From Prochlorococcus marinus str. MIT 0919 (GTDB lineage Bacteria > Cyanobacteriota > Cyanobacteriia > PCC-6307 > Cyanobiaceae), in assembly GCF_027359375.1 (NCBI RefSeq), contig NZ_CP114779.1, forward strand, positions 930,001 to 994,000: DNA of 64,000 nucleotides, given 5' to 3'. The notes under the pieces were generated by a model that was given only the letters and a program-made list of their open reading frames with translations, searched no databases and had not been told where the DNA came from. This document shows, piece after piece, positions 1-64,000 of this stretch. Position numbers and translations under genes: made by a program. Positions within the stretch are counted from its first letter, which is position 1. Each line of letters opens with the position of its first letter.

Positions 1-1366
<1,366 letters not shown>

Positions 1367-1394
1367 TTAATTGAGAAGATGGATTAAAAAGAAT

Positions 1395-3299
1395 TCAAGC
1401 TGTTGCTATAGCATCAAAAATCGTATGATTCATGACCACACGGCCAACAGTAGTTAGGACAAATCTACTGATTAGAACCCCTTTCTCATCTAAACGGTCA
1501 CGCTTTAAAGGCCATTGTTGGATTGAAGTTCCATCTTGCAGTTTTTCAGAATGAGTAGGCTCTATATTCTCATCGTCATCCTCAACTTCACCATTAAATC
1601 TGACCCATACCCAATCATGCAAATGAATTCTTCTATCTTCAAAAGCATTGATGACATCTTCTAGTGCTGCAAAAGTTTTTGATTGATTACCAAACTCAGG
1701 CTTCGGTGCATCAGGCTGAATAGCTGTCAAGTAATAAGAACCTAAAACCATATCCTGAGAAGGGGTCACAATCGGTTCTCCGGTTGCTGGTGAAAGAATG
1801 TTATTACTAGCAAGCATTAACATCCGAGCCTCAGTTTGCGACTCAATTGCTAAAGGGACATGAACAGCCATTTGGTCACCATCAAAGTCAGCATTAAAAG
1901 CAGGACAAACTAATGGGTGAAGCTGAATAGCTCTGCCATCAACTAATTTAGGTTCAAAAGCTTGAATTCCAAGTCTGTGCAAAGTTGGTGCTCTGTTTAA
2001 CAAAATTGGATGCCCATCTATCACTTCTTGCAAAACTTGCATAACCTCATCATCAGCTCTCTGGATAAGTTTTTTAGCAGCCTTAATGTTATTGACAATA
2101 TTCTGGCGAATGAGTCGATGAATAACAAAAGGCTGAAAGAGCTCTATTGCCATTTCTTTTGGCAAACCACATTGATGCATTTTTAACTTTGGTCCAACAA
2201 CTATTACTGACCTTCCTGAGTAATCAACACGCTTACCTAATAAATTTTGCCTGAAACGTCCCTGCTTACCCTCGATTATATCGCTTAAAGACTTTAAAGC
2301 ACGGTTATTGGCTCCAACAACAGTCCTACCTCTTCTTCCATTGTCAACAAGAGCGTCAACGGCTTCTTGAAGCATTCTTTTCTCATTCCTGACTATGATT
2401 TCAGGCGCTAATATTTCCTGCAAACGCGCTAATCGATTATTCCTGTTGATGACTCGTCTATATAAATCATTTAAATCAGAAGTAGCAAAACGTCCTCCAT
2501 CTAATTGAACCATTGGTCGCAAATCAGGTGGAATAACGGGAATTGCATCTAAAACCATCCATTCAGGGCGAGCATTGGTAGCAATAAAATTATCTATAAC
2601 TCTGAGCCTTTTAATTAATTTAGCCCTTTTTTGCCCTTTACTACCAGTGATTTCTTCTCTAAGGGTTTCCGCTATCTCATTAAGATCAAGATCTTCGAGA
2701 AGTTGCTGTAAAGCTTCTGCTCCTATTCCAACAACTGGTTCATTCTCTATTGTTGAATCTTCTGCATAGATTTCATCCTCAATTTCCAACCATTCATCTT
2801 CCGTTAACAGTTGCTTATACTTAAGATCCTTATGATCCCCTATATCCAAAACAACATAACAATTAAAATAAACAATCTGCTCAACATCTCTGAGAGGCAT
2901 ATCAAGCAAAATCGCAACATAACTTGGAATTCCTTTTAAATACCAAACATGAGATACAGGGGTGGCCAGTTTAATAAACCCCATCCTATGACGCCGCACT
3001 CTGCTCTCGGTAACTTCAACACCACATCTTTCACATACAATTCCACGGTGTCTAACTCTCTTATATTTACCGCAATGACATTCCCAATCTTTTGAAGGAC
3101 CAAATATTTTTTCACAAAAAAGCCCATCCATTTCTGGCTTTAAAGTTCGGTAATTAATAGTTTCTGGTTTAGTTACTTCACCAACAACTTGACCATTAGG
3201 CAAAGTCCTTTGCCCCCAAGACATTACTCTTTCAGGCGAAGCCAAGGTGATTTTGACATAATCAAAATGATTTTCTGTTCGAAGGTTGCTGTTAGTCAT
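1395..3299 (-). CDS. rpoC1: RNA polymerase subunit gamma (RpoC1)
   Basis: N-terminal half of beta-prime, a separate protein (gamma) in cyanobacteria and plastids. It is 634 residues, the usual cyanobacterial size. The N-terminal zinc site is visible as C74, C76, C89 and C92, and the catalytic magnesium loop NADFDGDQM lies near residues 469-477. The frame starts at an ATG ([12 protein letters not shown]) and ends 49 bp before rpoC2. The rpoB stop lies 49 bp upstream, so the three genes form one transcription unit. Nothing unusual is seen in the sequence. Confidence 0.98.
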
Positions 3300-3348
3300 G
3301 AGAGTATAAAAATGTTAATTAATAAGTAGAAGAAAATTTTTAAAACAA

Positions 3349-6300
3349 TTATTCTTCTTGATAATCTGATCCCAATGATTCATAAGTAGGCCTGCTAGGA
3401 GTACTTCGGCGTGGGTTAACATCTTGCATCAAATCAACTTCTTTCCCTTCATCTGTATAAACCCCAATATCAAGACCTAGAGATTGCAATTCACGCATTA
3501 ATACCTTGAAAGATTCCGGTGTACCTGGTCTAGGTATTGGCTTGCCTTTAACAATGGCATTTAAGGCTTCATTCCTACCTTGCATGTCATCGGATTTTAC
3601 TGTCAACAATTCTTGCAATGTATAAGCTGCGCCGTAAGCCTCTAAAGCCCATACTTCCATCTCTCCAAGACGCTGCCCACCTTGCTGAGCCTTTCCACCC
3701 AAAGGTTGCTGAGTAACCAATGAGTAAGGACCAGTAGAACGAGCATGTATTTTGTCATCTACTAAGTGAACTAATTTAAGAAAATGAGAATACCCAACAG
3801 CAACTGGCTGATCAAAAGGCTCACCTGTTCTTCCATCTCTTAATAGTAGTTTTCCTGGATCTTCAGGGTTATATACCCAATCTTTCCCTGGCTGACTAGC
3901 AGCTTCTTTTAAATAAGCGGTAACAGTCTGATAAGACTTTTCAGCACCATACATTTCATCGAAGGGAACTACTTTGACTCTGCAATCCAAATTAGACGCT
4001 GCCCAACCCATTAAAAGCTCAAAGACCTGACCAACATTCATACGACTAGGGACGCCTAAAGGATTCAAAACAATGTCTACAGGAGTCCCATCGGGTAAAT
4101 AAGGCATATCTTCTCTAGGAAGTATCCGGCTAATAATTCCTTTGTTCCCATGCCTGCCAGCCATTTTATCGCCTACTTGTATTTTCCTTCGCTGAGCAAC
4201 ATAAACACGTACAACCATATTTGCACCAGGAGGCAGTTCATCACCTTGTTCTCTTGTATAGATTCTTACGTCAACCACGCGTCCTCTCTCGGTACTAGGA
4301 ACACGCAAAGAGTTATCTCTTACATCCCTAGCTTTTTCACCAAAAATAGCTCTTAAAAGCTTTTCCTCAGGAGGCTGATCAGACTCACCCTTAGGAGTTA
4401 CTTTGCCTACAAGAATATCTCCACTCTCTACAAATGCACCGATTCTAATAATACCCATTTCATCAAGATTACCCAGGCTTTCTTCAGCAATATTAGGGAT
4501 CTCTCTTGTGATTTCCTCAGGTCCTAACTTCGTTTGCCTAGCTTCAATCTCATACTTTTCTATATGAACAGAGGTGTAAAGATCATCTTTGACTAATCTT
4601 TCACTAACCAAAATTGCATCTTCGTAGTTATATCCTTCCCAAGGCATATAAGCAATCAAAACATTTTGTCCTAAAGCTATTTCACCCCCCTCACATGCCG
4701 AACCGTCAGCCAATACCTGCCCAATGATAACCTGATCACCATTATTAACTATTGGTCTTTGGTTTAAGCAAGTATCTTGGTTAGAACGCTGGTATTTCTG
4801 CAAATAATGGACGTGCTCAATCCCTTCCTCATCCGTTACGACTATAGAATTAGCATCAACATAAGTAACTTTTCCGTTTACTTGAGATATAGGAACCATC
4901 CCAGAATCTCTTGCAACTTGCGTTTCTAATCCAGTCCCCACCAAAGGACGTTCTGGACGTAAAAGAGGAACAGCTTGGCGCTGCATATTTGATCCCATTA
5001 ACGCCCTATTAGCATCATCATGCTCTAGGAATGGAATTAAAGATGTGGCAACAGAAATAACTTGAACAGGTGAAAGTTGAACATAATCCACTTGCTCTGG
5101 TGGTACTTTTTCAAAATCCTGTCTATATCTCACTGGAATTAAATCTGCAAGAATCATTCCTTCCTTATCAGTAGCAACATCCCCAGGCGCAACTCTGCAC
5201 TCATCTTCTAAGTCAGCAGATAAATAGATTGGCTTACCTTCTTTAATTACTCTTCCTTGTTCTACCTTCCAAAAAGGTGTTTCAATAAAACCATAATCAT
5301 TAACTCTTGCATGGGTAGCGAGGGAATTTATCAAACCAGCATTGGGACCCTCTGGAGTCTCAATTGGGCAAAGTCTTCCGTAATGGGAAGGATGAATATC
5401 TCTAACTGCAAATCCTGCTCTTTCTCGAGTTAGTCCCCCTGGCCCTAATGCCGAAATACGCCTTTTATGTGTCAACTCAGCCAAAGGATTAGTTTGGTCC
5501 ATGAACTGACTCAATTGACTTGAACCAAAAAATTCTTTAACAGCCGCTACCAAAGGCTTAGGGTTTACTAATTGTGCTGGAGTTAAAGAATCAGTCTCTC
5601 CAACAGTCATTCTTTCCTTAATTATTCTTTCTAAACGATTTAATCCAACCCGAACTTGATTCTGTAATAACTCTCCTACAGATCTAACTCTACGATTACC
5701 AAGATGATCTATATCATCTAATGTAGCACCGCCTACATCAAGCTCAAGATTAATTAAATAATCAATTGTTGATAGAACATCTTCATGAGTAAGTGTTCTA
5801 ACTGAGTTTGGAATAGTTAGTCTTAATTTCTTATTAATTTTATATCTTCCTACTCTACCTAAATCATAACGCTTAGCATCAAAGAATCTGCTTTGCAAAA
5901 GTTGTTGTCCCCCACTTACCGAAGGCGGCTCGCCTGGTCTTAACTTTTTATAAAGTTCAAGCAAAGCTTGATCTTCTGAACTAATACCTTCTTCATCAGC
6001 TGCCTCTATAGATTTCTTATAATATTCAGGATGTCGTAATTTATCTATAACATCATTATCTGAAAGACCCATTGCCCTCATTAAGACATGAGCATTTATC
6101 TTTCTAGTTTTATCAACTCTTACATGTAGTAGATCATTCTTGTCTGTTTCAAATTTCAACCATGCACCACGGTTTGGAATAACACTTGCATTGTAAGTTC
6201 TTCGACCATTCTTATCCTGCTCATCTTTAAAATAAACTCCTGGGCTTCTAACTATTTGATTAACAATTACTCGCTCTGCTCCATTAATAATAAAAGTTCC

Positions 6301-6639
6301 TCTTTCAGTCATCAATGGCAATTCACCTATAAAAACTTCTTGCTCTTTTATTTCGCCTGTTTCCTTATTAATTAGACGACAAGTGACATACATCTGAGAA
6401 GCAAAAGTTGCATCTCTTTTCTTAGCTTCTTCTACATCATGACGAGGTCGCTTTAAGCGATATTCACTGCCTATGAAATGAAGCTCTAGCTTGCCAGTGT
6501 AATCAGTTATCGGGGAGAAGTTCTCCAACTCCTCAATTAAGCCTTTTTCCAAAAACCACTTAAAACTTGCTCGCTGCACCTCAACCAGATCAGGCAGGTG
6601 TGTAGCGGTCTTAGCGACCTGAATCGCGCTTCTACTCAT
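3349..6639 (-). CDS. rpoB: RNA polymerase subunit beta (RpoB)
   Basis: Beta subunit of RNA polymerase, 1096 residues from the chosen start. Conserved beta-subunit stretches seen include [15 protein letters not shown], the rifampicin region around [20 protein letters not shown], and [12 protein letters not shown] near the catalytic pocket. The open frame continues 24 residues upstream to 6711. I chose the ATG at 6637-6639 ([18 protein letters not shown]) because that is where family similarity begins as I recall it; the upstream residues look non-conserved. The gene heads the rpoB-rpoC1-rpoC2 unit and is preceded by about 280 bp without a gene. Confidence 0.97.
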
Positions 6640-6921
6640 GCGAGAACCTGCGGTTAATAGGGTGAATTGATAGCTGGACTGAAAAGTTTGGTCTTCAAGC
6701 CGGTTAATCAAAGAGCAAAAGTACCCATGTACTCCTTCACAAAATGAGGGAGCTAATTGACATCAATGACTCAGTAAACGCGGTTGAAAATTGCGAAATT
6801 CGACAAACCTCTGAAAAGGAGGACCATTCTTTTCTAAAAAAGGCACAGTAAACCTGCACCAAGACCAGGACAATTCTAGATATTACACTTGGATGATTTT
6901 TTTATCCACTAAAAATCTGTA
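6640..6921 (-). promoter_or_regulatory. rpoB upstream region with candidate -10 box
   Basis: This 282-bp stretch separates tatD from rpoB, both on the minus strand. A TAATAT hexamer read on the minus strand at 6880-6885 is a plausible -10 element, which would give a long leader of over 200 nt before rpoB. A short CCTC/GAGG inverted pair lies within the leader. No -35 box, coding frame or known small-RNA motif is convincing. The promoter assignment is an inference from base composition and position only. Confidence 0.3.
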
Positions 6922-7707
6922 TTAGAGCAAATTAAACAATTTCTTAGCATTAGCAGTACTTTGATTTGCGATCGATATCAGGGTTTCCTCTCTTAGTTCA
7001 GCGAGCTTTTTAGCCACCTCTGCAACATAGGCCGGTTCATTGCGTTTCCCTCTCCAAGGAACAGGTGCTAAGAAAGGGCAATCTGTTTCAATTAAAAATC
7101 GATCTTGAGGTACTCTTCGAGCACAATCATGAGTTTCTTGGGCTTTAGGGAAAGTTACCAATCCACTAAAACTAATGTAAAAACCTAGATCTACAAAACT
7201 TGCCATCTCTGTGGAGCTCCCAGCCCAACAATGCATTACTCCTCTTGGGCACTTATCAGAATCTTTTAATTCAGAAAGCAAGGTGATCATTGGGTCAGCA
7301 GAGTCTCTACAGTGAATGATTACGGGCAAATCTAATTCATTAGCTAAAAGCAATTGAGGTCGCAGTATATTTAACTGTTCCTGAAGATTTTTATCTCTAA
7401 AAAGATCTAATCCCAGTTCTCCAATAGCTACGACTCTAGGGTCATCAATTGCAGCTTTGCGCAGAACATTGATGCTTTTATCACTCCAAGATTTCGTGTC
7501 AAGCGGATGAACACCTACTGAGTAATTTAACTCTGGGAAACGATCAGCCAATGCACGAATTGCTGGGATCTCAGCAGTTTCTACACAAGCATGAATAAGG
7601 TTCGTAACTCCGGCATTTCTCCACCTTTCTGAAACCTCATCCAAGTCTTTCTCAAAATTCTTAAATATAAGGTGACAATGGCTATCTATAAAAGAGTAAT
7701 TAGTCAT
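6922..7707 (-). CDS. tatD: TatD family metal-dependent hydrolase
   Basis: Predicted TatD-family DNase or metal-dependent hydrolase with a TIM-barrel amidohydrolase fold, 261 residues, the usual family length. Metal-ligand motifs are visible in order: DSHCHL near residue 8, GELGLD in the middle, IHCRD and HCWAG, and ETDCPFLAP near the C-terminus. Family members cleave DNA or RNA ends and have been tied to DNA repair and RNA quality control; the physiological substrate here is unknown. It begins with ATG, 66 bp downstream of the end of rpsT, and may share its transcript. The rpsT-tatD-rpoB order is, as I recall, common in marine picocyanobacteria. Confidence 0.9.
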   Translation of the reverse strand: MTNYSFIDSHCHLIFKNFEKDLDEVSERWRNAGVTNLIHACVETAEIPAIRALADRFPELNYSVGVHPLDTKSWSDKSINVLRKAAIDDPRVVAIGELGLDLFRDKNLQEQLNILRPQLLLANELDLPVIIHCRDSADPMITLLSELKDSDKCPRGVMHCWAGSSTEMASFVDLGFYISFSGLVTFPKAQETHDCARRVPQDRFLIETDCPFLAPVPWRGKRNEPAYVAEVAKKLAELREETLISIANQSTANAKKLFNLL

Positions 7708-7773
7708 TTACTGAAAGCTTTATTTTCATTTTTCTCTATCCAAACAAGGATAAAGGGTGGAGATCCCTGTAAT

Positions 7774-8109
<336 letters not shown>

Positions 8110-8159
8110 TTACCTCAACAAGCTAATAAAAAAAAATCTTACAGAGATACAAGACAATT

Positions 8160-8175
8160 AAAGCCTCTAGGCTTT
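8160..8175 (+). promoter_or_regulatory. Inverted repeat just upstream of hisD
   Basis: AAAGCC-TCTA-GGCTTT forms a six-bp stem with a four-base loop (seven bp if the loop closes further). It ends three bases before the TTG that opens the longest hisD frame. It could fold in the hisD mRNA and hide that start, or act as an operator in the divergent rpsT/hisD promoter. Its role is unknown. Confidence 0.45.
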
Positions 8176-8178
8176 AGT

Positions 8179-9528
8179 TTGATAATAGAGTTCAGGTTAG
8201 AAAACTTGGCTGAGTCAAGCCAAATACTATCCTTCGCCACTGATTTCCAGGCAGCAATGACTGCTCTGGAAAGAATATCCAATAGAACAAGAGGAGATAA
8301 GCAAAAGCAAGCTGCACGAACTGTAGAAAAAATTCTTGAAGATATTAAAGATCACGGAGACAAATCTTTGTCTCATTACACATTGCAATTTGATGGATTT
8401 GATCCTGATCCTCTAGCAGTTACAAATGAGGAAATTGACCAAGCGTGGAAACTAACTCCACAGCCATTACAAGAAGCACTATCAATTGCCAAAAGTCGTA
8501 TAGAAAGCTTCCATAAAAGCCAAGTTCCAAAAAATATTCTTCTTAAAGGAAAGTTTGGAGAGAAGCTTGGCAGAAGATGGAAACCAGTTCAAAGAGCTGG
8601 GATTTATGTGCCTGGTGGCAGAGCTTCATATCCAAGCACAGTATTAATGAATGCTATTCCTGCTTACGTGGCAGGGGTTGACGAGATAATTATGTGTTCT
8701 CCAGCACACTCGGATGGGATTATCAATAAAACCGTTTTAGCAGCTGCTTCTTTGGTGGGTATCAAAAAAGTTTTTCGTGTTGGAGGATCGCAAGCAATTG
8801 GAGCTATGGCTTATGGCACTGAAACCATTCCGAAAGTTAATGTAATAAGTGGTCCTGGTAATTTGTATGTAACTTTGGCCAAAAAATATGTTTATGGAGA
8901 AGTTGGAATTGATGCACTTGCAGGCCCTAGTGAAGTATTAATCATTGCAGATGGTAGCGCTGATATTGACTTTATAGCCGCAGATTTACTAGCTCAAGCA
9001 GAGCATGATCCATTAGCTGCAACTATTTTATTAACAACAGATAAACGTTTATCTGACAATATCGATCAGGCCATACTGGATCAGCTTAATCAACACCCAA
9101 GAGCAGAAATATGTCTTACCGCACTGAAGGAATGGGGTCTAAAAGTTCTTTGCAATGATATTGAAACTTGTATTAATTTAAGCAATTATTTTGCTCCTGA
9201 GCATCTTGAATTATTAATAGAAAAGCCTTATCAATATGAAAATAAAATAATTAATGCTGGAGCAATTTTCTTAGGTCCTTTAAGCCCAGAAGCTGTTGGA
9301 GACTATATTGCAGGACCCAATCACACCTTACCAACTTCAGGGACTGCAAAGTTTAGCGGTGCTCTAAGTGTGGAAACTTTCATGAAAAATACATCAATAA
9401 TTGAATTTAATCAAAGTGCTTTCGAAAATAACAGACAAGCCATTATTGAGCTTGCAAACAGCGAAGGTCTTTATAGTCACGCAAATTCAATAAGGATTAG
9501 AAGCTCTAAGTCTTTCGAAGAGAAGTAA
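8179..9528 (+). CDS. hisD: Histidinol dehydrogenase
   Basis: Catalyses the last two steps of histidine synthesis, oxidising L-histidinol to histidine with NAD and zinc. Family motifs are clear: [19 protein letters not shown], the GPGN loop, the signature around [19 protein letters not shown] with zinc-ligand residues, and [16 protein letters not shown]. The 449-residue frame opens at a TTG. Typical cyanobacterial HisD proteins begin nearer the residues reading [18 protein letters not shown], so the first 15 or so residues may not be translated; no ATG lies before codon 27. The gene ends 23 bp inside the convergent rpiA. Confidence 0.95.
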
Positions 9529-10219
9529 CAGTAGACTTCCCATTCTGGATTTCCCCTACAAGAACTTCATCTACAAGGTTAACGAATAAGCCATTCTCAA
9601 GTACGCCAGGAATATTATTAATTAAAGGCTCTAATGTCTCAGGGCTATGAATGCCATTTTCAAAAGTAACATCTAGCACTAAATTCCCCTGATCAGTAAC
9701 TATTGGTCCTGCTTTTTTTGTTGCCATTCGCAGATCTGAAGTACCTCCCAATTGTTTTAATTGTTGATCAACCAATTGCCACGCTGAAGGTAAAACTTCA
9801 ACTGGAAGTTTAAATTCAAGATTTAACTGTTTCACAATCTTGGTTGAGTCAACAACCACAACAAAACGATCTGCTAGCGACGCAACAAGCTTTTCCTGAA
9901 CATGACAGGCTCCACCCCCTTTGATCAATTGAAATTTAGAATCAACCTCATCTGCTCCATCGATAGCTAAATCAATATGAGATACCGCAGATAAATTTTT
10001 CAACGGTATTTGCAATTTAGTTGCTAGAACTTCCCCTTGAAAGGACGTCGTTACTCCAACAATATTTTTCAATTGGCCTGATGAAATTTTTTGTCCTAAA
10101 GCCTCAATCATTAATGCCGCAGTTGATCCAGAACCCAGCCCAAGAACCATCCCATCGTTGATTTGATCCACTGCAGCCTCAGCTACAGCCTGTTTCATTT
10201 GTGTTTGTAAATCTGCCAT
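9506..10219 (-). CDS. rpiA: Ribose-5-phosphate isomerase A
   Basis: Interconverts ribose 5-phosphate and ribulose 5-phosphate in the Calvin cycle and pentose phosphate pathway. From the ATG at 10217-10219 it is 237 residues ([20 protein letters not shown]). Motifs seen are [16 protein letters not shown] and [11 protein letters not shown], which form the phosphate and active-site loops. The frame extends ten residues further upstream through a run of ten A residues; I chose the internal ATG on family length. Its 3' end overlaps hisD by 23 bp tail to tail, and it follows the DegQ-type protease gene closely on the same strand. Confidence 0.95.
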
Positions 10220-10254
10220 CAAAAAAAAAACCTTGGAAGACAGTAGCAAGATTT

Positions 10255-11376
<1,122 letters not shown>

Positions 11377-11503
11377 CTACTTACTAACGATCCTGAGTAA
11401 TGAGTATGGGTATTACTAGGAAATAATGACGAACCTTAATTCTAAATAAAATCAAATCCTATTAAATATAGAAAAAGAAAAGATAATCTATTAGAATTCT
11501 TAT

Positions 11504-11581
11504 GCCTGACGGTTTCCTCTGAAATGGAGGCAGGTAATATCTGAAAGCTGTCGGGCTTAAAGGTCCGATCCAAGCTTTACC
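11504..11581 (+). promoter_or_regulatory. Structured leader in front of rimP-nusA-ylxR-infB
   Basis: Two stem-loops can be drawn. The first pairs GCCTG (11504-11508) with CAGGT (11531-11535), with an inner CCTC (11516-11519)/GAGG (11527-11530). The second pairs AAAGCT (11544-11549) with AGCTTT (11573-11578) and, inside it, TCGGGC (11551-11556) with GTCCGA (11563-11568). The second ends three bases before the rimP TTG, so it would cover the ribosome-binding region. This suggests translational control of the operon. The pairing is seen; the role is inferred. Confidence 0.55.
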
Positions 11582-12052
11582 TTGTCTAACCAAATCGTCA
11601 CAAATTTAGAATCCCTAGCCTGCGATACAGCTGCTAATAATGGTTTAGAAGTTTATGGTTTTACAATAAATACTGATAAAAAACCTATGAATATTCAAGT
11701 TCAAATCAAAAAGATGAGCTGTGAAGAAGAAATATCTCTTGAAGACTGTGTTCATTTTAGCGAGCCCATGAATGAGGCTATTGAACAGTCAAAATTGCTC
11801 GACAATGGTTATGTGCTGGAAATAAGCAGCCCTGGGCTTAGCGATTTGCTGGAAACTGATAGAGACTTTAAAACTTTTAAAGGGTTCCCTATTGAAGTAC
11901 GCTTGAAAGACAAAGACAACTCAGAGCTTTTAAAAAGTGGTTTGCTACATGAAAGATCAAAGGAATACTTGCTAGTAAACATAAAAGGGAGGATTAGCAA
12001 AATTCCTAGGAAAAATATTATCTCCGTCCAATTGACTAGCCCCACTGGCTAA
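11582..12052 (+). CDS. rimP: Ribosome maturation factor RimP
   Basis: Protein needed for late 30S subunit maturation. It is 156 residues, normal for the family, and opens with TTG (MSNQIVTNLESLACDTA). The RimP N-terminal domain is recognisable from GLEVYGFTI, the acidic ISLEDCVHFSEPMNEA and GYVLEISSPGLSDLL; the latter is the most conserved RimP signature. It is the first gene of the rimP-nusA-ylxR-infB cluster, a very common bacterial order, and lies 56 bp before nusA. A stem-loop immediately upstream may limit its translation. Confidence 0.93.
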   Translation: MSNQIVTNLESLACDTAANNGLEVYGFTINTDKKPMNIQVQIKKMSCEEEISLEDCVHFSEPMNEAIEQSKLLDNGYVLEISSPGLSDLLETDRDFKTFKGFPIEVRLKDKDNSELLKSGLLHERSKEYLLVNIKGRISKIPRKNIISVQLTSPTG

Positions 12053-12108
12053 TCAATCTAAGGTTAACTCCCCCCCACTCAACTGAAAACTCTCTTACCC
12101 CATCCTCG

Positions 12109-13560
12109 ATGGCACTAGTTCTTCTCCCTGGACTCAATAACTTAATAGATGACATTAGTGAGGAGAAAAAACTCCCCGCTCAGGTCGTTGAAACCGCACT
12201 AAGAGAAGCTTTGCTGAAAGGGTATGAAAGGTACAGAAGGACACTATATCTTGGAATTAATGAGAACCCATTTGAAGAGGAGTACTTCAGTAATTTTGAT
12301 GTTGGTCTAGACCTGGATGAGGAAGGATATAGAGTTTTAGCTAGTAAAATTATTGTTGACGAAGTAGAAAGTGAAGATCACCAAATCGCTTTAAATGAAG
12401 TCATGGAAGTTGCCGAAGATGCACAAATCGGTGACACAGTAGTTCTAGATGTAACCCCAGAAAAAGAAGATTTTGGGCGAATGGCAGCAGCTACTACAAA
12501 GCAAGTCCTCGCTCAAAAATTGAGAGATCAACAACGAAGAATGATCCAAGAGGAATTTGCCGATTTAGAAGACCCTGTTCTCACTGCAAGAGTGATTCGT
12601 TTCGAAAGACAATCCGTAATAATGGCTGTCAGCTCAGGGTTAGGCAGACCTGAAGTGGAAGCAGAGCTGCCCCGTAGAGATCAGCTTCCTAACGACAATT
12701 ATCGCGCAAATGCAACATTTAAGGTATTTCTAAAAGAAGTTAGCGAGGTACCCAGAAGAGGGCCACAATTATTTGTAAGCAGATCTAACGCTGGTTTAGT
12801 TGTTTATTTATTTGAAAACGAAGTCCCAGAGATACAAGAAGGTTCAGTAAGAATTGTTGCTGTTGCGCGCGAAGCTAATCCCCCCACCAGATCTGTAGGG
12901 CCAAGGACGAAGGTTGCAGTAGATAGCATTGAAAGAGAAGTAGACCCTGTTGGGGCTTGCATTGGTGCAAGAGGCTCAAGAATTCAACAGGTAGTAAATG
13001 AATTACGAGGTGAAAAAATTGATGTTATTCGCTGGTCTTCAGACCCTATTCAATACATCTGCAATTCACTTAGTCCTGCAAGGGTTGAAGTGGTAAGACT
13101 TGTTGATCCTGAAGGCCAGCATGCGCATGTACTAGTACCTCCAGATCAGCTAAGCCTTGCAATTGGCCGAGAAGGTCAAAATGTCCGTCTCGCTGCAAGA
13201 TTAACTGGTTGGAAGATAGATATTAAAAACTCACAAGAATATGATCAAGCTTCGGAGGATGCAGAAGTAGCGGAACTAATTGCTCAGCGAGAAGAAGAAG
13301 AAAGCCTACAAAGACAAGCCGAAGAAAGATTAGAAGCTGAACAAGCCGCTCGAGCTGAAGAAGATGCAAGGTTAAGAGAACTCTATCCTTTACCTGAAGA
13401 TGATGAACTAACTGAAGGATCCGAGAAGGAAGAAGAAGTGGATATAAATGAAGAAAATTATGTAAATACGGATAGTAACTTACCTGAAGGAGAAGAAGAA
13501 GAAGAAGTAGTAGTAGAAGCAATAGAAGAAGTTAATTCTTCAGAGGATGGGGTCCGGTGA
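12109..13560 (+). CDS. nusA: Transcription elongation/termination factor NusA
   Basis: RNA polymerase-binding factor affecting pausing, termination and antitermination. It has 483 residues: an N-terminal polymerase-binding domain, an S1 domain, then two KH domains recognised by GACIGARGSRIQQVV and LAIGREGQNVRLAARLTGW. After the KH domains come about 100 very acidic residues, with long runs of glutamate, in place of the acidic repeats of enterobacterial NusA. The stop overlaps the ylxR start (GTGA at 13557-13560), so the two are translationally coupled. Confidence 0.97.
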   Translation: MALVLLPGLNNLIDDISEEKKLPAQVVETALREALLKGYERYRRTLYLGINENPFEEEYFSNFDVGLDLDEEGYRVLASKIIVDEVESEDHQIALNEVMEVAEDAQIGDTVVLDVTPEKEDFGRMAAATTKQVLAQKLRDQQRRMIQEEFADLEDPVLTARVIRFERQSVIMAVSSGLGRPEVEAELPRRDQLPNDNYRANATFKVFLKEVSEVPRRGPQLFVSRSNAGLVVYLFENEVPEIQEGSVRIVAVAREANPPTRSVGPRTKVAVDSIEREVDPVGACIGARGSRIQQVVNELRGEKIDVIRWSSDPIQYICNSLSPARVEVVRLVDPEGQHAHVLVPPDQLSLAIGREGQNVRLAARLTGWKIDIKNSQEYDQASEDAEVAELIAQREEEESLQRQAEERLEAEQAARAEEDARLRELYPLPEDDELTEGSEKEEEVDINEENYVNTDSNLPEGEEEEEVVVEAIEEVNSSEDGVR

Positions 13561-13835
13561 ACCAACGTACCGTCCTGCGTCGATGTGTTGCATGTCGAAC
13601 TCTCTTCGACCGCCAAAAACTTTGGAAAGTGACAAGAGACTTCCAGGACGGCATAGTCCTTGATAAGGGTATGGGTCGCTCAGCCTATATATGCCCTAAG
13701 AAGGAGTGTTTCGAAGAAGCTTTACGGCGCAAACGTCTTCAAAAAGCCCTGAGATGTCAAGTGCCATTAACTGTTTTCGATCTGCTGCAAAATCGTTTGA
13801 ATGAAAACAAACATTCAAACTCTGAGGAAAGATGA
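13557..13835 (+). CDS. ylxR: YlxR (DUF448) family protein
   Basis: Small basic protein of 92 residues with the YlxR signature RCVACR near the N-terminus and later GRSAYICPKKECFEEALRRKRLQKAL. YlxR-family proteins are predicted RNA-binding and usually sit between nusA and infB, as here. It starts with GTG and shares four bases with the nusA stop. It ends 63 bp before infB. The exact function is not established for cyanobacteria. Confidence 0.9.
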   Translation: MNQRTVLRRCVACRTLFDRQKLWKVTRDFQDGIVLDKGMGRSAYICPKKECFEEALRRKRLQKALRCQVPLTVFDLLQNRLNENKHSNSEER

Positions 13836-13898
13836 ATAATTGGCCTACCTTAATAAAAGGGCTTAAGCAAAACTCGCCAGGATTAACTGGAGAACTTA

Positions 13899-16800
13899 AT
13901 GACCAGCAGCGGCAAAATCCGAATCTATGAACTGTCTAGAGATTTAACTCTGGACAATAAAGACGTGCTGAATGCCGCGAAAAAACTCTCAATTGCTGTA
14001 AAAAGTCATAGCAGTTCAATTAGTGATGAAGAAGCAAACCAAATAAAAGCTTTTCTAAGTAAACAAAAAAAAGGAACTATCTCAGGGAAAAATAAACCAC
14101 AACAGCAAGGCAAAGAAATTCTTTCGGTTAAGAAGGCACTGCCAACACCTCGGCAACAAAACGACCAAAAAATTAATTTAGCCAAAAAACCTTCTGCTGA
14201 CTCAAAACCGCCAAAGACTAATCGAATAATTGCCAAACCTTCTACTGCAAACCCAGCGCTAAAAACTTCAACTGCTAAAACAAATCCTGCAATTACATCA
14301 AAACCAAAACCACCAGTTCAAAATTTAATCCAACCTCAAAAACCTACTTCACCTTCTCTGAAGAGCACTAACAAACAAGTGCAAGAAGATCGACCATCGA
14401 AAACGAACAACATACCTGTCCAATCCAAATCAAAACCTCCAGTTACAGCCAATCAGCCAAGAAATCTTCCTAAGCAAAAACCAAATATCCTTGGGAAACC
14501 AAAATCTCCAACTAATAAAGTCAATACACCTTTAGCTCAAAAGCCTCCTCTACCAAATAAAGCTAGCACTCCTCCGAAGCGAATAGCAAACCAACCTAAT
14601 CGTCCTATCGCACCAGCCCCAAGACAGAAACAACAACTTCAAAAAGATTTTCCCCGTCATTCAAAACCTCTTTCTGGCAACGCTCCTCAAAAGAATGATC
14701 TAGGTCGAAGACCCTTCAATCAAGCCAATAATCAAAATGGTCAACGTTTTCCTAAAAAACCTGGTCAGCCTCTTCAAAAAAACAACCCTGTTGAACTTGT
14801 AGGAGCACCAATTAGACGAAACAATAAGCCAGGGAATCCCAAAGGGTATCGGGATGGAGGATATAGATCTGGTCCTCCAAATAGAAATAACTCCAGTAAT
14901 AATCAATCAGGGCAACAAAGGAGAGACTTAAAAGGCCCTATGCGTCAACAGCGTCCAGGGCCAGGGATGCCTTCAGGGATGAGAAAACCTGTGGCACCTG
15001 GTGAATTAATGCAGCTTCAAAAACCTACTGGAAGATCACCTCAAAATCCATCGCCAAGGAGACCAGGAGCACCTCCTTCCCAAAGGCAAGATGCTACCAA
15101 AAACAAACCCACTGGGCCCAAGCAACCGGTTAATCGTCCTTCAACAGCCACTGCTCCTAAAAAGCCTTCACATAGGCCAACTGGCTCTGGTGCACCTAGA
15201 AGAAGATCTGACTGGGATGATGCTGCAAAACTAGAAGCTCTACGAAATAAAACTCCTCAAAAGCAACGACAGAAAGTACATATTATCGGTGAGAATGATG
15301 ACGCCTTAACTACTGAAACAAGTGGTTTTGCAGCTGGGCAAGATGCAGTTTTATTGTCCGCCAGTCTTGCAAGACCTTCCAAGCCAAAAACCTCTCAAAA
15401 ATCTGACTCAAAGAGAACTGTAGTTACAAGAAAGCGTAAAAAAGAATCTACTAGGCAAAGACAACGTAGGAGAGCTATGGAGCTACGACAAGCCCGAGAA
15501 GCGAAGCAAGTAAGACCGGAAATGATAATTATTCCAGAAGATAATCTTACAGTTCAGGAGCTCGCTGACAAATTGAGCGTTGAAAGTTCAGAGATTATTA
15601 AATCTTTATTTTTCAAAGGTATTACAGCAACAGTTACCCAATCATTAGATCTACAGACAATCGAAACAGTTGCTGAAGAGTTTGGAGTTCCAGTGTTGCA
15701 AGATGACGTAGAAGAAGCAGCAACAAAAACCTCTGGCATGCTAGATGAAGCAGATAAAGATCACCTCATCAAACGTCCGCCGGTTGTAACTGTTATGGGA
15801 CATGTAGACCACGGGAAAACCAGTCTTTTAGATGCTATTCGCGAAGCGAGAGTAGCTAGTGGAGAAGCTGGAGGCATTACTCAACATATAGGTGCATATC
15901 AAGTTGACATAAATCACGAGAACAAAAAACGAAAACTAACCTTCTTAGATACTCCAGGGCATGAAGCCTTCACTGCAATGCGTGCAAGAGGTACAAAAGT
16001 AACCGATGTTGCAGTTCTAGTGGTTGCTGCAGATGATGGGGTAAGACCTCAAACCTTGGAAGCTATCAGCCATGCTCGTGCTGCCAAAGTTCCAATAGTT
16101 GTAGCAATAAATAAGATTGACAAGGAAGGAGCATCTCCTGACCGTGTTAAACAAGAATTGTCTGAACAAGAACTAGTCGCAGAAGAATGGGGTGGTGACG
16201 TTGTAATGGTTCCTGTGAGCGCAATTAAAGGAGAAAATATCAACAAGCTATTAGAAATGATTTTACTGGTAAGCGAAGTAGAAGACTTACAGGCAAATCC
16301 TGACCGCTTAGCTAAGGGTACTGTGATAGAAGCTCATCTTGATAAAGCAAAAGGACCCGTTGCAACATTACTAGTTCAAAATGGAACTCTAAAATCAGGA
16401 GATGTTGTTGCTGCTGGACCTGTTCTTGGGAAAGTACGGGCAATGGTTAATGAGAATGGTGACAGAATCAAGGCCGCAGGTCCGTCATATCCAGTCGAAG
16501 CACTTGGTTTTAATGAGGTCCCTTCAGCAGGTGATGAGTTCGAAGTGTATCCAGACGAGAAGTCTGCACGAACTGTTGTCGGTGATAGAGCATCTGATGC
16601 ACGAGCCACACGACTTGCCCAACAAATGGCTTCAAGACGCGTATCACTTTCTTCCATGTCAGGCCAAGCTAATGAAGGCGATTTGAAGGAGCTGAATCTC
16701 ATTCTCAAAGCTGATGTACAAGGTACGATTGAAGCGATTTTGGGCTCACTTGAACAACTACCAAAAGATGAGGTGCAAGTTCGAGTTCTCCTCTCTGCAC

Positions 16801-17300
16801 CTGGTGAAGTTACTGAAACAGATGTAGATCTTGCTGCCGCATCCGGTGCAGTAATTGTAAGTTTCAACACTTCAATGGCCTCTGGTGCCAAAAAAGCAGC
16901 CGATGCCAATGGTGTAGATGTAAGAGATTACGATGTGATCTATAAGCTCCTGGAAGATATTCAACTTGCTATGGAAGGACTACTAGAACCAGACATGGTT
17001 GAAGAAAATCTAGGCGAAGCAGAGGTGCGAGCAATCTTTACCATTGGCAAAAGTGCTGTTGCAGGCTGTTATATCACAAATGGAAAGTTACAACGCAATT
17101 GCAGAGTCCGTGTTAAACGAGATTCACAAATAGTATTTGAAGGGGATCTAGATTCTTTACGACGCAACAAAGATGTAGTCAAAGAGGTTGGGAATGGTTT
17201 CGAATGTGGTGTAGGTTGTGATCGATTTGCCAATTGGAAGGAAGGGGACATTATTGAAGGCTATAAACTAGTAACTCAAAGACGCAAGTTAAACACTTAA
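13899..17300 (+). CDS. infB: Translation initiation factor IF-2
   Basis: GTPase that delivers initiator tRNA to the ribosome. At 1133 residues it is long because of an N-terminal half rich in proline, lysine, asparagine and glutamine (roughly residues 45-450). The GTPase domain carries [20 protein letters not shown] and NKID, followed by the beta-barrel and C-terminal initiator-tRNA-binding domains. A small helical IF2_N domain is visible at residues 1-55 and another near 545-600 ([22 protein letters not shown]). It is the last gene of the rimP-nusA-ylxR-infB cluster. Confidence 0.97.
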
Positions 17301-17456
17301 AAGAAACAGGACAACTCATTGCCTTTAGTTAATTCACTAGTTTACAAAACAATTACCTGGATACGACTACTAGAAAGAGATGATTCTTGATAATCCGCAC
17401 TCTATAATTGGCTTAAACGCTGTCTATATTTCTTGAATATACTCAACACTAAGTAT

Positions 17457-17693
17457 TTATTTACTTCTTCGCCTATCAAAAAAAACAAGGGCTCCAAATA
17501 AAATCAAAGCAGATATCTGAACCCCTAAATCACCAATCAAAACATTTTCTCTTGCAATTAAACGAAAGATCATAATTAGGAAACCAATCCCAGCAGAAGC
17601 AAATAAAGAAAACCATATTATCCGGCGAATACCGTAAAAAGGATTCTTGGATTCTCTAATCAGCTTTTTTCGCACTTTCGGATCTAAATTCAC
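17457..17693 (-). CDS. DUF3493-like small membrane protein
   Basis: Hypothetical protein of 78 residues from a GTG start (MNLDPKVRKKLIRESKNPFYGIRRIIWF); the frame also allows a TTG nine codons upstream. The GTG has a purine-rich GAGGGA at a fitting distance, which favours it. Two hydrophobic segments (near IIWFSLFASAGIGFLIMIF and VQISALILFGALVFF) suggest a two-helix membrane protein with a basic tail, FDRRRSK. It resembles the DUF3493 family found in cyanobacteria and plastid-bearing eukaryotes; its function is unknown. It lies alone between infB and tRNA-Thr. Confidence 0.75.
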   Translation of the reverse strand: MNLDPKVRKKLIRESKNPFYGIRRIIWFSLFASAGIGFLIMIFRLIARENVLIGDLGVQISALILFGALVFFDRRRSK

Positions 17694-17761
17694 TGTAAGT
17701 CCCTCTAAAAGATGGTCCAACGAAAAAAAACCATAAAATGGGTTAGAAGGATTCTATTTTA

Positions 17762-17833
17762 GCCGGTGTAGCTCAGGGGTAGAGCAACTGATTCGTAACC
17801 AGTAGGTCGATGGTTCAATTCCATTCACCGGCA
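17762..17833 (+). tRNA. tRNA-Thr (anticodon CGU)
   Basis: A 72-nt cloverleaf: acceptor GCCGGTG/CACCGGC with discriminator A, D arm GCTC/GAGC, anticodon loop TTCGTAA with anticodon CGT (reads ACG), five-base variable loop and T arm GATGG/CCATT with loop TTCAATT. The pair next to the anticodon loop is an A-C mismatch. CCA is not encoded: the bases after the discriminator are CTT. Confidence 0.93.
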
Positions 17834-17906
17834 CTTTCGAATCCTTCTTGAATCATTAATGCAAATTTTTCACTTTCTAACTTTTAAATCTAGTAAGATT
17901 GTCTAA

Positions 17907-19532
17907 ATGAGCCAATCGAAGCAAAAGAAATCAAGATTAACTGAGCAAAAGGCTTGTAATGTTAACTTTGGGAAAGTCCTAATCATTAGACTGCCTTGTA
18001 ATCCTATTTTCCCTATTGGTCCAGTATATCTAGCAGATCATTTACATAAAACCTTCCCTAGTCTCTCTCAGAAAATCCTCGATCTTGCCGCGCTCCCAGT
18101 TCTAGATGTTGAAAGAATCTTATTGGATGTAATCCAAAATTTCAAACCTTCATTACTTGTCTTCTCATGGAGAGACATTCAAATATACGCACCCGTTGAT
18201 GGCCGAGGTGGAAACCCACTTCAATATTCATTTGAAGCTTTTTATGCATTAAATCCTCTTAAAAGAATAAGAGGTGCTTTAGGAGGCATTCGTTTAATGA
18301 AAAGTCACTATGGTGAGTTATGGCGTAATACAAAATTAATCAAGCAAGGGCTAAAAGAATCTAGAAAATATAATAAAAATGCAAAAGTACTTATAGGGGG
18401 TGGAGCAGTAAGTGTTTTTTATGAGCAACTAGCAAGATCTCTCCCAAAAGGGACAATTATTTCTATAGGTGAAGGGGAACCACTCCTGGAAAAAATACTG
18501 AAAGGAGAAAGTATTAAGACAGAAAGATGTTTCATTGCTGGAGAAAATCCTAGATCAGGAATTATTCATGAACAACCAAATAGTTCTCCAAAAACTGCAT
18601 GTAACTATTCATACATTGCTTCCATTTGGCCTCAATTAAACTGGTATCTAGAGGGGGGGGATTTCTATGTAGGAGTCCAAACCAAGCGAGGCTGTCCACA
18701 TAATTGTTGTTATTGCGTTTATACCGTTGTTGAAGGTAAACAAGTACGTGTAAACCCTATAAAGGAAGTTGTGCAAGAAATGCGGCAATTGTATAATTTA
18801 GGTGTTAGAAATTTTTGGTTTACAGACGCTCAATTTATTCCAGCAAGGAAATATATAGAAGATGCCAAACAACTGCTAAAAGAAATCTTGCAAGAAAGGC
18901 TAACTGGTATTAATTGGGCTGCATACATAAGAGCAGACAATATAGATAATGAATTGGCCAACCTAATGGTTAAGACAGGAATGACTTATTTTGAAATTGG
19001 CATAACGTCAGGTTCACAAGAGTTAGTTAGAAAAATGCGAATGGGTTATAACCTAAAAACAGTATTGGATAACTGCAAATTATTAGCAAAAGCTGGTTTT
19101 AATGACCAAGTTTCAGTTAACTACTCATTTAATGTTATTGACGAAAGGCCGGAGACTATTAGACAAACTATTGCTTATCATAGAGAACTTGAACGAATTT
19201 TCGGAGTAGGCAAAGTTGAACCTGCTATTTTCTTCATCGGGCTTCAACCTCATACACATTTAGAACAATATGGGTTTGATCAAGGTCTTTTAAAACCCGG
19301 CTATAACCCGATGAGCATGATGCCTTGGACTGCAAGAAAACTCCTATGGAATCCTGAGCCAATGGGGAAAATTTTTGGAAGGATCTGTCTAGAAGCTTTT
19401 GACAACTCTCCAGAAAACTTTGGAAGAAAAGTTTTTGAATTATTAGAAAGAGACTATGGAATTGCGCCTCTCGAAGAAGCATTGCGGGCACCACTTGAAG
19501 GCTCACGAGCAATGGCAACAGCAGTTCGATAA
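17907..19532 (+). CDS. B12-binding-domain radical SAM protein (PSII high-light acclimation type)
   Basis: Predicted radical SAM enzyme of 541 residues. The N-terminal 200 residues look like a cobalamin-binding fold (LIIRLPCNPIFPIGPVYLADHL, later VLIGGGAVSVFYEQL). The iron-sulfur motif CxxxCxxC appears as GCPHNCCYC near residue 262. Cyanobacterial relatives are, to my recollection, annotated as photosystem II high-light acclimation radical SAM proteins; I cannot verify that here and the substrate is unknown. Codons near 18653-18660 contain a run of eight G residues. The last 79 bp overlap the convergent CPBP protease gene. It starts 73 bp after tRNA-Thr. Confidence 0.8.
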   Translation: MSQSKQKKSRLTEQKACNVNFGKVLIIRLPCNPIFPIGPVYLADHLHKTFPSLSQKILDLAALPVLDVERILLDVIQNFKPSLLVFSWRDIQIYAPVDGRGGNPLQYSFEAFYALNPLKRIRGALGGIRLMKSHYGELWRNTKLIKQGLKESRKYNKNAKVLIGGGAVSVFYEQLARSLPKGTIISIGEGEPLLEKILKGESIKTERCFIAGENPRSGIIHEQPNSSPKTACNYSYIASIWPQLNWYLEGGDFYVGVQTKRGCPHNCCYCVYTVVEGKQVRVNPIKEVVQEMRQLYNLGVRNFWFTDAQFIPARKYIEDAKQLLKEILQERLTGINWAAYIRADNIDNELANLMVKTGMTYFEIGITSGSQELVRKMRMGYNLKTVLDNCKLLAKAGFNDQVSVNYSFNVIDERPETIRQTIAYHRELERIFGVGKVEPAIFFIGLQPHTHLEQYGFDQGLLKPGYNPMSMMPWTARKLLWNPEPMGKIFGRICLEAFDNSPENFGRKVFELLERDYGIAPLEEALRAPLEGSRAMATAVR

Positions 19533-20341
19533 CAACAAATTATCCCCAAGAAGGCAATGATAGCTATCCCTCCACCTATGGGATTAGGAGTTGAATTTCC
19601 TGGTCCCAAAAGCAAAGAGGGATAGTCTTTATCAAGCCTAATTAAGCCATTATTTAATAAAAACCAAATACCTACTAAGCCTCCGTGAAATCCAATACAA
19701 CCAATTAATGAGCCTCGATCTAATGTTCTTCTTATCGAAAGTACTATCCCAAGTAAAAAAAGGCCAATTGAAAGAAATATGACTGGAATGGCACCTAGAT
19801 TAAAAGGGATATGAGCAATACTAAAAATGACAGCTTGAATAAAAAGACCCCATTTAGAACCAAAAATTAAATTCATTTCACCCCAAAGCCAGCCTCTGAA
19901 AATCAACTCTTCTGCTAGTCCAACTCCGATACCAAGTGAAATTGCATTAATTAACACTCCTAAATTGAAATTACCTTGCCAATTTCCCCATCCCCCTACG
20001 AAAATTGTTGTCAAAATAACTAAAATCAACATTAATGACCAAGTCATACCTTTGGTCAAAGTTGTGAAAAATAAATTTATGTCTATCTTTGAAAAGCCAA
20101 ATTCAAGCCATGGTTTTTCCACTTTCCACCGAGTCTTTACCCAAATTGGCAGAATAAGCAAGAAGCAAATAAACGTAATTATTGTGCCTATTAAAGCAAC
20201 ATCATCTTTTTCCAGATCTTTAGCAATGAACCCCAAAGGTTGAACAATAATCCAGCCTAAAAGGTATAAAAAAGGTAATAAAACTATAGTTGGCAGCCAA
20301 AAAAGTCGTTGTTTTAGCCACCTTTGTAGAAAATAATTCAA
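19454..20341 (-). CDS. CPBP-family intramembrane metalloprotease
   Basis: Membrane protein of 295 residues with several hydrophobic segments. It has the CPBP/Abi (CAAX protease-like) signature: EELIFRGWLW (glutamate pair plus arginine), followed by histidine-containing IAHIPFNLGA and later GFHGGLVGIWF. Family members are predicted intramembrane glutamate proteases or scaffold proteins; the substrate is unknown. The frame opens with TTG and no nearby ATG is available. The final 26 codons lie antisense to the end of the radical SAM gene, so its C-terminal tail is constrained by that gene. It follows clpS on the same strand with only 8 bp between. Confidence 0.85.
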   Translation of the reverse strand: MNYFLQRWLKQRLFWLPTIVLLPFLYLLGWIIVQPLGFIAKDLEKDDVALIGTIITFICFLLILPIWVKTRWKVEKPWLEFGFSKIDINLFFTTLTKGMTWSLMLILVILTTIFVGGWGNWQGNFNLGVLINAISLGIGVGLAEELIFRGWLWGEMNLIFGSKWGLFIQAVIFSIAHIPFNLGAIPVIFLSIGLFLLGIVLSIRRTLDRGSLIGCIGFHGGLVGIWFLLNNGLIRLDKDYPSLLLGPGNSTPNPIGGGIAIIAFLGIICCYRTAVAIAREPSSGARNASSRGAIP

Positions 20342-20349
20342 TGAATTAG

Positions 20350-20664
20350 TCAGGTTTCTGGTTCGATTGTGCTAGTAAGACCTTTTGCCTTTAAAGATTC
20401 AGAATAAAATTCTGCAGGTTCTAAATCACAAACAATTACAAGTCCCACGCCTGTATTGTGAGCCTCAAGCATGACTGCCATCGCATCTTGCTCACTTAAT
20501 TGAGGAACAACTTCACGCAAAGTATTTACTACATATTCCATTGAGTTGACAGGGTCGTTATGCAATAAGACCTTATATCGAGGAGATTTATTCCTCACAG
20601 TCTCTTGCTGCTTTTCAATGACTGCCGCCCCGCCAGGGTTACGTCCTGGAGTTTCCACCATCAT
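20350..20664 (-). CDS. clpS: ATP-dependent Clp protease adaptor ClpS
   Basis: Adaptor that binds the N-terminal domain of the Clp ATPase and presents N-degron substrates. It has 104 residues from the ATG at 20662-20664; a TTG lies one codon upstream and a second ATG one codon downstream. The family motif VLLHNDPVNSMEYVV, VMLEAHNTGVGLVIVCDLEPAEFY and the flexible N-terminal arm are all present. Cyanobacteria often have two ClpS proteins; I cannot say which one this is. It is followed closely by the CPBP protease gene. Confidence 0.93.
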   Translation of the reverse strand: MMVETPGRNPGGAAVIEKQQETVRNKSPRYKVLLHNDPVNSMEYVVNTLREVVPQLSEQDAMAVMLEAHNTGVGLVIVCDLEPAEFYSESLKAKGLTSTIEPET

Positions 20665-20723
20665 CAAAGTGGTTTAGTTATTACTAATTTACGAGCCTTC
20701 ATACCACTTAGACAAAATATCTT

Positions 20724-21950
20724 TCAAATACTAGTGATCCGATGCATAGCTTCGTTAACATTTTTCCTACTATTAAATGCTGAAAGACGCAAGTAACCTT
20801 CTCCTGCTGCTCCAAAACCACTCCCAGGTGTCCCTACAACATTTGCCTTATTTAACAAATGATCAAAAAACTTCCATGAATCCATTCCGTCTGGAGTTTT
20901 TATCCATACATAAGGTGCGTTCTCTCCTCCATAAACATTTAAACCAATTGTTTCTAGGTGTTTCTTAATTAATCCAGCATTTTCCATATAAAATTTGACA
21001 AGTTTCGATACCTGCAATTGGCCCTCTGGGGAGTAAACGGCCTCTGCCCCTCTTTGAACGATATAACTAACTCCGTTGAACTTTGTACTTTGCCTTCGAT
21101 TCCATAAAGACCACAAATCTACAAGTTCTCCATTCGAATCTGTGCCCCGTAAAGATTTTGGGATTACTGTGAAAGCACATCTTGTACCAGTAAAGCCAGC
21201 ATTTTTAGAAAATGATCTAAATTCAATTGCACAATCTTTTGCGCCTTCAATTTCATAGATTGAGTGAGGCAATTCAGGGTTTTGAATAAAAGCCTCATAA
21301 GCTGCATCAAAAAGAATTAGAGCATCATTTTGCTTTGCATAATCAACCCAAAGACTCAATTGTTCTTTGGTTGCTATCGCACCAGTTGGATTATTAGGAA
21401 AGCAAAGGTAAATCAAGTCCACAGGCTCGAAAGGAACTTGGGCTTCAAAGCCATTCGATGCATTAATAGGTATATAAGTCAGCCCTTGATATTGCCCAGA
21501 TGATTCAACAGAACCTGAGCGACCTGCCATTACATTACTATCTACATACACAGGGTAAACAGGGTCTGTTACTGCAACTCGATTGCTCTCACCAAGTATA
21601 TCCAAAATATTGCTGCTATCACATTTAGAGCCATCAGAAACGAAAATTTCTTCGGCATTGATATCACAATCTCTAGCTTGATAATCAAATTTAGAGATTG
21701 CTTCTCTTAGCCATAAATATCCCTGCTCAGGACCATAGCCATGAAAACCAGACTCAGTGCCCATTTCTTCTATGGCTAATTTCATTGCAGAGCAACAAGC
21801 TTCAGGAAGAGGTTGTGTTACATCACCAATCCCAAGCTTAATAAGATCTACCTTTGGATTAGTAATCGTAAATTCATTAACTCTTCTAGAAATCTCAGGA
21901 AAAAGGTAGCCTGCCTTTAGTTTTTGATAATTGCTGTTGATCTTAAACAC
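20724..21950 (-). CDS. dapL: LL-diaminopimelate aminotransferase
   Basis: PLP enzyme that converts tetrahydrodipicolinate directly to LL-diaminopimelate, the plant/cyanobacterial route to lysine and peptidoglycan. It has 408 residues, normal for DapL. The PLP lysine is in [12 protein letters not shown]; other class I aminotransferase marks are [26 protein letters not shown] and [17 protein letters not shown]. It is divergent from the TIGR03960 radical SAM gene; the shared upstream region holds a 22-bp-spaced direct repeat. Confidence 0.97.
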
Positions 21951-21998
21951 TAGATAAATTTAAGTAACCCTTTGCATCCTGCTATGAAATAGGTACCT

Positions 21999-22029
21999 AT
22001 GTAGATAAGAAATACATACCATGTAGATA
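21999..22029. promoter_or_regulatory. Direct repeat ATGTAGATA in the dapL / radical SAM divergent region
   Basis: ATGTAGATA occurs at 21999-22007 and again at 22021-22029, starting 22 bp apart, about two turns of the helix. Between them TACATA (22013-22018) pairs with TATGTA (21998-22003). This looks like a paired protein-binding site in the 97-bp gap between two divergent genes. No known cyanobacterial regulator consensus is matched by eye. Confidence 0.35.
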
Positions 22030-22047
22030 TAAAAACGCTTTTTTACC

Positions 22048-24729
22048 TTGACGACTGTCTCTACAAGTAAGTGCGAAAAATCATCTCGACTTGAACCAAT
22101 TGACTTTCAGAGACTTTTGGATCCAAATATTCATAAGCCTGCACAATATATGGGACATGAGCTTGGGGTGAAAACAAAAGATTGGAAGTCAAACAATATT
22201 CGTTGGGTATTAAGTTATCCCGAGCTTTATGAAGTAGGCGCCAGCAATTTAGGTCATATCATCCTTTATTCAATATTAAACAATATTCCAGGGCAACTTT
22301 GTGATAGAGCATATTTACCCGAAGTTGATTTCGCTCAAAGACTGAGAGAAAGAGAAGTTCCTTTATTTGCAGTCGAATCTCGCATCCCCATTAAGGAATT
22401 TAATGTGCTTGGTTTTAGTCTTAGTTATGAACTAGGAGCAACCAATATTTTAGAGATGCTTGATCTTGCTGGTATACCTATTTATGCAAAGAATCGATCT
22501 AACCTTGCCTTTAGTGAAATTAATTCCCACCCATTAGTTTTCGCAGGAGGTCCTACAGCAACAAGCAATCCTGAACCTTATGCAGAATTTTTTGATTTTT
22601 TTGCACTAGGTGATGGAGAAGAGCTTTTACCTGAGATTGGATTGGTTTTATCAGAATGCAAGAAATCAAATCTTCAGCGTTCAGAATCACTAATTTTACT
22701 CTCTGAGTTAAAAGGAGTCTATGTACCCGCTTTATACAAACTCAAAGAAAATTCCAATTTAGTTGAACCAATACATTCATCTACGCCGCAAAAAATAAAG
22801 CGACGTGTATCAAAACCAATTCCTCATTATGGGATGGGATTGGTGCCAAATATTGAAACAGTGCATGACAGACTAACAATCGAAATTAGAAGAGGCTGTA
22901 CGCGTGGATGCCGTTTCTGTCAACCTGGAATGCTAACAAGGCCTGCAAGAGATGTTGAACCGACTGAAGTAATAAATGCTGTAGAAGAAGGGATGAAAAA
23001 AACTGGCTACAGCGACTTTTCTCTTTTATCTCTTAGCTGCAGCGACTATCTATCATTACCTGCAGTGGGTGTTGAACTGAAAAATCGTCTTGCTGATAGA
23101 AATGTCACCTTGCAATTGCCTAGTCAAAGAGTAGATAGATTTGATGACAACATCGCCCATATTCTCGGAGGAAACCGTAAAGCAGGACTTACTTTTGCGC
23201 CAGAAGCAGGGACTCAAAGACTCAGGGATATAGTCAACAAAGGGCTAACAGATGAGGAGTTGCTTAATGGAATTCGTGAAGCAATGCGAAATGGTTACAA
23301 GAAGATCAAGCTTTATTTCATGATTGGGTTGCCAGGGGAAACGGATTTTGATGTTATTGGCATTGCAAAAACTTGCGAATCTCTTCAAAACAAATGCAAA
23401 GACCTTGGACATTTGAATTTGAAAATAACAATTAGCAATTTCACTCCTAAACCGCATACTCCTTTCCAATGGCATAGTGTTTCAACAGTTGAGTTCCATA
23501 GAAGACAAAAACTTTTAAAAGAAGCATTTTTCTCACTTCGAGGTATAAAAATAAATTTCACTGATATAAGAATTTCTTCTATTGAAGATTTTCTTGGCCG
23601 GGGAAATAGAAGATTAGCGCCTGTTATAGAGGAAGCCTGGAAAGCCGGAGCTGGAATGGATGCATGGTTTGAATCGCAAGAGCGCGCATATCAAGCATGG
23701 TCACATGCAATTAAGAATGCAGGACTTGATAAGCATTTTAGAAATCTTGAAATGGGTAATTGGAATGAAGCAAAAACATTTAAGAAGGAAGAATTAATCG
23801 ATTTCTGCTCACAATCTCTACCTTGGGACCACATTGATACTGGAGTAGAGAAAACATGGCTTATGCAAGATTTACAATTAGCATTAAAAGAAATTGTAGT
23901 AGATGATTGCTCATTTAATGCATGCAGCAGTTGCGGAGTATGTGGTTCTGAGTTAGGCCATAATCAAATCGCAAAGCCCCCTGAAATTCCCTTACAGAAA
24001 AAAAGTCAAGAAACTAAATCAGAAAAGAATTGTCGGATAAGACTAAAATTTACAAAAACGAACCCTATGCATCTTATAAGCCATTTAGATCTATTGAGAT
24101 TATTAGAAAGAGCATTAAGAAGAAGTCAACTCCCTGTTAGCTATTCCCAAGGTTTTCATCAACTTCCTAGATTGCAAGTTGCACTCGCACTTCCACTAGG
24201 GATAGAAGCTGAAGGTGAGTGGATGGATATTGATTTCCATGAAGATATTGAACCAAAAGTGATAAAGCAAGTAATGCAAAAGTTTCTGCCTATAGGAATC
24301 AATTTACTTAATGCAAATAAAATAACAATAAACAAAACTAGTCTTTCTCAGGAACTATCTGAAGCTATTTGGTCTTTTAATTTAAATTTAACTTCAGGAA
24401 GACAAATACCAATAGATAAATACCAAGAAGCTATAAATTATATTTCAAATAAGAATAGACTTGAATGGTGTGATCTTGATAAAAAAGGTAGAAAGCGTGC
24501 AAGGAATTTTAAGCCTGAATTAAAAGACCTTTTTATAAAGCAAAGTATCAATGAAAAAAATACATCTAATTCTCTAAACAAAATAAAACTGCAATTAAAT
24601 ACATTTATCAGTCCTCAAGGTACAAGCATCAAACCAAGCTATATAAAGCACTGGATAGAAGAATATTTAGAAGAGCCTTTAGAGATAACAGAACTGAAAA
24701 GGGATCAATTGGTCTTAAAAAGATGCTAA
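22048..24729 (+). CDS. TIGR03960-family radical SAM protein with C-terminal DUF2344 domain
   Basis: Two-part protein of 893 residues. The N-terminal ~600 residues hold a B12-binding-like fold and a radical SAM domain with iron-sulfur motif RRGCTRGCRFCQPG near residue 285, as in TIGR03960. A cysteine-rich segment (CSFNACSSCGVCG) follows. The last ~230 residues match DUF2344/TIGR03936 (FTKTNPMHLISHLDLLRLLERALRR). In many cyanobacteria this gene lies immediately before rne, as here, and a role in RNA metabolism has been suggested only from that context. It starts with TTG. I do not know its substrate. Confidence 0.88.
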   Translation: MTTVSTSKCEKSSRLEPIDFQRLLDPNIHKPAQYMGHELGVKTKDWKSNNIRWVLSYPELYEVGASNLGHIILYSILNNIPGQLCDRAYLPEVDFAQRLREREVPLFAVESRIPIKEFNVLGFSLSYELGATNILEMLDLAGIPIYAKNRSNLAFSEINSHPLVFAGGPTATSNPEPYAEFFDFFALGDGEELLPEIGLVLSECKKSNLQRSESLILLSELKGVYVPALYKLKENSNLVEPIHSSTPQKIKRRVSKPIPHYGMGLVPNIETVHDRLTIEIRRGCTRGCRFCQPGMLTRPARDVEPTEVINAVEEGMKKTGYSDFSLLSLSCSDYLSLPAVGVELKNRLADRNVTLQLPSQRVDRFDDNIAHILGGNRKAGLTFAPEAGTQRLRDIVNKGLTDEELLNGIREAMRNGYKKIKLYFMIGLPGETDFDVIGIAKTCESLQNKCKDLGHLNLKITISNFTPKPHTPFQWHSVSTVEFHRRQKLLKEAFFSLRGIKINFTDIRISSIEDFLGRGNRRLAPVIEEAWKAGAGMDAWFESQERAYQAWSHAIKNAGLDKHFRNLEMGNWNEAKTFKKEELIDFCSQSLPWDHIDTGVEKTWLMQDLQLALKEIVVDDCSFNACSSCGVCGSELGHNQIAKPPEIPLQKKSQETKSEKNCRIRLKFTKTNPMHLISHLDLLRLLERALRRSQLPVSYSQGFHQLPRLQVALALPLGIEAEGEWMDIDFHEDIEPKVIKQVMQKFLPIGINLLNANKITINKTSLSQELSEAIWSFNLNLTSGRQIPIDKYQEAINYISNKNRLEWCDLDKKGRKRARNFKPELKDLFIKQSINEKNTSNSLNKIKLQLNTFISPQGTSIKPSYIKHWIEEYLEEPLEITELKRDQLVLKRC

Positions 24730-24975
24730 AATAATAAAAGGGTTAGTAAAAGGCTCCTCCTGAGCTTACAACCTTAGTTTTTAGGAAGGAAGTTGTAGTT
24801 CTCTCCTTATTGAGCCTGGTTACTTTAACCAGGCAGACTCTCGAGCAAAGTCTCAGTTAAGAGGTTCTTTCTATTTCTTCCAAAGATCTTTGGTCATTAT
24901 TTTTATCTAGCTCATCGCTGCAATACTGCAAGTTTTGAAAGAACTTAGCTAAGCAGAATTATCACTTTTGATTAA
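24730..24975 (+). promoter_or_regulatory. rne 5' leader with several stem-loops
   Basis: This 246-bp gap contains GCTC/GAGC (24753-24756/24762-24765), ACAAC/GTTGT (24768-24772/24792-24796), a perfect nine-bp hairpin GCCTGGTTA-CTT-TAACCAGGC (24814-24834), AGACT/AGTCT (24835-24839/24849-24853), a perfect 14-bp palindrome CCAAAGATCTTTGG (24880-24893) and CTTAGCTAAG (24944-24953). No coding frame is convincing. RNase E is known to control its own mRNA through the leader in several bacteria, including cyanobacteria, so this is a likely site of autoregulation. Confidence 0.65.
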
Positions 24976-26916
24976 ATGCCGCAGAAAGTTGTCATCGCAG
25001 AGCAACTGCGCATAGCAGCCTTGCTTACCGATGAGCGAGTAGACGAGTTAATCGTCGCCCAAGGTCGCTACCAAATTGGCGACGTATACCTAGGAACAAT
25101 AGAAAATGTCCTGCCTGGTATAGATGCAGCATTTGTAAATATTGGCGCAAGTGAAAAAAATGGCTTTATACATGTAACAGATTTAGGTCCATTAAAGAAA
25201 AAAAAGAATGCTGCAGGCATTACTGAATTATTAGAGCCACGACAAAAGGTTCTAGTACAAGTAATGAAAGAACCAACGGGTACTAAAGGGCCAAGACTGA
25301 CAGGAAATCTTGCTTTACCTGGAAGATATCTTGTCCTGCAACCCAATGGGCAAGGGGTGAATATTTCTCGTCGAATTAACTCTGAAAATGAACGAAACCG
25401 GCTAAGAGCTTTAGGTGTCTTAGTTAAGCCTCCAGGAACAGGCCTGCTAATGCGTTCAGAAGCAGATGGTGTAAACGAAGAGTTATTAATTACAGATCTA
25501 GAGAATCTTTTAAAGCAATGGGAATCAATACAACAAGCGGCAGAAAATTCCTCTCCACCTATACTTCTAAATAGAGAAGAAGACTTTGTAAATAGAATAC
25601 TTAGAGACCACTCTAGTCCTGAGCTTTCCAAGATTATTGTAGAAACTTCTAAAGCAGTCGAACGAGCTAAAAATTTCCTAGGTTCTCATACAAATGTAAT
25701 TGTTGAATGTCATGATCAACCCATAGACCTGCTAGAGCATTATAAAATAAATGCCGCTATTTTTAATGCTCTAAAGCCAAGAGTAGATCTCCCTTCAGGT
25801 GGATATATAATAATTGAACCTACAGAAGCTCTAACAGTTATAGATGTCAACTCGGGTTCATTTACAAGCTCTGCCAATTCAAGAGAAACAGTACTTTGGA
25901 CAAATTGTGAAGCAGCTATCGAAATAGCAAGACAACTAAAATTAAGAAATATTGGAGGAGTCATTATTATAGATTTTATTGATATGGATTCCAGAAGAGA
26001 TCAACTTCAATTATTAGAGTATTTTTCATCAGCAATTAAAGATGATAAATCTAGGCCCCAAATAGCACAGCTCACTGAGCTTGGATTAGTTGAACTAACA
26101 AGAAAAAGACAAGGGCAAAATATCTATGAGTTATTTAGCAAGCCATGTTCTAATTGCAATGGGTTGGGACATACTCCTGAAATACCTATCAAAGAAGAAA
26201 TACAGCCTTTGGCTTCTATTGGAGGTTTAATACAAAAAGAAGAATCATCTAAAAAATTTCAGCCTTTGAAAGAAGTTAGCAAGGGTAAGAATATTGAGTC
26301 TGCCCAAATTAATGACGCTATAAGTTCTCAAAATAATTCAGAAGTTAATAATCAAGAAAATGAATTAGAGCAAAATTCTATAAAGCAAGAGCCAGATCTA
26401 ATTGCAATTAAAATGAGTCAAGATGAAGAATATGTATTTAGTTCTTTAGGAATAAATCCTACATTATTATTAGATAAAGATCCAGAAAATGAAAATTTAT
26501 TAGTTCATATAGTTAGGCCTGGAGAAGATGAGAAAATCATCCTTGACGAAGCCAAGCAAAGAATTACTTCTATTGGTAATAAACGAAAAAAGAAATCTAA
26601 AAATGTAGTTAATAGAGCATCCAATAAATCTAACTTAGAAACCCTAGAATCAAGCAATAAGGAAACGGATAATAATTCTACTTTTGCGACAGAAGAACCG
26701 TCAAATGAAAAGCTAATGCATAAAGAAGATACTATTCAGAAAGAAGTTATTGAGCAAGAAGGTATTGAGCAAGATGCTGCTAAAAAAGAAGCTATTGAAA
26801 AAAAAGATGTAACTCAAAAAGAAAACTCAAGAGAATTAGAAGATCCTGTTCAAAAAGAAGCTGAAGCTGAAGCTGAAGATCCCCGAAGACGCAGAAGAAG
26901 GTCTTCAGCAACGTAA
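24976..26916 (+). CDS. rne: Ribonuclease E/G
   Basis: Main mRNA-decay endonuclease. It has 646 residues. The N-terminal S1 domain begins near GDVYLGTIENVLPGIDAAFVNIG; the catalytic DNase I-like domain carries VIDVNSGSF and the metal-site segment GGVIIIDFIDM, and the zinc link is CSNCNGLGH. After about residue 400 comes a low-complexity, charged tail with degenerate KEAIE-like repeats. It ends in DPRRRRRRSSAT, containing the arginine-rich nonapeptide that cyanobacterial RNase E uses to bind polynucleotide phosphorylase. The start ATG follows a 246-bp structured leader; rnhB begins 10 bp after the stop. Confidence 0.96.
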   Translation: MPQKVVIAEQLRIAALLTDERVDELIVAQGRYQIGDVYLGTIENVLPGIDAAFVNIGASEKNGFIHVTDLGPLKKKKNAAGITELLEPRQKVLVQVMKEPTGTKGPRLTGNLALPGRYLVLQPNGQGVNISRRINSENERNRLRALGVLVKPPGTGLLMRSEADGVNEELLITDLENLLKQWESIQQAAENSSPPILLNREEDFVNRILRDHSSPELSKIIVETSKAVERAKNFLGSHTNVIVECHDQPIDLLEHYKINAAIFNALKPRVDLPSGGYIIIEPTEALTVIDVNSGSFTSSANSRETVLWTNCEAAIEIARQLKLRNIGGVIIIDFIDMDSRRDQLQLLEYFSSAIKDDKSRPQIAQLTELGLVELTRKRQGQNIYELFSKPCSNCNGLGHTPEIPIKEEIQPLASIGGLIQKEESSKKFQPLKEVSKGKNIESAQINDAISSQNNSEVNNQENELEQNSIKQEPDLIAIKMSQDEEYVFSSLGINPTLLLDKDPENENLLVHIVRPGEDEKIILDEAKQRITSIGNKRKKKSKNVVNRASNKSNLETLESSNKETDNNSTFATEEPSNEKLMHKEDTIQKEVIEQEGIEQDAAKKEAIEKKDVTQKENSRELEDPVQKEAEAEAEDPRRRRRRSSAT

Positions 26917-26925
26917 TGCATAATT

Positions 26926-27513
26926 TTGGATAAAGAAAGGCAAAAAGTTATAGCTGGCATAGATGAGGTTGGCAAAGGATGTCTATTTGGTCCAGTTTTT
27001 GCTTCTGCTGTTGTATTAAAAAGTTCAACAGAACAAGAATTGCTAAATGCGGGACTAAAAGATAGCAAGAAGCTATCAAGTAAAAAAAGAGGCCTGCTAG
27101 TTCCTTTGATTAAAAGCCTTTCGGCAAGTTGGGCAATTGGTCAGGCATCCGCAAGAGAAATAGACCTCTACGGAATTCGGCGCGCAACAGAGAAAGCAAT
27201 GCTTAGAGCAATCGATGGTTTACTGATGACGCCAGAGCTTCTATTGGTAGACGGACCATTACCTATTCGCTTATGGGCAGGCCAACAAATCAACTTAATT
27301 AGAGGTGAAAGCAAGTCACCTTCGATCGCGGCTGCAAGCGTTTTAGCCAAAGAAGCTAGAGATGTTTTAATTAAACGTTTAGCAATAAAAATTCCTAAAT
27401 ATAGCCTTGAAACAAATATGGGGTACGGCACTAAGGACCATAGAAAAGCTTTAAGAGAACTTGGGACTACAGATCTTCATAGAAAATCTTTTCTCAGCAG
27501 AATTATCTCGTAA
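26926..27513 (+). CDS. rnhB: Ribonuclease HII
   Basis: Cleaves RNA in RNA-DNA hybrids and removes single ribonucleotides from DNA. It has 195 residues opening with TTG ([18 protein letters not shown]). The active-site D-E pair is in GIDEVGKG, followed by [19 protein letters not shown] and the later [14 protein letters not shown]. It lies 10 bp after rne and is probably cotranscribed; an rne-rnhB pair is common in cyanobacteria. Its 3' end approaches a convergent DUF1997 gene. Confidence 0.95.
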
Positions 27514-27539
27514 AAGAATATTTTGTATTGAACAAGGTG

Positions 27540-28073
27540 TTAATTTTCAGTGCACCAGAGTGCAAAATCTTGAACTAATTGCTGACCCACCCTTGCTTTT
27601 ATACCAAGTAAAATTCCGTTTAAAATAGATTGACCAGTTGATTCAAGGATTTTGGATGGAACAAATTTCAATAAAGGTGGTTGACTAACCGTGACACCTA
27701 AATGAGCAATCCCCTCCAAACCATTTGATGAGGCAGTAAGTGTCGCATCAAGCATTAATTCAAAATCATCAACCAAGCCCAATCCATCTAAGGTGCTATC
27801 AGTTGCACTCATCTGCAAAGTGTTTTCAGTATTAAGAACTGCTATAGAAACAATTGGATTAACTTCCAACTGAAAAACCTTAAAGCTTGTCACTGTATAG
27901 CGATAATTACCATCCCCTAAGGAAATAAGTTTTTTCGAATCAAGCATTGCACCTACAACTCTTTCCTGCTGTAGGAGATAATCAGGAAGTCGCTCTGAAT
28001 TGTTTTTTACTGGCAAATCTAATTTTTGCCGGGCATCGAAGGCCAGAGGCATAATTGGCAACTGACGCGACAT
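27540..28073 (-). CDS. DUF1997 family protein
   Basis: Uncharacterised protein of 177 residues from the ATG at 28071-28073 (MSRQLPIMPLAFDARQKLDL); the frame also has a TTG 13 codons upstream that would overlap pheA. It resembles DUF1997, a family restricted mostly to cyanobacteria and plants. No transmembrane segment or catalytic motif stands out. It is divergent from pheA with about 30 bp between starts, and convergent with rnhB. Confidence 0.75.
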   Translation of the reverse strand: MSRQLPIMPLAFDARQKLDLPVKNNSERLPDYLLQQERVVGAMLDSKKLISLGDGNYRYTVTSFKVFQLEVNPIVSIAVLNTENTLQMSATDSTLDGLGLVDDFELMLDATLTASSNGLEGIAHLGVTVSQPPLLKFVPSKILESTGQSILNGILLGIKARVGQQLVQDFALWCTEN

Positions 28074-28105
28074 GATCCTATCGACACTCGCACTTTTTTC
28101 AACTA

Positions 28106-28957
28106 ATGCCAACTAAAGTGGCCTATCTCGGACCAAAAGGGTCCTATGCAGAAAAAGCAGCTTTTGCGTTGGCAAAGCTAGAAAAACATGATGCTGCAAC
28201 GTTTTTACCTTGTTTAGGAATCAGATCAGTCATTGAAAATGTTGCAACAAAACATTGTGAAGCAGCAGTAGTCCCCATAGAGAATTCTGTAGAAGGCGGG
28301 GTTACAACCACTCTTGATGCACTATGGAATCACCCAAACTTGTTCATAAAAAGAGCCTTAGTAATTCCAATACGTCACGCTCTAATCAGCAATGGCTCTC
28401 TCAAAGAAATCTCCGAAGTACTATCTCATCCCCAAGCACTAGCCCAATGCAGTACTTGGCTAAGCACCAATCTTCCAGATGCATTGCAATTGCCTACTAG
28501 CTCGACCTCAGAAGCAGTGAGGATGGTCAAAGGAAGTAAATTTCGTGCAGCAATAGGTTCTTCAAAAGCTGCTAGCGAAATAGGAGGTCTTAATCAAGTT
28601 GCATATCCAATTAATGATGTACCAGGAAACTGTACAAGATTCGTTTTTTTACAAAATATAAAAAATGAAACGCAAGGAGCAGTAGCTAGCATTGCATTTT
28701 CATTGCATTCGAATACTCCAGGATCATTATTAAATGTTCTAAAGTGTATTGCAAATTTAGGATTAAATATGAGTCGGATAGAATCACGCCCTTCAAAAAG
28801 AGAACTAGGTGAATATATATTTTTTATCGATATTGAAATAGATAATACATCAAGAGATATCAATGAAAAACTTTGCAAGGCATTAAAACCTCTTTGTGAA
28901 AATATAATTAATTTCGGCTCATATGAAAGCACTGAATTGAATTTAGAATCAATTTAA
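28106..28957 (+). CDS. pheA: Prephenate dehydratase
   Basis: Converts prephenate to phenylpyruvate in phenylalanine synthesis. It has 283 residues: dehydratase domain from the N-terminus (VAYLGPKGSYAEKAAF, then the catalytic NCTRFVFL stretch), then a C-terminal ACT domain with SLLNVLKCIANLGLNMSRIESRP, where phenylalanine binds in the family. There is no chorismate mutase domain, as usual in cyanobacteria. Its end overlaps the convergent methyltransferase gene by four bp. Confidence 0.96.
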   Translation: MPTKVAYLGPKGSYAEKAAFALAKLEKHDAATFLPCLGIRSVIENVATKHCEAAVVPIENSVEGGVTTTLDALWNHPNLFIKRALVIPIRHALISNGSLKEISEVLSHPQALAQCSTWLSTNLPDALQLPTSSTSEAVRMVKGSKFRAAIGSSKAASEIGGLNQVAYPINDVPGNCTRFVFLQNIKNETQGAVASIAFSLHSNTPGSLLNVLKCIANLGLNMSRIESRPSKRELGEYIFFIDIEIDNTSRDINEKLCKALKPLCENIINFGSYESTELNLESI

Positions 28958-29877
28958 CCTCTTGTCCTAAATACTCCAAATCTCATCAACCCGGTCGAAA
29001 AAGCCCATTGCATCAATAGAATAGTTGGAACCTCTCTAAGGCCTTGGTATAGCGATTTAGGCCCTAGATCAAAAAACACTTTTGGTCTTCTAATACCCTC
29101 TAATATTGAATCTTTCCAAGAAGGAATTGTAAATTTAGTCCAATCTTCCACTTCTACCAAACCTGCAGAGAAAGAACTATTCGACAAATTTTCTTTAAAG
29201 CCTTCAATGGAAGAAAAATGAGGATGAGACCATTGATGTAGTAATTGTTCAAGAACCATTTTTTCCATAAATGCAAAACTATTACTACTTTCCTCTCTTC
29301 TATTCCAATCAGCTACCGCCAGTATGCCGCCCGGACGTAATACCCTAAGCATTTCGTCTGCATAAAGTTGCTTATCAGGCATATGAGGGCCAGCTTCTAC
29401 ACTCCAGATTCCGTCAAAACTCCCGTTGGAAAAATCAAGATTAAGAGCATCCATAACCTGGAAACTACACATCAAATCATTTGGGGTTAACTGTCTAGCT
29501 CTTTGAACTTGCGCATTACTGATAGTTATTCCCAAGACATCAAAATTGTAATCTCTCGCCAAGATCCTAGAACTTCCTCCTATCCCACACCCAACATCCA
29601 AAATCCTTGACCCTTTGGGCAACTGATCAAGTCCGCTCCACCTTACCAATTGATGAACAAATTCAACTTTGGCTTGCTGAAAAGAAGTTTGATGAGGTTT
29701 TTGATTGTAGTAGCCAAGATGTATATGATCACCCCAAAGTTTCTCTAAAAGTTGATCATTAGTCCAAGAATCATATGCTTTAGAAACACTTTCTTTTGAC
29801 TTATATTTTCTATTAGTTTTATTCCATAATAGGAATATTAAAAGAATTATTAATAATAAAAGAATCAAACTAAACAT
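28954..29877 (-). CDS. MPBQ/MSBQ-type quinone methyltransferase
   Basis: SAM-dependent methyltransferase of 307 residues from the ATG at 29875-29877 (TTG one codon upstream). It begins with one hydrophobic membrane helix (LILLLLIILLIFLLW), then WGDHIHLGYY, SAM motif I ILDVGCGIGGSSRIL and VWSVEAGPHMPDK-like residues. This layout closely matches Synechocystis Sll0418, which methylates 2-methyl-6-phytyl/solanesyl benzoquinone in tocopherol and plastoquinone synthesis. In Prochlorococcus the product is more likely plastoquinone or tocopherol; that is an inference. It is coupled to the upstream LON-domain gene by a TGATG overlap. Confidence 0.85.
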   Translation of the reverse strand: MFSLILLLLIILLIFLLWNKTNRKYKSKESVSKAYDSWTNDQLLEKLWGDHIHLGYYNQKPHQTSFQQAKVEFVHQLVRWSGLDQLPKGSRILDVGCGIGGSSRILARDYNFDVLGITISNAQVQRARQLTPNDLMCSFQVMDALNLDFSNGSFDGIWSVEAGPHMPDKQLYADEMLRVLRPGGILAVADWNRREESSNSFAFMEKMVLEQLLHQWSHPHFSSIEGFKENLSNSSFSAGLVEVEDWTKFTIPSWKDSILEGIRRPKVFFDLGPKSLYQGLREVPTILLMQWAFSTGLMRFGVFRTRG

Positions 29878-30542
29878 CAAGTACTGCTTGCCTCATCTGG
29901 GTTTTTCAAAGTATCTTTCAAAGCTGTTCGAGCAGCGAGTTGCTTTCGAGTTTGATCAAGCATCTCATACTCACGAAGAAGTCTTTTTGTAGTATCTTGA
30001 ATTTCTAATAAATGCTGTTGCTCATTAGCTACGGGGCCCCCCAAATGAGCAGCAATCCAAAATGATAGCTCTCTAGGGATATCAGGCAATTCTTCAGGCA
30101 AATTCCTTTCAGAGTCAGTTAACTTTCCAGTAAGGGAAACAACATCTCGTAAAGCAGTTAAAACTTTTTCGGAGAGAATTTTTAATTCATTTTCATTTTC
30201 TACGGGATAATCATCTATCCATGTAACTAAAGCTGTATAGAAAGGGGCTTTCCTTGTTATCTCTAAAACTCTAAACCTTTGCTGTCCCAAAGTAATAATG
30301 TTACTGCGACCATCTTCTGAAGTTTGATGTTTAATTATTTCCGCACAACAACCAACTTCAGCAAGCCTTTTTGTGTTTGGATCAAATCTAACCACTCCGA
30401 AACGGCTATCGGCCTCTAGGACGCTCTTAAGCATCATTCTGTATCTTGACTCAAAAATATGTAATGGAAGGAACTCCTGAGGGAATAAAACAACCTCAGG
30501 GAGAGGGAATAACGGTAACTCCCTGACTGCAAGATCTGCCAC
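29877..30542 (-). CDS. LON peptidase N-terminal-domain protein
   Basis: Protein of 221 residues consisting only of the LON substrate-binding (PUA-like) domain, with no ATPase or protease domain. The domain signature is LPLFPLPEVVLFPQEFLPLHIFESRYRMM near the N-terminus (written here in two parts: LPLFPLPEVVLFPQE and FLPLHIFESRYRMM). It starts with GTG, and its stop overlaps the methyltransferase start (TGATG). Such stand-alone LON-domain proteins are widespread in cyanobacteria; function unknown, possibly substrate or cofactor binding. Confidence 0.88.
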   Translation of the reverse strand: MADLAVRELPLFPLPEVVLFPQEFLPLHIFESRYRMMLKSVLEADSRFGVVRFDPNTKRLAEVGCCAEIIKHQTSEDGRSNIITLGQQRFRVLEITRKAPFYTALVTWIDDYPVENENELKILSEKVLTALRDVVSLTGKLTDSERNLPEELPDIPRELSFWIAAHLGGPVANEQQHLLEIQDTTKRLLREYEMLDQTRKQLAARTALKDTLKNPDEASST

Positions 30543-30602
30543 AGGTAACCTCTCTACTGTAATAATCCTAATAAAATGTTCGGGATATTGAGGTTTTGCA
30601 AT

Positions 30603-30923
30603 TTAGAGCTTAACTTCAATGTCTACACCACTAGGCAAATCAAGCTTCATCAAAGCATCTATTGTTTTGGCTGAAGGGTTATAGATATCAATAATCCTTC
30701 TATGAGTTCTTGTTTCAAAATGCTCTCTGGAATCCTTATCAACATGAGGGGACCTAAGAACACAATAAATTTTTCTCTTGGTTGGCAATGGGATAGGACC
30801 AATAGCAGTAGCAGCAGTATTATCTGCGGTCTCAATAATTTTTTCACAAGAAAGATCAAGCATACGCCTATCAAAAGCTTTAAGGCGGATTCTTATCTTC
30901 TGCTGTGCAATAGCCGTTGACAT
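30603..30923 (-). CDS. rpsJ: 30S ribosomal protein S10
   Basis: Ribosomal protein S10 (also NusE in transcription antitermination), 106 residues with family stretches [46 protein letters not shown] (shortened: [10 protein letters not shown] and [13 protein letters not shown]) and the C-terminal [12 protein letters not shown]. It lies 153 bp downstream of tuf, completing the str cluster; two perfect hairpins fill that gap. The rest of the S10 cluster is not next to it. Confidence 0.97.
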
Positions 30924-30988
30924 AAGGTTTCCTGCGAGCTTGCTCTATAAGAAGCAATAAAAGTTGATTTTCAAGGTTCAGAAAGAAC

Positions 30989-31013
30989 TTTAAGAAGAAC
31001 TGGACTTCTTAAA
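30989..31013 (-). promoter_or_regulatory. Nine-bp perfect hairpin between tuf and rpsJ
   Basis: TTTAAGAAG (30989-30997) pairs perfectly with CTTCTTAAA (31005-31013) around a seven-base loop. It has no T run on the tuf-rpsJ sense strand, so it does not look like a simple terminator. It may be a processing or stability element. Confidence 0.5.
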
Positions 31014-31030
31014 TGACCAGCTTTCTAACT

Positions 31031-31069
31031 CTAAATGATTGCCAGGCAAAAAACCTAGCAATCATTTAG
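31031..31069 (-). promoter_or_regulatory. Twelve-bp perfect hairpin just after tuf
   Basis: CTAAATGATTGC (31031-31042) pairs perfectly with GCAATCATTTAG (31058-31069); a further three bp (AGG/CCT) can form inside after one mismatch. It starts eight bases after the tuf stop codon in the direction of transcription. The loop on the sense strand is T-rich but no T run follows the stem. It may be an attenuator, or a 3' stability element of tuf mRNA. Confidence 0.6.
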
Positions 31070-31076
31070 CAAAAGA

Positions 31077-32276
31077 TCATTCAATAATCTTAGACACTAC
31101 ACCTGCACCAATTGTCCTGCCTCCTTCACGGATAGCAAATCTCATCCCTTGCTCAATAGCCACAGGGCAGATAAGTTCTCCAGTCATTTTAATTCTGTCC
31201 CCTGGCATAACCATTTCAACATTACTTCCATCATCACCCGTAAAGGCTGTAATTTGTCCGGTAACATCAGTAGTTCTTATATAAAACTGAGGTCTATAAC
31301 CAGCAAAGAATGGAGTATGTCGTCCGCCTTCCTCCTTCTTTAAAACATAAACTTCGCCTTCAAACTTGGTATGAGGTGTAATAGAACCTTTTTTGACTAA
31401 AACCATACCTCTTTCAATATCTTCCTTTTGAATACCACGAAGAAGTAATCCAACATTGTCACCAGCCATTCCTTCGTCTAGCAGTTTCCGGAACATCTCA
31501 ACTCCAGTAACTGTTGTCAAACGAGTCTCTTTGATGCCAACTATCTCAACTTCCTCACCAACCTTTACTTTGCCTCTTTCGATTCTTCCAGTTGCAACTG
31601 TTCCTCTACCTGTAATAGAAAAGACATCTTCTACTGCCATCAAGAAAGGCTTGTCAACTTCTCTTTCTGGCTCTGGGATTGAATCATCCACAGATTTCAT
31701 CAATTCATCAATCTTCTCTTCCCATTTAGAATCGCCTTCTAAAGCTTTTAGAGCTGAAACTTGAACTACAGGAATATCATCGCCTGGGAAGTCATAACTA
31801 CTTAGGAGCTCACGAATCTCCATCTCTACAAGTTCAATCATTTCTGCATCATCAACCATGTCACATTTGTTCAAAGCAACAACGAGTGATGGGACTCCGA
31901 CCTGTTTAGCAAGGAGAATATGCTCTTTCGTTTGTGCCATTGCACCATCAGTTGCAGCAACAACGATAATTGCACCGTCCATCTGAGCTGCACCAGTGAT
32001 CATATTTTTCACATAGTCAGCATGACCTGGGCAGTCAACATGGGCATAGTGGCGCCCATCTGTTTCATACTCAACATGAGCGGTGTTAATTGTGATACCA
32101 CGCTCTCGCTCTTCAGGAGCACCATCAATATCTCCATAATCTTGAGCTTGGGCTTGACCCTTTTTAGCTAAAACATTTGTAATAGCTGCAGTAAGGGTTG
32201 TTTTGCCATGGTCAACATGACCGATAGTGCCAATGTTGACGTGAGGCTTGTTTCTTTCGAACTTCTCGCGGGCCAT
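31077..32276 (-). CDS. tuf: Elongation factor Tu
   Basis: GTPase bringing aminoacyl-tRNA to the ribosome; 399 residues. GTPase motifs [22 protein letters not shown] and NKCDMVDD are present, as are domains II and III ([20 protein letters not shown], then RTIGAGVV at the C-terminus). It is in the str cluster 42 bp after fusA. The strong hairpin directly after its stop may set its mRNA apart from rpsJ. Confidence 0.98.
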
Positions 32277-32318
32277 TTGTTTAAAGAATCAGGGAAATAA
32301 TAGTTGATTGTGTAGAGA

Positions 32319-34394
32319 TCAGGAATTGCCCTGATTCTTGGAAATAATCGCTTCAGCGACATTACGAGGAACTTCCTCGTAATTACTGAACTCCATTGAG
32401 AATACACCCCGACCTTGCGTCATGGATCGAAGCTGGGTGGCATAACCGAACATTTCAGCCAAAGGCACTTTTGCCTGAACTTTAGATTGTCCTTCATCAA
32501 TGGACTGTCCTTCAACCTGTCCTCTTCTAGAGGACAGGTCCCCAATAATAGAACCTAAGAAATCCTCTGGGACTTCTACTTCCACTTTCATCATTGGCTC
32601 AAGAAGTACAGGATTACATTTTTTGACGCCATCTTTAAAAGCCATTGAGCCGGCAATCTTAAATGCCATTTCTGATGAGTCAACATCATGGAAAGAACCA
32701 TCTACCATGGTGACCTTGACATCAATCAGCGGGTATCCAGCAAGGACACCAGACTCACATGTTTCTTTCATACCATTAGAGGCTGGACCGATATATTCCT
32801 TGGGCACAACCCCACCAACAATTTTATTAACAAATTCAAAACCAGAGCCTGGTTCCCCAGGTTCCATTTCTATAACAACATGACCATATTGACCTTTTCC
32901 TCCTGTCTGACGAGCATATTTACCTTCACCTTTAGAGCTTGAACGAATAGTCTCTCGATAGGAAACCTGGGGTGCACCAATATTTGCTTCAACTTTAAAT
33001 TCTCTCAACATTCGATCAACAAGAATTTCAAGATGTAACTCACCCATACCTGCTATTACAGTCTGGTTGGTTTCTTGATCGGTACTGACTCGGAAAGTAG
33101 GGTCTTCTTCTGCTAAGGAAATAAGTGCTTTGGAAAGTTTTTCCATATCGCCTTTTGTTTTAGGTTCCACTGCAACTGAAATAACAGGCTCAGGAATAAA
33201 TAATGTTTCTAAAACTATTGGATCGTCAGTAGTACACAAAGTATCCCCAGTAGTTGTATTTTTTAAACCCAATACAGCTCCTAAATCTCCAGCTCTAAGC
33301 TGATCTACTTCTTCTCTATCATCTGCTTTTAATACAACCAATCGAGAAATACGTTCTTTCGCATCTTTTGTCGAATTCAGAACATAACTTCCCTTTTCCA
33401 ATACTCCGGAGTACATCCTCACGAATGTCAGCTTCCCATAGGGATCTGCCATAACCTTAAAAGCTAATGCGCTAAATGGTTCGGAATCATCAGAAGGACG
33501 ACTGGCTTCCTTACCATTAGGCAAAAGACCTTGTATGGGTGGTACATCTACAGGTGCAGGAAGATAGTCAACTACTGCATCAAGAACTAATTGAACCCCT
33601 TTATTCTTAAAGGCAGAACCACATAACAAAGGAACCAAACCATGTTTTAAAACTCCTTCTCGAATCCCTCGTTTTAATTGTTCTTCAGTAAGTTCTCCAT
33701 TCTCGAGAAAGTGTTCAATTAATTCTTCATCATTCTCTGCAACTGTTTCCATTAACTTAGCTCTCCATTCAGCTGCCTGAGATGACATATCTGAAGGAAT
33801 TTCTGCCTCCTCAATATCTGTGCCTAAGTCATTTTTGTAGATATATGCTTTATTTCCGACAAGATCAATAATTCCCTTGAGCTCTCCTTCAGCACCTATT
33901 GGCAATTGAATTGGTGCAGCATTTGCTTTCAATCGATCTTTAATTTGTTCATAAACCTTTAGAAAATCTGCCCCAGTTCTATCCATCTTATTTACAAAGA
34001 CCATCCTAGGGACTGAATATCTATCAGCTTGGCGCCAAACGGTCTCAGACTGGGGCTGGACTCCGCCTACTGCACAAAAAACTGCTATCACACCATCGAG
34101 CACCCTCATTGACCTTTCGACCTCGATAGTGAAGTCAACATGGCCAGGAGTATCAATAATATTGATCCTGTGATCCTGCCAACTCGTTGAAATAGCAGCG
34201 GCTGTAATCGTGATACCTCTCTCTCTCTCCTGAGCCATCCAATCAGTAACTGCTGCACCATCGTGCACTTCACCAATTTTGTGAACAACTCCTGAATAAA
34301 AGAGAATCCTTTCAGTAGTAGTGGTCTTTCCAGCGTCTATGTGCGCTGCAATACCAATATTTCTTACTCGTTCTAAAGGAAAGGGGCGAGCCAC
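32319..34394 (-). CDS. fusA: Elongation factor G
   Basis: Translocation GTPase, 691 residues from the GTG at 34392-34394, giving [22 protein letters not shown]. The longest frame adds two residues from a TTG, which I reject on family grounds. GTPase motifs [33 protein letters not shown] and [10 protein letters not shown] are present, followed by domains II-V. It lies between rpsG (94 bp upstream) and tuf (42 bp downstream) in the str cluster. Confidence 0.97.
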
Positions 34395-34488
34395 AATCAA
34401 CGCTCCGTAGGAATATTAAAAAAGGGGATGTGACTCTACAGGTCAGCAGGCAAAAAATGGAAGTTTTTCATCGCTATATGGAGAAAAC

Positions 34489-34959
34489 TCAATAACGGTA
34501 ATGGGCAAAAGCTTTATTAGCTTCTGCCATTTTATGGGTCTCTTCCCTCTTCCTGACTGCACTGCCAGCTTCATTAGCAGCATCCATAAGTTCACCAGCA
34601 AGTTTGTGAGCCATGCTCCTGCCATTTCTGGATCTAGAAAAGTTGACAAGCCATCTCAAGGCCATTGCAGTTCCTCTTTCCTGTCTTACTTCCATCGGCA
34701 CTTGATAAGTTGCTCCACCAACGCGTCTGGCTCTAACTTCAACTAAAGGAGTCGCATTTTTTACAGCCGTTTCAAATAATTCAATTGGATCGTTACCAGT
34801 TCGTTCATTAATCAAACCAAAAGCCTCTGACAAAATCCTTTGAGCAGTTGATTTCTTGCCATGCTTCATAAGCCTCGCAATCATCATTGTTGCCAAACGA
34901 TTATTAAATTGTGGGTCTGGCAAGACTGGCCTTTTCTCTGCCGCGTTACGTCTAGACAT
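34489..34959 (-). CDS. rpsG: 30S ribosomal protein S7
   Basis: Primary 16S rRNA-binding protein of the 30S head, 156 residues. Family stretches seen: [16 protein letters not shown] at the N-terminus, [16 protein letters not shown], and [17 protein letters not shown]. It lies 34 bp after rpsL and upstream of fusA. In bacteria S7 often represses its own operon; no binding site was identified here. Confidence 0.98.
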
Positions 34960-34993
34960 AAGTGATTTTTAAATTTGAATAATTGAGTGAAAA

Positions 34994-35371
34994 TTAATCT
35001 TTTTTAGGGGACTTAGCACCATACTTAGATCGTGATTGCCGACGATCTTTTACACCTGCTGCATCCAATGTGCCACGAATAATGTGATAACGAACTCCGG
35101 GTAAGTCTTTGACTCTCCCTCCTCTAAGCAATACGACGGAGTGCTCCTGAAGGTTATGACCAATGCCAGGTATGTAGGCTGTTACTTCGAACCCAGAAGT
35201 CAATCGCACACGTGCGACCTTTCGCAACGCTGAATTGGGCTTTTTAGGAGTGGAAGTATAGACCCTAGTGCAAACACCTCTTCGCTCTGGGCAAGAGCGC
35301 AGTGCAGGTGACTTGGTCTTACGAGTGAGCCGCTTACGCTCAGATCTAATTAGCTGTTGAATGGTTGGCAT
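34994..35371 (-). CDS. rpsL: 30S ribosomal protein S12
   Basis: Decoding-centre ribosomal protein, 125 residues. The conserved loops [17 protein letters not shown] and [18 protein letters not shown] are present, including the lysines whose change gives streptomycin resistance in other bacteria (wild-type lysine is seen at both usual places). It is the first gene of the str cluster, divergent from glsF across 268 bp. Confidence 0.98.
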
Positions 35372-35521
35372 CGACGATTGGCATGAGGCCAGGAAATGGA
35401 CCTTTATTCACAAACTTCCACATTACTCGGTCAACCTCCCTAAATAACAATTTTTCTAATTTAAATTGATCAAAAGCACTTATGTTCATAAAGGGCTATT
35501 AATTTAAGTAAGCCACTAGAG

Positions 35522-35554
35522 AATTATTTGGAGCCCTCACAGCGTCAAATAATT
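35522..35554 (+). promoter_or_regulatory. Inverted repeat in the glsF upstream region
   Basis: AATTATTTG (35522-35530) and CAAATAATT (35546-35554) form a perfect nine-bp inverted repeat with a 15-base spacer, about 85 bp before the glsF ATG. The 268-bp region between rpsL and glsF has no gene. I found no NtcA-type GTA-N8-TAC site by eye. The repeat may be a leader hairpin or an operator. Confidence 0.45.
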
Positions 35555-35639
35555 TCTTTAACAGGCTTATAGGATCATTTGATACGCCTAGCACTGCTTT
35601 TCGATTTGTTTCCCTCAAGCAGACAGTTTAGTTGAATTT

Positions 35640-38600
35640 ATGCCTCTCGACTCCTGTAGTACTAATTTCCCCTACTGCGATAGCAGCTCCCCAGAAGCCT
35701 TAACCGGGGAAAGAGATGCTTGTGGAGTTGGGTTCCTAGCGCAGATTGATGGCAATCCAAGTCATTGGGTCTTACAACAAGCTCTACGCGGATTGGAATG
35801 CATGGAGCATAGAGGGGGCTGTGGAGGGGATAGTGATTCTGGAGATGGCGCAGGAATTTTATGTGAAATACCTTGGAAATACCTTGAAAATATTTGGCCT
35901 TCAGTAAGACTAAGCAATGATAGAGCCTATGGTCTTGGTATGGTTTTCATGCCATCTCATGAAAAGGAAAGAAAGGTTGTAAAAGATATTTTTGTAAAGG
36001 AAGCTGAAAGCCTGGGTCTGGTCTCTGAAGGATGGCGAGATGTGCCTATTGATCCATCAGTTTTAGGACCTTTAGCAAAAGAAACAGCCCCATTTATTGA
36101 ACAATGGCTAGTTGGAGGGTTTGTAACTGAAGACAATCTAGAGGGAACTTTATATCAGTTAAGAAAGAGAATTCAAAAACATTGTCTAGAGGCTTTAGGC
36201 GATAAAGCTACTGAAATCTATATAGCTTCTTTAAGTAGCCGAACTGTAGTTTACAAAGGGATGGTGAGATCAGAGGTTCTGTCGGCTTTCTACAAAGACC
36301 TCGTTGACCCTAGATTTGAAGTTGCTTTTGCTGTATACCACCGAAGATTTAGCACGAACACACTCCCCAGATGGCAGCTTGCTCAACCAATGCGACTTCT
36401 AGGTCACAATGGAGAAATTAATACATTACTTGGGAATCTCAATTGGGCAAAAGCAAGAGAAGTGTACCTAAAAGAAGTATGGGGGAATGCGACAGAAGAC
36501 TTAAAGCCTATTGTCAATGAGACTTATAGTGATTCGGCAAATTTAGATGCAACTCTAGAATTACTAGTAAGGAGCGGAAGACCAATATCGGAAAGTCTGC
36601 TAACACTTGTTCCAGAAGCCTTTAGAGATCAACCTGAACTCAATGAGCAAACGGAAATCAATGCATTCTACGAATACTCAGCCTGCACACAAGAATCGTG
36701 GGATGGACCTGCGCTCCTAGTTTTTTCAGATGGTTGTTTAGTAGGTGCGACACTAGATAGGAATGGTTTACGCCCTGCACGGTATTGCGTCACAAAAGAC
36801 AATTTTGTGATCATGGGCTCTGAAACAGGTGTAGTTGATATTGACGAAGACCGAATTATTGAAAAAGGCAGACTTGGGCCAGGGCAAATGCTTGCAGTAG
36901 ATCTTACCAAAGGACGTCTACTTCGAAATTGGGATGTCAAAAAAGAAGTTGCTGATAAATATCCTTATAAGAATTGGCTCTTGAAAAATAGAGTAACTCT
37001 TAGGCAACAACCTTGGGAGATCAAAGCACATTTCAATCAGCTAGATCTGTTGCAACTGCAAACATCATTTGGTTTTTCAGCTGAAGATTTAGATCTAATT
37101 TTGGATGCAATGGCAAGCAGTGCCAAAGAGCCAACTTATTGCATGGGAGACGATATCCCACTCGCAATTCTTTCAAACAAGCCTCATCTTTTATACGACT
37201 ACTTTAAGCAAAGATTTGCACAAGTCACCAATCCACCTATAGATCCCCTAAGAGAAAAGCTCGTGATGAGCCTTGATATGCATATAGGGAAAAAAGGTTC
37301 TCCTCTTTCTCCAAAAGAGAATGCATTCTCCGTCATCCATCTAAAATCACCAATCTTAAACGAGAATGAATTAATTGAATTAACAAAGCAAAATCTCCCC
37401 TCAGAAACGTTATTAACGTTAGTTGATATTAACCAAGGTGTACTGGGGTTAAATCAGCGTCTGCAAGAGCTCTGCAATGAAGCAGAAACTGCAGTCAAAA
37501 ATGGTGTAAGAATTTTAGTCTTATCTGACCGTGGAGTAAGTCCAACCAAAACTTACATCCCTCCTTTACTTGCCGTAGGAGCAGTCCATCATCACTTGCT
37601 AAAGCACCAACTACGCCTAGATACATCCATCATTATTGAGACTGCACAGTGCTGGAGTACTCATCATTTGGCATGCCTCATAGGCTATGGTGCCAGTGCA
37701 GTATGCCCTTGGTTGACATGGGAAAGTACTAGGCATTGGTGGAATCACCCTAAGACTCAAAAGCTGATTGAAACCAAAAAACTTCCTGGTTTAACCATTG
37801 AAAAAGCACAAGGAAATTTAAAACAAGCCCTTGAAGATGGTCTCCGCAAAATCTTGTCTAAGATAGGTATATCTCTTTTAGCTAGCTATCATGGTGCACA
37901 GATCTTTGAAGCAGTAGGAATAGGATCGGATATAATTGATTTAGCCTTTAAAGGAACGACTAGTAGAATAGCTGGCCTAAGTCTTAAAGAGTTAGCAATT
38001 GAAACTCTTTTGTTTCATGCAAAAGCTTACCCAGAACTAGATCGAAAAAAACTTGAATTTTTAGGTTTTGTTCAATACAGAAGTGGAGCAGAATACCACT
38101 TAAATAATCCTGACATGTCCAAAGCTCTTCATAATGCAGTCAAGAAAGGGCCTCAATATGATCACTTCAATACTTACAAATCACTTCTAGAAAACAGACC
38201 AGCAACTGCTTTGAGAGACTTACTGACACTACGTCTCACTAAAAAAGCAATTCCTATTGATGAAGTCGAAAGTGTAGAAAATATTTGCAAAAGATTCTGT
38301 ACCGGTGGAATGAGTTTAGGAGCACTCTCAAGAGAAGCTCATGAAGTCCTAGCCATAGCTATGAACCGGATAGGAGGGAAAAGCAATAGTGGTGAAGGAG
38401 GAGAAGATCCAGATAGATTTAAAATCCTTAATGATGTAGATGATCACAGTCTTTCCCAAACGTTACCTAATTTAAAAGGTCTTCAAAACGGAGATACAGC
38501 CTGCTCTGCCATAAAACAAATAGCATCCGGACGCTTTGGCGTTACACCTGAATATCTACGCAGCGGCAAGCAGCTTGAGATTAAAATGGCCCAGGGAGCC

Positions 38601-40226
38601 AAGCCAGGTGAAGGAGGGCAATTGCCTGGACCTAAAGTAGATTCTTACATCGCAAAGCTCCGGAACAGCAAGCCTGGAGTCGCTTTGATATCTCCACCCC
38701 CTCATCATGATATTTATTCAATAGAAGACTTAGCCCAGTTAATCCATGACCTTCATCAAGTACATCCTGCAGCAAAAGTAAGCGTTAAACTCGTGGCTGA
38801 AATTGGTATTGGCACTATTGCTGCAGGAGTTGCCAAAGCGAATGCAGATGTAATACAGATATCTGGTCATGATGGTGGAACTGGTGCGTCGCCACTTAGC
38901 TCTATTAAGCATGCTGGCTTACCCTGGGAATTAGGCTTAACAGAAGTACACCAATCCCTACTCGAAAATGGCTTAAGAAATAGAGTTTTACTTAGAACGG
39001 ACGGCGGGTTAAAAACTGGCTGGGATGTAGTGATAGCAGCTCTGCTTGGCGCCGAAGAATATGGTTTCGGATCAATCGCAATGATTGCGGAAGGCTGCAT
39101 CATGGCTCGTATTTGCCACACAAATAAATGTCCAGTAGGTGTAGCAACTCAACAAGAAGCTCTTAGAAAACGTTTTCCCGGCATACCCGAACATGTAGTG
39201 AATTTTTTCCTTTTTATTGCAGAGGAAGTTAGGCAAATCTTAAGCACGCTTGGTATAAGAAGACTAGAAGATTTAATTGGAAGAGCAGAGCTCCTTGAAC
39301 CTAGAGAAATAACTCTTGCGAAAACACAACAAGTCGATTTGTCATCTCTCTTGATACCAGCAAAGTCTTCTAATGATAGATCCTGGCTAAAGCACAATAT
39401 CAAGCCACATAGTAATGGGCCTATTCTTGAAGACCAGTTATTGAATGATAAGGAATTTTTGAATGCAATGGTCTCTCATGGAACTATTAGTAAAACGCTT
39501 CGTATTCTTAATACTGATCGAAGTGTATGCGCTCGAGTATCTGGGGAGATTGCTGAATTGCATGGTAACAAAGGTTTCCAAGGCAAGCTTGAACTAATCT
39601 TTAAAGGTTCTGCCGGACAAAGCTTTGGAGCATTCTTATTGCAAGGGATGAATGTCCTGCTAATAGGTGAAGCGAATGATTATGTAGGCAAAGGTATCAA
39701 TGGAGGCGTACTTACACTAATACCTCCTCCTAATAGTCGAAATTGCTCAACCCAAGTTATTCTTGGGAATACATGCCTCTATGGAGGAACTGGTGGGAAA
39801 TTATATGCACTCGGCAGTGCTGGAGAACGTTTTGGAGTGAGAAATAGTGGAGTAAAAGCAGTGATAGAAGGAGCAGGTGACCATTGCTGTGAGTACATGA
39901 CTGGAGGGATAGTGATTGTAATTGGACCTACTGGAAGGAATGTAGGAGCAGGAATGACTGGAGGAGTAGCCTTTCTACTCGATGAAGATCAAAAAGTTCA
40001 TACTCGTATCAACAAGGAAATTGTTGAGATTCATCAGTTATCTACCAATGAGCAAGAAGAACTTTTAAAGCCTTTACTAAAAGAACATTATGATTTAACA
40101 AAAAGTACGAAGGCAGGAATAATTCTCAATGATTGGCATCATTGGAAAAAATTATTTAAGGTAATAGTTCCTCCTAGCGAAAAGGCTCAGGTAGGCTTGG
40201 CAACAATCGAAACAGCCGTCAAATAA
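35640..40226 (+). CDS. glsF: Ferredoxin-dependent glutamate synthase
   Basis: Makes two glutamates from glutamine and 2-oxoglutarate using reduced ferredoxin, completing ammonium assimilation. It has 1528 residues. The glutaminase domain starts at Cys28 (DACGVGF) after a propeptide-like 27 residues. The FMN-binding synthase domain follows (GQLPGPKVDSYIAKLR, later GHDGGTGASPLSS), then the 3Fe-4S cysteines in CIMARICHTNKCPVG, and the C-terminal beta-helix domain. The ferredoxin-specific size and Cys pattern fit cyanobacteria. A YciI-like gene starts four bases after its stop. Confidence 0.96.
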   Translation: MPLDSCSTNFPYCDSSSPEALTGERDACGVGFLAQIDGNPSHWVLQQALRGLECMEHRGGCGGDSDSGDGAGILCEIPWKYLENIWPSVRLSNDRAYGLGMVFMPSHEKERKVVKDIFVKEAESLGLVSEGWRDVPIDPSVLGPLAKETAPFIEQWLVGGFVTEDNLEGTLYQLRKRIQKHCLEALGDKATEIYIASLSSRTVVYKGMVRSEVLSAFYKDLVDPRFEVAFAVYHRRFSTNTLPRWQLAQPMRLLGHNGEINTLLGNLNWAKAREVYLKEVWGNATEDLKPIVNETYSDSANLDATLELLVRSGRPISESLLTLVPEAFRDQPELNEQTEINAFYEYSACTQESWDGPALLVFSDGCLVGATLDRNGLRPARYCVTKDNFVIMGSETGVVDIDEDRIIEKGRLGPGQMLAVDLTKGRLLRNWDVKKEVADKYPYKNWLLKNRVTLRQQPWEIKAHFNQLDLLQLQTSFGFSAEDLDLILDAMASSAKEPTYCMGDDIPLAILSNKPHLLYDYFKQRFAQVTNPPIDPLREKLVMSLDMHIGKKGSPLSPKENAFSVIHLKSPILNENELIELTKQNLPSETLLTLVDINQGVLGLNQRLQELCNEAETAVKNGVRILVLSDRGVSPTKTYIPPLLAVGAVHHHLLKHQLRLDTSIIIETAQCWSTHHLACLIGYGASAVCPWLTWESTRHWWNHPKTQKLIETKKLPGLTIEKAQGNLKQALEDGLRKILSKIGISLLASYHGAQIFEAVGIGSDIIDLAFKGTTSRIAGLSLKELAIETLLFHAKAYPELDRKKLEFLGFVQYRSGAEYHLNNPDMSKALHNAVKKGPQYDHFNTYKSLLENRPATALRDLLTLRLTKKAIPIDEVESVENICKRFCTGGMSLGALSREAHEVLAIAMNRIGGKSNSGEGGEDPDRFKILNDVDDHSLSQTLPNLKGLQNGDTACSAIKQIASGRFGVTPEYLRSGKQLEIKMAQGAKPGEGGQLPGPKVDSYIAKLRNSKPGVALISPPPHHDIYSIEDLAQLIHDLHQVHPAAKVSVKLVAEIGIGTIAAGVAKANADVIQISGHDGGTGASPLSSIKHAGLPWELGLTEVHQSLLENGLRNRVLLRTDGGLKTGWDVVIAALLGAEEYGFGSIAMIAEGCIMARICHTNKCPVGVATQQEALRKRFPGIPEHVVNFFLFIAEEVRQILSTLGIRRLEDLIGRAELLEPREITLAKTQQVDLSSLLIPAKSSNDRSWLKHNIKPHSNGPILEDQLLNDKEFLNAMVSHGTISKTLRILNTDRSVCARVSGEIAELHGNKGFQGKLELIFKGSAGQSFGAFLLQGMNVLLIGEANDYVGKGINGGVLTLIPPPNSRNCSTQVILGNTCLYGGTGGKLYALGSAGERFGVRNSGVKAVIEGAGDHCCEYMTGGIVIVIGPTGRNVGAGMTGGVAFLLDEDQKVHTRINKEIVEIHQLSTNEQEELLKPLLKEHYDLTKSTKAGIILNDWHHWKKLFKVIVPPSEKAQVGLATIETAVK

Positions 40227-40229
40227 GTA

Positions 40230-40538
40230 ATGCCGATATTTATCAAAACAGAGAAGTTTTCTAAAAAAACCTCTGCTCTATCGAATGATCAACTCATTAA
40301 ATCTCTACGGGAGCATAAAGATTGGGTTAAAACTCTAATTTCTTCTGGAGCGAAATTATCAAGTGGCTATTTAGCAGATAGAAATAGAGACCCAGGTGGT
40401 GGTGGTTTTCTGGTGTTAGAAGCAACCTCTTTTGAGGAAGCAAAGTCCCTGATTGAGCAAGACCCTATGATCAAAAACAATTTAGTAACTTGGGAGCTGC
40501 ATGAATGGATACCAGTAGCAGGCAGTTTCTTTAATTAA
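40230..40538 (+). CDS. YciI-like small protein
   Basis: Protein of 102 residues resembling YciI-like (ferredoxin-fold) domain proteins: [39 protein letters not shown] (in parts: [15 protein letters not shown], then [20 protein letters not shown]) and a final ITWELHEW-like ending. It starts three bases after glsF and is probably cotranscribed with it. The function is unknown. Its last four bases overlap the convergent lipA gene. Confidence 0.75.
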
Positions 40539-41410
40539 CGTGGGTGGGTAGCCATAAGGCGTTGAACCTCTCCCGCATGGTAGCTGCTACGAGTCAAAGG
40601 CGAGCTAACTACCTGCAGGAAACCATATCGACGTTCTCCTTCTCGTTGATATTTCTTAAACTGATCTGGGGTTACAAATCTATCGACAGGTAAATGTTTT
40701 GGGCCTGGAGACAAGTATTGACCAATGGTTACAATGTCTACCTTATTATCTCTAAGGTCTTCCAAAACATTAAAAACCTCTTCATCTGTTTCTCCCAATC
40801 CAACCATCAAACCTGACTTTGAATATACTTTTGGCCACCCCTCTCTCACGCGATTCAATAACTCTAATGATCTTATGTATTTCCCTTGAGGTCTTGCCCT
40901 CTTATATAGCCTAGGAACAGTTTCAATATTATGATTTAGCACGTTTGGCATTGCTTCCATAACAGTTTGCAAGGCATTCCAGTTGCCACAAAAGTCAGGT
41001 ACTAATAACTCTATTGTTGTTAGAGGAGACTGTCGCCTAACGGATTCAATACACCCAACAAATTGACTTGCTCCACCGTCATTTAAATCATCTCTATTAA
41101 CTGAGGTAATTACTACATGACGTAATCCCAACCTTGAAACTGCCTCTCCAAGGCGTTGAGGCTCTGATGGATCTAAACTTCTTACACTTTTATCAAAGTC
41201 AATATCACAATAAGGGCATGCACGTGTACAACCTGGTCCCATTATTAAGAATGTAGCTGTTCCTCCAGCAAAGCACTCGCCTATATTGGGGCAACTTGCT
41301 TCCTGGCATACTGTATTTAATTTAAGATCTGATAACATCTCTGCAACTGAGCCAATCCTCTCATGGAGGGGTGCTTTAACTCGTAGCCATTCAGGTTTGG
41401 CCAAAATCAT
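40535..41410 (-). CDS. lipA: Lipoyl synthase
   Basis: Radical SAM enzyme inserting two sulfurs into octanoyl groups to make lipoate for 2-oxoacid dehydrogenases and the glycine cleavage system. It has 291 residues. The auxiliary-cluster cysteines are in [16 protein letters not shown] and the radical SAM motif is [10 protein letters not shown]; the C-terminal serine-containing RSSYHAGE motif is present. It starts at an ATG. It overlaps the YciI-like gene by four bp tail to tail. Confidence 0.95.
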
Positions 41411-41584
41411 CCTCTCAATAAAAGAACTTTAGAAAGGTTGGCCAAAAAAAACATTGTTGGTATTACTTTAAGATCAATTTAGAGAGAACCCAAAAAAATG
41501 AGAGCTTAATTTTTATTGTGATGAGAAGTAAAGGTGAAAAGGGGTTATAGCAAGTGATTATCTGAAGCTTGTAATTGTCAAATC

Positions 41585-43342
41585 TTAATAGCCTCGTGGT
41601 GTAATCAAATGTCCATCTTTTTCAAAAGTAGAACTGTTCCCAACCACTACAACACTAAGCATATCTACTTTGGAAATTGGGAAATCCCCTAATGCAAATA
41701 TAGAAATAGATTCATTTGTTCTACCCAATTGTCTCGCTAATACGACTGGAGTAGTCACCAACCTATTTTCGAGCATAATTTGCAACGCACTTTCTAGTTG
41801 CCAATATCGTTCTTTAGACCGAGGGTTATAAATAGCAACAACAAAGTCTCCTTCTGAAGCTGCCCTAAGACGTGCTTCTATTTTTTCCCATGGGGTCAAG
41901 CAATCACTAAGGCTGATTGCACAAAAATCATGCATTAATGGTGCTCCTGTTTTCGCAGCAGCCACCTGCAAGGCTGTAATCCCAGGGTGAACCTCAAAAG
42001 AAGGCCTACTTTGCTTTGGGAGCTTCAACAAAAGATCCAAAGCCAACCCTGCCATGCCATAAATACCACTATCGCCTGACGAGATTAAAGATACTTTTAC
42101 ACCTTGCATCGCTAAATTAATGGCTTCTTGACATCGATCCTTTTCAAAAGTCAATGAGCTATCGACCCGCACTTGATCATATCGGCGGAAAGGCTCTAGA
42201 AGGTCTAAATAAAGTTTATATCCAACCCAAACTACAGTCCTTGAAAGAGCATGCCTTGCATCACCAGTCAAGAAACTCATTTCTCCAGGTCCGCTCCCAA
42301 CCAAGTGAAGTTCTCCTCGATGAGGTGCAAAAGGTTCTAATGATTGTGCAACAGCAATAGTTACTGCACCTTCTTGATCTGATTTAAAGATTTGCTTTTC
42401 TACTTTCAATATTGCATTTTTCCCAGCAGCCAAAACAGATGCAGCTTCTGCAACTGAATGAGTACCTACTTCCGATTGCACAGCATTGGAAGGATTAGGA
42501 ACAGAAACCTTTGCCAGTTCTTGCGCTTTATAGAAACGAATAGGAACTCCTATTTGAGCAACAAAAGAAAGTAAAGATTCCTCATCAGACTTAATATCAA
42601 TACTTGCAAAGCCAGCTATTGAAGATTCTGCCAAGTTGGCTTTCTCAAAAGACTTGCCTAATGCCTCCTGCAAAAGACTTAAAGATGTATTTCGTTCACA
42701 ACCAACGCCAACCCAAAGGACTGGTGGATGCCAAGAACAATTTTCTGTACGCTTTGAACTAATAACAAAAGAAGGTGACTGCAAATTATCTTGATTCTGA
42801 TTAGCAACGGACGAATTCAAAGCTCCTTGAGAAGATTGCCATAATTTTGAACCGCAGTCCTGGGTAAAATTTATTGGGGAAAGCGTTGCTTGCTGCATCA
42901 TCAAGTCATTCCATTTCTTCAAATGACCTTTGCGCTTCCATCCCCATGCATGACCAAAACAATCAATTGCAAGTTTTTGTTGGGTAGCTGAAAAGCCTGT
43001 AATAACAGCCTTTCCGCCTAAATCTTCGGATAATTCCAAAGCCAATTGCTCTGCACCTACCTGATGTCCGCCTATTAACGGCAATATATTTTCTGCTCTT
43101 GAATCAAGAACTAATACTGCAGGGTCTTTGTCTTTAGTGGTAAGCAAAGGAGCAATTATTCTTACCGCTGCACCAACCGAACCAATAAAAATAAAAATTG
43201 CCTTAGGTTCCCAATTTTTACGAAAAATCTCTGATGGAGAATCAATTAATAGTTCTTCAGGAGGTTCTTTTATTCCGGAAACCGCACCTGGTGATAATGC
43301 TAAGAAATCTACGTAACCTTTTGATAGAAGCCTTTGAAGCAA
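41585..43342 (-). CDS. cobJ: CbiG-CobJ fusion, cobalamin biosynthesis (precorrin-3B/cobalt-precorrin-3 C17-methyltransferase)
   Basis: Fused corrin-ring enzyme of at least 585 residues. The N-terminal half is CbiG-like (FIFIGSVGAAVRIIAPLL; LIGGHQVGAEQLA), with a C-terminal CbiG segment around 230-290 (VGVGCERNTS). The last ~240 residues are a tetrapyrrole methylase (GELHLVGSGPGEMSFLTGDA, ISSGDSGIYGMAGL, FEVHPGITALQVAAA), i.e. CobJ/CbiH, which methylates C17 and contracts the ring. The given start is a TTG. Upstream, the same frame encodes IAIGLSFSSWNL, which fits the family N-terminus, but it offers only ATT or ATC codons before the stop at 43418-43420, so the real start is unsettled. Confidence 0.88.
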   Translation of the reverse strand: MLQRLLSKGYVDFLALSPGAVSGIKEPPEELLIDSPSEIFRKNWEPKAIFIFIGSVGAAVRIIAPLLTTKDKDPAVLVLDSRAENILPLIGGHQVGAEQLALELSEDLGGKAVITGFSATQQKLAIDCFGHAWGWKRKGHLKKWNDLMMQQATLSPINFTQDCGSKLWQSSQGALNSSVANQNQDNLQSPSFVISSKRTENCSWHPPVLWVGVGCERNTSLSLLQEALGKSFEKANLAESSIAGFASIDIKSDEESLLSFVAQIGVPIRFYKAQELAKVSVPNPSNAVQSEVGTHSVAEAASVLAAGKNAILKVEKQIFKSDQEGAVTIAVAQSLEPFAPHRGELHLVGSGPGEMSFLTGDARHALSRTVVWVGYKLYLDLLEPFRRYDQVRVDSSLTFEKDRCQEAINLAMQGVKVSLISSGDSGIYGMAGLALDLLLKLPKQSRPSFEVHPGITALQVAAAKTGAPLMHDFCAISLSDCLTPWEKIEARLRAASEGDFVVAIYNPRSKERYWQLESALQIMLENRLVTTPVVLARQLGRTNESISIFALGDFPISKVDMLSVVVVGNSSTFEKDGHLITPRGY

Positions 43343-43417
43343 GTTCCACGATGAAAAAGAAAGACCAATCGCAATTCGCTTAGAAGATTTAGGGAAAGAG
43401 ATGATTTCAAAGAGAAT

Positions 43418-43764
43418 TTATAGATATTCTGACCAACTTATGCTTCATAGAAAATTACTTTTCTTTATTTATTGATTTGAGATAAAAAAAGACTCTTTAT
43501 TACATTTTCGCTCAAAACCCTTTAATGGCAAGGTTTTTAGGAAAAATCAAGCTGGTATTTAAATAAGTGTTTGTTAACAAAAAAAGGTCGCTGGGTAGAA
43601 CATTTGTTACTTGCACACGTAGTAACTGGCTCACGGATCTATGCTTCCTAAATCAGGCCCTATTTAGGGTCATGTTTTCAGTGCAGGTATGGAATCATCC
43701 CTATACCTTGCAAGGAAAACAAGGTGAATCAACACCTGGAACCCATCCCTCGAGGAAATTCTCG
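43418..43764 (+). promoter_or_regulatory. psaA upstream region and leader
   Basis: This stretch has no convincing gene. It contains a perfect 12-bp palindrome TTTGTTAACAAA (43570-43581), an inverted repeat GTTACT-N9-AGTAAC (43606-43626), and two overlapping hairpins around 43647-43669. The frame of psaA stays open up to 43567 but lacks family similarity. No clear -35/-10 or RpaB-type HLR1 pair was found by eye. The psaAB promoter and its light control must lie here. Confidence 0.6.
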
Positions 43765-46086
43765 ATGACCATTAGCCCACCAGAACGTGGGGAGAAAGCC
43801 AAAGGAGGAGTACCAACTCCTTACGACCAGCCTGTTGACAGAGGTAATGCCCCTGTCGACTTTGAAAAACTCAACAAACCTGGGTTCTGGTCTTCAAAGC
43901 TTTCCAAAGGTCCCAAAACCACAACTTGGATTTGGAACCTCCACGCTGACGCACACGACTTTGATACTCATCTAGGTGATCTAGAAGAGACGAGTAGGAA
44001 GATCTTCTCAGCCCATTTTGGCCACTTAGCGGTGGTATTTATTTGGATGAGTGCTGCATTCTTCCATGGCGCACGTTTCTCTAATTACACCGGTTGGTTA
44101 GCTGATCCAACAAACGTAAAGCCTGGAGCCCAGGTAGTTTGGCCAGTGGTTGGCCAAGAAATTCTTAATGCTGATTTAGGAGGCAATTACCACGGTCTTC
44201 AAATCACATCAGGAATCTTCCAAATGTGGAGAGCCTGGGGCATCACCAGCGAAGTTCAACTAATGGCTCTAGCCATTGGTGCAGTGGTGATGGCAGCATT
44301 AATGCTTCATGGTGGCATTTATCACTATCACAAAGCAGCTCCCAAGCTTGAGTGGTTCCAAAAAATAGAACCAATGATCCAGCACCATCAGATAGCTCTG
44401 ATTGGACTGGGTTCAATTGCGTGGGCTGGACACCTTATACATATAGGTGCTCCTGTAGCAGCTCTGTTAGATGCAATAGATGCTGGAAGTCCACTTGTTG
44501 TAGATGGTGTTTCAATTGCAAGTGCAGCTGATGTAACTAATCTTGCACCAAGACTTTGTGACCCATCTGTAGCTAGTCAAATCTTCCCAAGTCTTGCGGG
44601 TCGAACAGTTGAAAACTTCTTCACTCTCAATTGGTGGGCGTTTACCGACATCCTTACAAATAAAGGTGGCTTAAATCCTGTTACAGGAAGCCTTTGGATG
44701 ACAGACATATCGCACCATCATCTAGCATTTGGAGTTTTTGCAATCTTTGGTGGACATATGTGGCGCAATGCTGTTCATGGTGTTGGTCATAGCATGAAAG
44801 AAATAATGGATGTCCACAAAGGTGATCCAATTTTATTCCCAGCGCCCAAGGGACATGAAGGCATTTTCGACTTCTTGAGCAATAGCTGGCATGGTCAACT
44901 AAGCATTAATCTTGCAATGGTTGGATCTGCAAGCATTGTGGTTGCTCACCATATGTATGCTCTTCCTCCATATCCTTATATAGCTATTGATTATCCAACT
45001 GTTCTGGGCTTGTTCACCCATCACATGTGGATTGGTGGTCTATTTATATGTGGAGCTGCAGCTCATGCAGGAATAGCAATGATTCGCGACTATGACCCTG
45101 CAGTTCATGTGGACAATGTTCTAGACAGAATGCTTAAAGCTCGCGATGCAATTATCAGTCATTTGAACTGGGTTTGCATGTGGCTTGGATTCCATAGTTT
45201 CGGTCTTTACGTTCATAACGACGTCATGAGGGCTTTGGGACGTCCTCAAGATATGTTTAGTGATACAGGCATTCAGTTACAGCCATTTTTAGCTCAATGG
45301 GTTCAAAACCTACAGCAAAGTGCTGTTGGTACTGGAGAACTTGTCGGAGCTGGAAATTTACCTGGGAATGTTCTCAGTGAAGTTTTCAATGGGAATGTTA
45401 TTGAAGTAGGTGGCAAAGTTGCAATTGGGCCAATACCTCTAGGCACAGCTGACTTGATGATCCATCACGTTCATGCCTTTACTATTCATGTAACCCTTTT
45501 AATTCTTTTAAAAGGTGTTCTTTACTCCAGAAGCTCAAGATTAATTCCAGACAAAGCTCAGCTTGGTTTCCGTTTCCCATGTGATGGTCCTGGTAGAGGT
45601 GGTACATGCCAGGTTTCTTCCTGGGACCACGTTTTCCTTGGACTATTTTGGATGTATAACAGCCTTTCAGTTGTTATCTTCCATTTCTCATGGAAAATGC
45701 AAAGTGATGTATGGGGTTTGACAGGTGGGAACTTTGCACAAAGTTCGATAACCATCAATGGATGGCTCAGGGATTTCCTTTGGGCACAGTCTTCCCAAGT
45801 CCTAACAAGCTATGGACAACCCATAAGCATGTATGGACTAATGTTCCTTGGTGCTCACTTTGTATGGGCATTCAGTCTCATGTTCCTCTTTAGTGGACGT
45901 GGTTACTGGCAGGAATTATTTGAATCTATTGTTTGGGCCCATAATAAATTGAAAGTTGCACCTACTATTCAGCCACGAGCTCTGTCTATTACTCAGGGCC
46001 GTGCTGTTGGTGTAGCCCACTTCCTTCTAGGTGGAATTGCTACCACCTGGGCCTTCTTCCATGCCCGCCTTATAGGCCTCGGCTAA
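43765..46086 (+). CDS. psaA: Photosystem I P700 apoprotein A1
   Basis: Large core subunit of photosystem I, binding half of P700, chlorophyll and carotenoid cofactors and the shared 4Fe-4S cluster FX. From the ATG at 43765 it is 773 residues ([15 protein letters not shown]), close to the usual length. The FX-binding loop [13 protein letters not shown] is present, as are many histidine-rich membrane helices (for example [18 protein letters not shown]). The longest frame adds 66 upstream residues, which I consider leader. psaB begins 22 bp after the stop. Confidence 0.98.
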
Positions 46087-46108
46087 CTTTTCCTGATCCT
46101 CTCCCTCA

Positions 46109-48337
46109 ATGGCAACGAAATTTCCATCGTTTAGTCAGGGTCTGGCACAGGACCCCACAACCCGACGAATTTGGTACGGAATCGCCACGGCTCATGATTT
46201 TGAGAGCCATGACGGAATGACCGAAGAACAGCTTTATCAAAAGCTGTTTGCTACCCATTTTGGTCATCTAGCCATTATTGGCTTATGGGTTGCTGGGAAC
46301 CTGTTCCATATCGCCTGGCAAGGCAACTTTGAACAATGGGTTACTGACCCACTTCATGTTCGCCCAATCGCTCATGCAATCTGGGATCCCCATTTTGGTC
46401 AAGGCATCACAGATGCTTTAACTCAAGCAGGGGCAACATCACCAGTAAATATTGCCTACTCTGGTCTTTACCACTGGTGGTACACCATTGGAATGAGAAC
46501 AAATGAGCAACTATTTCAGGGTGCAATATTCCTAAATATTCTTGTTTGCTGGCTTTTATTTGCTGGCTGGTTGCATCTCCAACCAAAGTTCAGACCTTCA
46601 CTTGCTTGGTTTAAGAACGCCGAGGCACAGCTAAACCATCATTTAGCAGTTTTATTTGGTTTCAGCAGCATTGCTTGGACTGGACACTTAGTCCATGTAG
46701 CTATACCCGAATCCAGAGGGCAACATATTGGATGGGATAATTGGCTATCAGTTCTTCCTCACCCAGAAGGTTTGGCACCATTCTTCTCATTGAATTGGGG
46801 AGCTTATGCCCAAAACCCTGATTCCCTAGATGCCGTATTTGGAACTTCCCAAGGAGCAGGTACTGCAATATTTACTTTTCTTGGAGGTCTTCATCCTCAA
46901 AGTGAATCTTTATGGCTGACCGATATTGCTCATCATCATTTAGCAATTGGTGTTGTCTTTATCATTGCTGGTCATATGTACCGAAACACATTCGGTATTG
47001 GTCACAGTCTTAAAGAAATTACAGAAGCCCATAATACTAGTAACCCCAATGACCCACATACGGGACACTTTGGTATCAATCACAATGGGATTTTTGAGAC
47101 AGTTAACAACTCTCTCCATTTCCAGCTTGGTTTAGCTCTTGCTTCTCTAGGAGCCGCATGTAGTTTAGTGGCCCAGCATATGGGTGCACTTCCCTCTTAC
47201 GCATTTATTGCTAGGGACTACACAACTCAGTCAGCTCTTTATACCCATCATCAATACATAGCTATGTTTTTGATGGTTGGGGCTTTCTCCCATGGAGCAA
47301 TTTTCTTTGTTCGTGACTACGATCCAGAGCTTAACAAGGACAATGTTCTTGCAAGAGTACTGGAGACTAAGGAGGCATTGATTAGTCATTTAAGCTGGGT
47401 AACTATGCTTCTTGGCTTCCATACCCTTGGCCTTTATGTTCACAACGATGTAGTAGTTGCTTTTGGTAATCCTGAGAAACAAATCCTTATTGAACCTGTT
47501 TTTGCTCAAGCAATTCAGGCATTTAGTGGAAAAGTGATGTATGGCATTGATGCATTACTAGCCAATGCCAATAGTTCAGCCACCTTGGCCGCGAATAGCA
47601 TGCCAGGTAATCACTATTGGATGGATCTTATTAACAGGCAAGACGCTTTAACTAATTTCCTTCCCATAGGTCCAGCTGATTTCCTAGTACACCACGCAAT
47701 CGCTTTAGGACTTCATACAACAGCATTGATCCTTATTAAAGGTGCTTTAGATGCAAGGGGTACAAAGTTAATACCAGATAAAAAAGACTTTGGTTACGCT
47801 TTCCCATGTGATGGTCCTGGTAGAGGAGGTACATGTGATAGCTCAGCTTGGGACGCAACATACCTTGCAATGTTCTGGGCACTCAATACCATCGCTTGGG
47901 TAACCTTCTATTGGCATTGGAAACATCTTGCTATATGGCAAGGGAATGTTGCTCAATTCAATGAATCTGGAACTTACTTAATGGGATGGTTTAGGGATTA
48001 TTTGTGGCTAAATAGTTCACAACTAATCAATGGATACAATCCCTTTGGCGTTAATGCTTTATCTCCATGGGCTTGGATGTTCCTGTTTGGTCATTTAATT
48101 TGGGCAACAGGGTTTATGTTCCTGATTTCCTGGAGAGGATATTGGCAAGAGCTTATTGAAACACTTGTTTGGGCTCATCAAAGAACCCCTATTGCCAATC
48201 TTGTTGGCTGGAGAGACAAGCCTGTAGCTCTATCAATTGTTCAAGCTCGCTTAGTTGGACTTACGCACTTTACTGTGGGTAATTTCGTAACCTTTGGTGC
48301 ATTCGTAATTGCATCAACTTCAGGAAAGTTTGGCTAA
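46109..48337 (+). CDS. psaB: Photosystem I P700 apoprotein A2
   Basis: Partner of PsaA in the photosystem I heterodimer; 742 residues, typical for the family. It shows the same FX loop, [13 protein letters not shown], plus [18 protein letters not shown] and the C-terminal helix [18 protein letters not shown] near the end. It is cotranscribed with psaA (22-bp gap) and followed by a strong terminator 36 bp after its stop. Confidence 0.98.
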
Positions 48338-48372
48338 TAAGCAAACTTAATCAACTAAAAAGAGAGGAAAAG

Positions 48373-48410
48373 AAAGCCGCCAGATTAATAACTCTGGCGG
48401 CTTTTTTTTA
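48373..48410. terminator. Rho-independent terminator after psaB
   Basis: A perfect 12-bp stem AAAGCCGCCAGA (48373-48384) / TCTGGCGGCTTT (48393-48404), loop TTAATAAC, followed by eight T residues. It ends the psaAB transcript. It also ends, tail to tail, where the minus-strand serine hydrolase gene stops: the hydrolase stop codon (48408-48410) lies in the T run, so the stem can serve both directions. Confidence 0.93.
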
Positions 48411-49307
48411 TTTCTTGAAAGTCCACTTACTTAATTCATCCGCAAAAGCAGGTAATAAATAAGTATCTTTTGCAAGTGCTTTCCCCTCACAAAAAACAAC
48501 TAATAACATGGGTAAGCCTTTTGGAGTGATAAACCATGCAGCATCATGTCTCGCTTCACTCATTAATCCTGCTTTACTCCATAATTTAGTGCCCTGTGGT
48601 AATCCTTCTCCTAAAAAACCATCTATCTGATTCTCAGGATCTGCTTTTCTCTTCACTAGATCTAAAGATCTTGAAAGAAGTTCTCTTAACTTTTTACTAG
48701 CTTTAATTGTTAATAGTTCATTAGTCATTATGGCTTCTAAGATTTTCCCTGTTGCGATGGCACTCATAGCATTTCGATTTTCGTTATATTTCCCGTAAAA
48801 ATCTTTATCACGCCCATATGGTCCATCTGACCATGTTTTCTGAGAGCAATTTAATGATGCCAATTCTTTTAAGTTAAGACTCTTCAGCCAATTATTTACT
48901 AGGTTTCTTTGTGATTGCCAAGATTGCCATGCTGAACCTGTTAAAGAGGCTCCACTAGATGTTCCAGTGAGCAAATCTAAAACATAGCTCGTGGCATCAT
49001 TGCTTGAGAACTTAATCATGTCTGATTGAGCTCTTCTCAACTCATTAGAATCGACAAGCATATCTTGCTGCAACCATACTTCTATGGCACATGCATAAAT
49101 TAACTTGACTACACTCGCTGGGTAGATAAGTTTTTTATGCATCCAAGCAGCACCTTGGCCGCTGCAAGGTTTAGGGTTTTGACTTTCATAGCTAACCCAA
49201 ACCAAAGAAATGCTTTTATGGAGGTTAGGCCTTCCTTCCTTAGCAAATCGTTGAAGAAGCTGTCCCAGGAAAGCATTCATCTCTGGATTGGCCCTATAGA
49301 ACTCCAT
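48408..49307 (-). CDS. Class A beta-lactamase-like serine hydrolase (penicillin-binding fold)
   Basis: Predicted serine hydrolase of 299 residues from the ATG at 49305-49307 (MEFYRANPEMNAFLG); a TTG lies six codons upstream. The SxxK motif (PASVVKLIYA, near residue 80) and SxN motif (FSSNDATSYVLD) are present. The third motif, normally KTG or KSG, reads SKAGLMSEARHDAAWF, a K-A-G variant, and the class A omega-loop glutamate is not evident. It is therefore more likely a peptidoglycan-related hydrolase or inactive relative than a resistance enzyme. No signal peptide is obvious. It is divergent from an NlpC/P60 gene. Confidence 0.78.
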   Translation of the reverse strand: MEFYRANPEMNAFLGQLLQRFAKEGRPNLHKSISLVWVSYESQNPKPCSGQGAAWMHKKLIYPASVVKLIYACAIEVWLQQDMLVDSNELRRAQSDMIKFSSNDATSYVLDLLTGTSSGASLTGSAWQSWQSQRNLVNNWLKSLNLKELASLNCSQKTWSDGPYGRDKDFYGKYNENRNAMSAIATGKILEAIMTNELLTIKASKKLRELLSRSLDLVKRKADPENQIDGFLGEGLPQGTKLWSKAGLMSEARHDAAWFITPKGLPMLLVVFCEGKALAKDTYLLPAFADELSKWTFKK

Positions 49308-49360
49308 AGTGCCCCAATAATTCAATGTTTCTCTTAAGAAAGCCTATTACAATAAAGTCA

Positions 49361-50074
49361 ATGACTCCTAATAGCCTCTGGGAGCTAAAAGTTGATGTTA
49401 ATGGGTATAAAAATAAAGATTTCACAAACAAAGAACTTGTTACTCAGGCGTGTAAAGGTAGAAGTTTCGAAGTAATTGAGAATAAATATGGAAGCACAAA
49501 TTCAGGAAGAGTGAAAGTTCGATTGCTAGAAGATGGTTATATATGTTGGCTAAATATAAAAGATATTGAAAGTAATTTAAAATCAAAACAAACTTGGAAG
49601 CCTTCTTTAATTTCAAAGGCAGAAATACAATCTCAATTGCCTAAAATACTAAAATGGATAGAGAGAGCATCTCACAATAAGAACAAATATCTTTGGGGAG
49701 GCACTTTAGGACCTGATTTTGACTGTTCAGGATTAATTCAAACAGCTTTCGCACTAAAAGGTATTTGGTTACCTCGTGACTCATATCAACAAGAACAATT
49801 TTGTGAAAAGATTAACTTTAAGCCAAACGACTATGAAGAAGTCATGCCTGGAGATTTGTTATTTTTTGGCAGCAAAGCAAAATGCACACATGTTGGGATA
49901 TATAAAGCGAAAGGACTGTATTGGCATAGCTCAGGTCCAATTAACGGGCGTAACGGTATTGGTATAGATCAATTGCAACCTACCAATGAAAATCCTATTT
50001 CATCTTTTTACCAATCAAAATTACGTAGCATAGGAAGAGTGGTATGTTGCCATGATGGCAGAACATTGCCATAG
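49361..50074 (+). CDS. NlpC/P60 family peptidoglycan hydrolase
   Basis: Predicted gamma-D-glutamyl-diamino acid endopeptidase of 237 residues from the ATG at 49361 (MTPNSLWELKVD); the frame extends 12 residues upstream, which I discount. An SH3-like N-terminal part precedes the NlpC/P60 domain, with catalytic Cys in DFDCSGLIQTAF and His in CTHVGIYKA, followed by a third residue near WHSSGP. It starts 53 bp from the divergent serine hydrolase, so the two wall genes may share a control region. It precedes a glycosyltransferase gene by 43 bp. Confidence 0.87.
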   Translation: MTPNSLWELKVDVNGYKNKDFTNKELVTQACKGRSFEVIENKYGSTNSGRVKVRLLEDGYICWLNIKDIESNLKSKQTWKPSLISKAEIQSQLPKILKWIERASHNKNKYLWGGTLGPDFDCSGLIQTAFALKGIWLPRDSYQQEQFCEKINFKPNDYEEVMPGDLLFFGSKAKCTHVGIYKAKGLYWHSSGPINGRNGIGIDQLQPTNENPISSFYQSKLRSIGRVVCCHDGRTLP

Positions 50075-50117
50075 TTTTTACTCAATTAAAATTTAAATCC
50101 TCTCAAGATTTCATTAA

Positions 50118-51083
50118 ATGTCTTCAAGTATAAAAATATCAGTAGTCATCCCAATCTACAATGAAGAGGAAAGTCTTCCTCAATTGGTTAAGGAAGTTCT
50201 AGAGGCAATGCGTCCTAATTATGATGAATTCGAAATAGTTTTAGTAAATGATGGTTCTACAGATAAAAGTGCTGAAGTTCTAAGGAAGCTTAGCAAAGAC
50301 ACCCCTGAAATTATTTGTGTTTTGCTTAGAAAAAATTATGGTCAAACTGCAGCTATGGCAGCTGGTTTTAACATATCTTCTGGTGGTGTAATTGTTAGTC
50401 TTGACGGCGACTTGCAAAATGACCCTTTAGATATACCTCTCCTGGTTAACAAATTAAATGAAGGTTATGACTTAGTGAGTGGGTGGAGGTATCAACGAAA
50501 AGATGCAGAAATAAGGCGTAAGCTTCCATCTAGAATAGCGAATCGATTAATTGGGAAAGTGACAGGAATTCGATTGAATGATTATGGTTGTTCATTAAAA
50601 GCTTATAAACGTGAAGTTCTATCAGATGTAAGGCTTTATGGGGAGTTGCATAGATTTCTACCAGTGCTAGCAAATATTGAAGGAGCAAGGATTACTGAGA
50701 TAAAAGTAAATCATAGATCAAGGCAATATGGGGAAAGTAAATATGGAATTGATAGAACTTTTCGAGTAATGATGGACTTGCTTACTGTATGGTTTATGAA
50801 TAGATTCCTTACAAGGCCAATGTATGTCTTTGGCTTTGGTGGAATTATTGCAATTTTCGGAAGCCTAATTACAAGTTTTTATTTATTAATTATCAAATTA
50901 TTCGGAGAAGATATTGGAAGTCGGCCACTTTTAACTTTTGCATTAATCCTTGGGATTGCAGGTGTTCAATTATTTTGCTTTGGATTACTAGGAGAATTAT
51001 TAATTCGGACATACCATGAAAGCCAAGGGAGGCCTATTTACCGCATTAGAGAAACATTTAGAGGTAAACGAGATACTTTATGA
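50118..51083 (+). CDS. Family 2 glycosyltransferase, membrane-bound (GtrB/DPM1-like)
   Basis: Predicted transferase of 321 residues with a GT-A domain: ISVVIPIYNEEESLPQLV at the N-terminus, then the nucleotide-sugar DGDLQNDP metal site and conserved YKREVL. Two C-terminal hydrophobic segments (around 235-300) suggest a membrane anchor, as in undecaprenyl- or dolichyl-phosphate glucosyl/mannosyltransferases. The donor sugar and lipid are unknown. Its end overlaps the convergent HEAT-like gene by 46 bp. Confidence 0.9.
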   Translation: MSSSIKISVVIPIYNEEESLPQLVKEVLEAMRPNYDEFEIVLVNDGSTDKSAEVLRKLSKDTPEIICVLLRKNYGQTAAMAAGFNISSGGVIVSLDGDLQNDPLDIPLLVNKLNEGYDLVSGWRYQRKDAEIRRKLPSRIANRLIGKVTGIRLNDYGCSLKAYKREVLSDVRLYGELHRFLPVLANIEGARITEIKVNHRSRQYGESKYGIDRTFRVMMDLLTVWFMNRFLTRPMYVFGFGGIIAIFGSLITSFYLLIIKLFGEDIGSRPLLTFALILGIAGVQLFCFGLLGELLIRTYHESQGRPIYRIRETFRGKRDTL

Positions 51084-51508
51084 GCTTTTAGAGTCTTAGA
51101 AGCATTGCGAAATTTTGTCATACCTTCAGCAGCAGAAATTACTACCAAGCTATCCGAATCTTTTAAGCCGCGCCTCAGTATTGGGAGTACGGAAGCATGT
51201 CCCCATTGCTTTGCAATTTGCACTGCATACAATCTCTCTGATGGCCCTAGTGAGATCAAACGGAAAAGGTTTTTCTTCAAAAGCAAACGTTCTTTTGCAG
51301 TTCTTGGAGCCGTCCAGTCTTCTAAAAAACAATCAGTTGAGGAAAGTTCTTCGGTTTTAAATTTTTCTTTGACTATGACACGCTCATTTGTTTCAAGAGG
51401 AAGTACTTCATCGAAAACACTTCTGAAAAGTATTTTAGGCTTTTTCCCAAGTCCCCATAAGGTCAAACCAACGATGAGAGCTGCGGTTACTGCAAAAAAC
51501 TGATTCAT
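51038..51508 (-). CDS. HEAT-repeat-like protein with one N-terminal membrane segment
   Basis: Unrecognised protein of 156 residues starting at an ATG (MNQFFAVTAALIVGLTLWG). One hydrophobic segment at the N-terminus, then an acidic linker, then helices resembling a short HEAT/ARM repeat (YAVQIAKQWGHASVLPILRRGLKDSDSLVVISAAEGMTKF, in parts: GHASVLPILRRGLKDSD and VVISAAEGMTKF). The C-terminal 16 codons lie antisense to the glycosyltransferase end. The opposite-strand frame at 51105-51503 is almost as long, but only this one has a plausible start and protein-like composition. Function unknown. Confidence 0.62.
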   Translation of the reverse strand: MNQFFAVTAALIVGLTLWGLGKKPKILFRSVFDEVLPLETNERVIVKEKFKTEELSSTDCFLEDWTAPRTAKERLLLKKNLFRLISLGPSERLYAVQIAKQWGHASVLPILRRGLKDSDSLVVISAAEGMTKFRNASKTLKAHKVSRLPLNVSLMR

Positions 51509-51621
51509 ATATCAATGAAAGTGGGTTATAAAAAAATTCAATTGGATTGAACTTTTATGTCACCAATGGATCTATTAGATGTTCACTCTATACAGTATCT
51601 ATGGATCTATTGGCATATACG

Positions 51622-51738
51622 ATGTCTAGCGAGTTTGCTGCCACCTGGCTACCTGCAGTTTTTGTGCCTCTTATAGGCCTAGTAACACCTGCAGTATTTA
51701 TTGTCCTAATTGGTCGCTACATAACAGCAGCCGACTAA
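51622..51738 (+). CDS. psaI: Photosystem I subunit VIII (PsaI)
   Basis: Small single-helix photosystem I subunit of 38 residues from the ATG at 51622 (MSSEFAATWLPAVFVPL). The helix VFVPLIGLVTPAVFIVLIG ends in RYITAAD. It stabilises PsaL binding and trimer formation in other cyanobacteria. The frame extends 25 residues upstream, which I reject. It lies 46 bp before psaL, with which it is probably cotranscribed. Confidence 0.92.
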   Translation: MSSEFAATWLPAVFVPLIGLVTPAVFIVLIGRYITAAD

Positions 51739-51784
51739 GTCGCCTTGCTTTCCTTTTAAGTCAACCCAAGCTCTTTATTAGCCA

Positions 51785-52384
51785 ATGACTGAATTTCAAG
51801 ACCCTTTCTTAAAGTCAGGACAACCTGTCAAATTTGACAAGAAGTATGTTGACAACAGTGTTCGTCCTGGGGACATAGGTATAGCCGATCAATGGGCCGT
51901 AAAACCAGTTTCAGACCCATTTGTAGGCAACTTAGAAACTCCTGTAAACACAGGATATTTCACAAAAGCTTTTATCAACAATTTGCCTTTTTATAGGTCT
52001 GGAATTTCACCAAATTTTAGAGGCCTAGAAGTAGGTGCAGCATTTGGATATTTGCTTTACGGGCCTTTTGCAATGACAGGTCCTCTTCGCAATTCCGATT
52101 TTGCTCTAACAGCAGGTTTACTAGCAACTGTAGGTGCTGTGCATATCCTTACTGCACTATTTGTGTTGTATACAGCTCCTGGGAAGGCACCTAATGTGCA
52201 GCCAGCTGATTGCACTGTTGAGAACCCACCGACAGACCTTTTCACAAGAGCAGGTTGGGCAGACTTTACAAGTGGTTTCTGGCTTGGAGGGTGTGGAGGT
52301 GCTGTTTTTGCTTGGTTACTTTGTGGAACGCTTCACCTAGATACAATCATGCCAATAGTAAAAGGAGTTTGGGCAGCTGGCTGA
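51785..52384 (+). CDS. psaL: Photosystem I subunit XI (PsaL)
   Basis: Photosystem I subunit forming the trimer core, 199 residues, the longer form usual in marine picocyanobacteria. Recognised by [29 protein letters not shown] at the N-terminus (in parts: [17 protein letters not shown]), then [16 protein letters not shown] and three hydrophobic helices. It follows psaI and is closed by a strong terminator. Confidence 0.96.
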
Positions 52385-52408
52385 TCGCTCAAAAACCAAT
52401 AATCATTT

Positions 52409-52446
52409 CCTGGAGTGAGTCGAAGACTTTCTCCAGGATTTTTTTT
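52409..52446 (+). terminator. Rho-independent terminator after psaL
   Basis: CCTGGAG (52409-52415) pairs with CTCCAGG (52431-52437), with an inner AGTC/GACT around a GAA loop, followed by a run of eight T residues after one A. It ends the psaI-psaL transcript, 25 bp after the psaL stop. The 217 bp from here to tRNA-Ser hold no convincing gene or RNA. Confidence 0.88.
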
Positions 52447-52663
52447 AGAGGTCTTAATCAAATATCCTGTAAAACAATACGATTATTCTCCTGGGAGCCA
52501 TAGAGAATACATTTTTTGCAGATAAATAATGCTCTAAAGGCACTGACTATATGTTACTAGTCTTATTTAATATCTTTTGAATCTATAAAATTCAACTCCT
52601 TGAATCATTGATTCCCATTGATGGAAAATCTTATTTGATTTAACTTTTTCTGCTCTGATAATA

Positions 52664-52752
52664 CGGAGAGGGAGGGATTCGAACCCTCGACAGAAGTTGC
52701 CTCCTGTAACTCCTTAGCAGGGAGCCGCTTTCAACCACTCAGCCACCTCTCC
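52664..52752 (-). tRNA. tRNA-Ser (anticodon GCU)
   Basis: An 89-nt minus-strand gene: acceptor GGAGAGG/CCTCTCC with discriminator G, anticodon loop CTGCTAA (anticodon GCT, reads AGC/AGT), a long variable arm as in class II tRNA-Ser, and T arm GAGGG/CCCTC with loop TTCGAAT. CCA is not encoded at the 3' end. Confidence 0.95.
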
Positions 52753-52818
52753 AGGTGTATGAATACCTTATCAAGGCAGGATGGGATCTTAAACTCTCAA
52801 TGCTCTTTTGTAGATTTT

Positions 52819-53964
52819 TCAGACTATTACTCTAGGCAATCTATACTTAAAACTACAGAGAATTTCCCACGGGATAGAGCCACTTAACTTACTCCAGGCA
52901 TAAGGACTCAAGGATTTTGTATTGTCCTTCCCAAGCAATGTAACTACATTCCCTACTTGAATTTCTGTGTTACCAGTAATATCTATCACTAGCTGATCCA
53001 TTGTAATAGCTCCAACCTGAGGGAAAAGTTGACCATTAATCAAAACAGATATCTTACCTGACAAAGCTCTTCCTACCCCATCTGCATAACCAATACCCAC
53101 AACTGCAAGACGACTATGATGCTTAGTCACAAAAGAATGGCCATAACTAACCCCAGTACCTGGGGGTACTTCTCTAATAAAAGTTATTTTGGCCTTAACG
53201 GCCAAAGCTGGCTCCAAAGCGCATTCATTAGGTAAATCTTCGATAGGACTATATCCATATAAAGCTATTCCAACTCTGACCATGTCATAGTGCAAGTCAA
53301 AATCCCTTAAGGTTCCTGCTGAGTTTGCCAAATGCACAATTATAGATTTCCTATGCACAGGCAAAATCTTTAAAAGCTGCTCAAATTTATCTTTCTGTTC
53401 GCAGGTAACTGTTTTCCCTTCTCCCTTAAAATCTCCATCAGCCAAAGCCAGGTGACTATAAACACCTTTGAGACATAAAAAGTCAGATTTTTCGATCCTT
53501 GTCAGCAAAGATAAGGCTTCATGTAATTCACAACCTAGTCTTGCCATTCCCGTATCGACTTTGAGATGGACTGAAAGTTTTTTATCGTTTTTCTCTGCTA
53601 ATGCCTCAGAAAGCTCTACTTCTTTAGGGCCATTAATAGTGGGCATTAATTCCCATTTAATACATGCATCAAAATCTCTTGATTCTGTCAAATTACCAAG
53701 TAAAAGTATTGGGCAAGTTATGCCTACTTTCCTTAAATCAATGCCTTCTTGCAAAGTAGCAACCCCCAAATATTTAGCACCGCCTTTTAACGCAGCTTTT
53801 GCAACTGTTTCAGCCCCATGACCATATCCATCGGCCTTAACAACAGCCATCAGCAAACAATCTTTAGGAAGACGTTTCTTAATAGTGATTGCATTGGCAA
53901 CAATCGCATCAGGCTTAATTTCAAGCCAAGCTCTCTGGCGAGGGTCAACCTTATCCAATAACAT
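52819..53964 (-). CDS. alr: Alanine racemase
   Basis: PLP enzyme making D-alanine for peptidoglycan. It has 381 residues from the ATG at 53962-53964; the frame has a TTG five codons upstream. The PLP lysine is in MAVVKADGYGHGAE near the N-terminus, and the second catalytic tyrosine appears in GVSYGHSF. The C-terminal beta-barrel domain is complete. It is divergent from the HNH endonuclease gene and lies 66 bp from tRNA-Ser. Confidence 0.96.
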   Translation of the reverse strand: MLLDKVDPRQRAWLEIKPDAIVANAITIKKRLPKDCLLMAVVKADGYGHGAETVAKAALKGGAKYLGVATLQEGIDLRKVGITCPILLLGNLTESRDFDACIKWELMPTINGPKEVELSEALAEKNDKKLSVHLKVDTGMARLGCELHEALSLLTRIEKSDFLCLKGVYSHLALADGDFKGEGKTVTCEQKDKFEQLLKILPVHRKSIIVHLANSAGTLRDFDLHYDMVRVGIALYGYSPIEDLPNECALEPALAVKAKITFIREVPPGTGVSYGHSFVTKHHSRLAVVGIGYADGVGRALSGKISVLINGQLFPQVGAITMDQLVIDITGNTEIQVGNVVTLLGKDNTKSLSPYAWSKLSGSIPWEILCSFKYRLPRVIV

Positions 53965-54035
53965 AGTTTTTGTAATCAAAAAAATGACGCATCTATGTTT
54001 ATGCCCTTAGGATGCCGTTTAATTAGGGAGCTTGC

Positions 54036-54542
54036 ATGGCTCAGGTTCTCGTTCTAAATGCATCATATGAGCCTTTAAATATCACGACATGGCGTCGTGC
54101 AACAGTATTGATGCTGAAAGGCAAAGCAGAAACCTTAGAAGAAGATTCCAGCACATTTATAAGACGTGATACAAAATTACCTACTGTTATTAGGCTGAGA
54201 TACTTCATAAAAGTTCCTTACCGAGAATTAGCTCTGACAAGAAAAAATCTCCTCCAACGTGACAACAACTGCTGCCAATACTGTGGTTACACTGGAGACA
54301 AACTGTCAATCGACCATATAATCCCTAGAAGCAGAGGGGGGGATGATAGTTGGGAAAATGTTACGACAGCATGTTTGACATGCAATGTTTCTAAAGGGAA
54401 TCGAACACCTCAAGAAGCAAAAATGCCTTTACGAAGCAAGCCTTATAAACCACTCAGCACGCTTAACTTTGAAGCTAGCAAACAAATTAATTCAGGTCGC
54501 CACAAAGAGTGGAGTAAGTATGTCATAGGCTGGGCTGCATAA
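54036..54542 (+). CDS. HNH endonuclease family protein
   Basis: Predicted nuclease of 168 residues. The HNH/McrA-type domain shows two CxxC-type zinc pairs (NCCQYCGYTG and TACLTCNVSKGNR) and the catalytic DHIIPRSRGGDDSWENV segment. The N-terminal stretch, VLNASYEPLNITTWRRATVLMLKGKAE, is typical of a widespread stand-alone cyanobacterial HNH family (in parts: VLNASYEPLNITTWRRA). Its target is unknown; no mobile-element context is present. It is convergent with prfA. Confidence 0.88.
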   Translation: MAQVLVLNASYEPLNITTWRRATVLMLKGKAETLEEDSSTFIRRDTKLPTVIRLRYFIKVPYRELALTRKNLLQRDNNCCQYCGYTGDKLSIDHIIPRSRGGDDSWENVTTACLTCNVSKGNRTPQEAKMPLRSKPYKPLSTLNFEASKQINSGRHKEWSKYVIGWAA

Positions 54543-54550
54543 GTCCAGCA

Positions 54551-55648
54551 TTATTCTTCAGATTGCTCTCCCAATTCTTGCATTTTTAAACGTTGCTCTT
54601 CTGCAATGCAAGAACCTATCAAGCCATCTAATTCCCCTTCTAAAACAGTTTCTAAAGGAAAGTTACTCCCTAATCTATGGTCTGTTGTCCGGTTGTCTTT
54701 GTAATTGTAGGTTCGTATTTTTTCACTTCTATCTCCAGTTCCTACCTGAGCAAGTCTTGCTGATCTCTCCTTCGCATTTGCTTCAGCAACTTGCATCTCT
54801 AAAAGCTTCGCTCTCAATATCTCCAAGGCTCTTTCTCTATTTTGCAATTGCGATCTTTCCTGGGTACAAAAAACTCTAATCCCAGTAGGTTTATGCAACA
54901 AATCCACAGCTGTCTCAACTTTATTAACATTCTGACCACCCGCCCCACCAGAACGAGCAGTACTAATTTCTAGATCTGTTGGATCAAGCTGAACTTCAAC
55001 AGGGTCTGCTTCTGGCATAACTGCAACTGTTGCCGTGGACGTATGGACTCTGCCTTGTGATTCTGTAGCAGGAACTCTCTGCACCCTATGTACCCCTGCT
55101 TCAAATTTAAGTTGACTAAAAACTGAATCTCCTTTGACAGAAATGATCAACTCTCTAAAGCCTCCTAAATCAGCTTCAGTTGAACTGATTGGTTTTACTG
55201 TCCACCCAACTTTTTGTCCATACCTTTCATACATTCTGGCCAAGTCACCTGCCCAAATACAAGCTTCATCCCCACCAGCACCAGCTCGAATCTCTAGCAT
55301 TACACTCCTTTCATCACGAGGGTCTTTAGGTAAAAGAGCAACCGTTAAACTATTAATTAAATCAATCTTCAAAGCTTCCAGGAGCTTGATTTCCTCTTGA
55401 GCTAAATCCTCAAGTTCTTTATCAGACTTACTTTCTTTTAAAACTTGCTTGGCTTCTGAAGATTGCTCTTCAACCATTAAAAGCTTTTCATAATCTAAAA
55501 CTAAAGGTTCTAATCTAGCTCTCTCCCTAGCAATAGTTTCAAGTCTTTTTGGATCTGAAGCAACATCTGGGTCAGCTAATTGCAGTTCAAGGTTTTGAAA
55601 ACTTGTTCTAGCTGTTTCTAGTCTTGACTTCAGGGTTGAAGTGTCCAT
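54551..55648 (-). CDS. prfA: Peptide chain release factor 1
   Basis: Class I release factor for UAA/UAG stop codons, 365 residues. The catalytic GGQ is in [16 protein letters not shown]; the codon-recognition PxT motif appears as PATESQGR, matching RF1 (PAT) rather than RF2 (SPF). Starts at an ATG. It closes the ribosomal cluster, 34 bp after rpmE. Confidence 0.97.
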
Positions 55649-55682
55649 TCCACATCAACTCCTTATAGGTTGAAAAAATGAA

Positions 55683-55967
55683 TTAAGATTCTTTTTCTGA
55701 GGAAGCATCTTTAGATTCTGCTTCTTTCTTGGATGATTTGGGAGAAGAATCATTATCTGGATTTGCCATACCATACTTACGCATAAAGCGATCTACTCTT
55801 CCTTCAGTGTCCAAAATCTTTTGGGTGCCAGTAAAAAATGGATGATTTCCGCTCCAAACATCAACATGTATTTCTGGTTGGGTTGAACCAGTTGTCATAA
55901 CAACTTCTCCATTGCAAATCACTTTTGCCTCTGGGTACCAAGTTGGATGGATATTTTCTTTAGGCAT
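55683..55967 (-). CDS. rpmE: 50S ribosomal protein L31
   Basis: L31 of 94 residues from the ATG at 55965-55967 (MPKENIHPTWYPEAKVIC); six upstream residues of the frame are rejected. Only one zinc-type cysteine is seen (VICNGEV), so this is probably the zinc-independent form. About 25 C-terminal residues form a Ser/Lys/Glu-rich tail beyond the usual length. It lies between rpsI and prfA. Confidence 0.94.
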   Translation of the reverse strand: MPKENIHPTWYPEAKVICNGEVVMTTGSTQPEIHVDVWSGNHPFFTGTQKILDTEGRVDRFMRKYGMANPDNDSSPKSSKKEAESKDASSEKES

Positions 55968-56023
55968 TGTAAAAACAGGAATCAAAAATAATGTTTAGAA
56001 ATTAGGTGAAAACCTCACATGTT

Positions 56024-56437
56024 CTATCGTTTAGAGAACTGAGGTGCTTTTCGAGCTTTTTTCAATCCATACTTTCTTCTCTCTTTTGCACGAGGGTCTC
56101 TACTCAAGTGACCCTCGGTTTTTAATGGCTTGCGATTATCAACTGAAAGCTCACATAAAGCCCTTGCTGCACCTTGCTTAATAGCATCAGACTGGCCAGT
56201 AAGTCCTCCTCCATAAACATTTACCAAAACATCATAAGAATCAACCAAACCTAATGTTTGGAGAGGAGCTTTAACAGCAGCCAGGTAAGAAGGATTAAAG
56301 TTCAAATAATGATCACCAGGTCTTCCATTGATTGTAATTTTTCCATTACCTGGAACCAGTCTTACTCTCGCAACAGAAGTCTTTCTACGACCTGTGCCCC
56401 AGTACACAACGGTATTTCTTTGAGAGCTAGTATTCAT
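56024..56437 (-). CDS. rpsI: 30S ribosomal protein S9
   Basis: S9, 137 residues, with [16 protein letters not shown] near the N-terminus and the C-terminal [18 protein letters not shown] tail that reaches the P site. Its ATG overlaps the rplM stop by four bases (ATGA), giving tight coupling with L13, as in most bacteria. Confidence 0.98.
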
Positions 56438-56886
56438 TTCAATAATGAGTTGGATTTAATGGTCAAAAGTTTAGGCTGTTGAGCACTATGTGGATGGTCA
56501 GAGCCTCTATAAACTTTTAATTTCCTAAATAATTGCCTACCTAAAGCATTATGAGGAAGCATTCCTTTAATTGCTTGCTCTACAATTCTTTCTGGAATTC
56601 TTTCTTGTAAAGCAGTAAAGGTCTCGACTTTCATGCCACCAGGGCGGCCAGAGTGACGACGATAAAGCTTTTGATCAGCTTTTTTACCACTTATTTGAAT
56701 TTTCTCCGCATTTATAACGACCACAAAATCACCAGTATCCAAATGGGGTGTGAAGGTTGGCTTATTTTTACCTCTTAAAACAGAAGCGACTTCACTCGCA
56801 AGTCTGCCAAGAGTCTGATTCTCTGCATCAACCAAATACCAATGGCGATTAATCGAATCTTTCTGGGGAGTAATAGTCTTGTTCAT
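56434..56886 (-). CDS. rplM: 50S ribosomal protein L13
   Basis: L13, 150 residues. Family marks: [38 protein letters not shown] and the central [20 protein letters not shown]. It follows truA after 183 bp that contain a possible leader hairpin, and overlaps rpsI by four bases. Confidence 0.98.
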
Positions 56887-56944
56887 CTCACAAGCATGCC
56901 AGAGTTAGCAACTAATACTGTTTTGAAAAAACAGATAAATTAAA

Positions 56945-56979
56945 GAGCTTTGCCCATCGACATTGGGGCTTTGTAGCTC
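56945..56979 (-). promoter_or_regulatory. Candidate stem-loop in the rplM leader
   Basis: GAGCT (56945-56949) pairs with AGCTC (56975-56979) and, inside it, GCCC (56952-56955) with GGGC (56966-56969). It lies about 60 bp upstream of rplM. L13 leader autoregulation is known in Firmicutes; the resemblance here is only structural. A second short hairpin CTGTTTT-GAA-AAAACAG lies nearer rplM. Confidence 0.4.
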
Positions 56980-57069
56980 AAACCATTATTTTACACTTCA
57001 GTCCTACTTAAAAAGCTATTTCCCAAAAAATACTGATAATTTTTTCATAGATGGTCAATTCAGCTGAGT

Positions 57070-57948
57070 TCAGTCAGAAGGCGGAGGAGAATCTCTTGTT
57101 GTTAAAGAAAACATAGGAAAACTATCAAAAGCAATTTTGTCAGCAAAAACTTTTTGCTTATAACCAACACGCACAAGAGAAAGGCCTTTGGCAGGGGCAG
57201 CCTCTCTCACTTCCTCTCTTAATTTCTTTTGCCACCTCCTTTCAAATTCTTCAATGCTGATTTTTTGCTCACCCACAGACACTAATTGACCAACCAATAG
57301 CCTTACCATTCCATACAAAAAGCCACTTGCCTGAATATCCAAAGAAATTAAATCTCCTTTCCTGAAAAGATTAACTTCTTGAATTGTTGTAAGGGCATTG
57401 GCTCTATTACTTCCAGCCCTTTGAAAAGCGCTAAAATCATGAAAACCTAATATTCCTTTCAAAGCTATTTCCATTAACTTCTCATTCAGGCGGAATTGAT
57501 ATTTATGCCAACTCCAAGGTTCTAAAAATAAGTTTGGCTTGCAGCCGTTATATATCGTATATCTATATCTTCTATAAATTGCTGAATAACAAGCATGCCA
57601 ATCATTAGGACAGACAACTGACTCCCGAATTCTAATTGTATTGGGCAGTCTTCCATTCAAGGCCGAAGCCCATCGACCTGCTGGAATACAACCTGAATAA
57701 TCAAAATGAGCAACTTGTCCTGAAGCATGAACTCCTGAATCAGTTCTGCCTGCTCCACAAATATTTATAGGCTGTGAATTATGTAAGGAAGATAATGCGT
57801 CTTCTAATGTTGCTTGAACAGTGTCAGCATTTTTTTGACGCTGCCAACCACAAAAGTCAGTGCCCTGATACTGAATCAATAAAGCAATTCTCTTAGGTTC
57901 ACTATCTTGATTAAATGCTTTCTCTACATTTAAATCATCAGCTTCCAT
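57070..57948 (-). CDS. truA: tRNA pseudouridine synthase A
   Basis: Makes pseudouridine at positions 38-40 of tRNA anticodon stems. It has 292 residues. The catalytic aspartate is in [19 protein letters not shown], with [16 protein letters not shown]-like N-terminus ([16 protein letters not shown]) and SFLYGMVR-type residues near the end ([12 protein letters not shown]). It sits between rplQ and rplM, a common cyanobacterial arrangement. Confidence 0.96.
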
Positions 57949-57980
57949 TTGACTGAAGATTTGAAAAGGATATGTCTTAG

Positions 57981-58331
57981 CTAGACGAGCTCTATGATTG
58001 CCATTTCAGCGTTATCTCCTCTCCTCGGAACGGTTCTCACTATTCTTGTATATCCTCCTTCTCTGTCTCCATAACGGTCCTGAGCCTTTTCAAAAAGCGC
58101 ATGTACAAGCTTTTTATCATAGATATAACCTATAGCTCTGCGCCTAGAGTTAAGAGATCCCTCTTTTGCCAAGGTAATCATCCTCTCTGCCTCAGTTCGA
58201 AGGGCTTTAGCTCTTGCTTTCGTTGTTGTAACTCTCCCCTCTTTTATTAATTGAGTAGTTAACCCTCTTAAGATAGCCTTCCTTTGATCTGCTGGGCGAC
58301 CAAGCCTTGGAACTCGAAGTTGATGTCTCAT
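57981..58331 (-). CDS. rplQ: 50S ribosomal protein L17
   Basis: L17, 116 residues from the ATG at 58329-58331 ([17 protein letters not shown]). The frame extends 38 residues upstream into the end of rpoA, which I reject because that stretch overlaps rpoA and lacks family similarity. [21 protein letters not shown] ends the protein, as usual (in parts: [16 protein letters not shown]). It is 31 bp after rpoA. Confidence 0.97.
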
Positions 58332-58362
58332 TGCTATGCAATTCCCTGAATAAAAAGCAAAT

Positions 58363-59301
58363 TTAGGCAGAAGTCCTGCTTTGAGGTATTGAAATACCAA
58401 TTCTTTCGAGGGCTTCAATAACTTCATCAGCCGACTTAGAACCAAAGTTCTTAATCTCCAATAAATCCTCGTAACTAAAGCCCATTAAATCTGATACGGA
58501 ATTAACCTGAGCTCGCTTTAAACAGTTATAAGCCCTTACGGATAAATTCAATTCTTCTAAAGGAATTTGTGCTTCTGCTGAGGGCTCAGGTTCTTGAGGA
58601 ATCTCTTCGACCATTGTGACAGTTGCCAAAGGCTGAAATAGCTCTATCAACTGGTTTGCAGCTTCAGCAAGCGCATCATCAGGTGACATAGAGCCATCTG
58701 TGACGATTTCCATTTTTAATCTTTCTCTTGTAGAGCCTCCCTCTGCAACTGCAGTTTCATCAATATTGAAATTAACTTTCTTTATTGGCATAAAGACAGC
58801 ATCAATATGAAGTAAATCAATCGCACTAGTTTCCTCGTTATGACGATCAACTGGTCGATAACCAACGCCTCTTTCAACATGTAGTTCAAGTTCTAGACTA
58901 TGTCCAGAATGCACTGTTGCAATTGGTCGTTCACCATCTACAACTTGAACTTGGGATGAAAATTGGAGGTCACGAGCCTTAACTTCGGCAGGTCCATTTA
59001 CAACCAATCTCCCAATCTCTAATTCCTGACTTCTACTATTTACTGAAAGTTGTTTGCAATTCAGCAAAATATCTAGAACATCTTCCCTAACACCTGGAAT
59101 AGTTGCGTATTCATGGTTCACGCCAGAAATGCGGACTGCGGTAACTGCGCTTCCCTCAAGTCCACCCATTAGGACTCTTCTTAGAGAGTTTCCCAAAGTT
59201 GTAGCTTGACCTCTTTCAAGAGGTCCAATAAGGAATAAACCTGTTTGAGAACGGTCATTTGCGACTTGGTGGTCGGTCCGCTCAATCTGGTATTGCAACA
59301 C
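58363..59301 (-). CDS. rpoA: RNA polymerase subunit alpha
   Basis: Alpha subunit, 312 residues, opening with GTG ([12 protein letters not shown]). The N-terminal dimerisation domain shows [17 protein letters not shown], and the C-terminal domain shows the DNA-binding [20 protein letters not shown] and [16 protein letters not shown] (helix-hairpin-helix). It lies between rpsK and rplQ in the alpha cluster. Confidence 0.98.
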
Positions 59302-59349
59302 GGGCTAAATCAATAAAAGAAGGAAATGTTTCACGTAAGTGAAGGATGA

Positions 59350-59742
59350 TTAAACGCGCCTGCGTTTTGGTCTCCTGCAACCGTTATGAGGTAGAGGAGT
59401 TACATCTCTGATCAAAGTAATCTCAAGACCAGCTACTTGCAATGCACGTATGGCGGTTTCCCGTCCTGAGCCTGGTCCTCGAACAAGAACTTCTATCTGT
59501 CGCATGCCTTGTTCAAGAGCACGTCTCGCTGCAGCCTCAGCAGCAGTTTGAGCAGCGAAGGGTGTACCTTTTCTAGCGCCTTTAAACCCACTTGCCCCTG
59601 CTGAGGACCAAGAGATAACTTCACCATTAGTATCAGTAATTGAAACAATTGTGTTATTAAAGGTGCTTTGAATATGCACAACACCATTGGGGACGTTGCG
59701 CTTTGACTTTTTAGAACCTGTTTTCTTTACTGGTGTGGCCAT
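59350..59742 (-). CDS. rpsK: 30S ribosomal protein S11
   Basis: S11, 130 residues, with [19 protein letters not shown], the glycine-rich [15 protein letters not shown] and the C-terminal [13 protein letters not shown], all typical. It lies between rpsM and rpoA. Confidence 0.98.
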
Positions 59743-59808
59743 TAGGCTGGGCCTATAGAAATTGGGTGGAAATATAAGCCTTTAAAAGGCTATGAAAATA
59801 AGATTTAT

Positions 59809-60174
59809 TTACTTCTTCCTACCTGCGACAGTTTTACGAGAACCTCGCCTGGTTCGGGCATTGGTACGTGTACGTTGCCCTCGTACAGGGAGGCTCATTC
59901 TATGTCGACGACCACGAAGACATCCTATGTCTTGCAATCGTTTAAGAGCCATACCTTCTTGTCTTCGCAAATCACCCTCAAGAGTGAATGATTCAACAGC
60001 AGATCGAAGTTTTTGCACATCTCCATCTTCTAAATCCTTAACTCTGATGTCAGGATTTACCCCTGCTGTAGAGAGGATGGTCTTGGCACGAGTAAGGCCA
60101 ACACCATAAATGTATGTAAGTGCAACTTCAACCCGCTTTTCGCGAGGTATGTCGATGCCAGCGATCCTTGCCAC
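59809..60174 (-). CDS. rpsM: 30S ribosomal protein S13
   Basis: S13, 121 residues. [26 protein letters not shown] opens the protein (in parts: [19 protein letters not shown]), and the basic C-terminus [17 protein letters not shown] is typical. It lies between rpmJ and rpsK. Confidence 0.98.
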
Positions 60175-60255
60175 TTAAGTTTGAATCGAAAGGAACTTTA
60201 AAAAGAAAAGAGATAATTGAAACCAAAAATCCCTATCTAAATTGAGGCCAAAGGT

Positions 60256-60372
60256 TCAGCCTTGGCGCTGCTTGTGCTTCTGGGTAGCAGTACAGATGAC
60301 CATTACCTTGCCATGGCGACGAATCACCCGGCATTTTTCACACATTTTTTTGACTGAGGCTCTCACCTTCAT
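60256..60372 (-). CDS. rpmJ: 50S ribosomal protein L36
   Basis: A 38-residue protein starting [19 protein letters not shown] and ending in KHKQRQG. The CxxC (C11/C14), with a later cysteine and histidine (VICTATQKH), form the zinc ribbon of L36. It is too short for common gene-finding cutoffs but is unmistakable. It lies between adk and rpsM; infA, often next to rpmJ, is absent here. Confidence 0.97.
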
Positions 60373-60418
60373 AGGGTGCAGCTCTCCATATTTGCAAACG
60401 TTTATTTTACTACATTGA

Positions 60419-60970
60419 TTAAATTAAAATTTTTCTTACACGAGAAGCAACATCTTCAATATCCCCTTCACCTGGAATTGTCTGAAGTATTCCAAGGTTT
60501 CCATAAAAATCTATTAAAGGGGCAGTTTTCTCGTTATAAATCTGTAATCGGTGTCTAATGACATCCTCATTATCATCATCCCTACCTCTAGCTAACAGCC
60601 TTTCTATCAAGCTCTCGTCATCTAAAACTATTAGCAAAACAGCTTCAATAGGTTGAGAAAGTTCTGATAGTAATTCCTGCAATGAATAGGCCTGTCCAAG
60701 ATTTCGGGGGAAACCATCCAAGAGCCAACCTGTATTTTGATCCTGGCTCAATCTTTTTTTTACAATCGCTAAAACAATCTCATCATTAACCAGTTCACCC
60801 CTATTCATAATTATTGAAGCTTCTTTACCAATATCTGATTGAGCGGAGACTTCGGCTCGCAACAAATCACCTGTAGATAAATGCATCAATCCATTGCCTT
60901 TGCAAAGAAGGCTGGCTTGCGTACCCTTCCCTGCTCCGGGAGGACCTAAAAAGAGTAATCTGCTTTTCAT
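60419..60970 (-). CDS. adk: Adenylate kinase
   Basis: Interconverts ATP+AMP and 2 ADP. It has 183 residues, the short form without the zinc/LID insertion. The P-loop is in [13 protein letters not shown], followed by [11 protein letters not shown] and [11 protein letters not shown]. It lies 18 bp after secY, a conserved bacterial pairing. Confidence 0.97.
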
Positions 60971-60988
60971 ATCACCAAAATAAAATAC

Positions 60989-62308
60989 CTACTGGCGCAC
61001 TAGACCTTCATATCTTTGAGAAATCACATAAGTTTGTACCTGTTTTGCCGTATCAATTGCGACACCAACAAGAATTAATAAAGAAGTTGCGCCTAAACCT
61101 TGGAAAGTTTGCACATTAGTTGCTCTTTCAACAGCTGCGGGAACGATTGCAACTGAACCCAAAAACAATCCACCCAATAAAGTCAACCTATTTTGAACTG
61201 ATGAAAGATACTTTGTTGTTGCGCTACCAGGTCTAACACCAGGAATCGCAACACCACCTCGCTTTAAATTTGCTGCTATGTCTACAGGATTAATGGTCAG
61301 GGAAGCATAAAAATATGCAAAGCCTAAAATTAATGCAAAGAAAGTCAATGCATATGGCCATGGGTTTGATGCTGAAGGATTTAACGCACTGGCAGCTTTA
61401 ATAAGAAGAGGATTCTTTGTGAAATTAGCAATTGTTATAGGTAAGAAAATTAAAGCAGAGGCAAAGATTATCGGCATCACCCCTCCAGCATTTAACTTTA
61501 AAGGCAAGTAACTTTGACGATTAGGCAACAAAGCAGTTCCACCTATTTGCCTCTTAGCGCTAACTATTGGAAGCCGTCTTGCTCCCTCTTGAACAAAAAT
61601 AATTCCAACAATAGTGATTAAAAAAACTATTAATAAAACAATTATTCCTACAACATCATTTCTATCACCTGTTTGAGCTTTCTCAATGGTTGAGCTAAGG
61701 GCTCTAGGTAGAGTTGCGACAATATTCAAAAAAATCACTAATGAGGCACCTTGCCCGATTCCTCGCTCAGTAATAATCTCACTTAACCACATCACTATCA
61801 TTGAACCAGTCACAAGAGCTATAGAAGTCTGCAAGACAAATGCAACTTCACTAAGACTTTCTATTGCATACTGTCTAAGAATTAAGGCAAAAACCAAACT
61901 TTGCATAAAACCCCATCCCAATGCCAAATAACGAGTAATTTGCGCAATTTTTCTTCGCCCTGCTTCACCTTCATTCTTTTGCAAATCTTCGAGTTGCGGC
62001 AAAGCAGCTGTTAGCAACTGGATAATAATTGAAGCATTAATAAAGGGAAGAATGCCAAGTGCAAAAATCCCAAGAGTGGATATTCCTCCACCTGTGAAAA
62101 TATCTAAAAAACCTATTAACTGGCCTCCTTGTTGAATAAATTCTTTAAACGCCTCTCTATCAATTCCAGGTACAGGTATATAAATGCCAAGCCTAACTAA
62201 AAGCAACATACCCAAAGTAATCAATACCCTTCCTCTAAGTTCTTTGTTAAGAACAAGCTGAGTAACAACTTCACCAGCACTAGGATTTCGGCCTCGACTA
62301 ACAAGCAT
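60989..62308 (-). CDS. secY: Protein translocase subunit SecY
   Basis: Channel subunit of the Sec translocon serving plasma and thylakoid membranes, 439 residues with about ten hydrophobic helices. Family stretches seen: LGILPFINASIIIQLL (near the plug/gate helix) and RQIGGTALLPNRQSYLPLKLNAGGVMPIIFA (in parts: LPLKLNAGGVMPIIFA), with YFYASLTINPVDIAANLKR further on. It lies between rplO and adk. Confidence 0.97.
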   Translation of the reverse strand: MLVSRGRNPSAGEVVTQLVLNKELRGRVLITLGMLLLVRLGIYIPVPGIDREAFKEFIQQGGQLIGFLDIFTGGGISTLGIFALGILPFINASIIIQLLTAALPQLEDLQKNEGEAGRRKIAQITRYLALGWGFMQSLVFALILRQYAIESLSEVAFVLQTSIALVTGSMIVMWLSEIITERGIGQGASLVIFLNIVATLPRALSSTIEKAQTGDRNDVVGIIVLLIVFLITIVGIIFVQEGARRLPIVSAKRQIGGTALLPNRQSYLPLKLNAGGVMPIIFASALIFLPITIANFTKNPLLIKAASALNPSASNPWPYALTFFALILGFAYFYASLTINPVDIAANLKRGGVAIPGVRPGSATTKYLSSVQNRLTLLGGLFLGSVAIVPAAVERATNVQTFQGLGATSLLILVGVAIDTAKQVQTYVISQRYEGLVRQ

Positions 62309-62348
62309 TTAAAATTTCTTTCTTGAAAATACTAAGTTCAATTTAAAT

Positions 62349-62816
62349 CTACTCAGTTTTTTTGTCCTCAAAAATTTCACATGTTCCACCTGCAGCTTCT
62401 ATTTTACTTTTAGCAGAAGCTGTAAAAGCTGATGCTTGCACATTAAGCTTAACTTTTAAATCTCCATTCCCCAGAATCTTCAATGGATACTTAGGACTAG
62501 TTATAATTCCTTTCTTTACTAAAACATCCAGATTTACAGTCGCCCCTGACTTTAATTCGTTTAAGGCAGATACATTAACAATAGAAAAATTCTTTTGATT
62601 AACAAGAGGAAAATGTTTCAACTTAGGGACTCTTCTATATAAAGGCATCTGCCCGCCTTCGAACCCTGGACGTGTTGGTCTCCCGGAACGTGATTTCTGA
62701 CCTCGCATGCCAAAACCACAGCTTGCACCCTGACCAGCAGCTATCCCTCGGCCTTTACGCAATTTCTTTCTGCGAGACCCTTTGTTGGATTTTAAAGATT
62801 CAAGTCTAATAGTCAT
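62349..62816 (-). CDS. rplO: 50S ribosomal protein L15
   Basis: L15, 155 residues. The glycine/arginine-rich N-terminal loop ([20 protein letters not shown] and [16 protein letters not shown]) is typical. It lies 5 bp after rpsE and 40 bp before secY. Confidence 0.97.
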
Positions 62817-62821
62817 GGTAA

Positions 62822-63445
62822 TTAGGAATAGATCTGTTCAAGAGAGATGCCCCGCTCTTTTGCAGTGGCTTTATGGGTACGAAGTTCAGCTAAAGCAACC
62901 ATTGCTGCCCTTGCATTATTTAATGGCGTTTTACTTCCAAGTCTTTTAGCAAGAACATTTTTAATACCAGCTAATTCTAGAACTGTTCGAATCGATCCAC
63001 CAGCTATTACTCCTGTACCTGGGGCAGCAGGGCGAATTAAAACACTTGCTGCTCCATCTCTGCCATTTGAAAGGGTTGGGATGGAGCTATGACGAGTCAA
63101 AGGTACCCTGACTAAATTTTTCTTCCCATCAGCAACTCCTTTACGAACAGCGCCTATTACATCTCCTGCTTTTCCTACACCAACACCAACCTGACCTTTT
63201 TCATTTCCAACTACAACTATTGCTCTAAAACTCATCTTTTTGCCGCCTTTAACAGTCTTAGAAACTCTGCGAATCTGTACAACTCTCTCTTGCCACTCAG
63301 AATCTCGGTCCTGATTCCTCCGATCTGAGCGACGGTTTCTTTTTTCGCCACGATTACTATTTCTTTTATTTTCCTGGCGTCCATCTGCTGCTGGAACTGC
63401 AGAAGATGAATTGTCTTTAGTTGTTTTGGTTTTAGTTTCAGACAT
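62822..63445 (-). CDS. rpsE: 30S ribosomal protein S5
   Basis: S5, 207 residues from the ATG at 63443-63445 ([12 protein letters not shown]); a start six codons upstream overlaps rplR. About 50 N-terminal residues are a charged, disordered extension rich in Arg, Asn and Lys before the conserved core ([20 protein letters not shown]). [21 protein letters not shown] and VLKR-type residues follow (part shown: [16 protein letters not shown]). It lies between rplR and rplO. Confidence 0.96.
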
Positions 63446-63459
63446 AATTTGAGCGGAAA

Positions 63460-63828
63460 TCAAAATTTAAGACCAGCTTCACGGGCTGCATTAGCTAGAG
63501 CTTTAACCCTACCGTGATAAAGATTACCTCCTCGGTCAAAAATCACTTGCTTAATACCTTGAGCAAGAGCTCTTTTTGCTACCAAAGAGCCTACAGCTAT
63601 AGAAGCATCACAGCTGCTCCCATTAGCTTTAAGATTCTCTTTTAGATCTTTGTCAAGCGTTGAGGCTGAACAAAGAGTATTTTGCGAATCATCATTAATA
63701 ACCTGTGCATAAATATGGTTATTAGAGCGAAAGACAGCCAATCTAGGCCTCTGTTCAGTGCCAATTAAGTGGCGTCTAAGACGCCTATGACGCTTTTGAG
63801 TTTGTTGCTTTTTAGATAGTGTTGTCAT
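63460..63828 (-). CDS. rplR: 50S ribosomal protein L18
   Basis: L18, 122 residues, 5S rRNA-binding. Marks: [32 protein letters not shown] (in parts: [18 protein letters not shown]) and [23 protein letters not shown] near the end (part: [16 protein letters not shown]). It lies between rplF and rpsE. Confidence 0.98.
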
Positions 63829-63861
63829 TGTTAGATGAGAGTCATTTGAGAAAAGGTCGGC

Positions 63862-64000
63862 TTATTTCTTGCCTGACTTACCAGCCTTTCTAATTATCCG
63901 TTCACCTTCATATTTAATACCCTTACCTTTATAGGGTTCAGGAGGACGAATTGCTCGTATTTTGGCAGCCTCATTGCCAACCAATTCTTTATCCACTCCT
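63862..64000 (-). CDS. rplF: 50S ribosomal protein L6, C-terminal part, cut by window end
   Basis: The final ~45 codons of L6 on the minus strand: [20 protein letters not shown], then [20 protein letters not shown] and the stop at 63862-63864. The [10 protein letters not shown] segment is the L6 signature. The rest lies beyond the window. It precedes rplR in the spc cluster. Confidence 0.96.

Follow-up and report, generated by a model that had tools for sequence, protein, structure and literature searches.

In the window, meaning the whole 64,000-nucleotide stretch that was analysed, the RNase E gene rne is preceded by a leader of 246 bases (24730-24975). The question is whether this leader is a conserved RNA element and, if it is, what such an element would do for rne. 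Comparison with related leaders supports a real RNA element with a conserved structure. With a probability of about 0.6, this element is a cis-acting feedback element that would set the level of RNase E by limiting its own mRNA, a reading that draws on sequence comparison and on analogy with other cyanobacteria.

The source genome has 1,716,770 bases, and among named genomes those closest to it are Prochlorococcus. The leader runs from the stop codon (24727-24729) of an upstream gene for a radical SAM protein (TIGR03960/TIGR03936) to the ATG of rne at 24976, in agreement with the spacing given in the earlier note. The rne product matches NCBIfam TIGR00757 above the cut-off. Its top match is NF052586, the cyanobacterial RNase E, at 713 bits, which is under the 900-bit cut-off. 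The gene for RNase HII is next after rne. The features of the locus are as follows:

24724..24732, + strand: extended -10 box TGCTAAAAT, 5' of every hairpin; predicted transcription start near 24737-24740
24740..24746, + strand: 5' strand of helix P1 (GGGUUAG), pairing with 24907-24913; predicted probability 0.91-0.96 in the window
24752..24766, + strand: hairpin H1 (GGCUC/GAGCU); predicted probability 0.88-1.00
24771..24791, + strand: 5' strand of helices P2 and P3
24814..24834, + strand: hairpin H3; predicted probability 0.76-1.00 in the window
24874..24894, + strand: 3' strand of helices P3 and P2, containing a palindrome (24880-24893)
24896..24906, + strand: AU-only linker, candidate RNase E entry site
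24907..24913, + strand: 3' strand of helix P1 (CUAGCUC), pairing with 24740-24746
24918..24930, + strand: hairpin H6 (GCAG/CUGC in relatives)
24976..26916, + strand: rne, encoding RNase E (646 aa)

Promoter box and predicted transcription start

Of 192 distinct leaders, 167 carry the box TG[CT]TANNNT between -299 and -216, versus 7.0 (sd 3.0) in shuffled sequences, and 25 lack it. The radical SAM gene of the window ends within the box, which takes in both its last codon and its stop codon. The same kind of overlap, with an open frame of at least 45 codons, is present in 100 of the leaders that carry the box and absent from the other 67. Because of this overlap with the end of the upstream protein, part of the conservation of the box may be coding.

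In genome G151, whose rne coordinates agree with those given in print for MED4, the MED4 start TSS1 lies at -220, 5 nt past the end of the box at -225. The same spacing would place the start in the window near 24737. A start downstream of the hairpins would have counted against the earlier note; by sequence, the conserved extended -10 box and the MED4 TSS1 point to one that is 5' of all of them. From the box and the MED4 start we infer that the leader of this strain lies in the rne 5' UTR, 3' of the transcription start.

Folding and conservation of the leader

The description of the leader as highly structured in the earlier note is not borne out by its folding energy, which is ordinary (z -1.5 to -1.8). 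The 261-nt fold has a z of -1.53, with 16 of 200 shuffles equally good. The 237-nt leader has a z of -1.78, and 8.75% of 160 random stretches from the same window fold as low or lower. The reverse strand has a folding energy similar to that of the leader strand. Judged by sequence comparison, the non-randomness of the leader comes from conservation, not from stability.

The rne loci used for comparison were gathered from 80 named contigs and from family genomes, of which 373 of the 400 sampled have rne. Minimum-energy folds were made for 18 leaders: L211, which is more distant, and 17 that belong to the window's clade. L211 was folded but excluded from the clade set used in later tests, its leader alignment being poor. 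Two loci (L167 and L179) were dropped when the recognition pattern missed their rne start; in two more the start was recognised by hand, and L193 entered the clade set and L192 became a held-out locus. The alignment termed A1 contains 17 leaders, with the window left out, and is the source of a 43-pair structural model, R1.

Most of the 18 minimum-energy folds share a common plan. It consists of P1 (GGGUUAG/CUAACUC), H1, the long-range helices P2 and P3, the inner hairpin H3, and the small hairpin H6 after P1. When the 43-pair structure is placed on A1, 89% of cells are paired, compared with 30-55% when the structure is slid along the alignment. Changes on both sides of a pair are present in 8 pairs, versus 2.5 in shuffles, and none of 500 shuffles reaches 8. 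By sequence, then, most paired positions are preserved with compensatory changes, which is the conservation that the earlier note had proposed to look for.

The individual helices differ in how they are preserved. Of the helices of the window leader, 188 could be scored, and P1 is the best preserved of those with at least 7 bp: 93% of its cells are paired in 18 leaders, versus 80% under a tree null in which columns evolve independently (uncorrected p 0.007). In A1, H1 has 91.8% of cells paired with few changes. H6 has 89.4% of cells paired in A1 and is weaker in the window, where that register contains a U-U mismatch. With sequence as its only anchor, P3 has 173 of 198 cells paired across 18 leaders, in a region whose letters vary little. 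The best long-range helix of each leader is P3 in 14 of 18 window-clade leaders, the exceptions being the window, L002, L084 and L003. In the window, the top-scoring long-range helix is a 10-bp helix, AGGUUCUUUC/GAAAGAACUU (24862-24871 / 24936-24945). It would be a competitor of P1, and its 8-bp core, the part that was tested, is predicted with a probability of 0.01.

The perfect 9-bp hairpin pointed out in the earlier note is present, with arms at 24814-24822 and 24826-24834, and corresponds to H3. In the test of this hairpin, only the best hairpin of each leader's 81-98-nt inner domain was taken. In 17 of 18 leaders (the exception is L182), H3 is the top hairpin of the inner domain and starts 21-26 nt past the P3 strand; this placement has a combined p of 2e-6 versus shuffles, uncorrected for relatedness. 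The stems diverge between leaders and include GCCUGGUUA/UAACCAGGC, UCUGGU/ACCAGA, GAUUCGGC/GCCGAGUU and AUCCGG/CCGGAU. On this comparison, the 9-bp hairpin is the window's version of a hairpin that is conserved in place while its stem sequences change.

In 18 leaders, a covariation test of all pairs has a best E of 1.9, the set being too small for power, and a blind helix scan has a best E of 0.61, with no significant helix. R1 locates the held-out window leader at 24739-24932 with 99.2 bits, and the next best match in the 64 kb has 10.1 bits. A sequence-only model gives the held-out window 75.6 bits. In 300 family genomes, R1 has 26 matches in 25 genomes, all just upstream of rne. The 18 strong matches (99 bits or more) are the 17 training leaders and the window. 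Seven weaker sense matches have 27-42 bits, and there is one antisense match, to the same leader, in G066. In the stretches fetched for G145, G295 and G159, rne starts 38, 39 and 48 nt past the end of the match. The other 275 family genomes, which include Synechococcus-like genera, have no R1 match at E 0.001 under stricter filters, and R1 thus describes a low-light Prochlorococcus fold.

In 66 further loci, R1 has 16 full-length matches below E 0.001. Across the window and these 16 leaders, pairing extends to 79.3% of cells, and both-side changes are seen in 30 of the 43 pairs. Both-side changes occupy 90 cells, versus 41 in shuffles and 13-23 when the structure is slid. Less weight is given to this count because the alignment is fitted to the model and is gap-ridden at P1; the placement of H3, the long-range helix of each leader, the fold of the NATL-like leaders and the anchoring of P3 are preferred as evidence. 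Among 17 held-out sources, the structural model scores more bits than the sequence-only model in 13 and fewer in four (L087, L143, L165 and L169). Four of the 13 gains (L198, L199, L201 and L202) have no sequence-only match among those listed. For many distant sources the E-value of the sequence-only model is the lower one, and plain sequence homology therefore explains much of the detection.

A leader of this kind could also be bound by another protein or control translation, unrelated to RNase E feedback. The specific conserved hairpins would suit such a role, and SS120-like relatives have a GAGCU/AGCUC hairpin just 5' of the start codon. However, no Rfam leader family matches and the window has only a weak form of the start-codon hairpin, and this explanation is regarded as very unlikely.

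The palindrome and the AU-only linker

The 14-bp palindrome that the earlier note had singled out is perfect (CCAAAGATCTTTGG, 24880-24893). As a hairpin, it is neither conserved nor predicted to form: 61% of cells are paired versus 66% under the null, and its probability in the window is 0.01. The palindrome hairpin and P2/P3 are mutually exclusive. P3 has a predicted probability of 0.85-0.97 in the window, versus 0.01 for the palindrome hairpin, which suggests that the palindrome bases act as the 3' strand of P2/P3. The two elements named in the earlier note thus fare differently, the 9-bp hairpin being supported as conserved and the palindrome appearing as one strand of a long-range helix.

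All 11 bases of the linker at 24896-24906 are A or U. In the fold predicted for the window, 24902-24905 are mostly paired, probably with the A-run that follows the P1 strand, and the rest of the linker (24896-24901 and 24906) is mostly open. In 16 of the 17 leaders compared, the 14 nt ahead of the 3' strand of P1 are open to a greater degree than the leader on average. RNase E prefers AU-rich single strands beside stems, and the AU-rich linker between P2 and P1 appears to be the likeliest RNase E site.

The same bases could instead belong to an attenuator. Transcription would then end prematurely at a weak terminator made of the palindrome or another hairpin and the U-rich tract at 24896-24906, with P2/P3 as the antiterminator. 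The position of the U-rich tract after the palindrome is consistent with this, as is the mutual exclusion of the palindrome hairpin and P2/P3. In Synechocystis, the authors of PMC10989929 infer that, in the absence of UV, 95.9% of polymerases fail to reach the rne coding region. An attenuator is nonetheless unlikely in the window, where no intrinsic terminator or terminator-like site is found in 24400-25100 and where the palindrome hairpin has the low probability given above and is not preserved in relatives.

A two-state switch is more doubtful. Here, the 5' GGGUU would pair either with AACCUU (an extended H1, 24739-24744 / 24770-24775) or with CUAGCUC (P1, which would close a domain held by the P2/P3 stem). 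RNase E or the polymerase at the U-rich tract would read the state, and leader cleavage would thereby be coupled to premature termination. In the clade, each of the two partners of GGGUU is preserved more than expected (p 0.007 and 0.027, uncorrected for the 188 helices scored).

As a cis-acting feedback element, the preferred reading, the leader would work as follows. Transcription would start near 24737-24740, as the conserved box and the MED4 start suggest. The RNA would close into a domain with its 5' end in P1, P2/P3 as a long-range stem and H3 inside, a fold that conservation supports. The partly open, AU-rich linker would sit between P2 and P1. Plentiful RNase E would enter internally, at the linker or at another AU-rich open site, and lead to the decay of its own mRNA. 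When RNase E is busy or scarce, the rne mRNA would survive. The step of entry and decay is modelled on Synechocystis, on MED4 and on the preference of the enzyme for AU-rich single strands. Two guesses go with this reading: the paired 5' end may force RNase E to enter internally, and H3 or P2/P3 may serve for docking.

Leaders of other clades and known systems

Fourteen NATL-like leaders, folded with RNAalifold on a plain MAFFT alignment that was not fitted to R1, have the same plan in other letters. Their helices are UUAACGUC/GGCGUUAA and CUUAAAGGGA/UCUCUUUAAG, followed by a GCAG/CUGC hairpin that corresponds to H6. Within this clade, 3 of the 35 consensus pairs have both-side changes. In each of 16 NATL-like leaders, the best long-range helix is P2 or P3. 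The long-range helix signal is absent from 33 other low-light leaders (combined p 0.39).

Local hairpins make up the consensus of 26 Synechococcus and MIT9313-like leaders; of its 15 pairs, 11 have both-side changes. The 5' region of the Synechococcus-type leaders is paired. A separate hairpin, GGAGU/ACUCC, lies some 100 nt 5' of rne and is nearly invariant in these 26 leaders (e.g. L103:1248-1503; alignment A6, columns 163-179). It contains a Shine-Dalgarno-like AGGAG, and no start codon is seen nearby.

In 19 high-light leaders, MED4 included, the consensus is a 12-pair 5'-terminal hairpin only. This hairpin lies within the first 45 nt past the -10 box (L213, which is MED4, L055-L081 and others), at the mapped MED4 start, and the published MED4 TSS2 (-200) sits in its loop region. 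Since MED4 and the other high-light leaders keep just the 5'-terminal hairpin, feedback, if present in MED4, needs no such fold as that of the window.

Pairing near the predicted start is the sole feature common to the clades, as P1/H1 in the window's clade, the 12-pair hairpin in the high-light leaders and the paired 5' region in the Synechococcus-type leaders. Just this 5'-terminal pairing might matter, by blocking 5'-end-dependent decay and so stabilising the mRNA without feedback. The low-light clades, however, also preserve H3, P2/P3 and H6, which would be superfluous for a simple shield, and we consider this explanation improbable.

Known Rfam families were compared with the leader. None matches at the gathering score, and four sub-threshold matches are far under the cut-offs. 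The E. coli element rne5 (RF00040) is likewise a structured leader of an RNase E gene that mediates feedback, as described in PMC10989929 and PMC9692554. It differs from the window leader in its helices and its lineage, and it has no match in the window's own genome, whereas the E. coli control is positive. The element rne-II (RF01756) is also structured, a probable cis element named after rne, and is confined to Pseudomonadales in the table of PMC2864571. It has no match to the leader in full Rfam scans, even at E up to 10. No description of the fold of the window leader is present in Rfam or in the articles searched.

The closest systems are cyanobacterial. In Synechocystis 6803, the rne 5' UTR is also a long leader, and RNase E cuts it at a U-rich site next to structured RNA; autoregulation has experimental support there, with feedback proposed as described in PMC10989929. 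That leader has 583 nt versus about 237 nt in the window, where the AU linker is the candidate site. Compared with a site of the Synechocystis type, the AU-only linker of the window adjoins P1 and P2 and is predicted to be partly paired. In MED4, the same gene has the same promoter box at a similar distance, and autofeedback via the rne 5' UTR is stated, with a citation, in PMC9692554. According to the same paper, cyanophage infection bypasses the MED4 rne leader by means of a promoter at the start codon, with a start inside the first codon. Unlike in the window, P1-P3 and H3 are not found in MED4.

In these abundant ocean phototrophs, RNase E governs how fast RNA decays. The named helices make the statement that rne has a regulatory 5' UTR testable piece by piece. 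The folded low-light and almost bare high-light leaders are a natural experiment on how much of the element is needed. Relative to the known systems, the idea of control through the leader is already established, and what is new is the element itself and its near loss in high-light strains.
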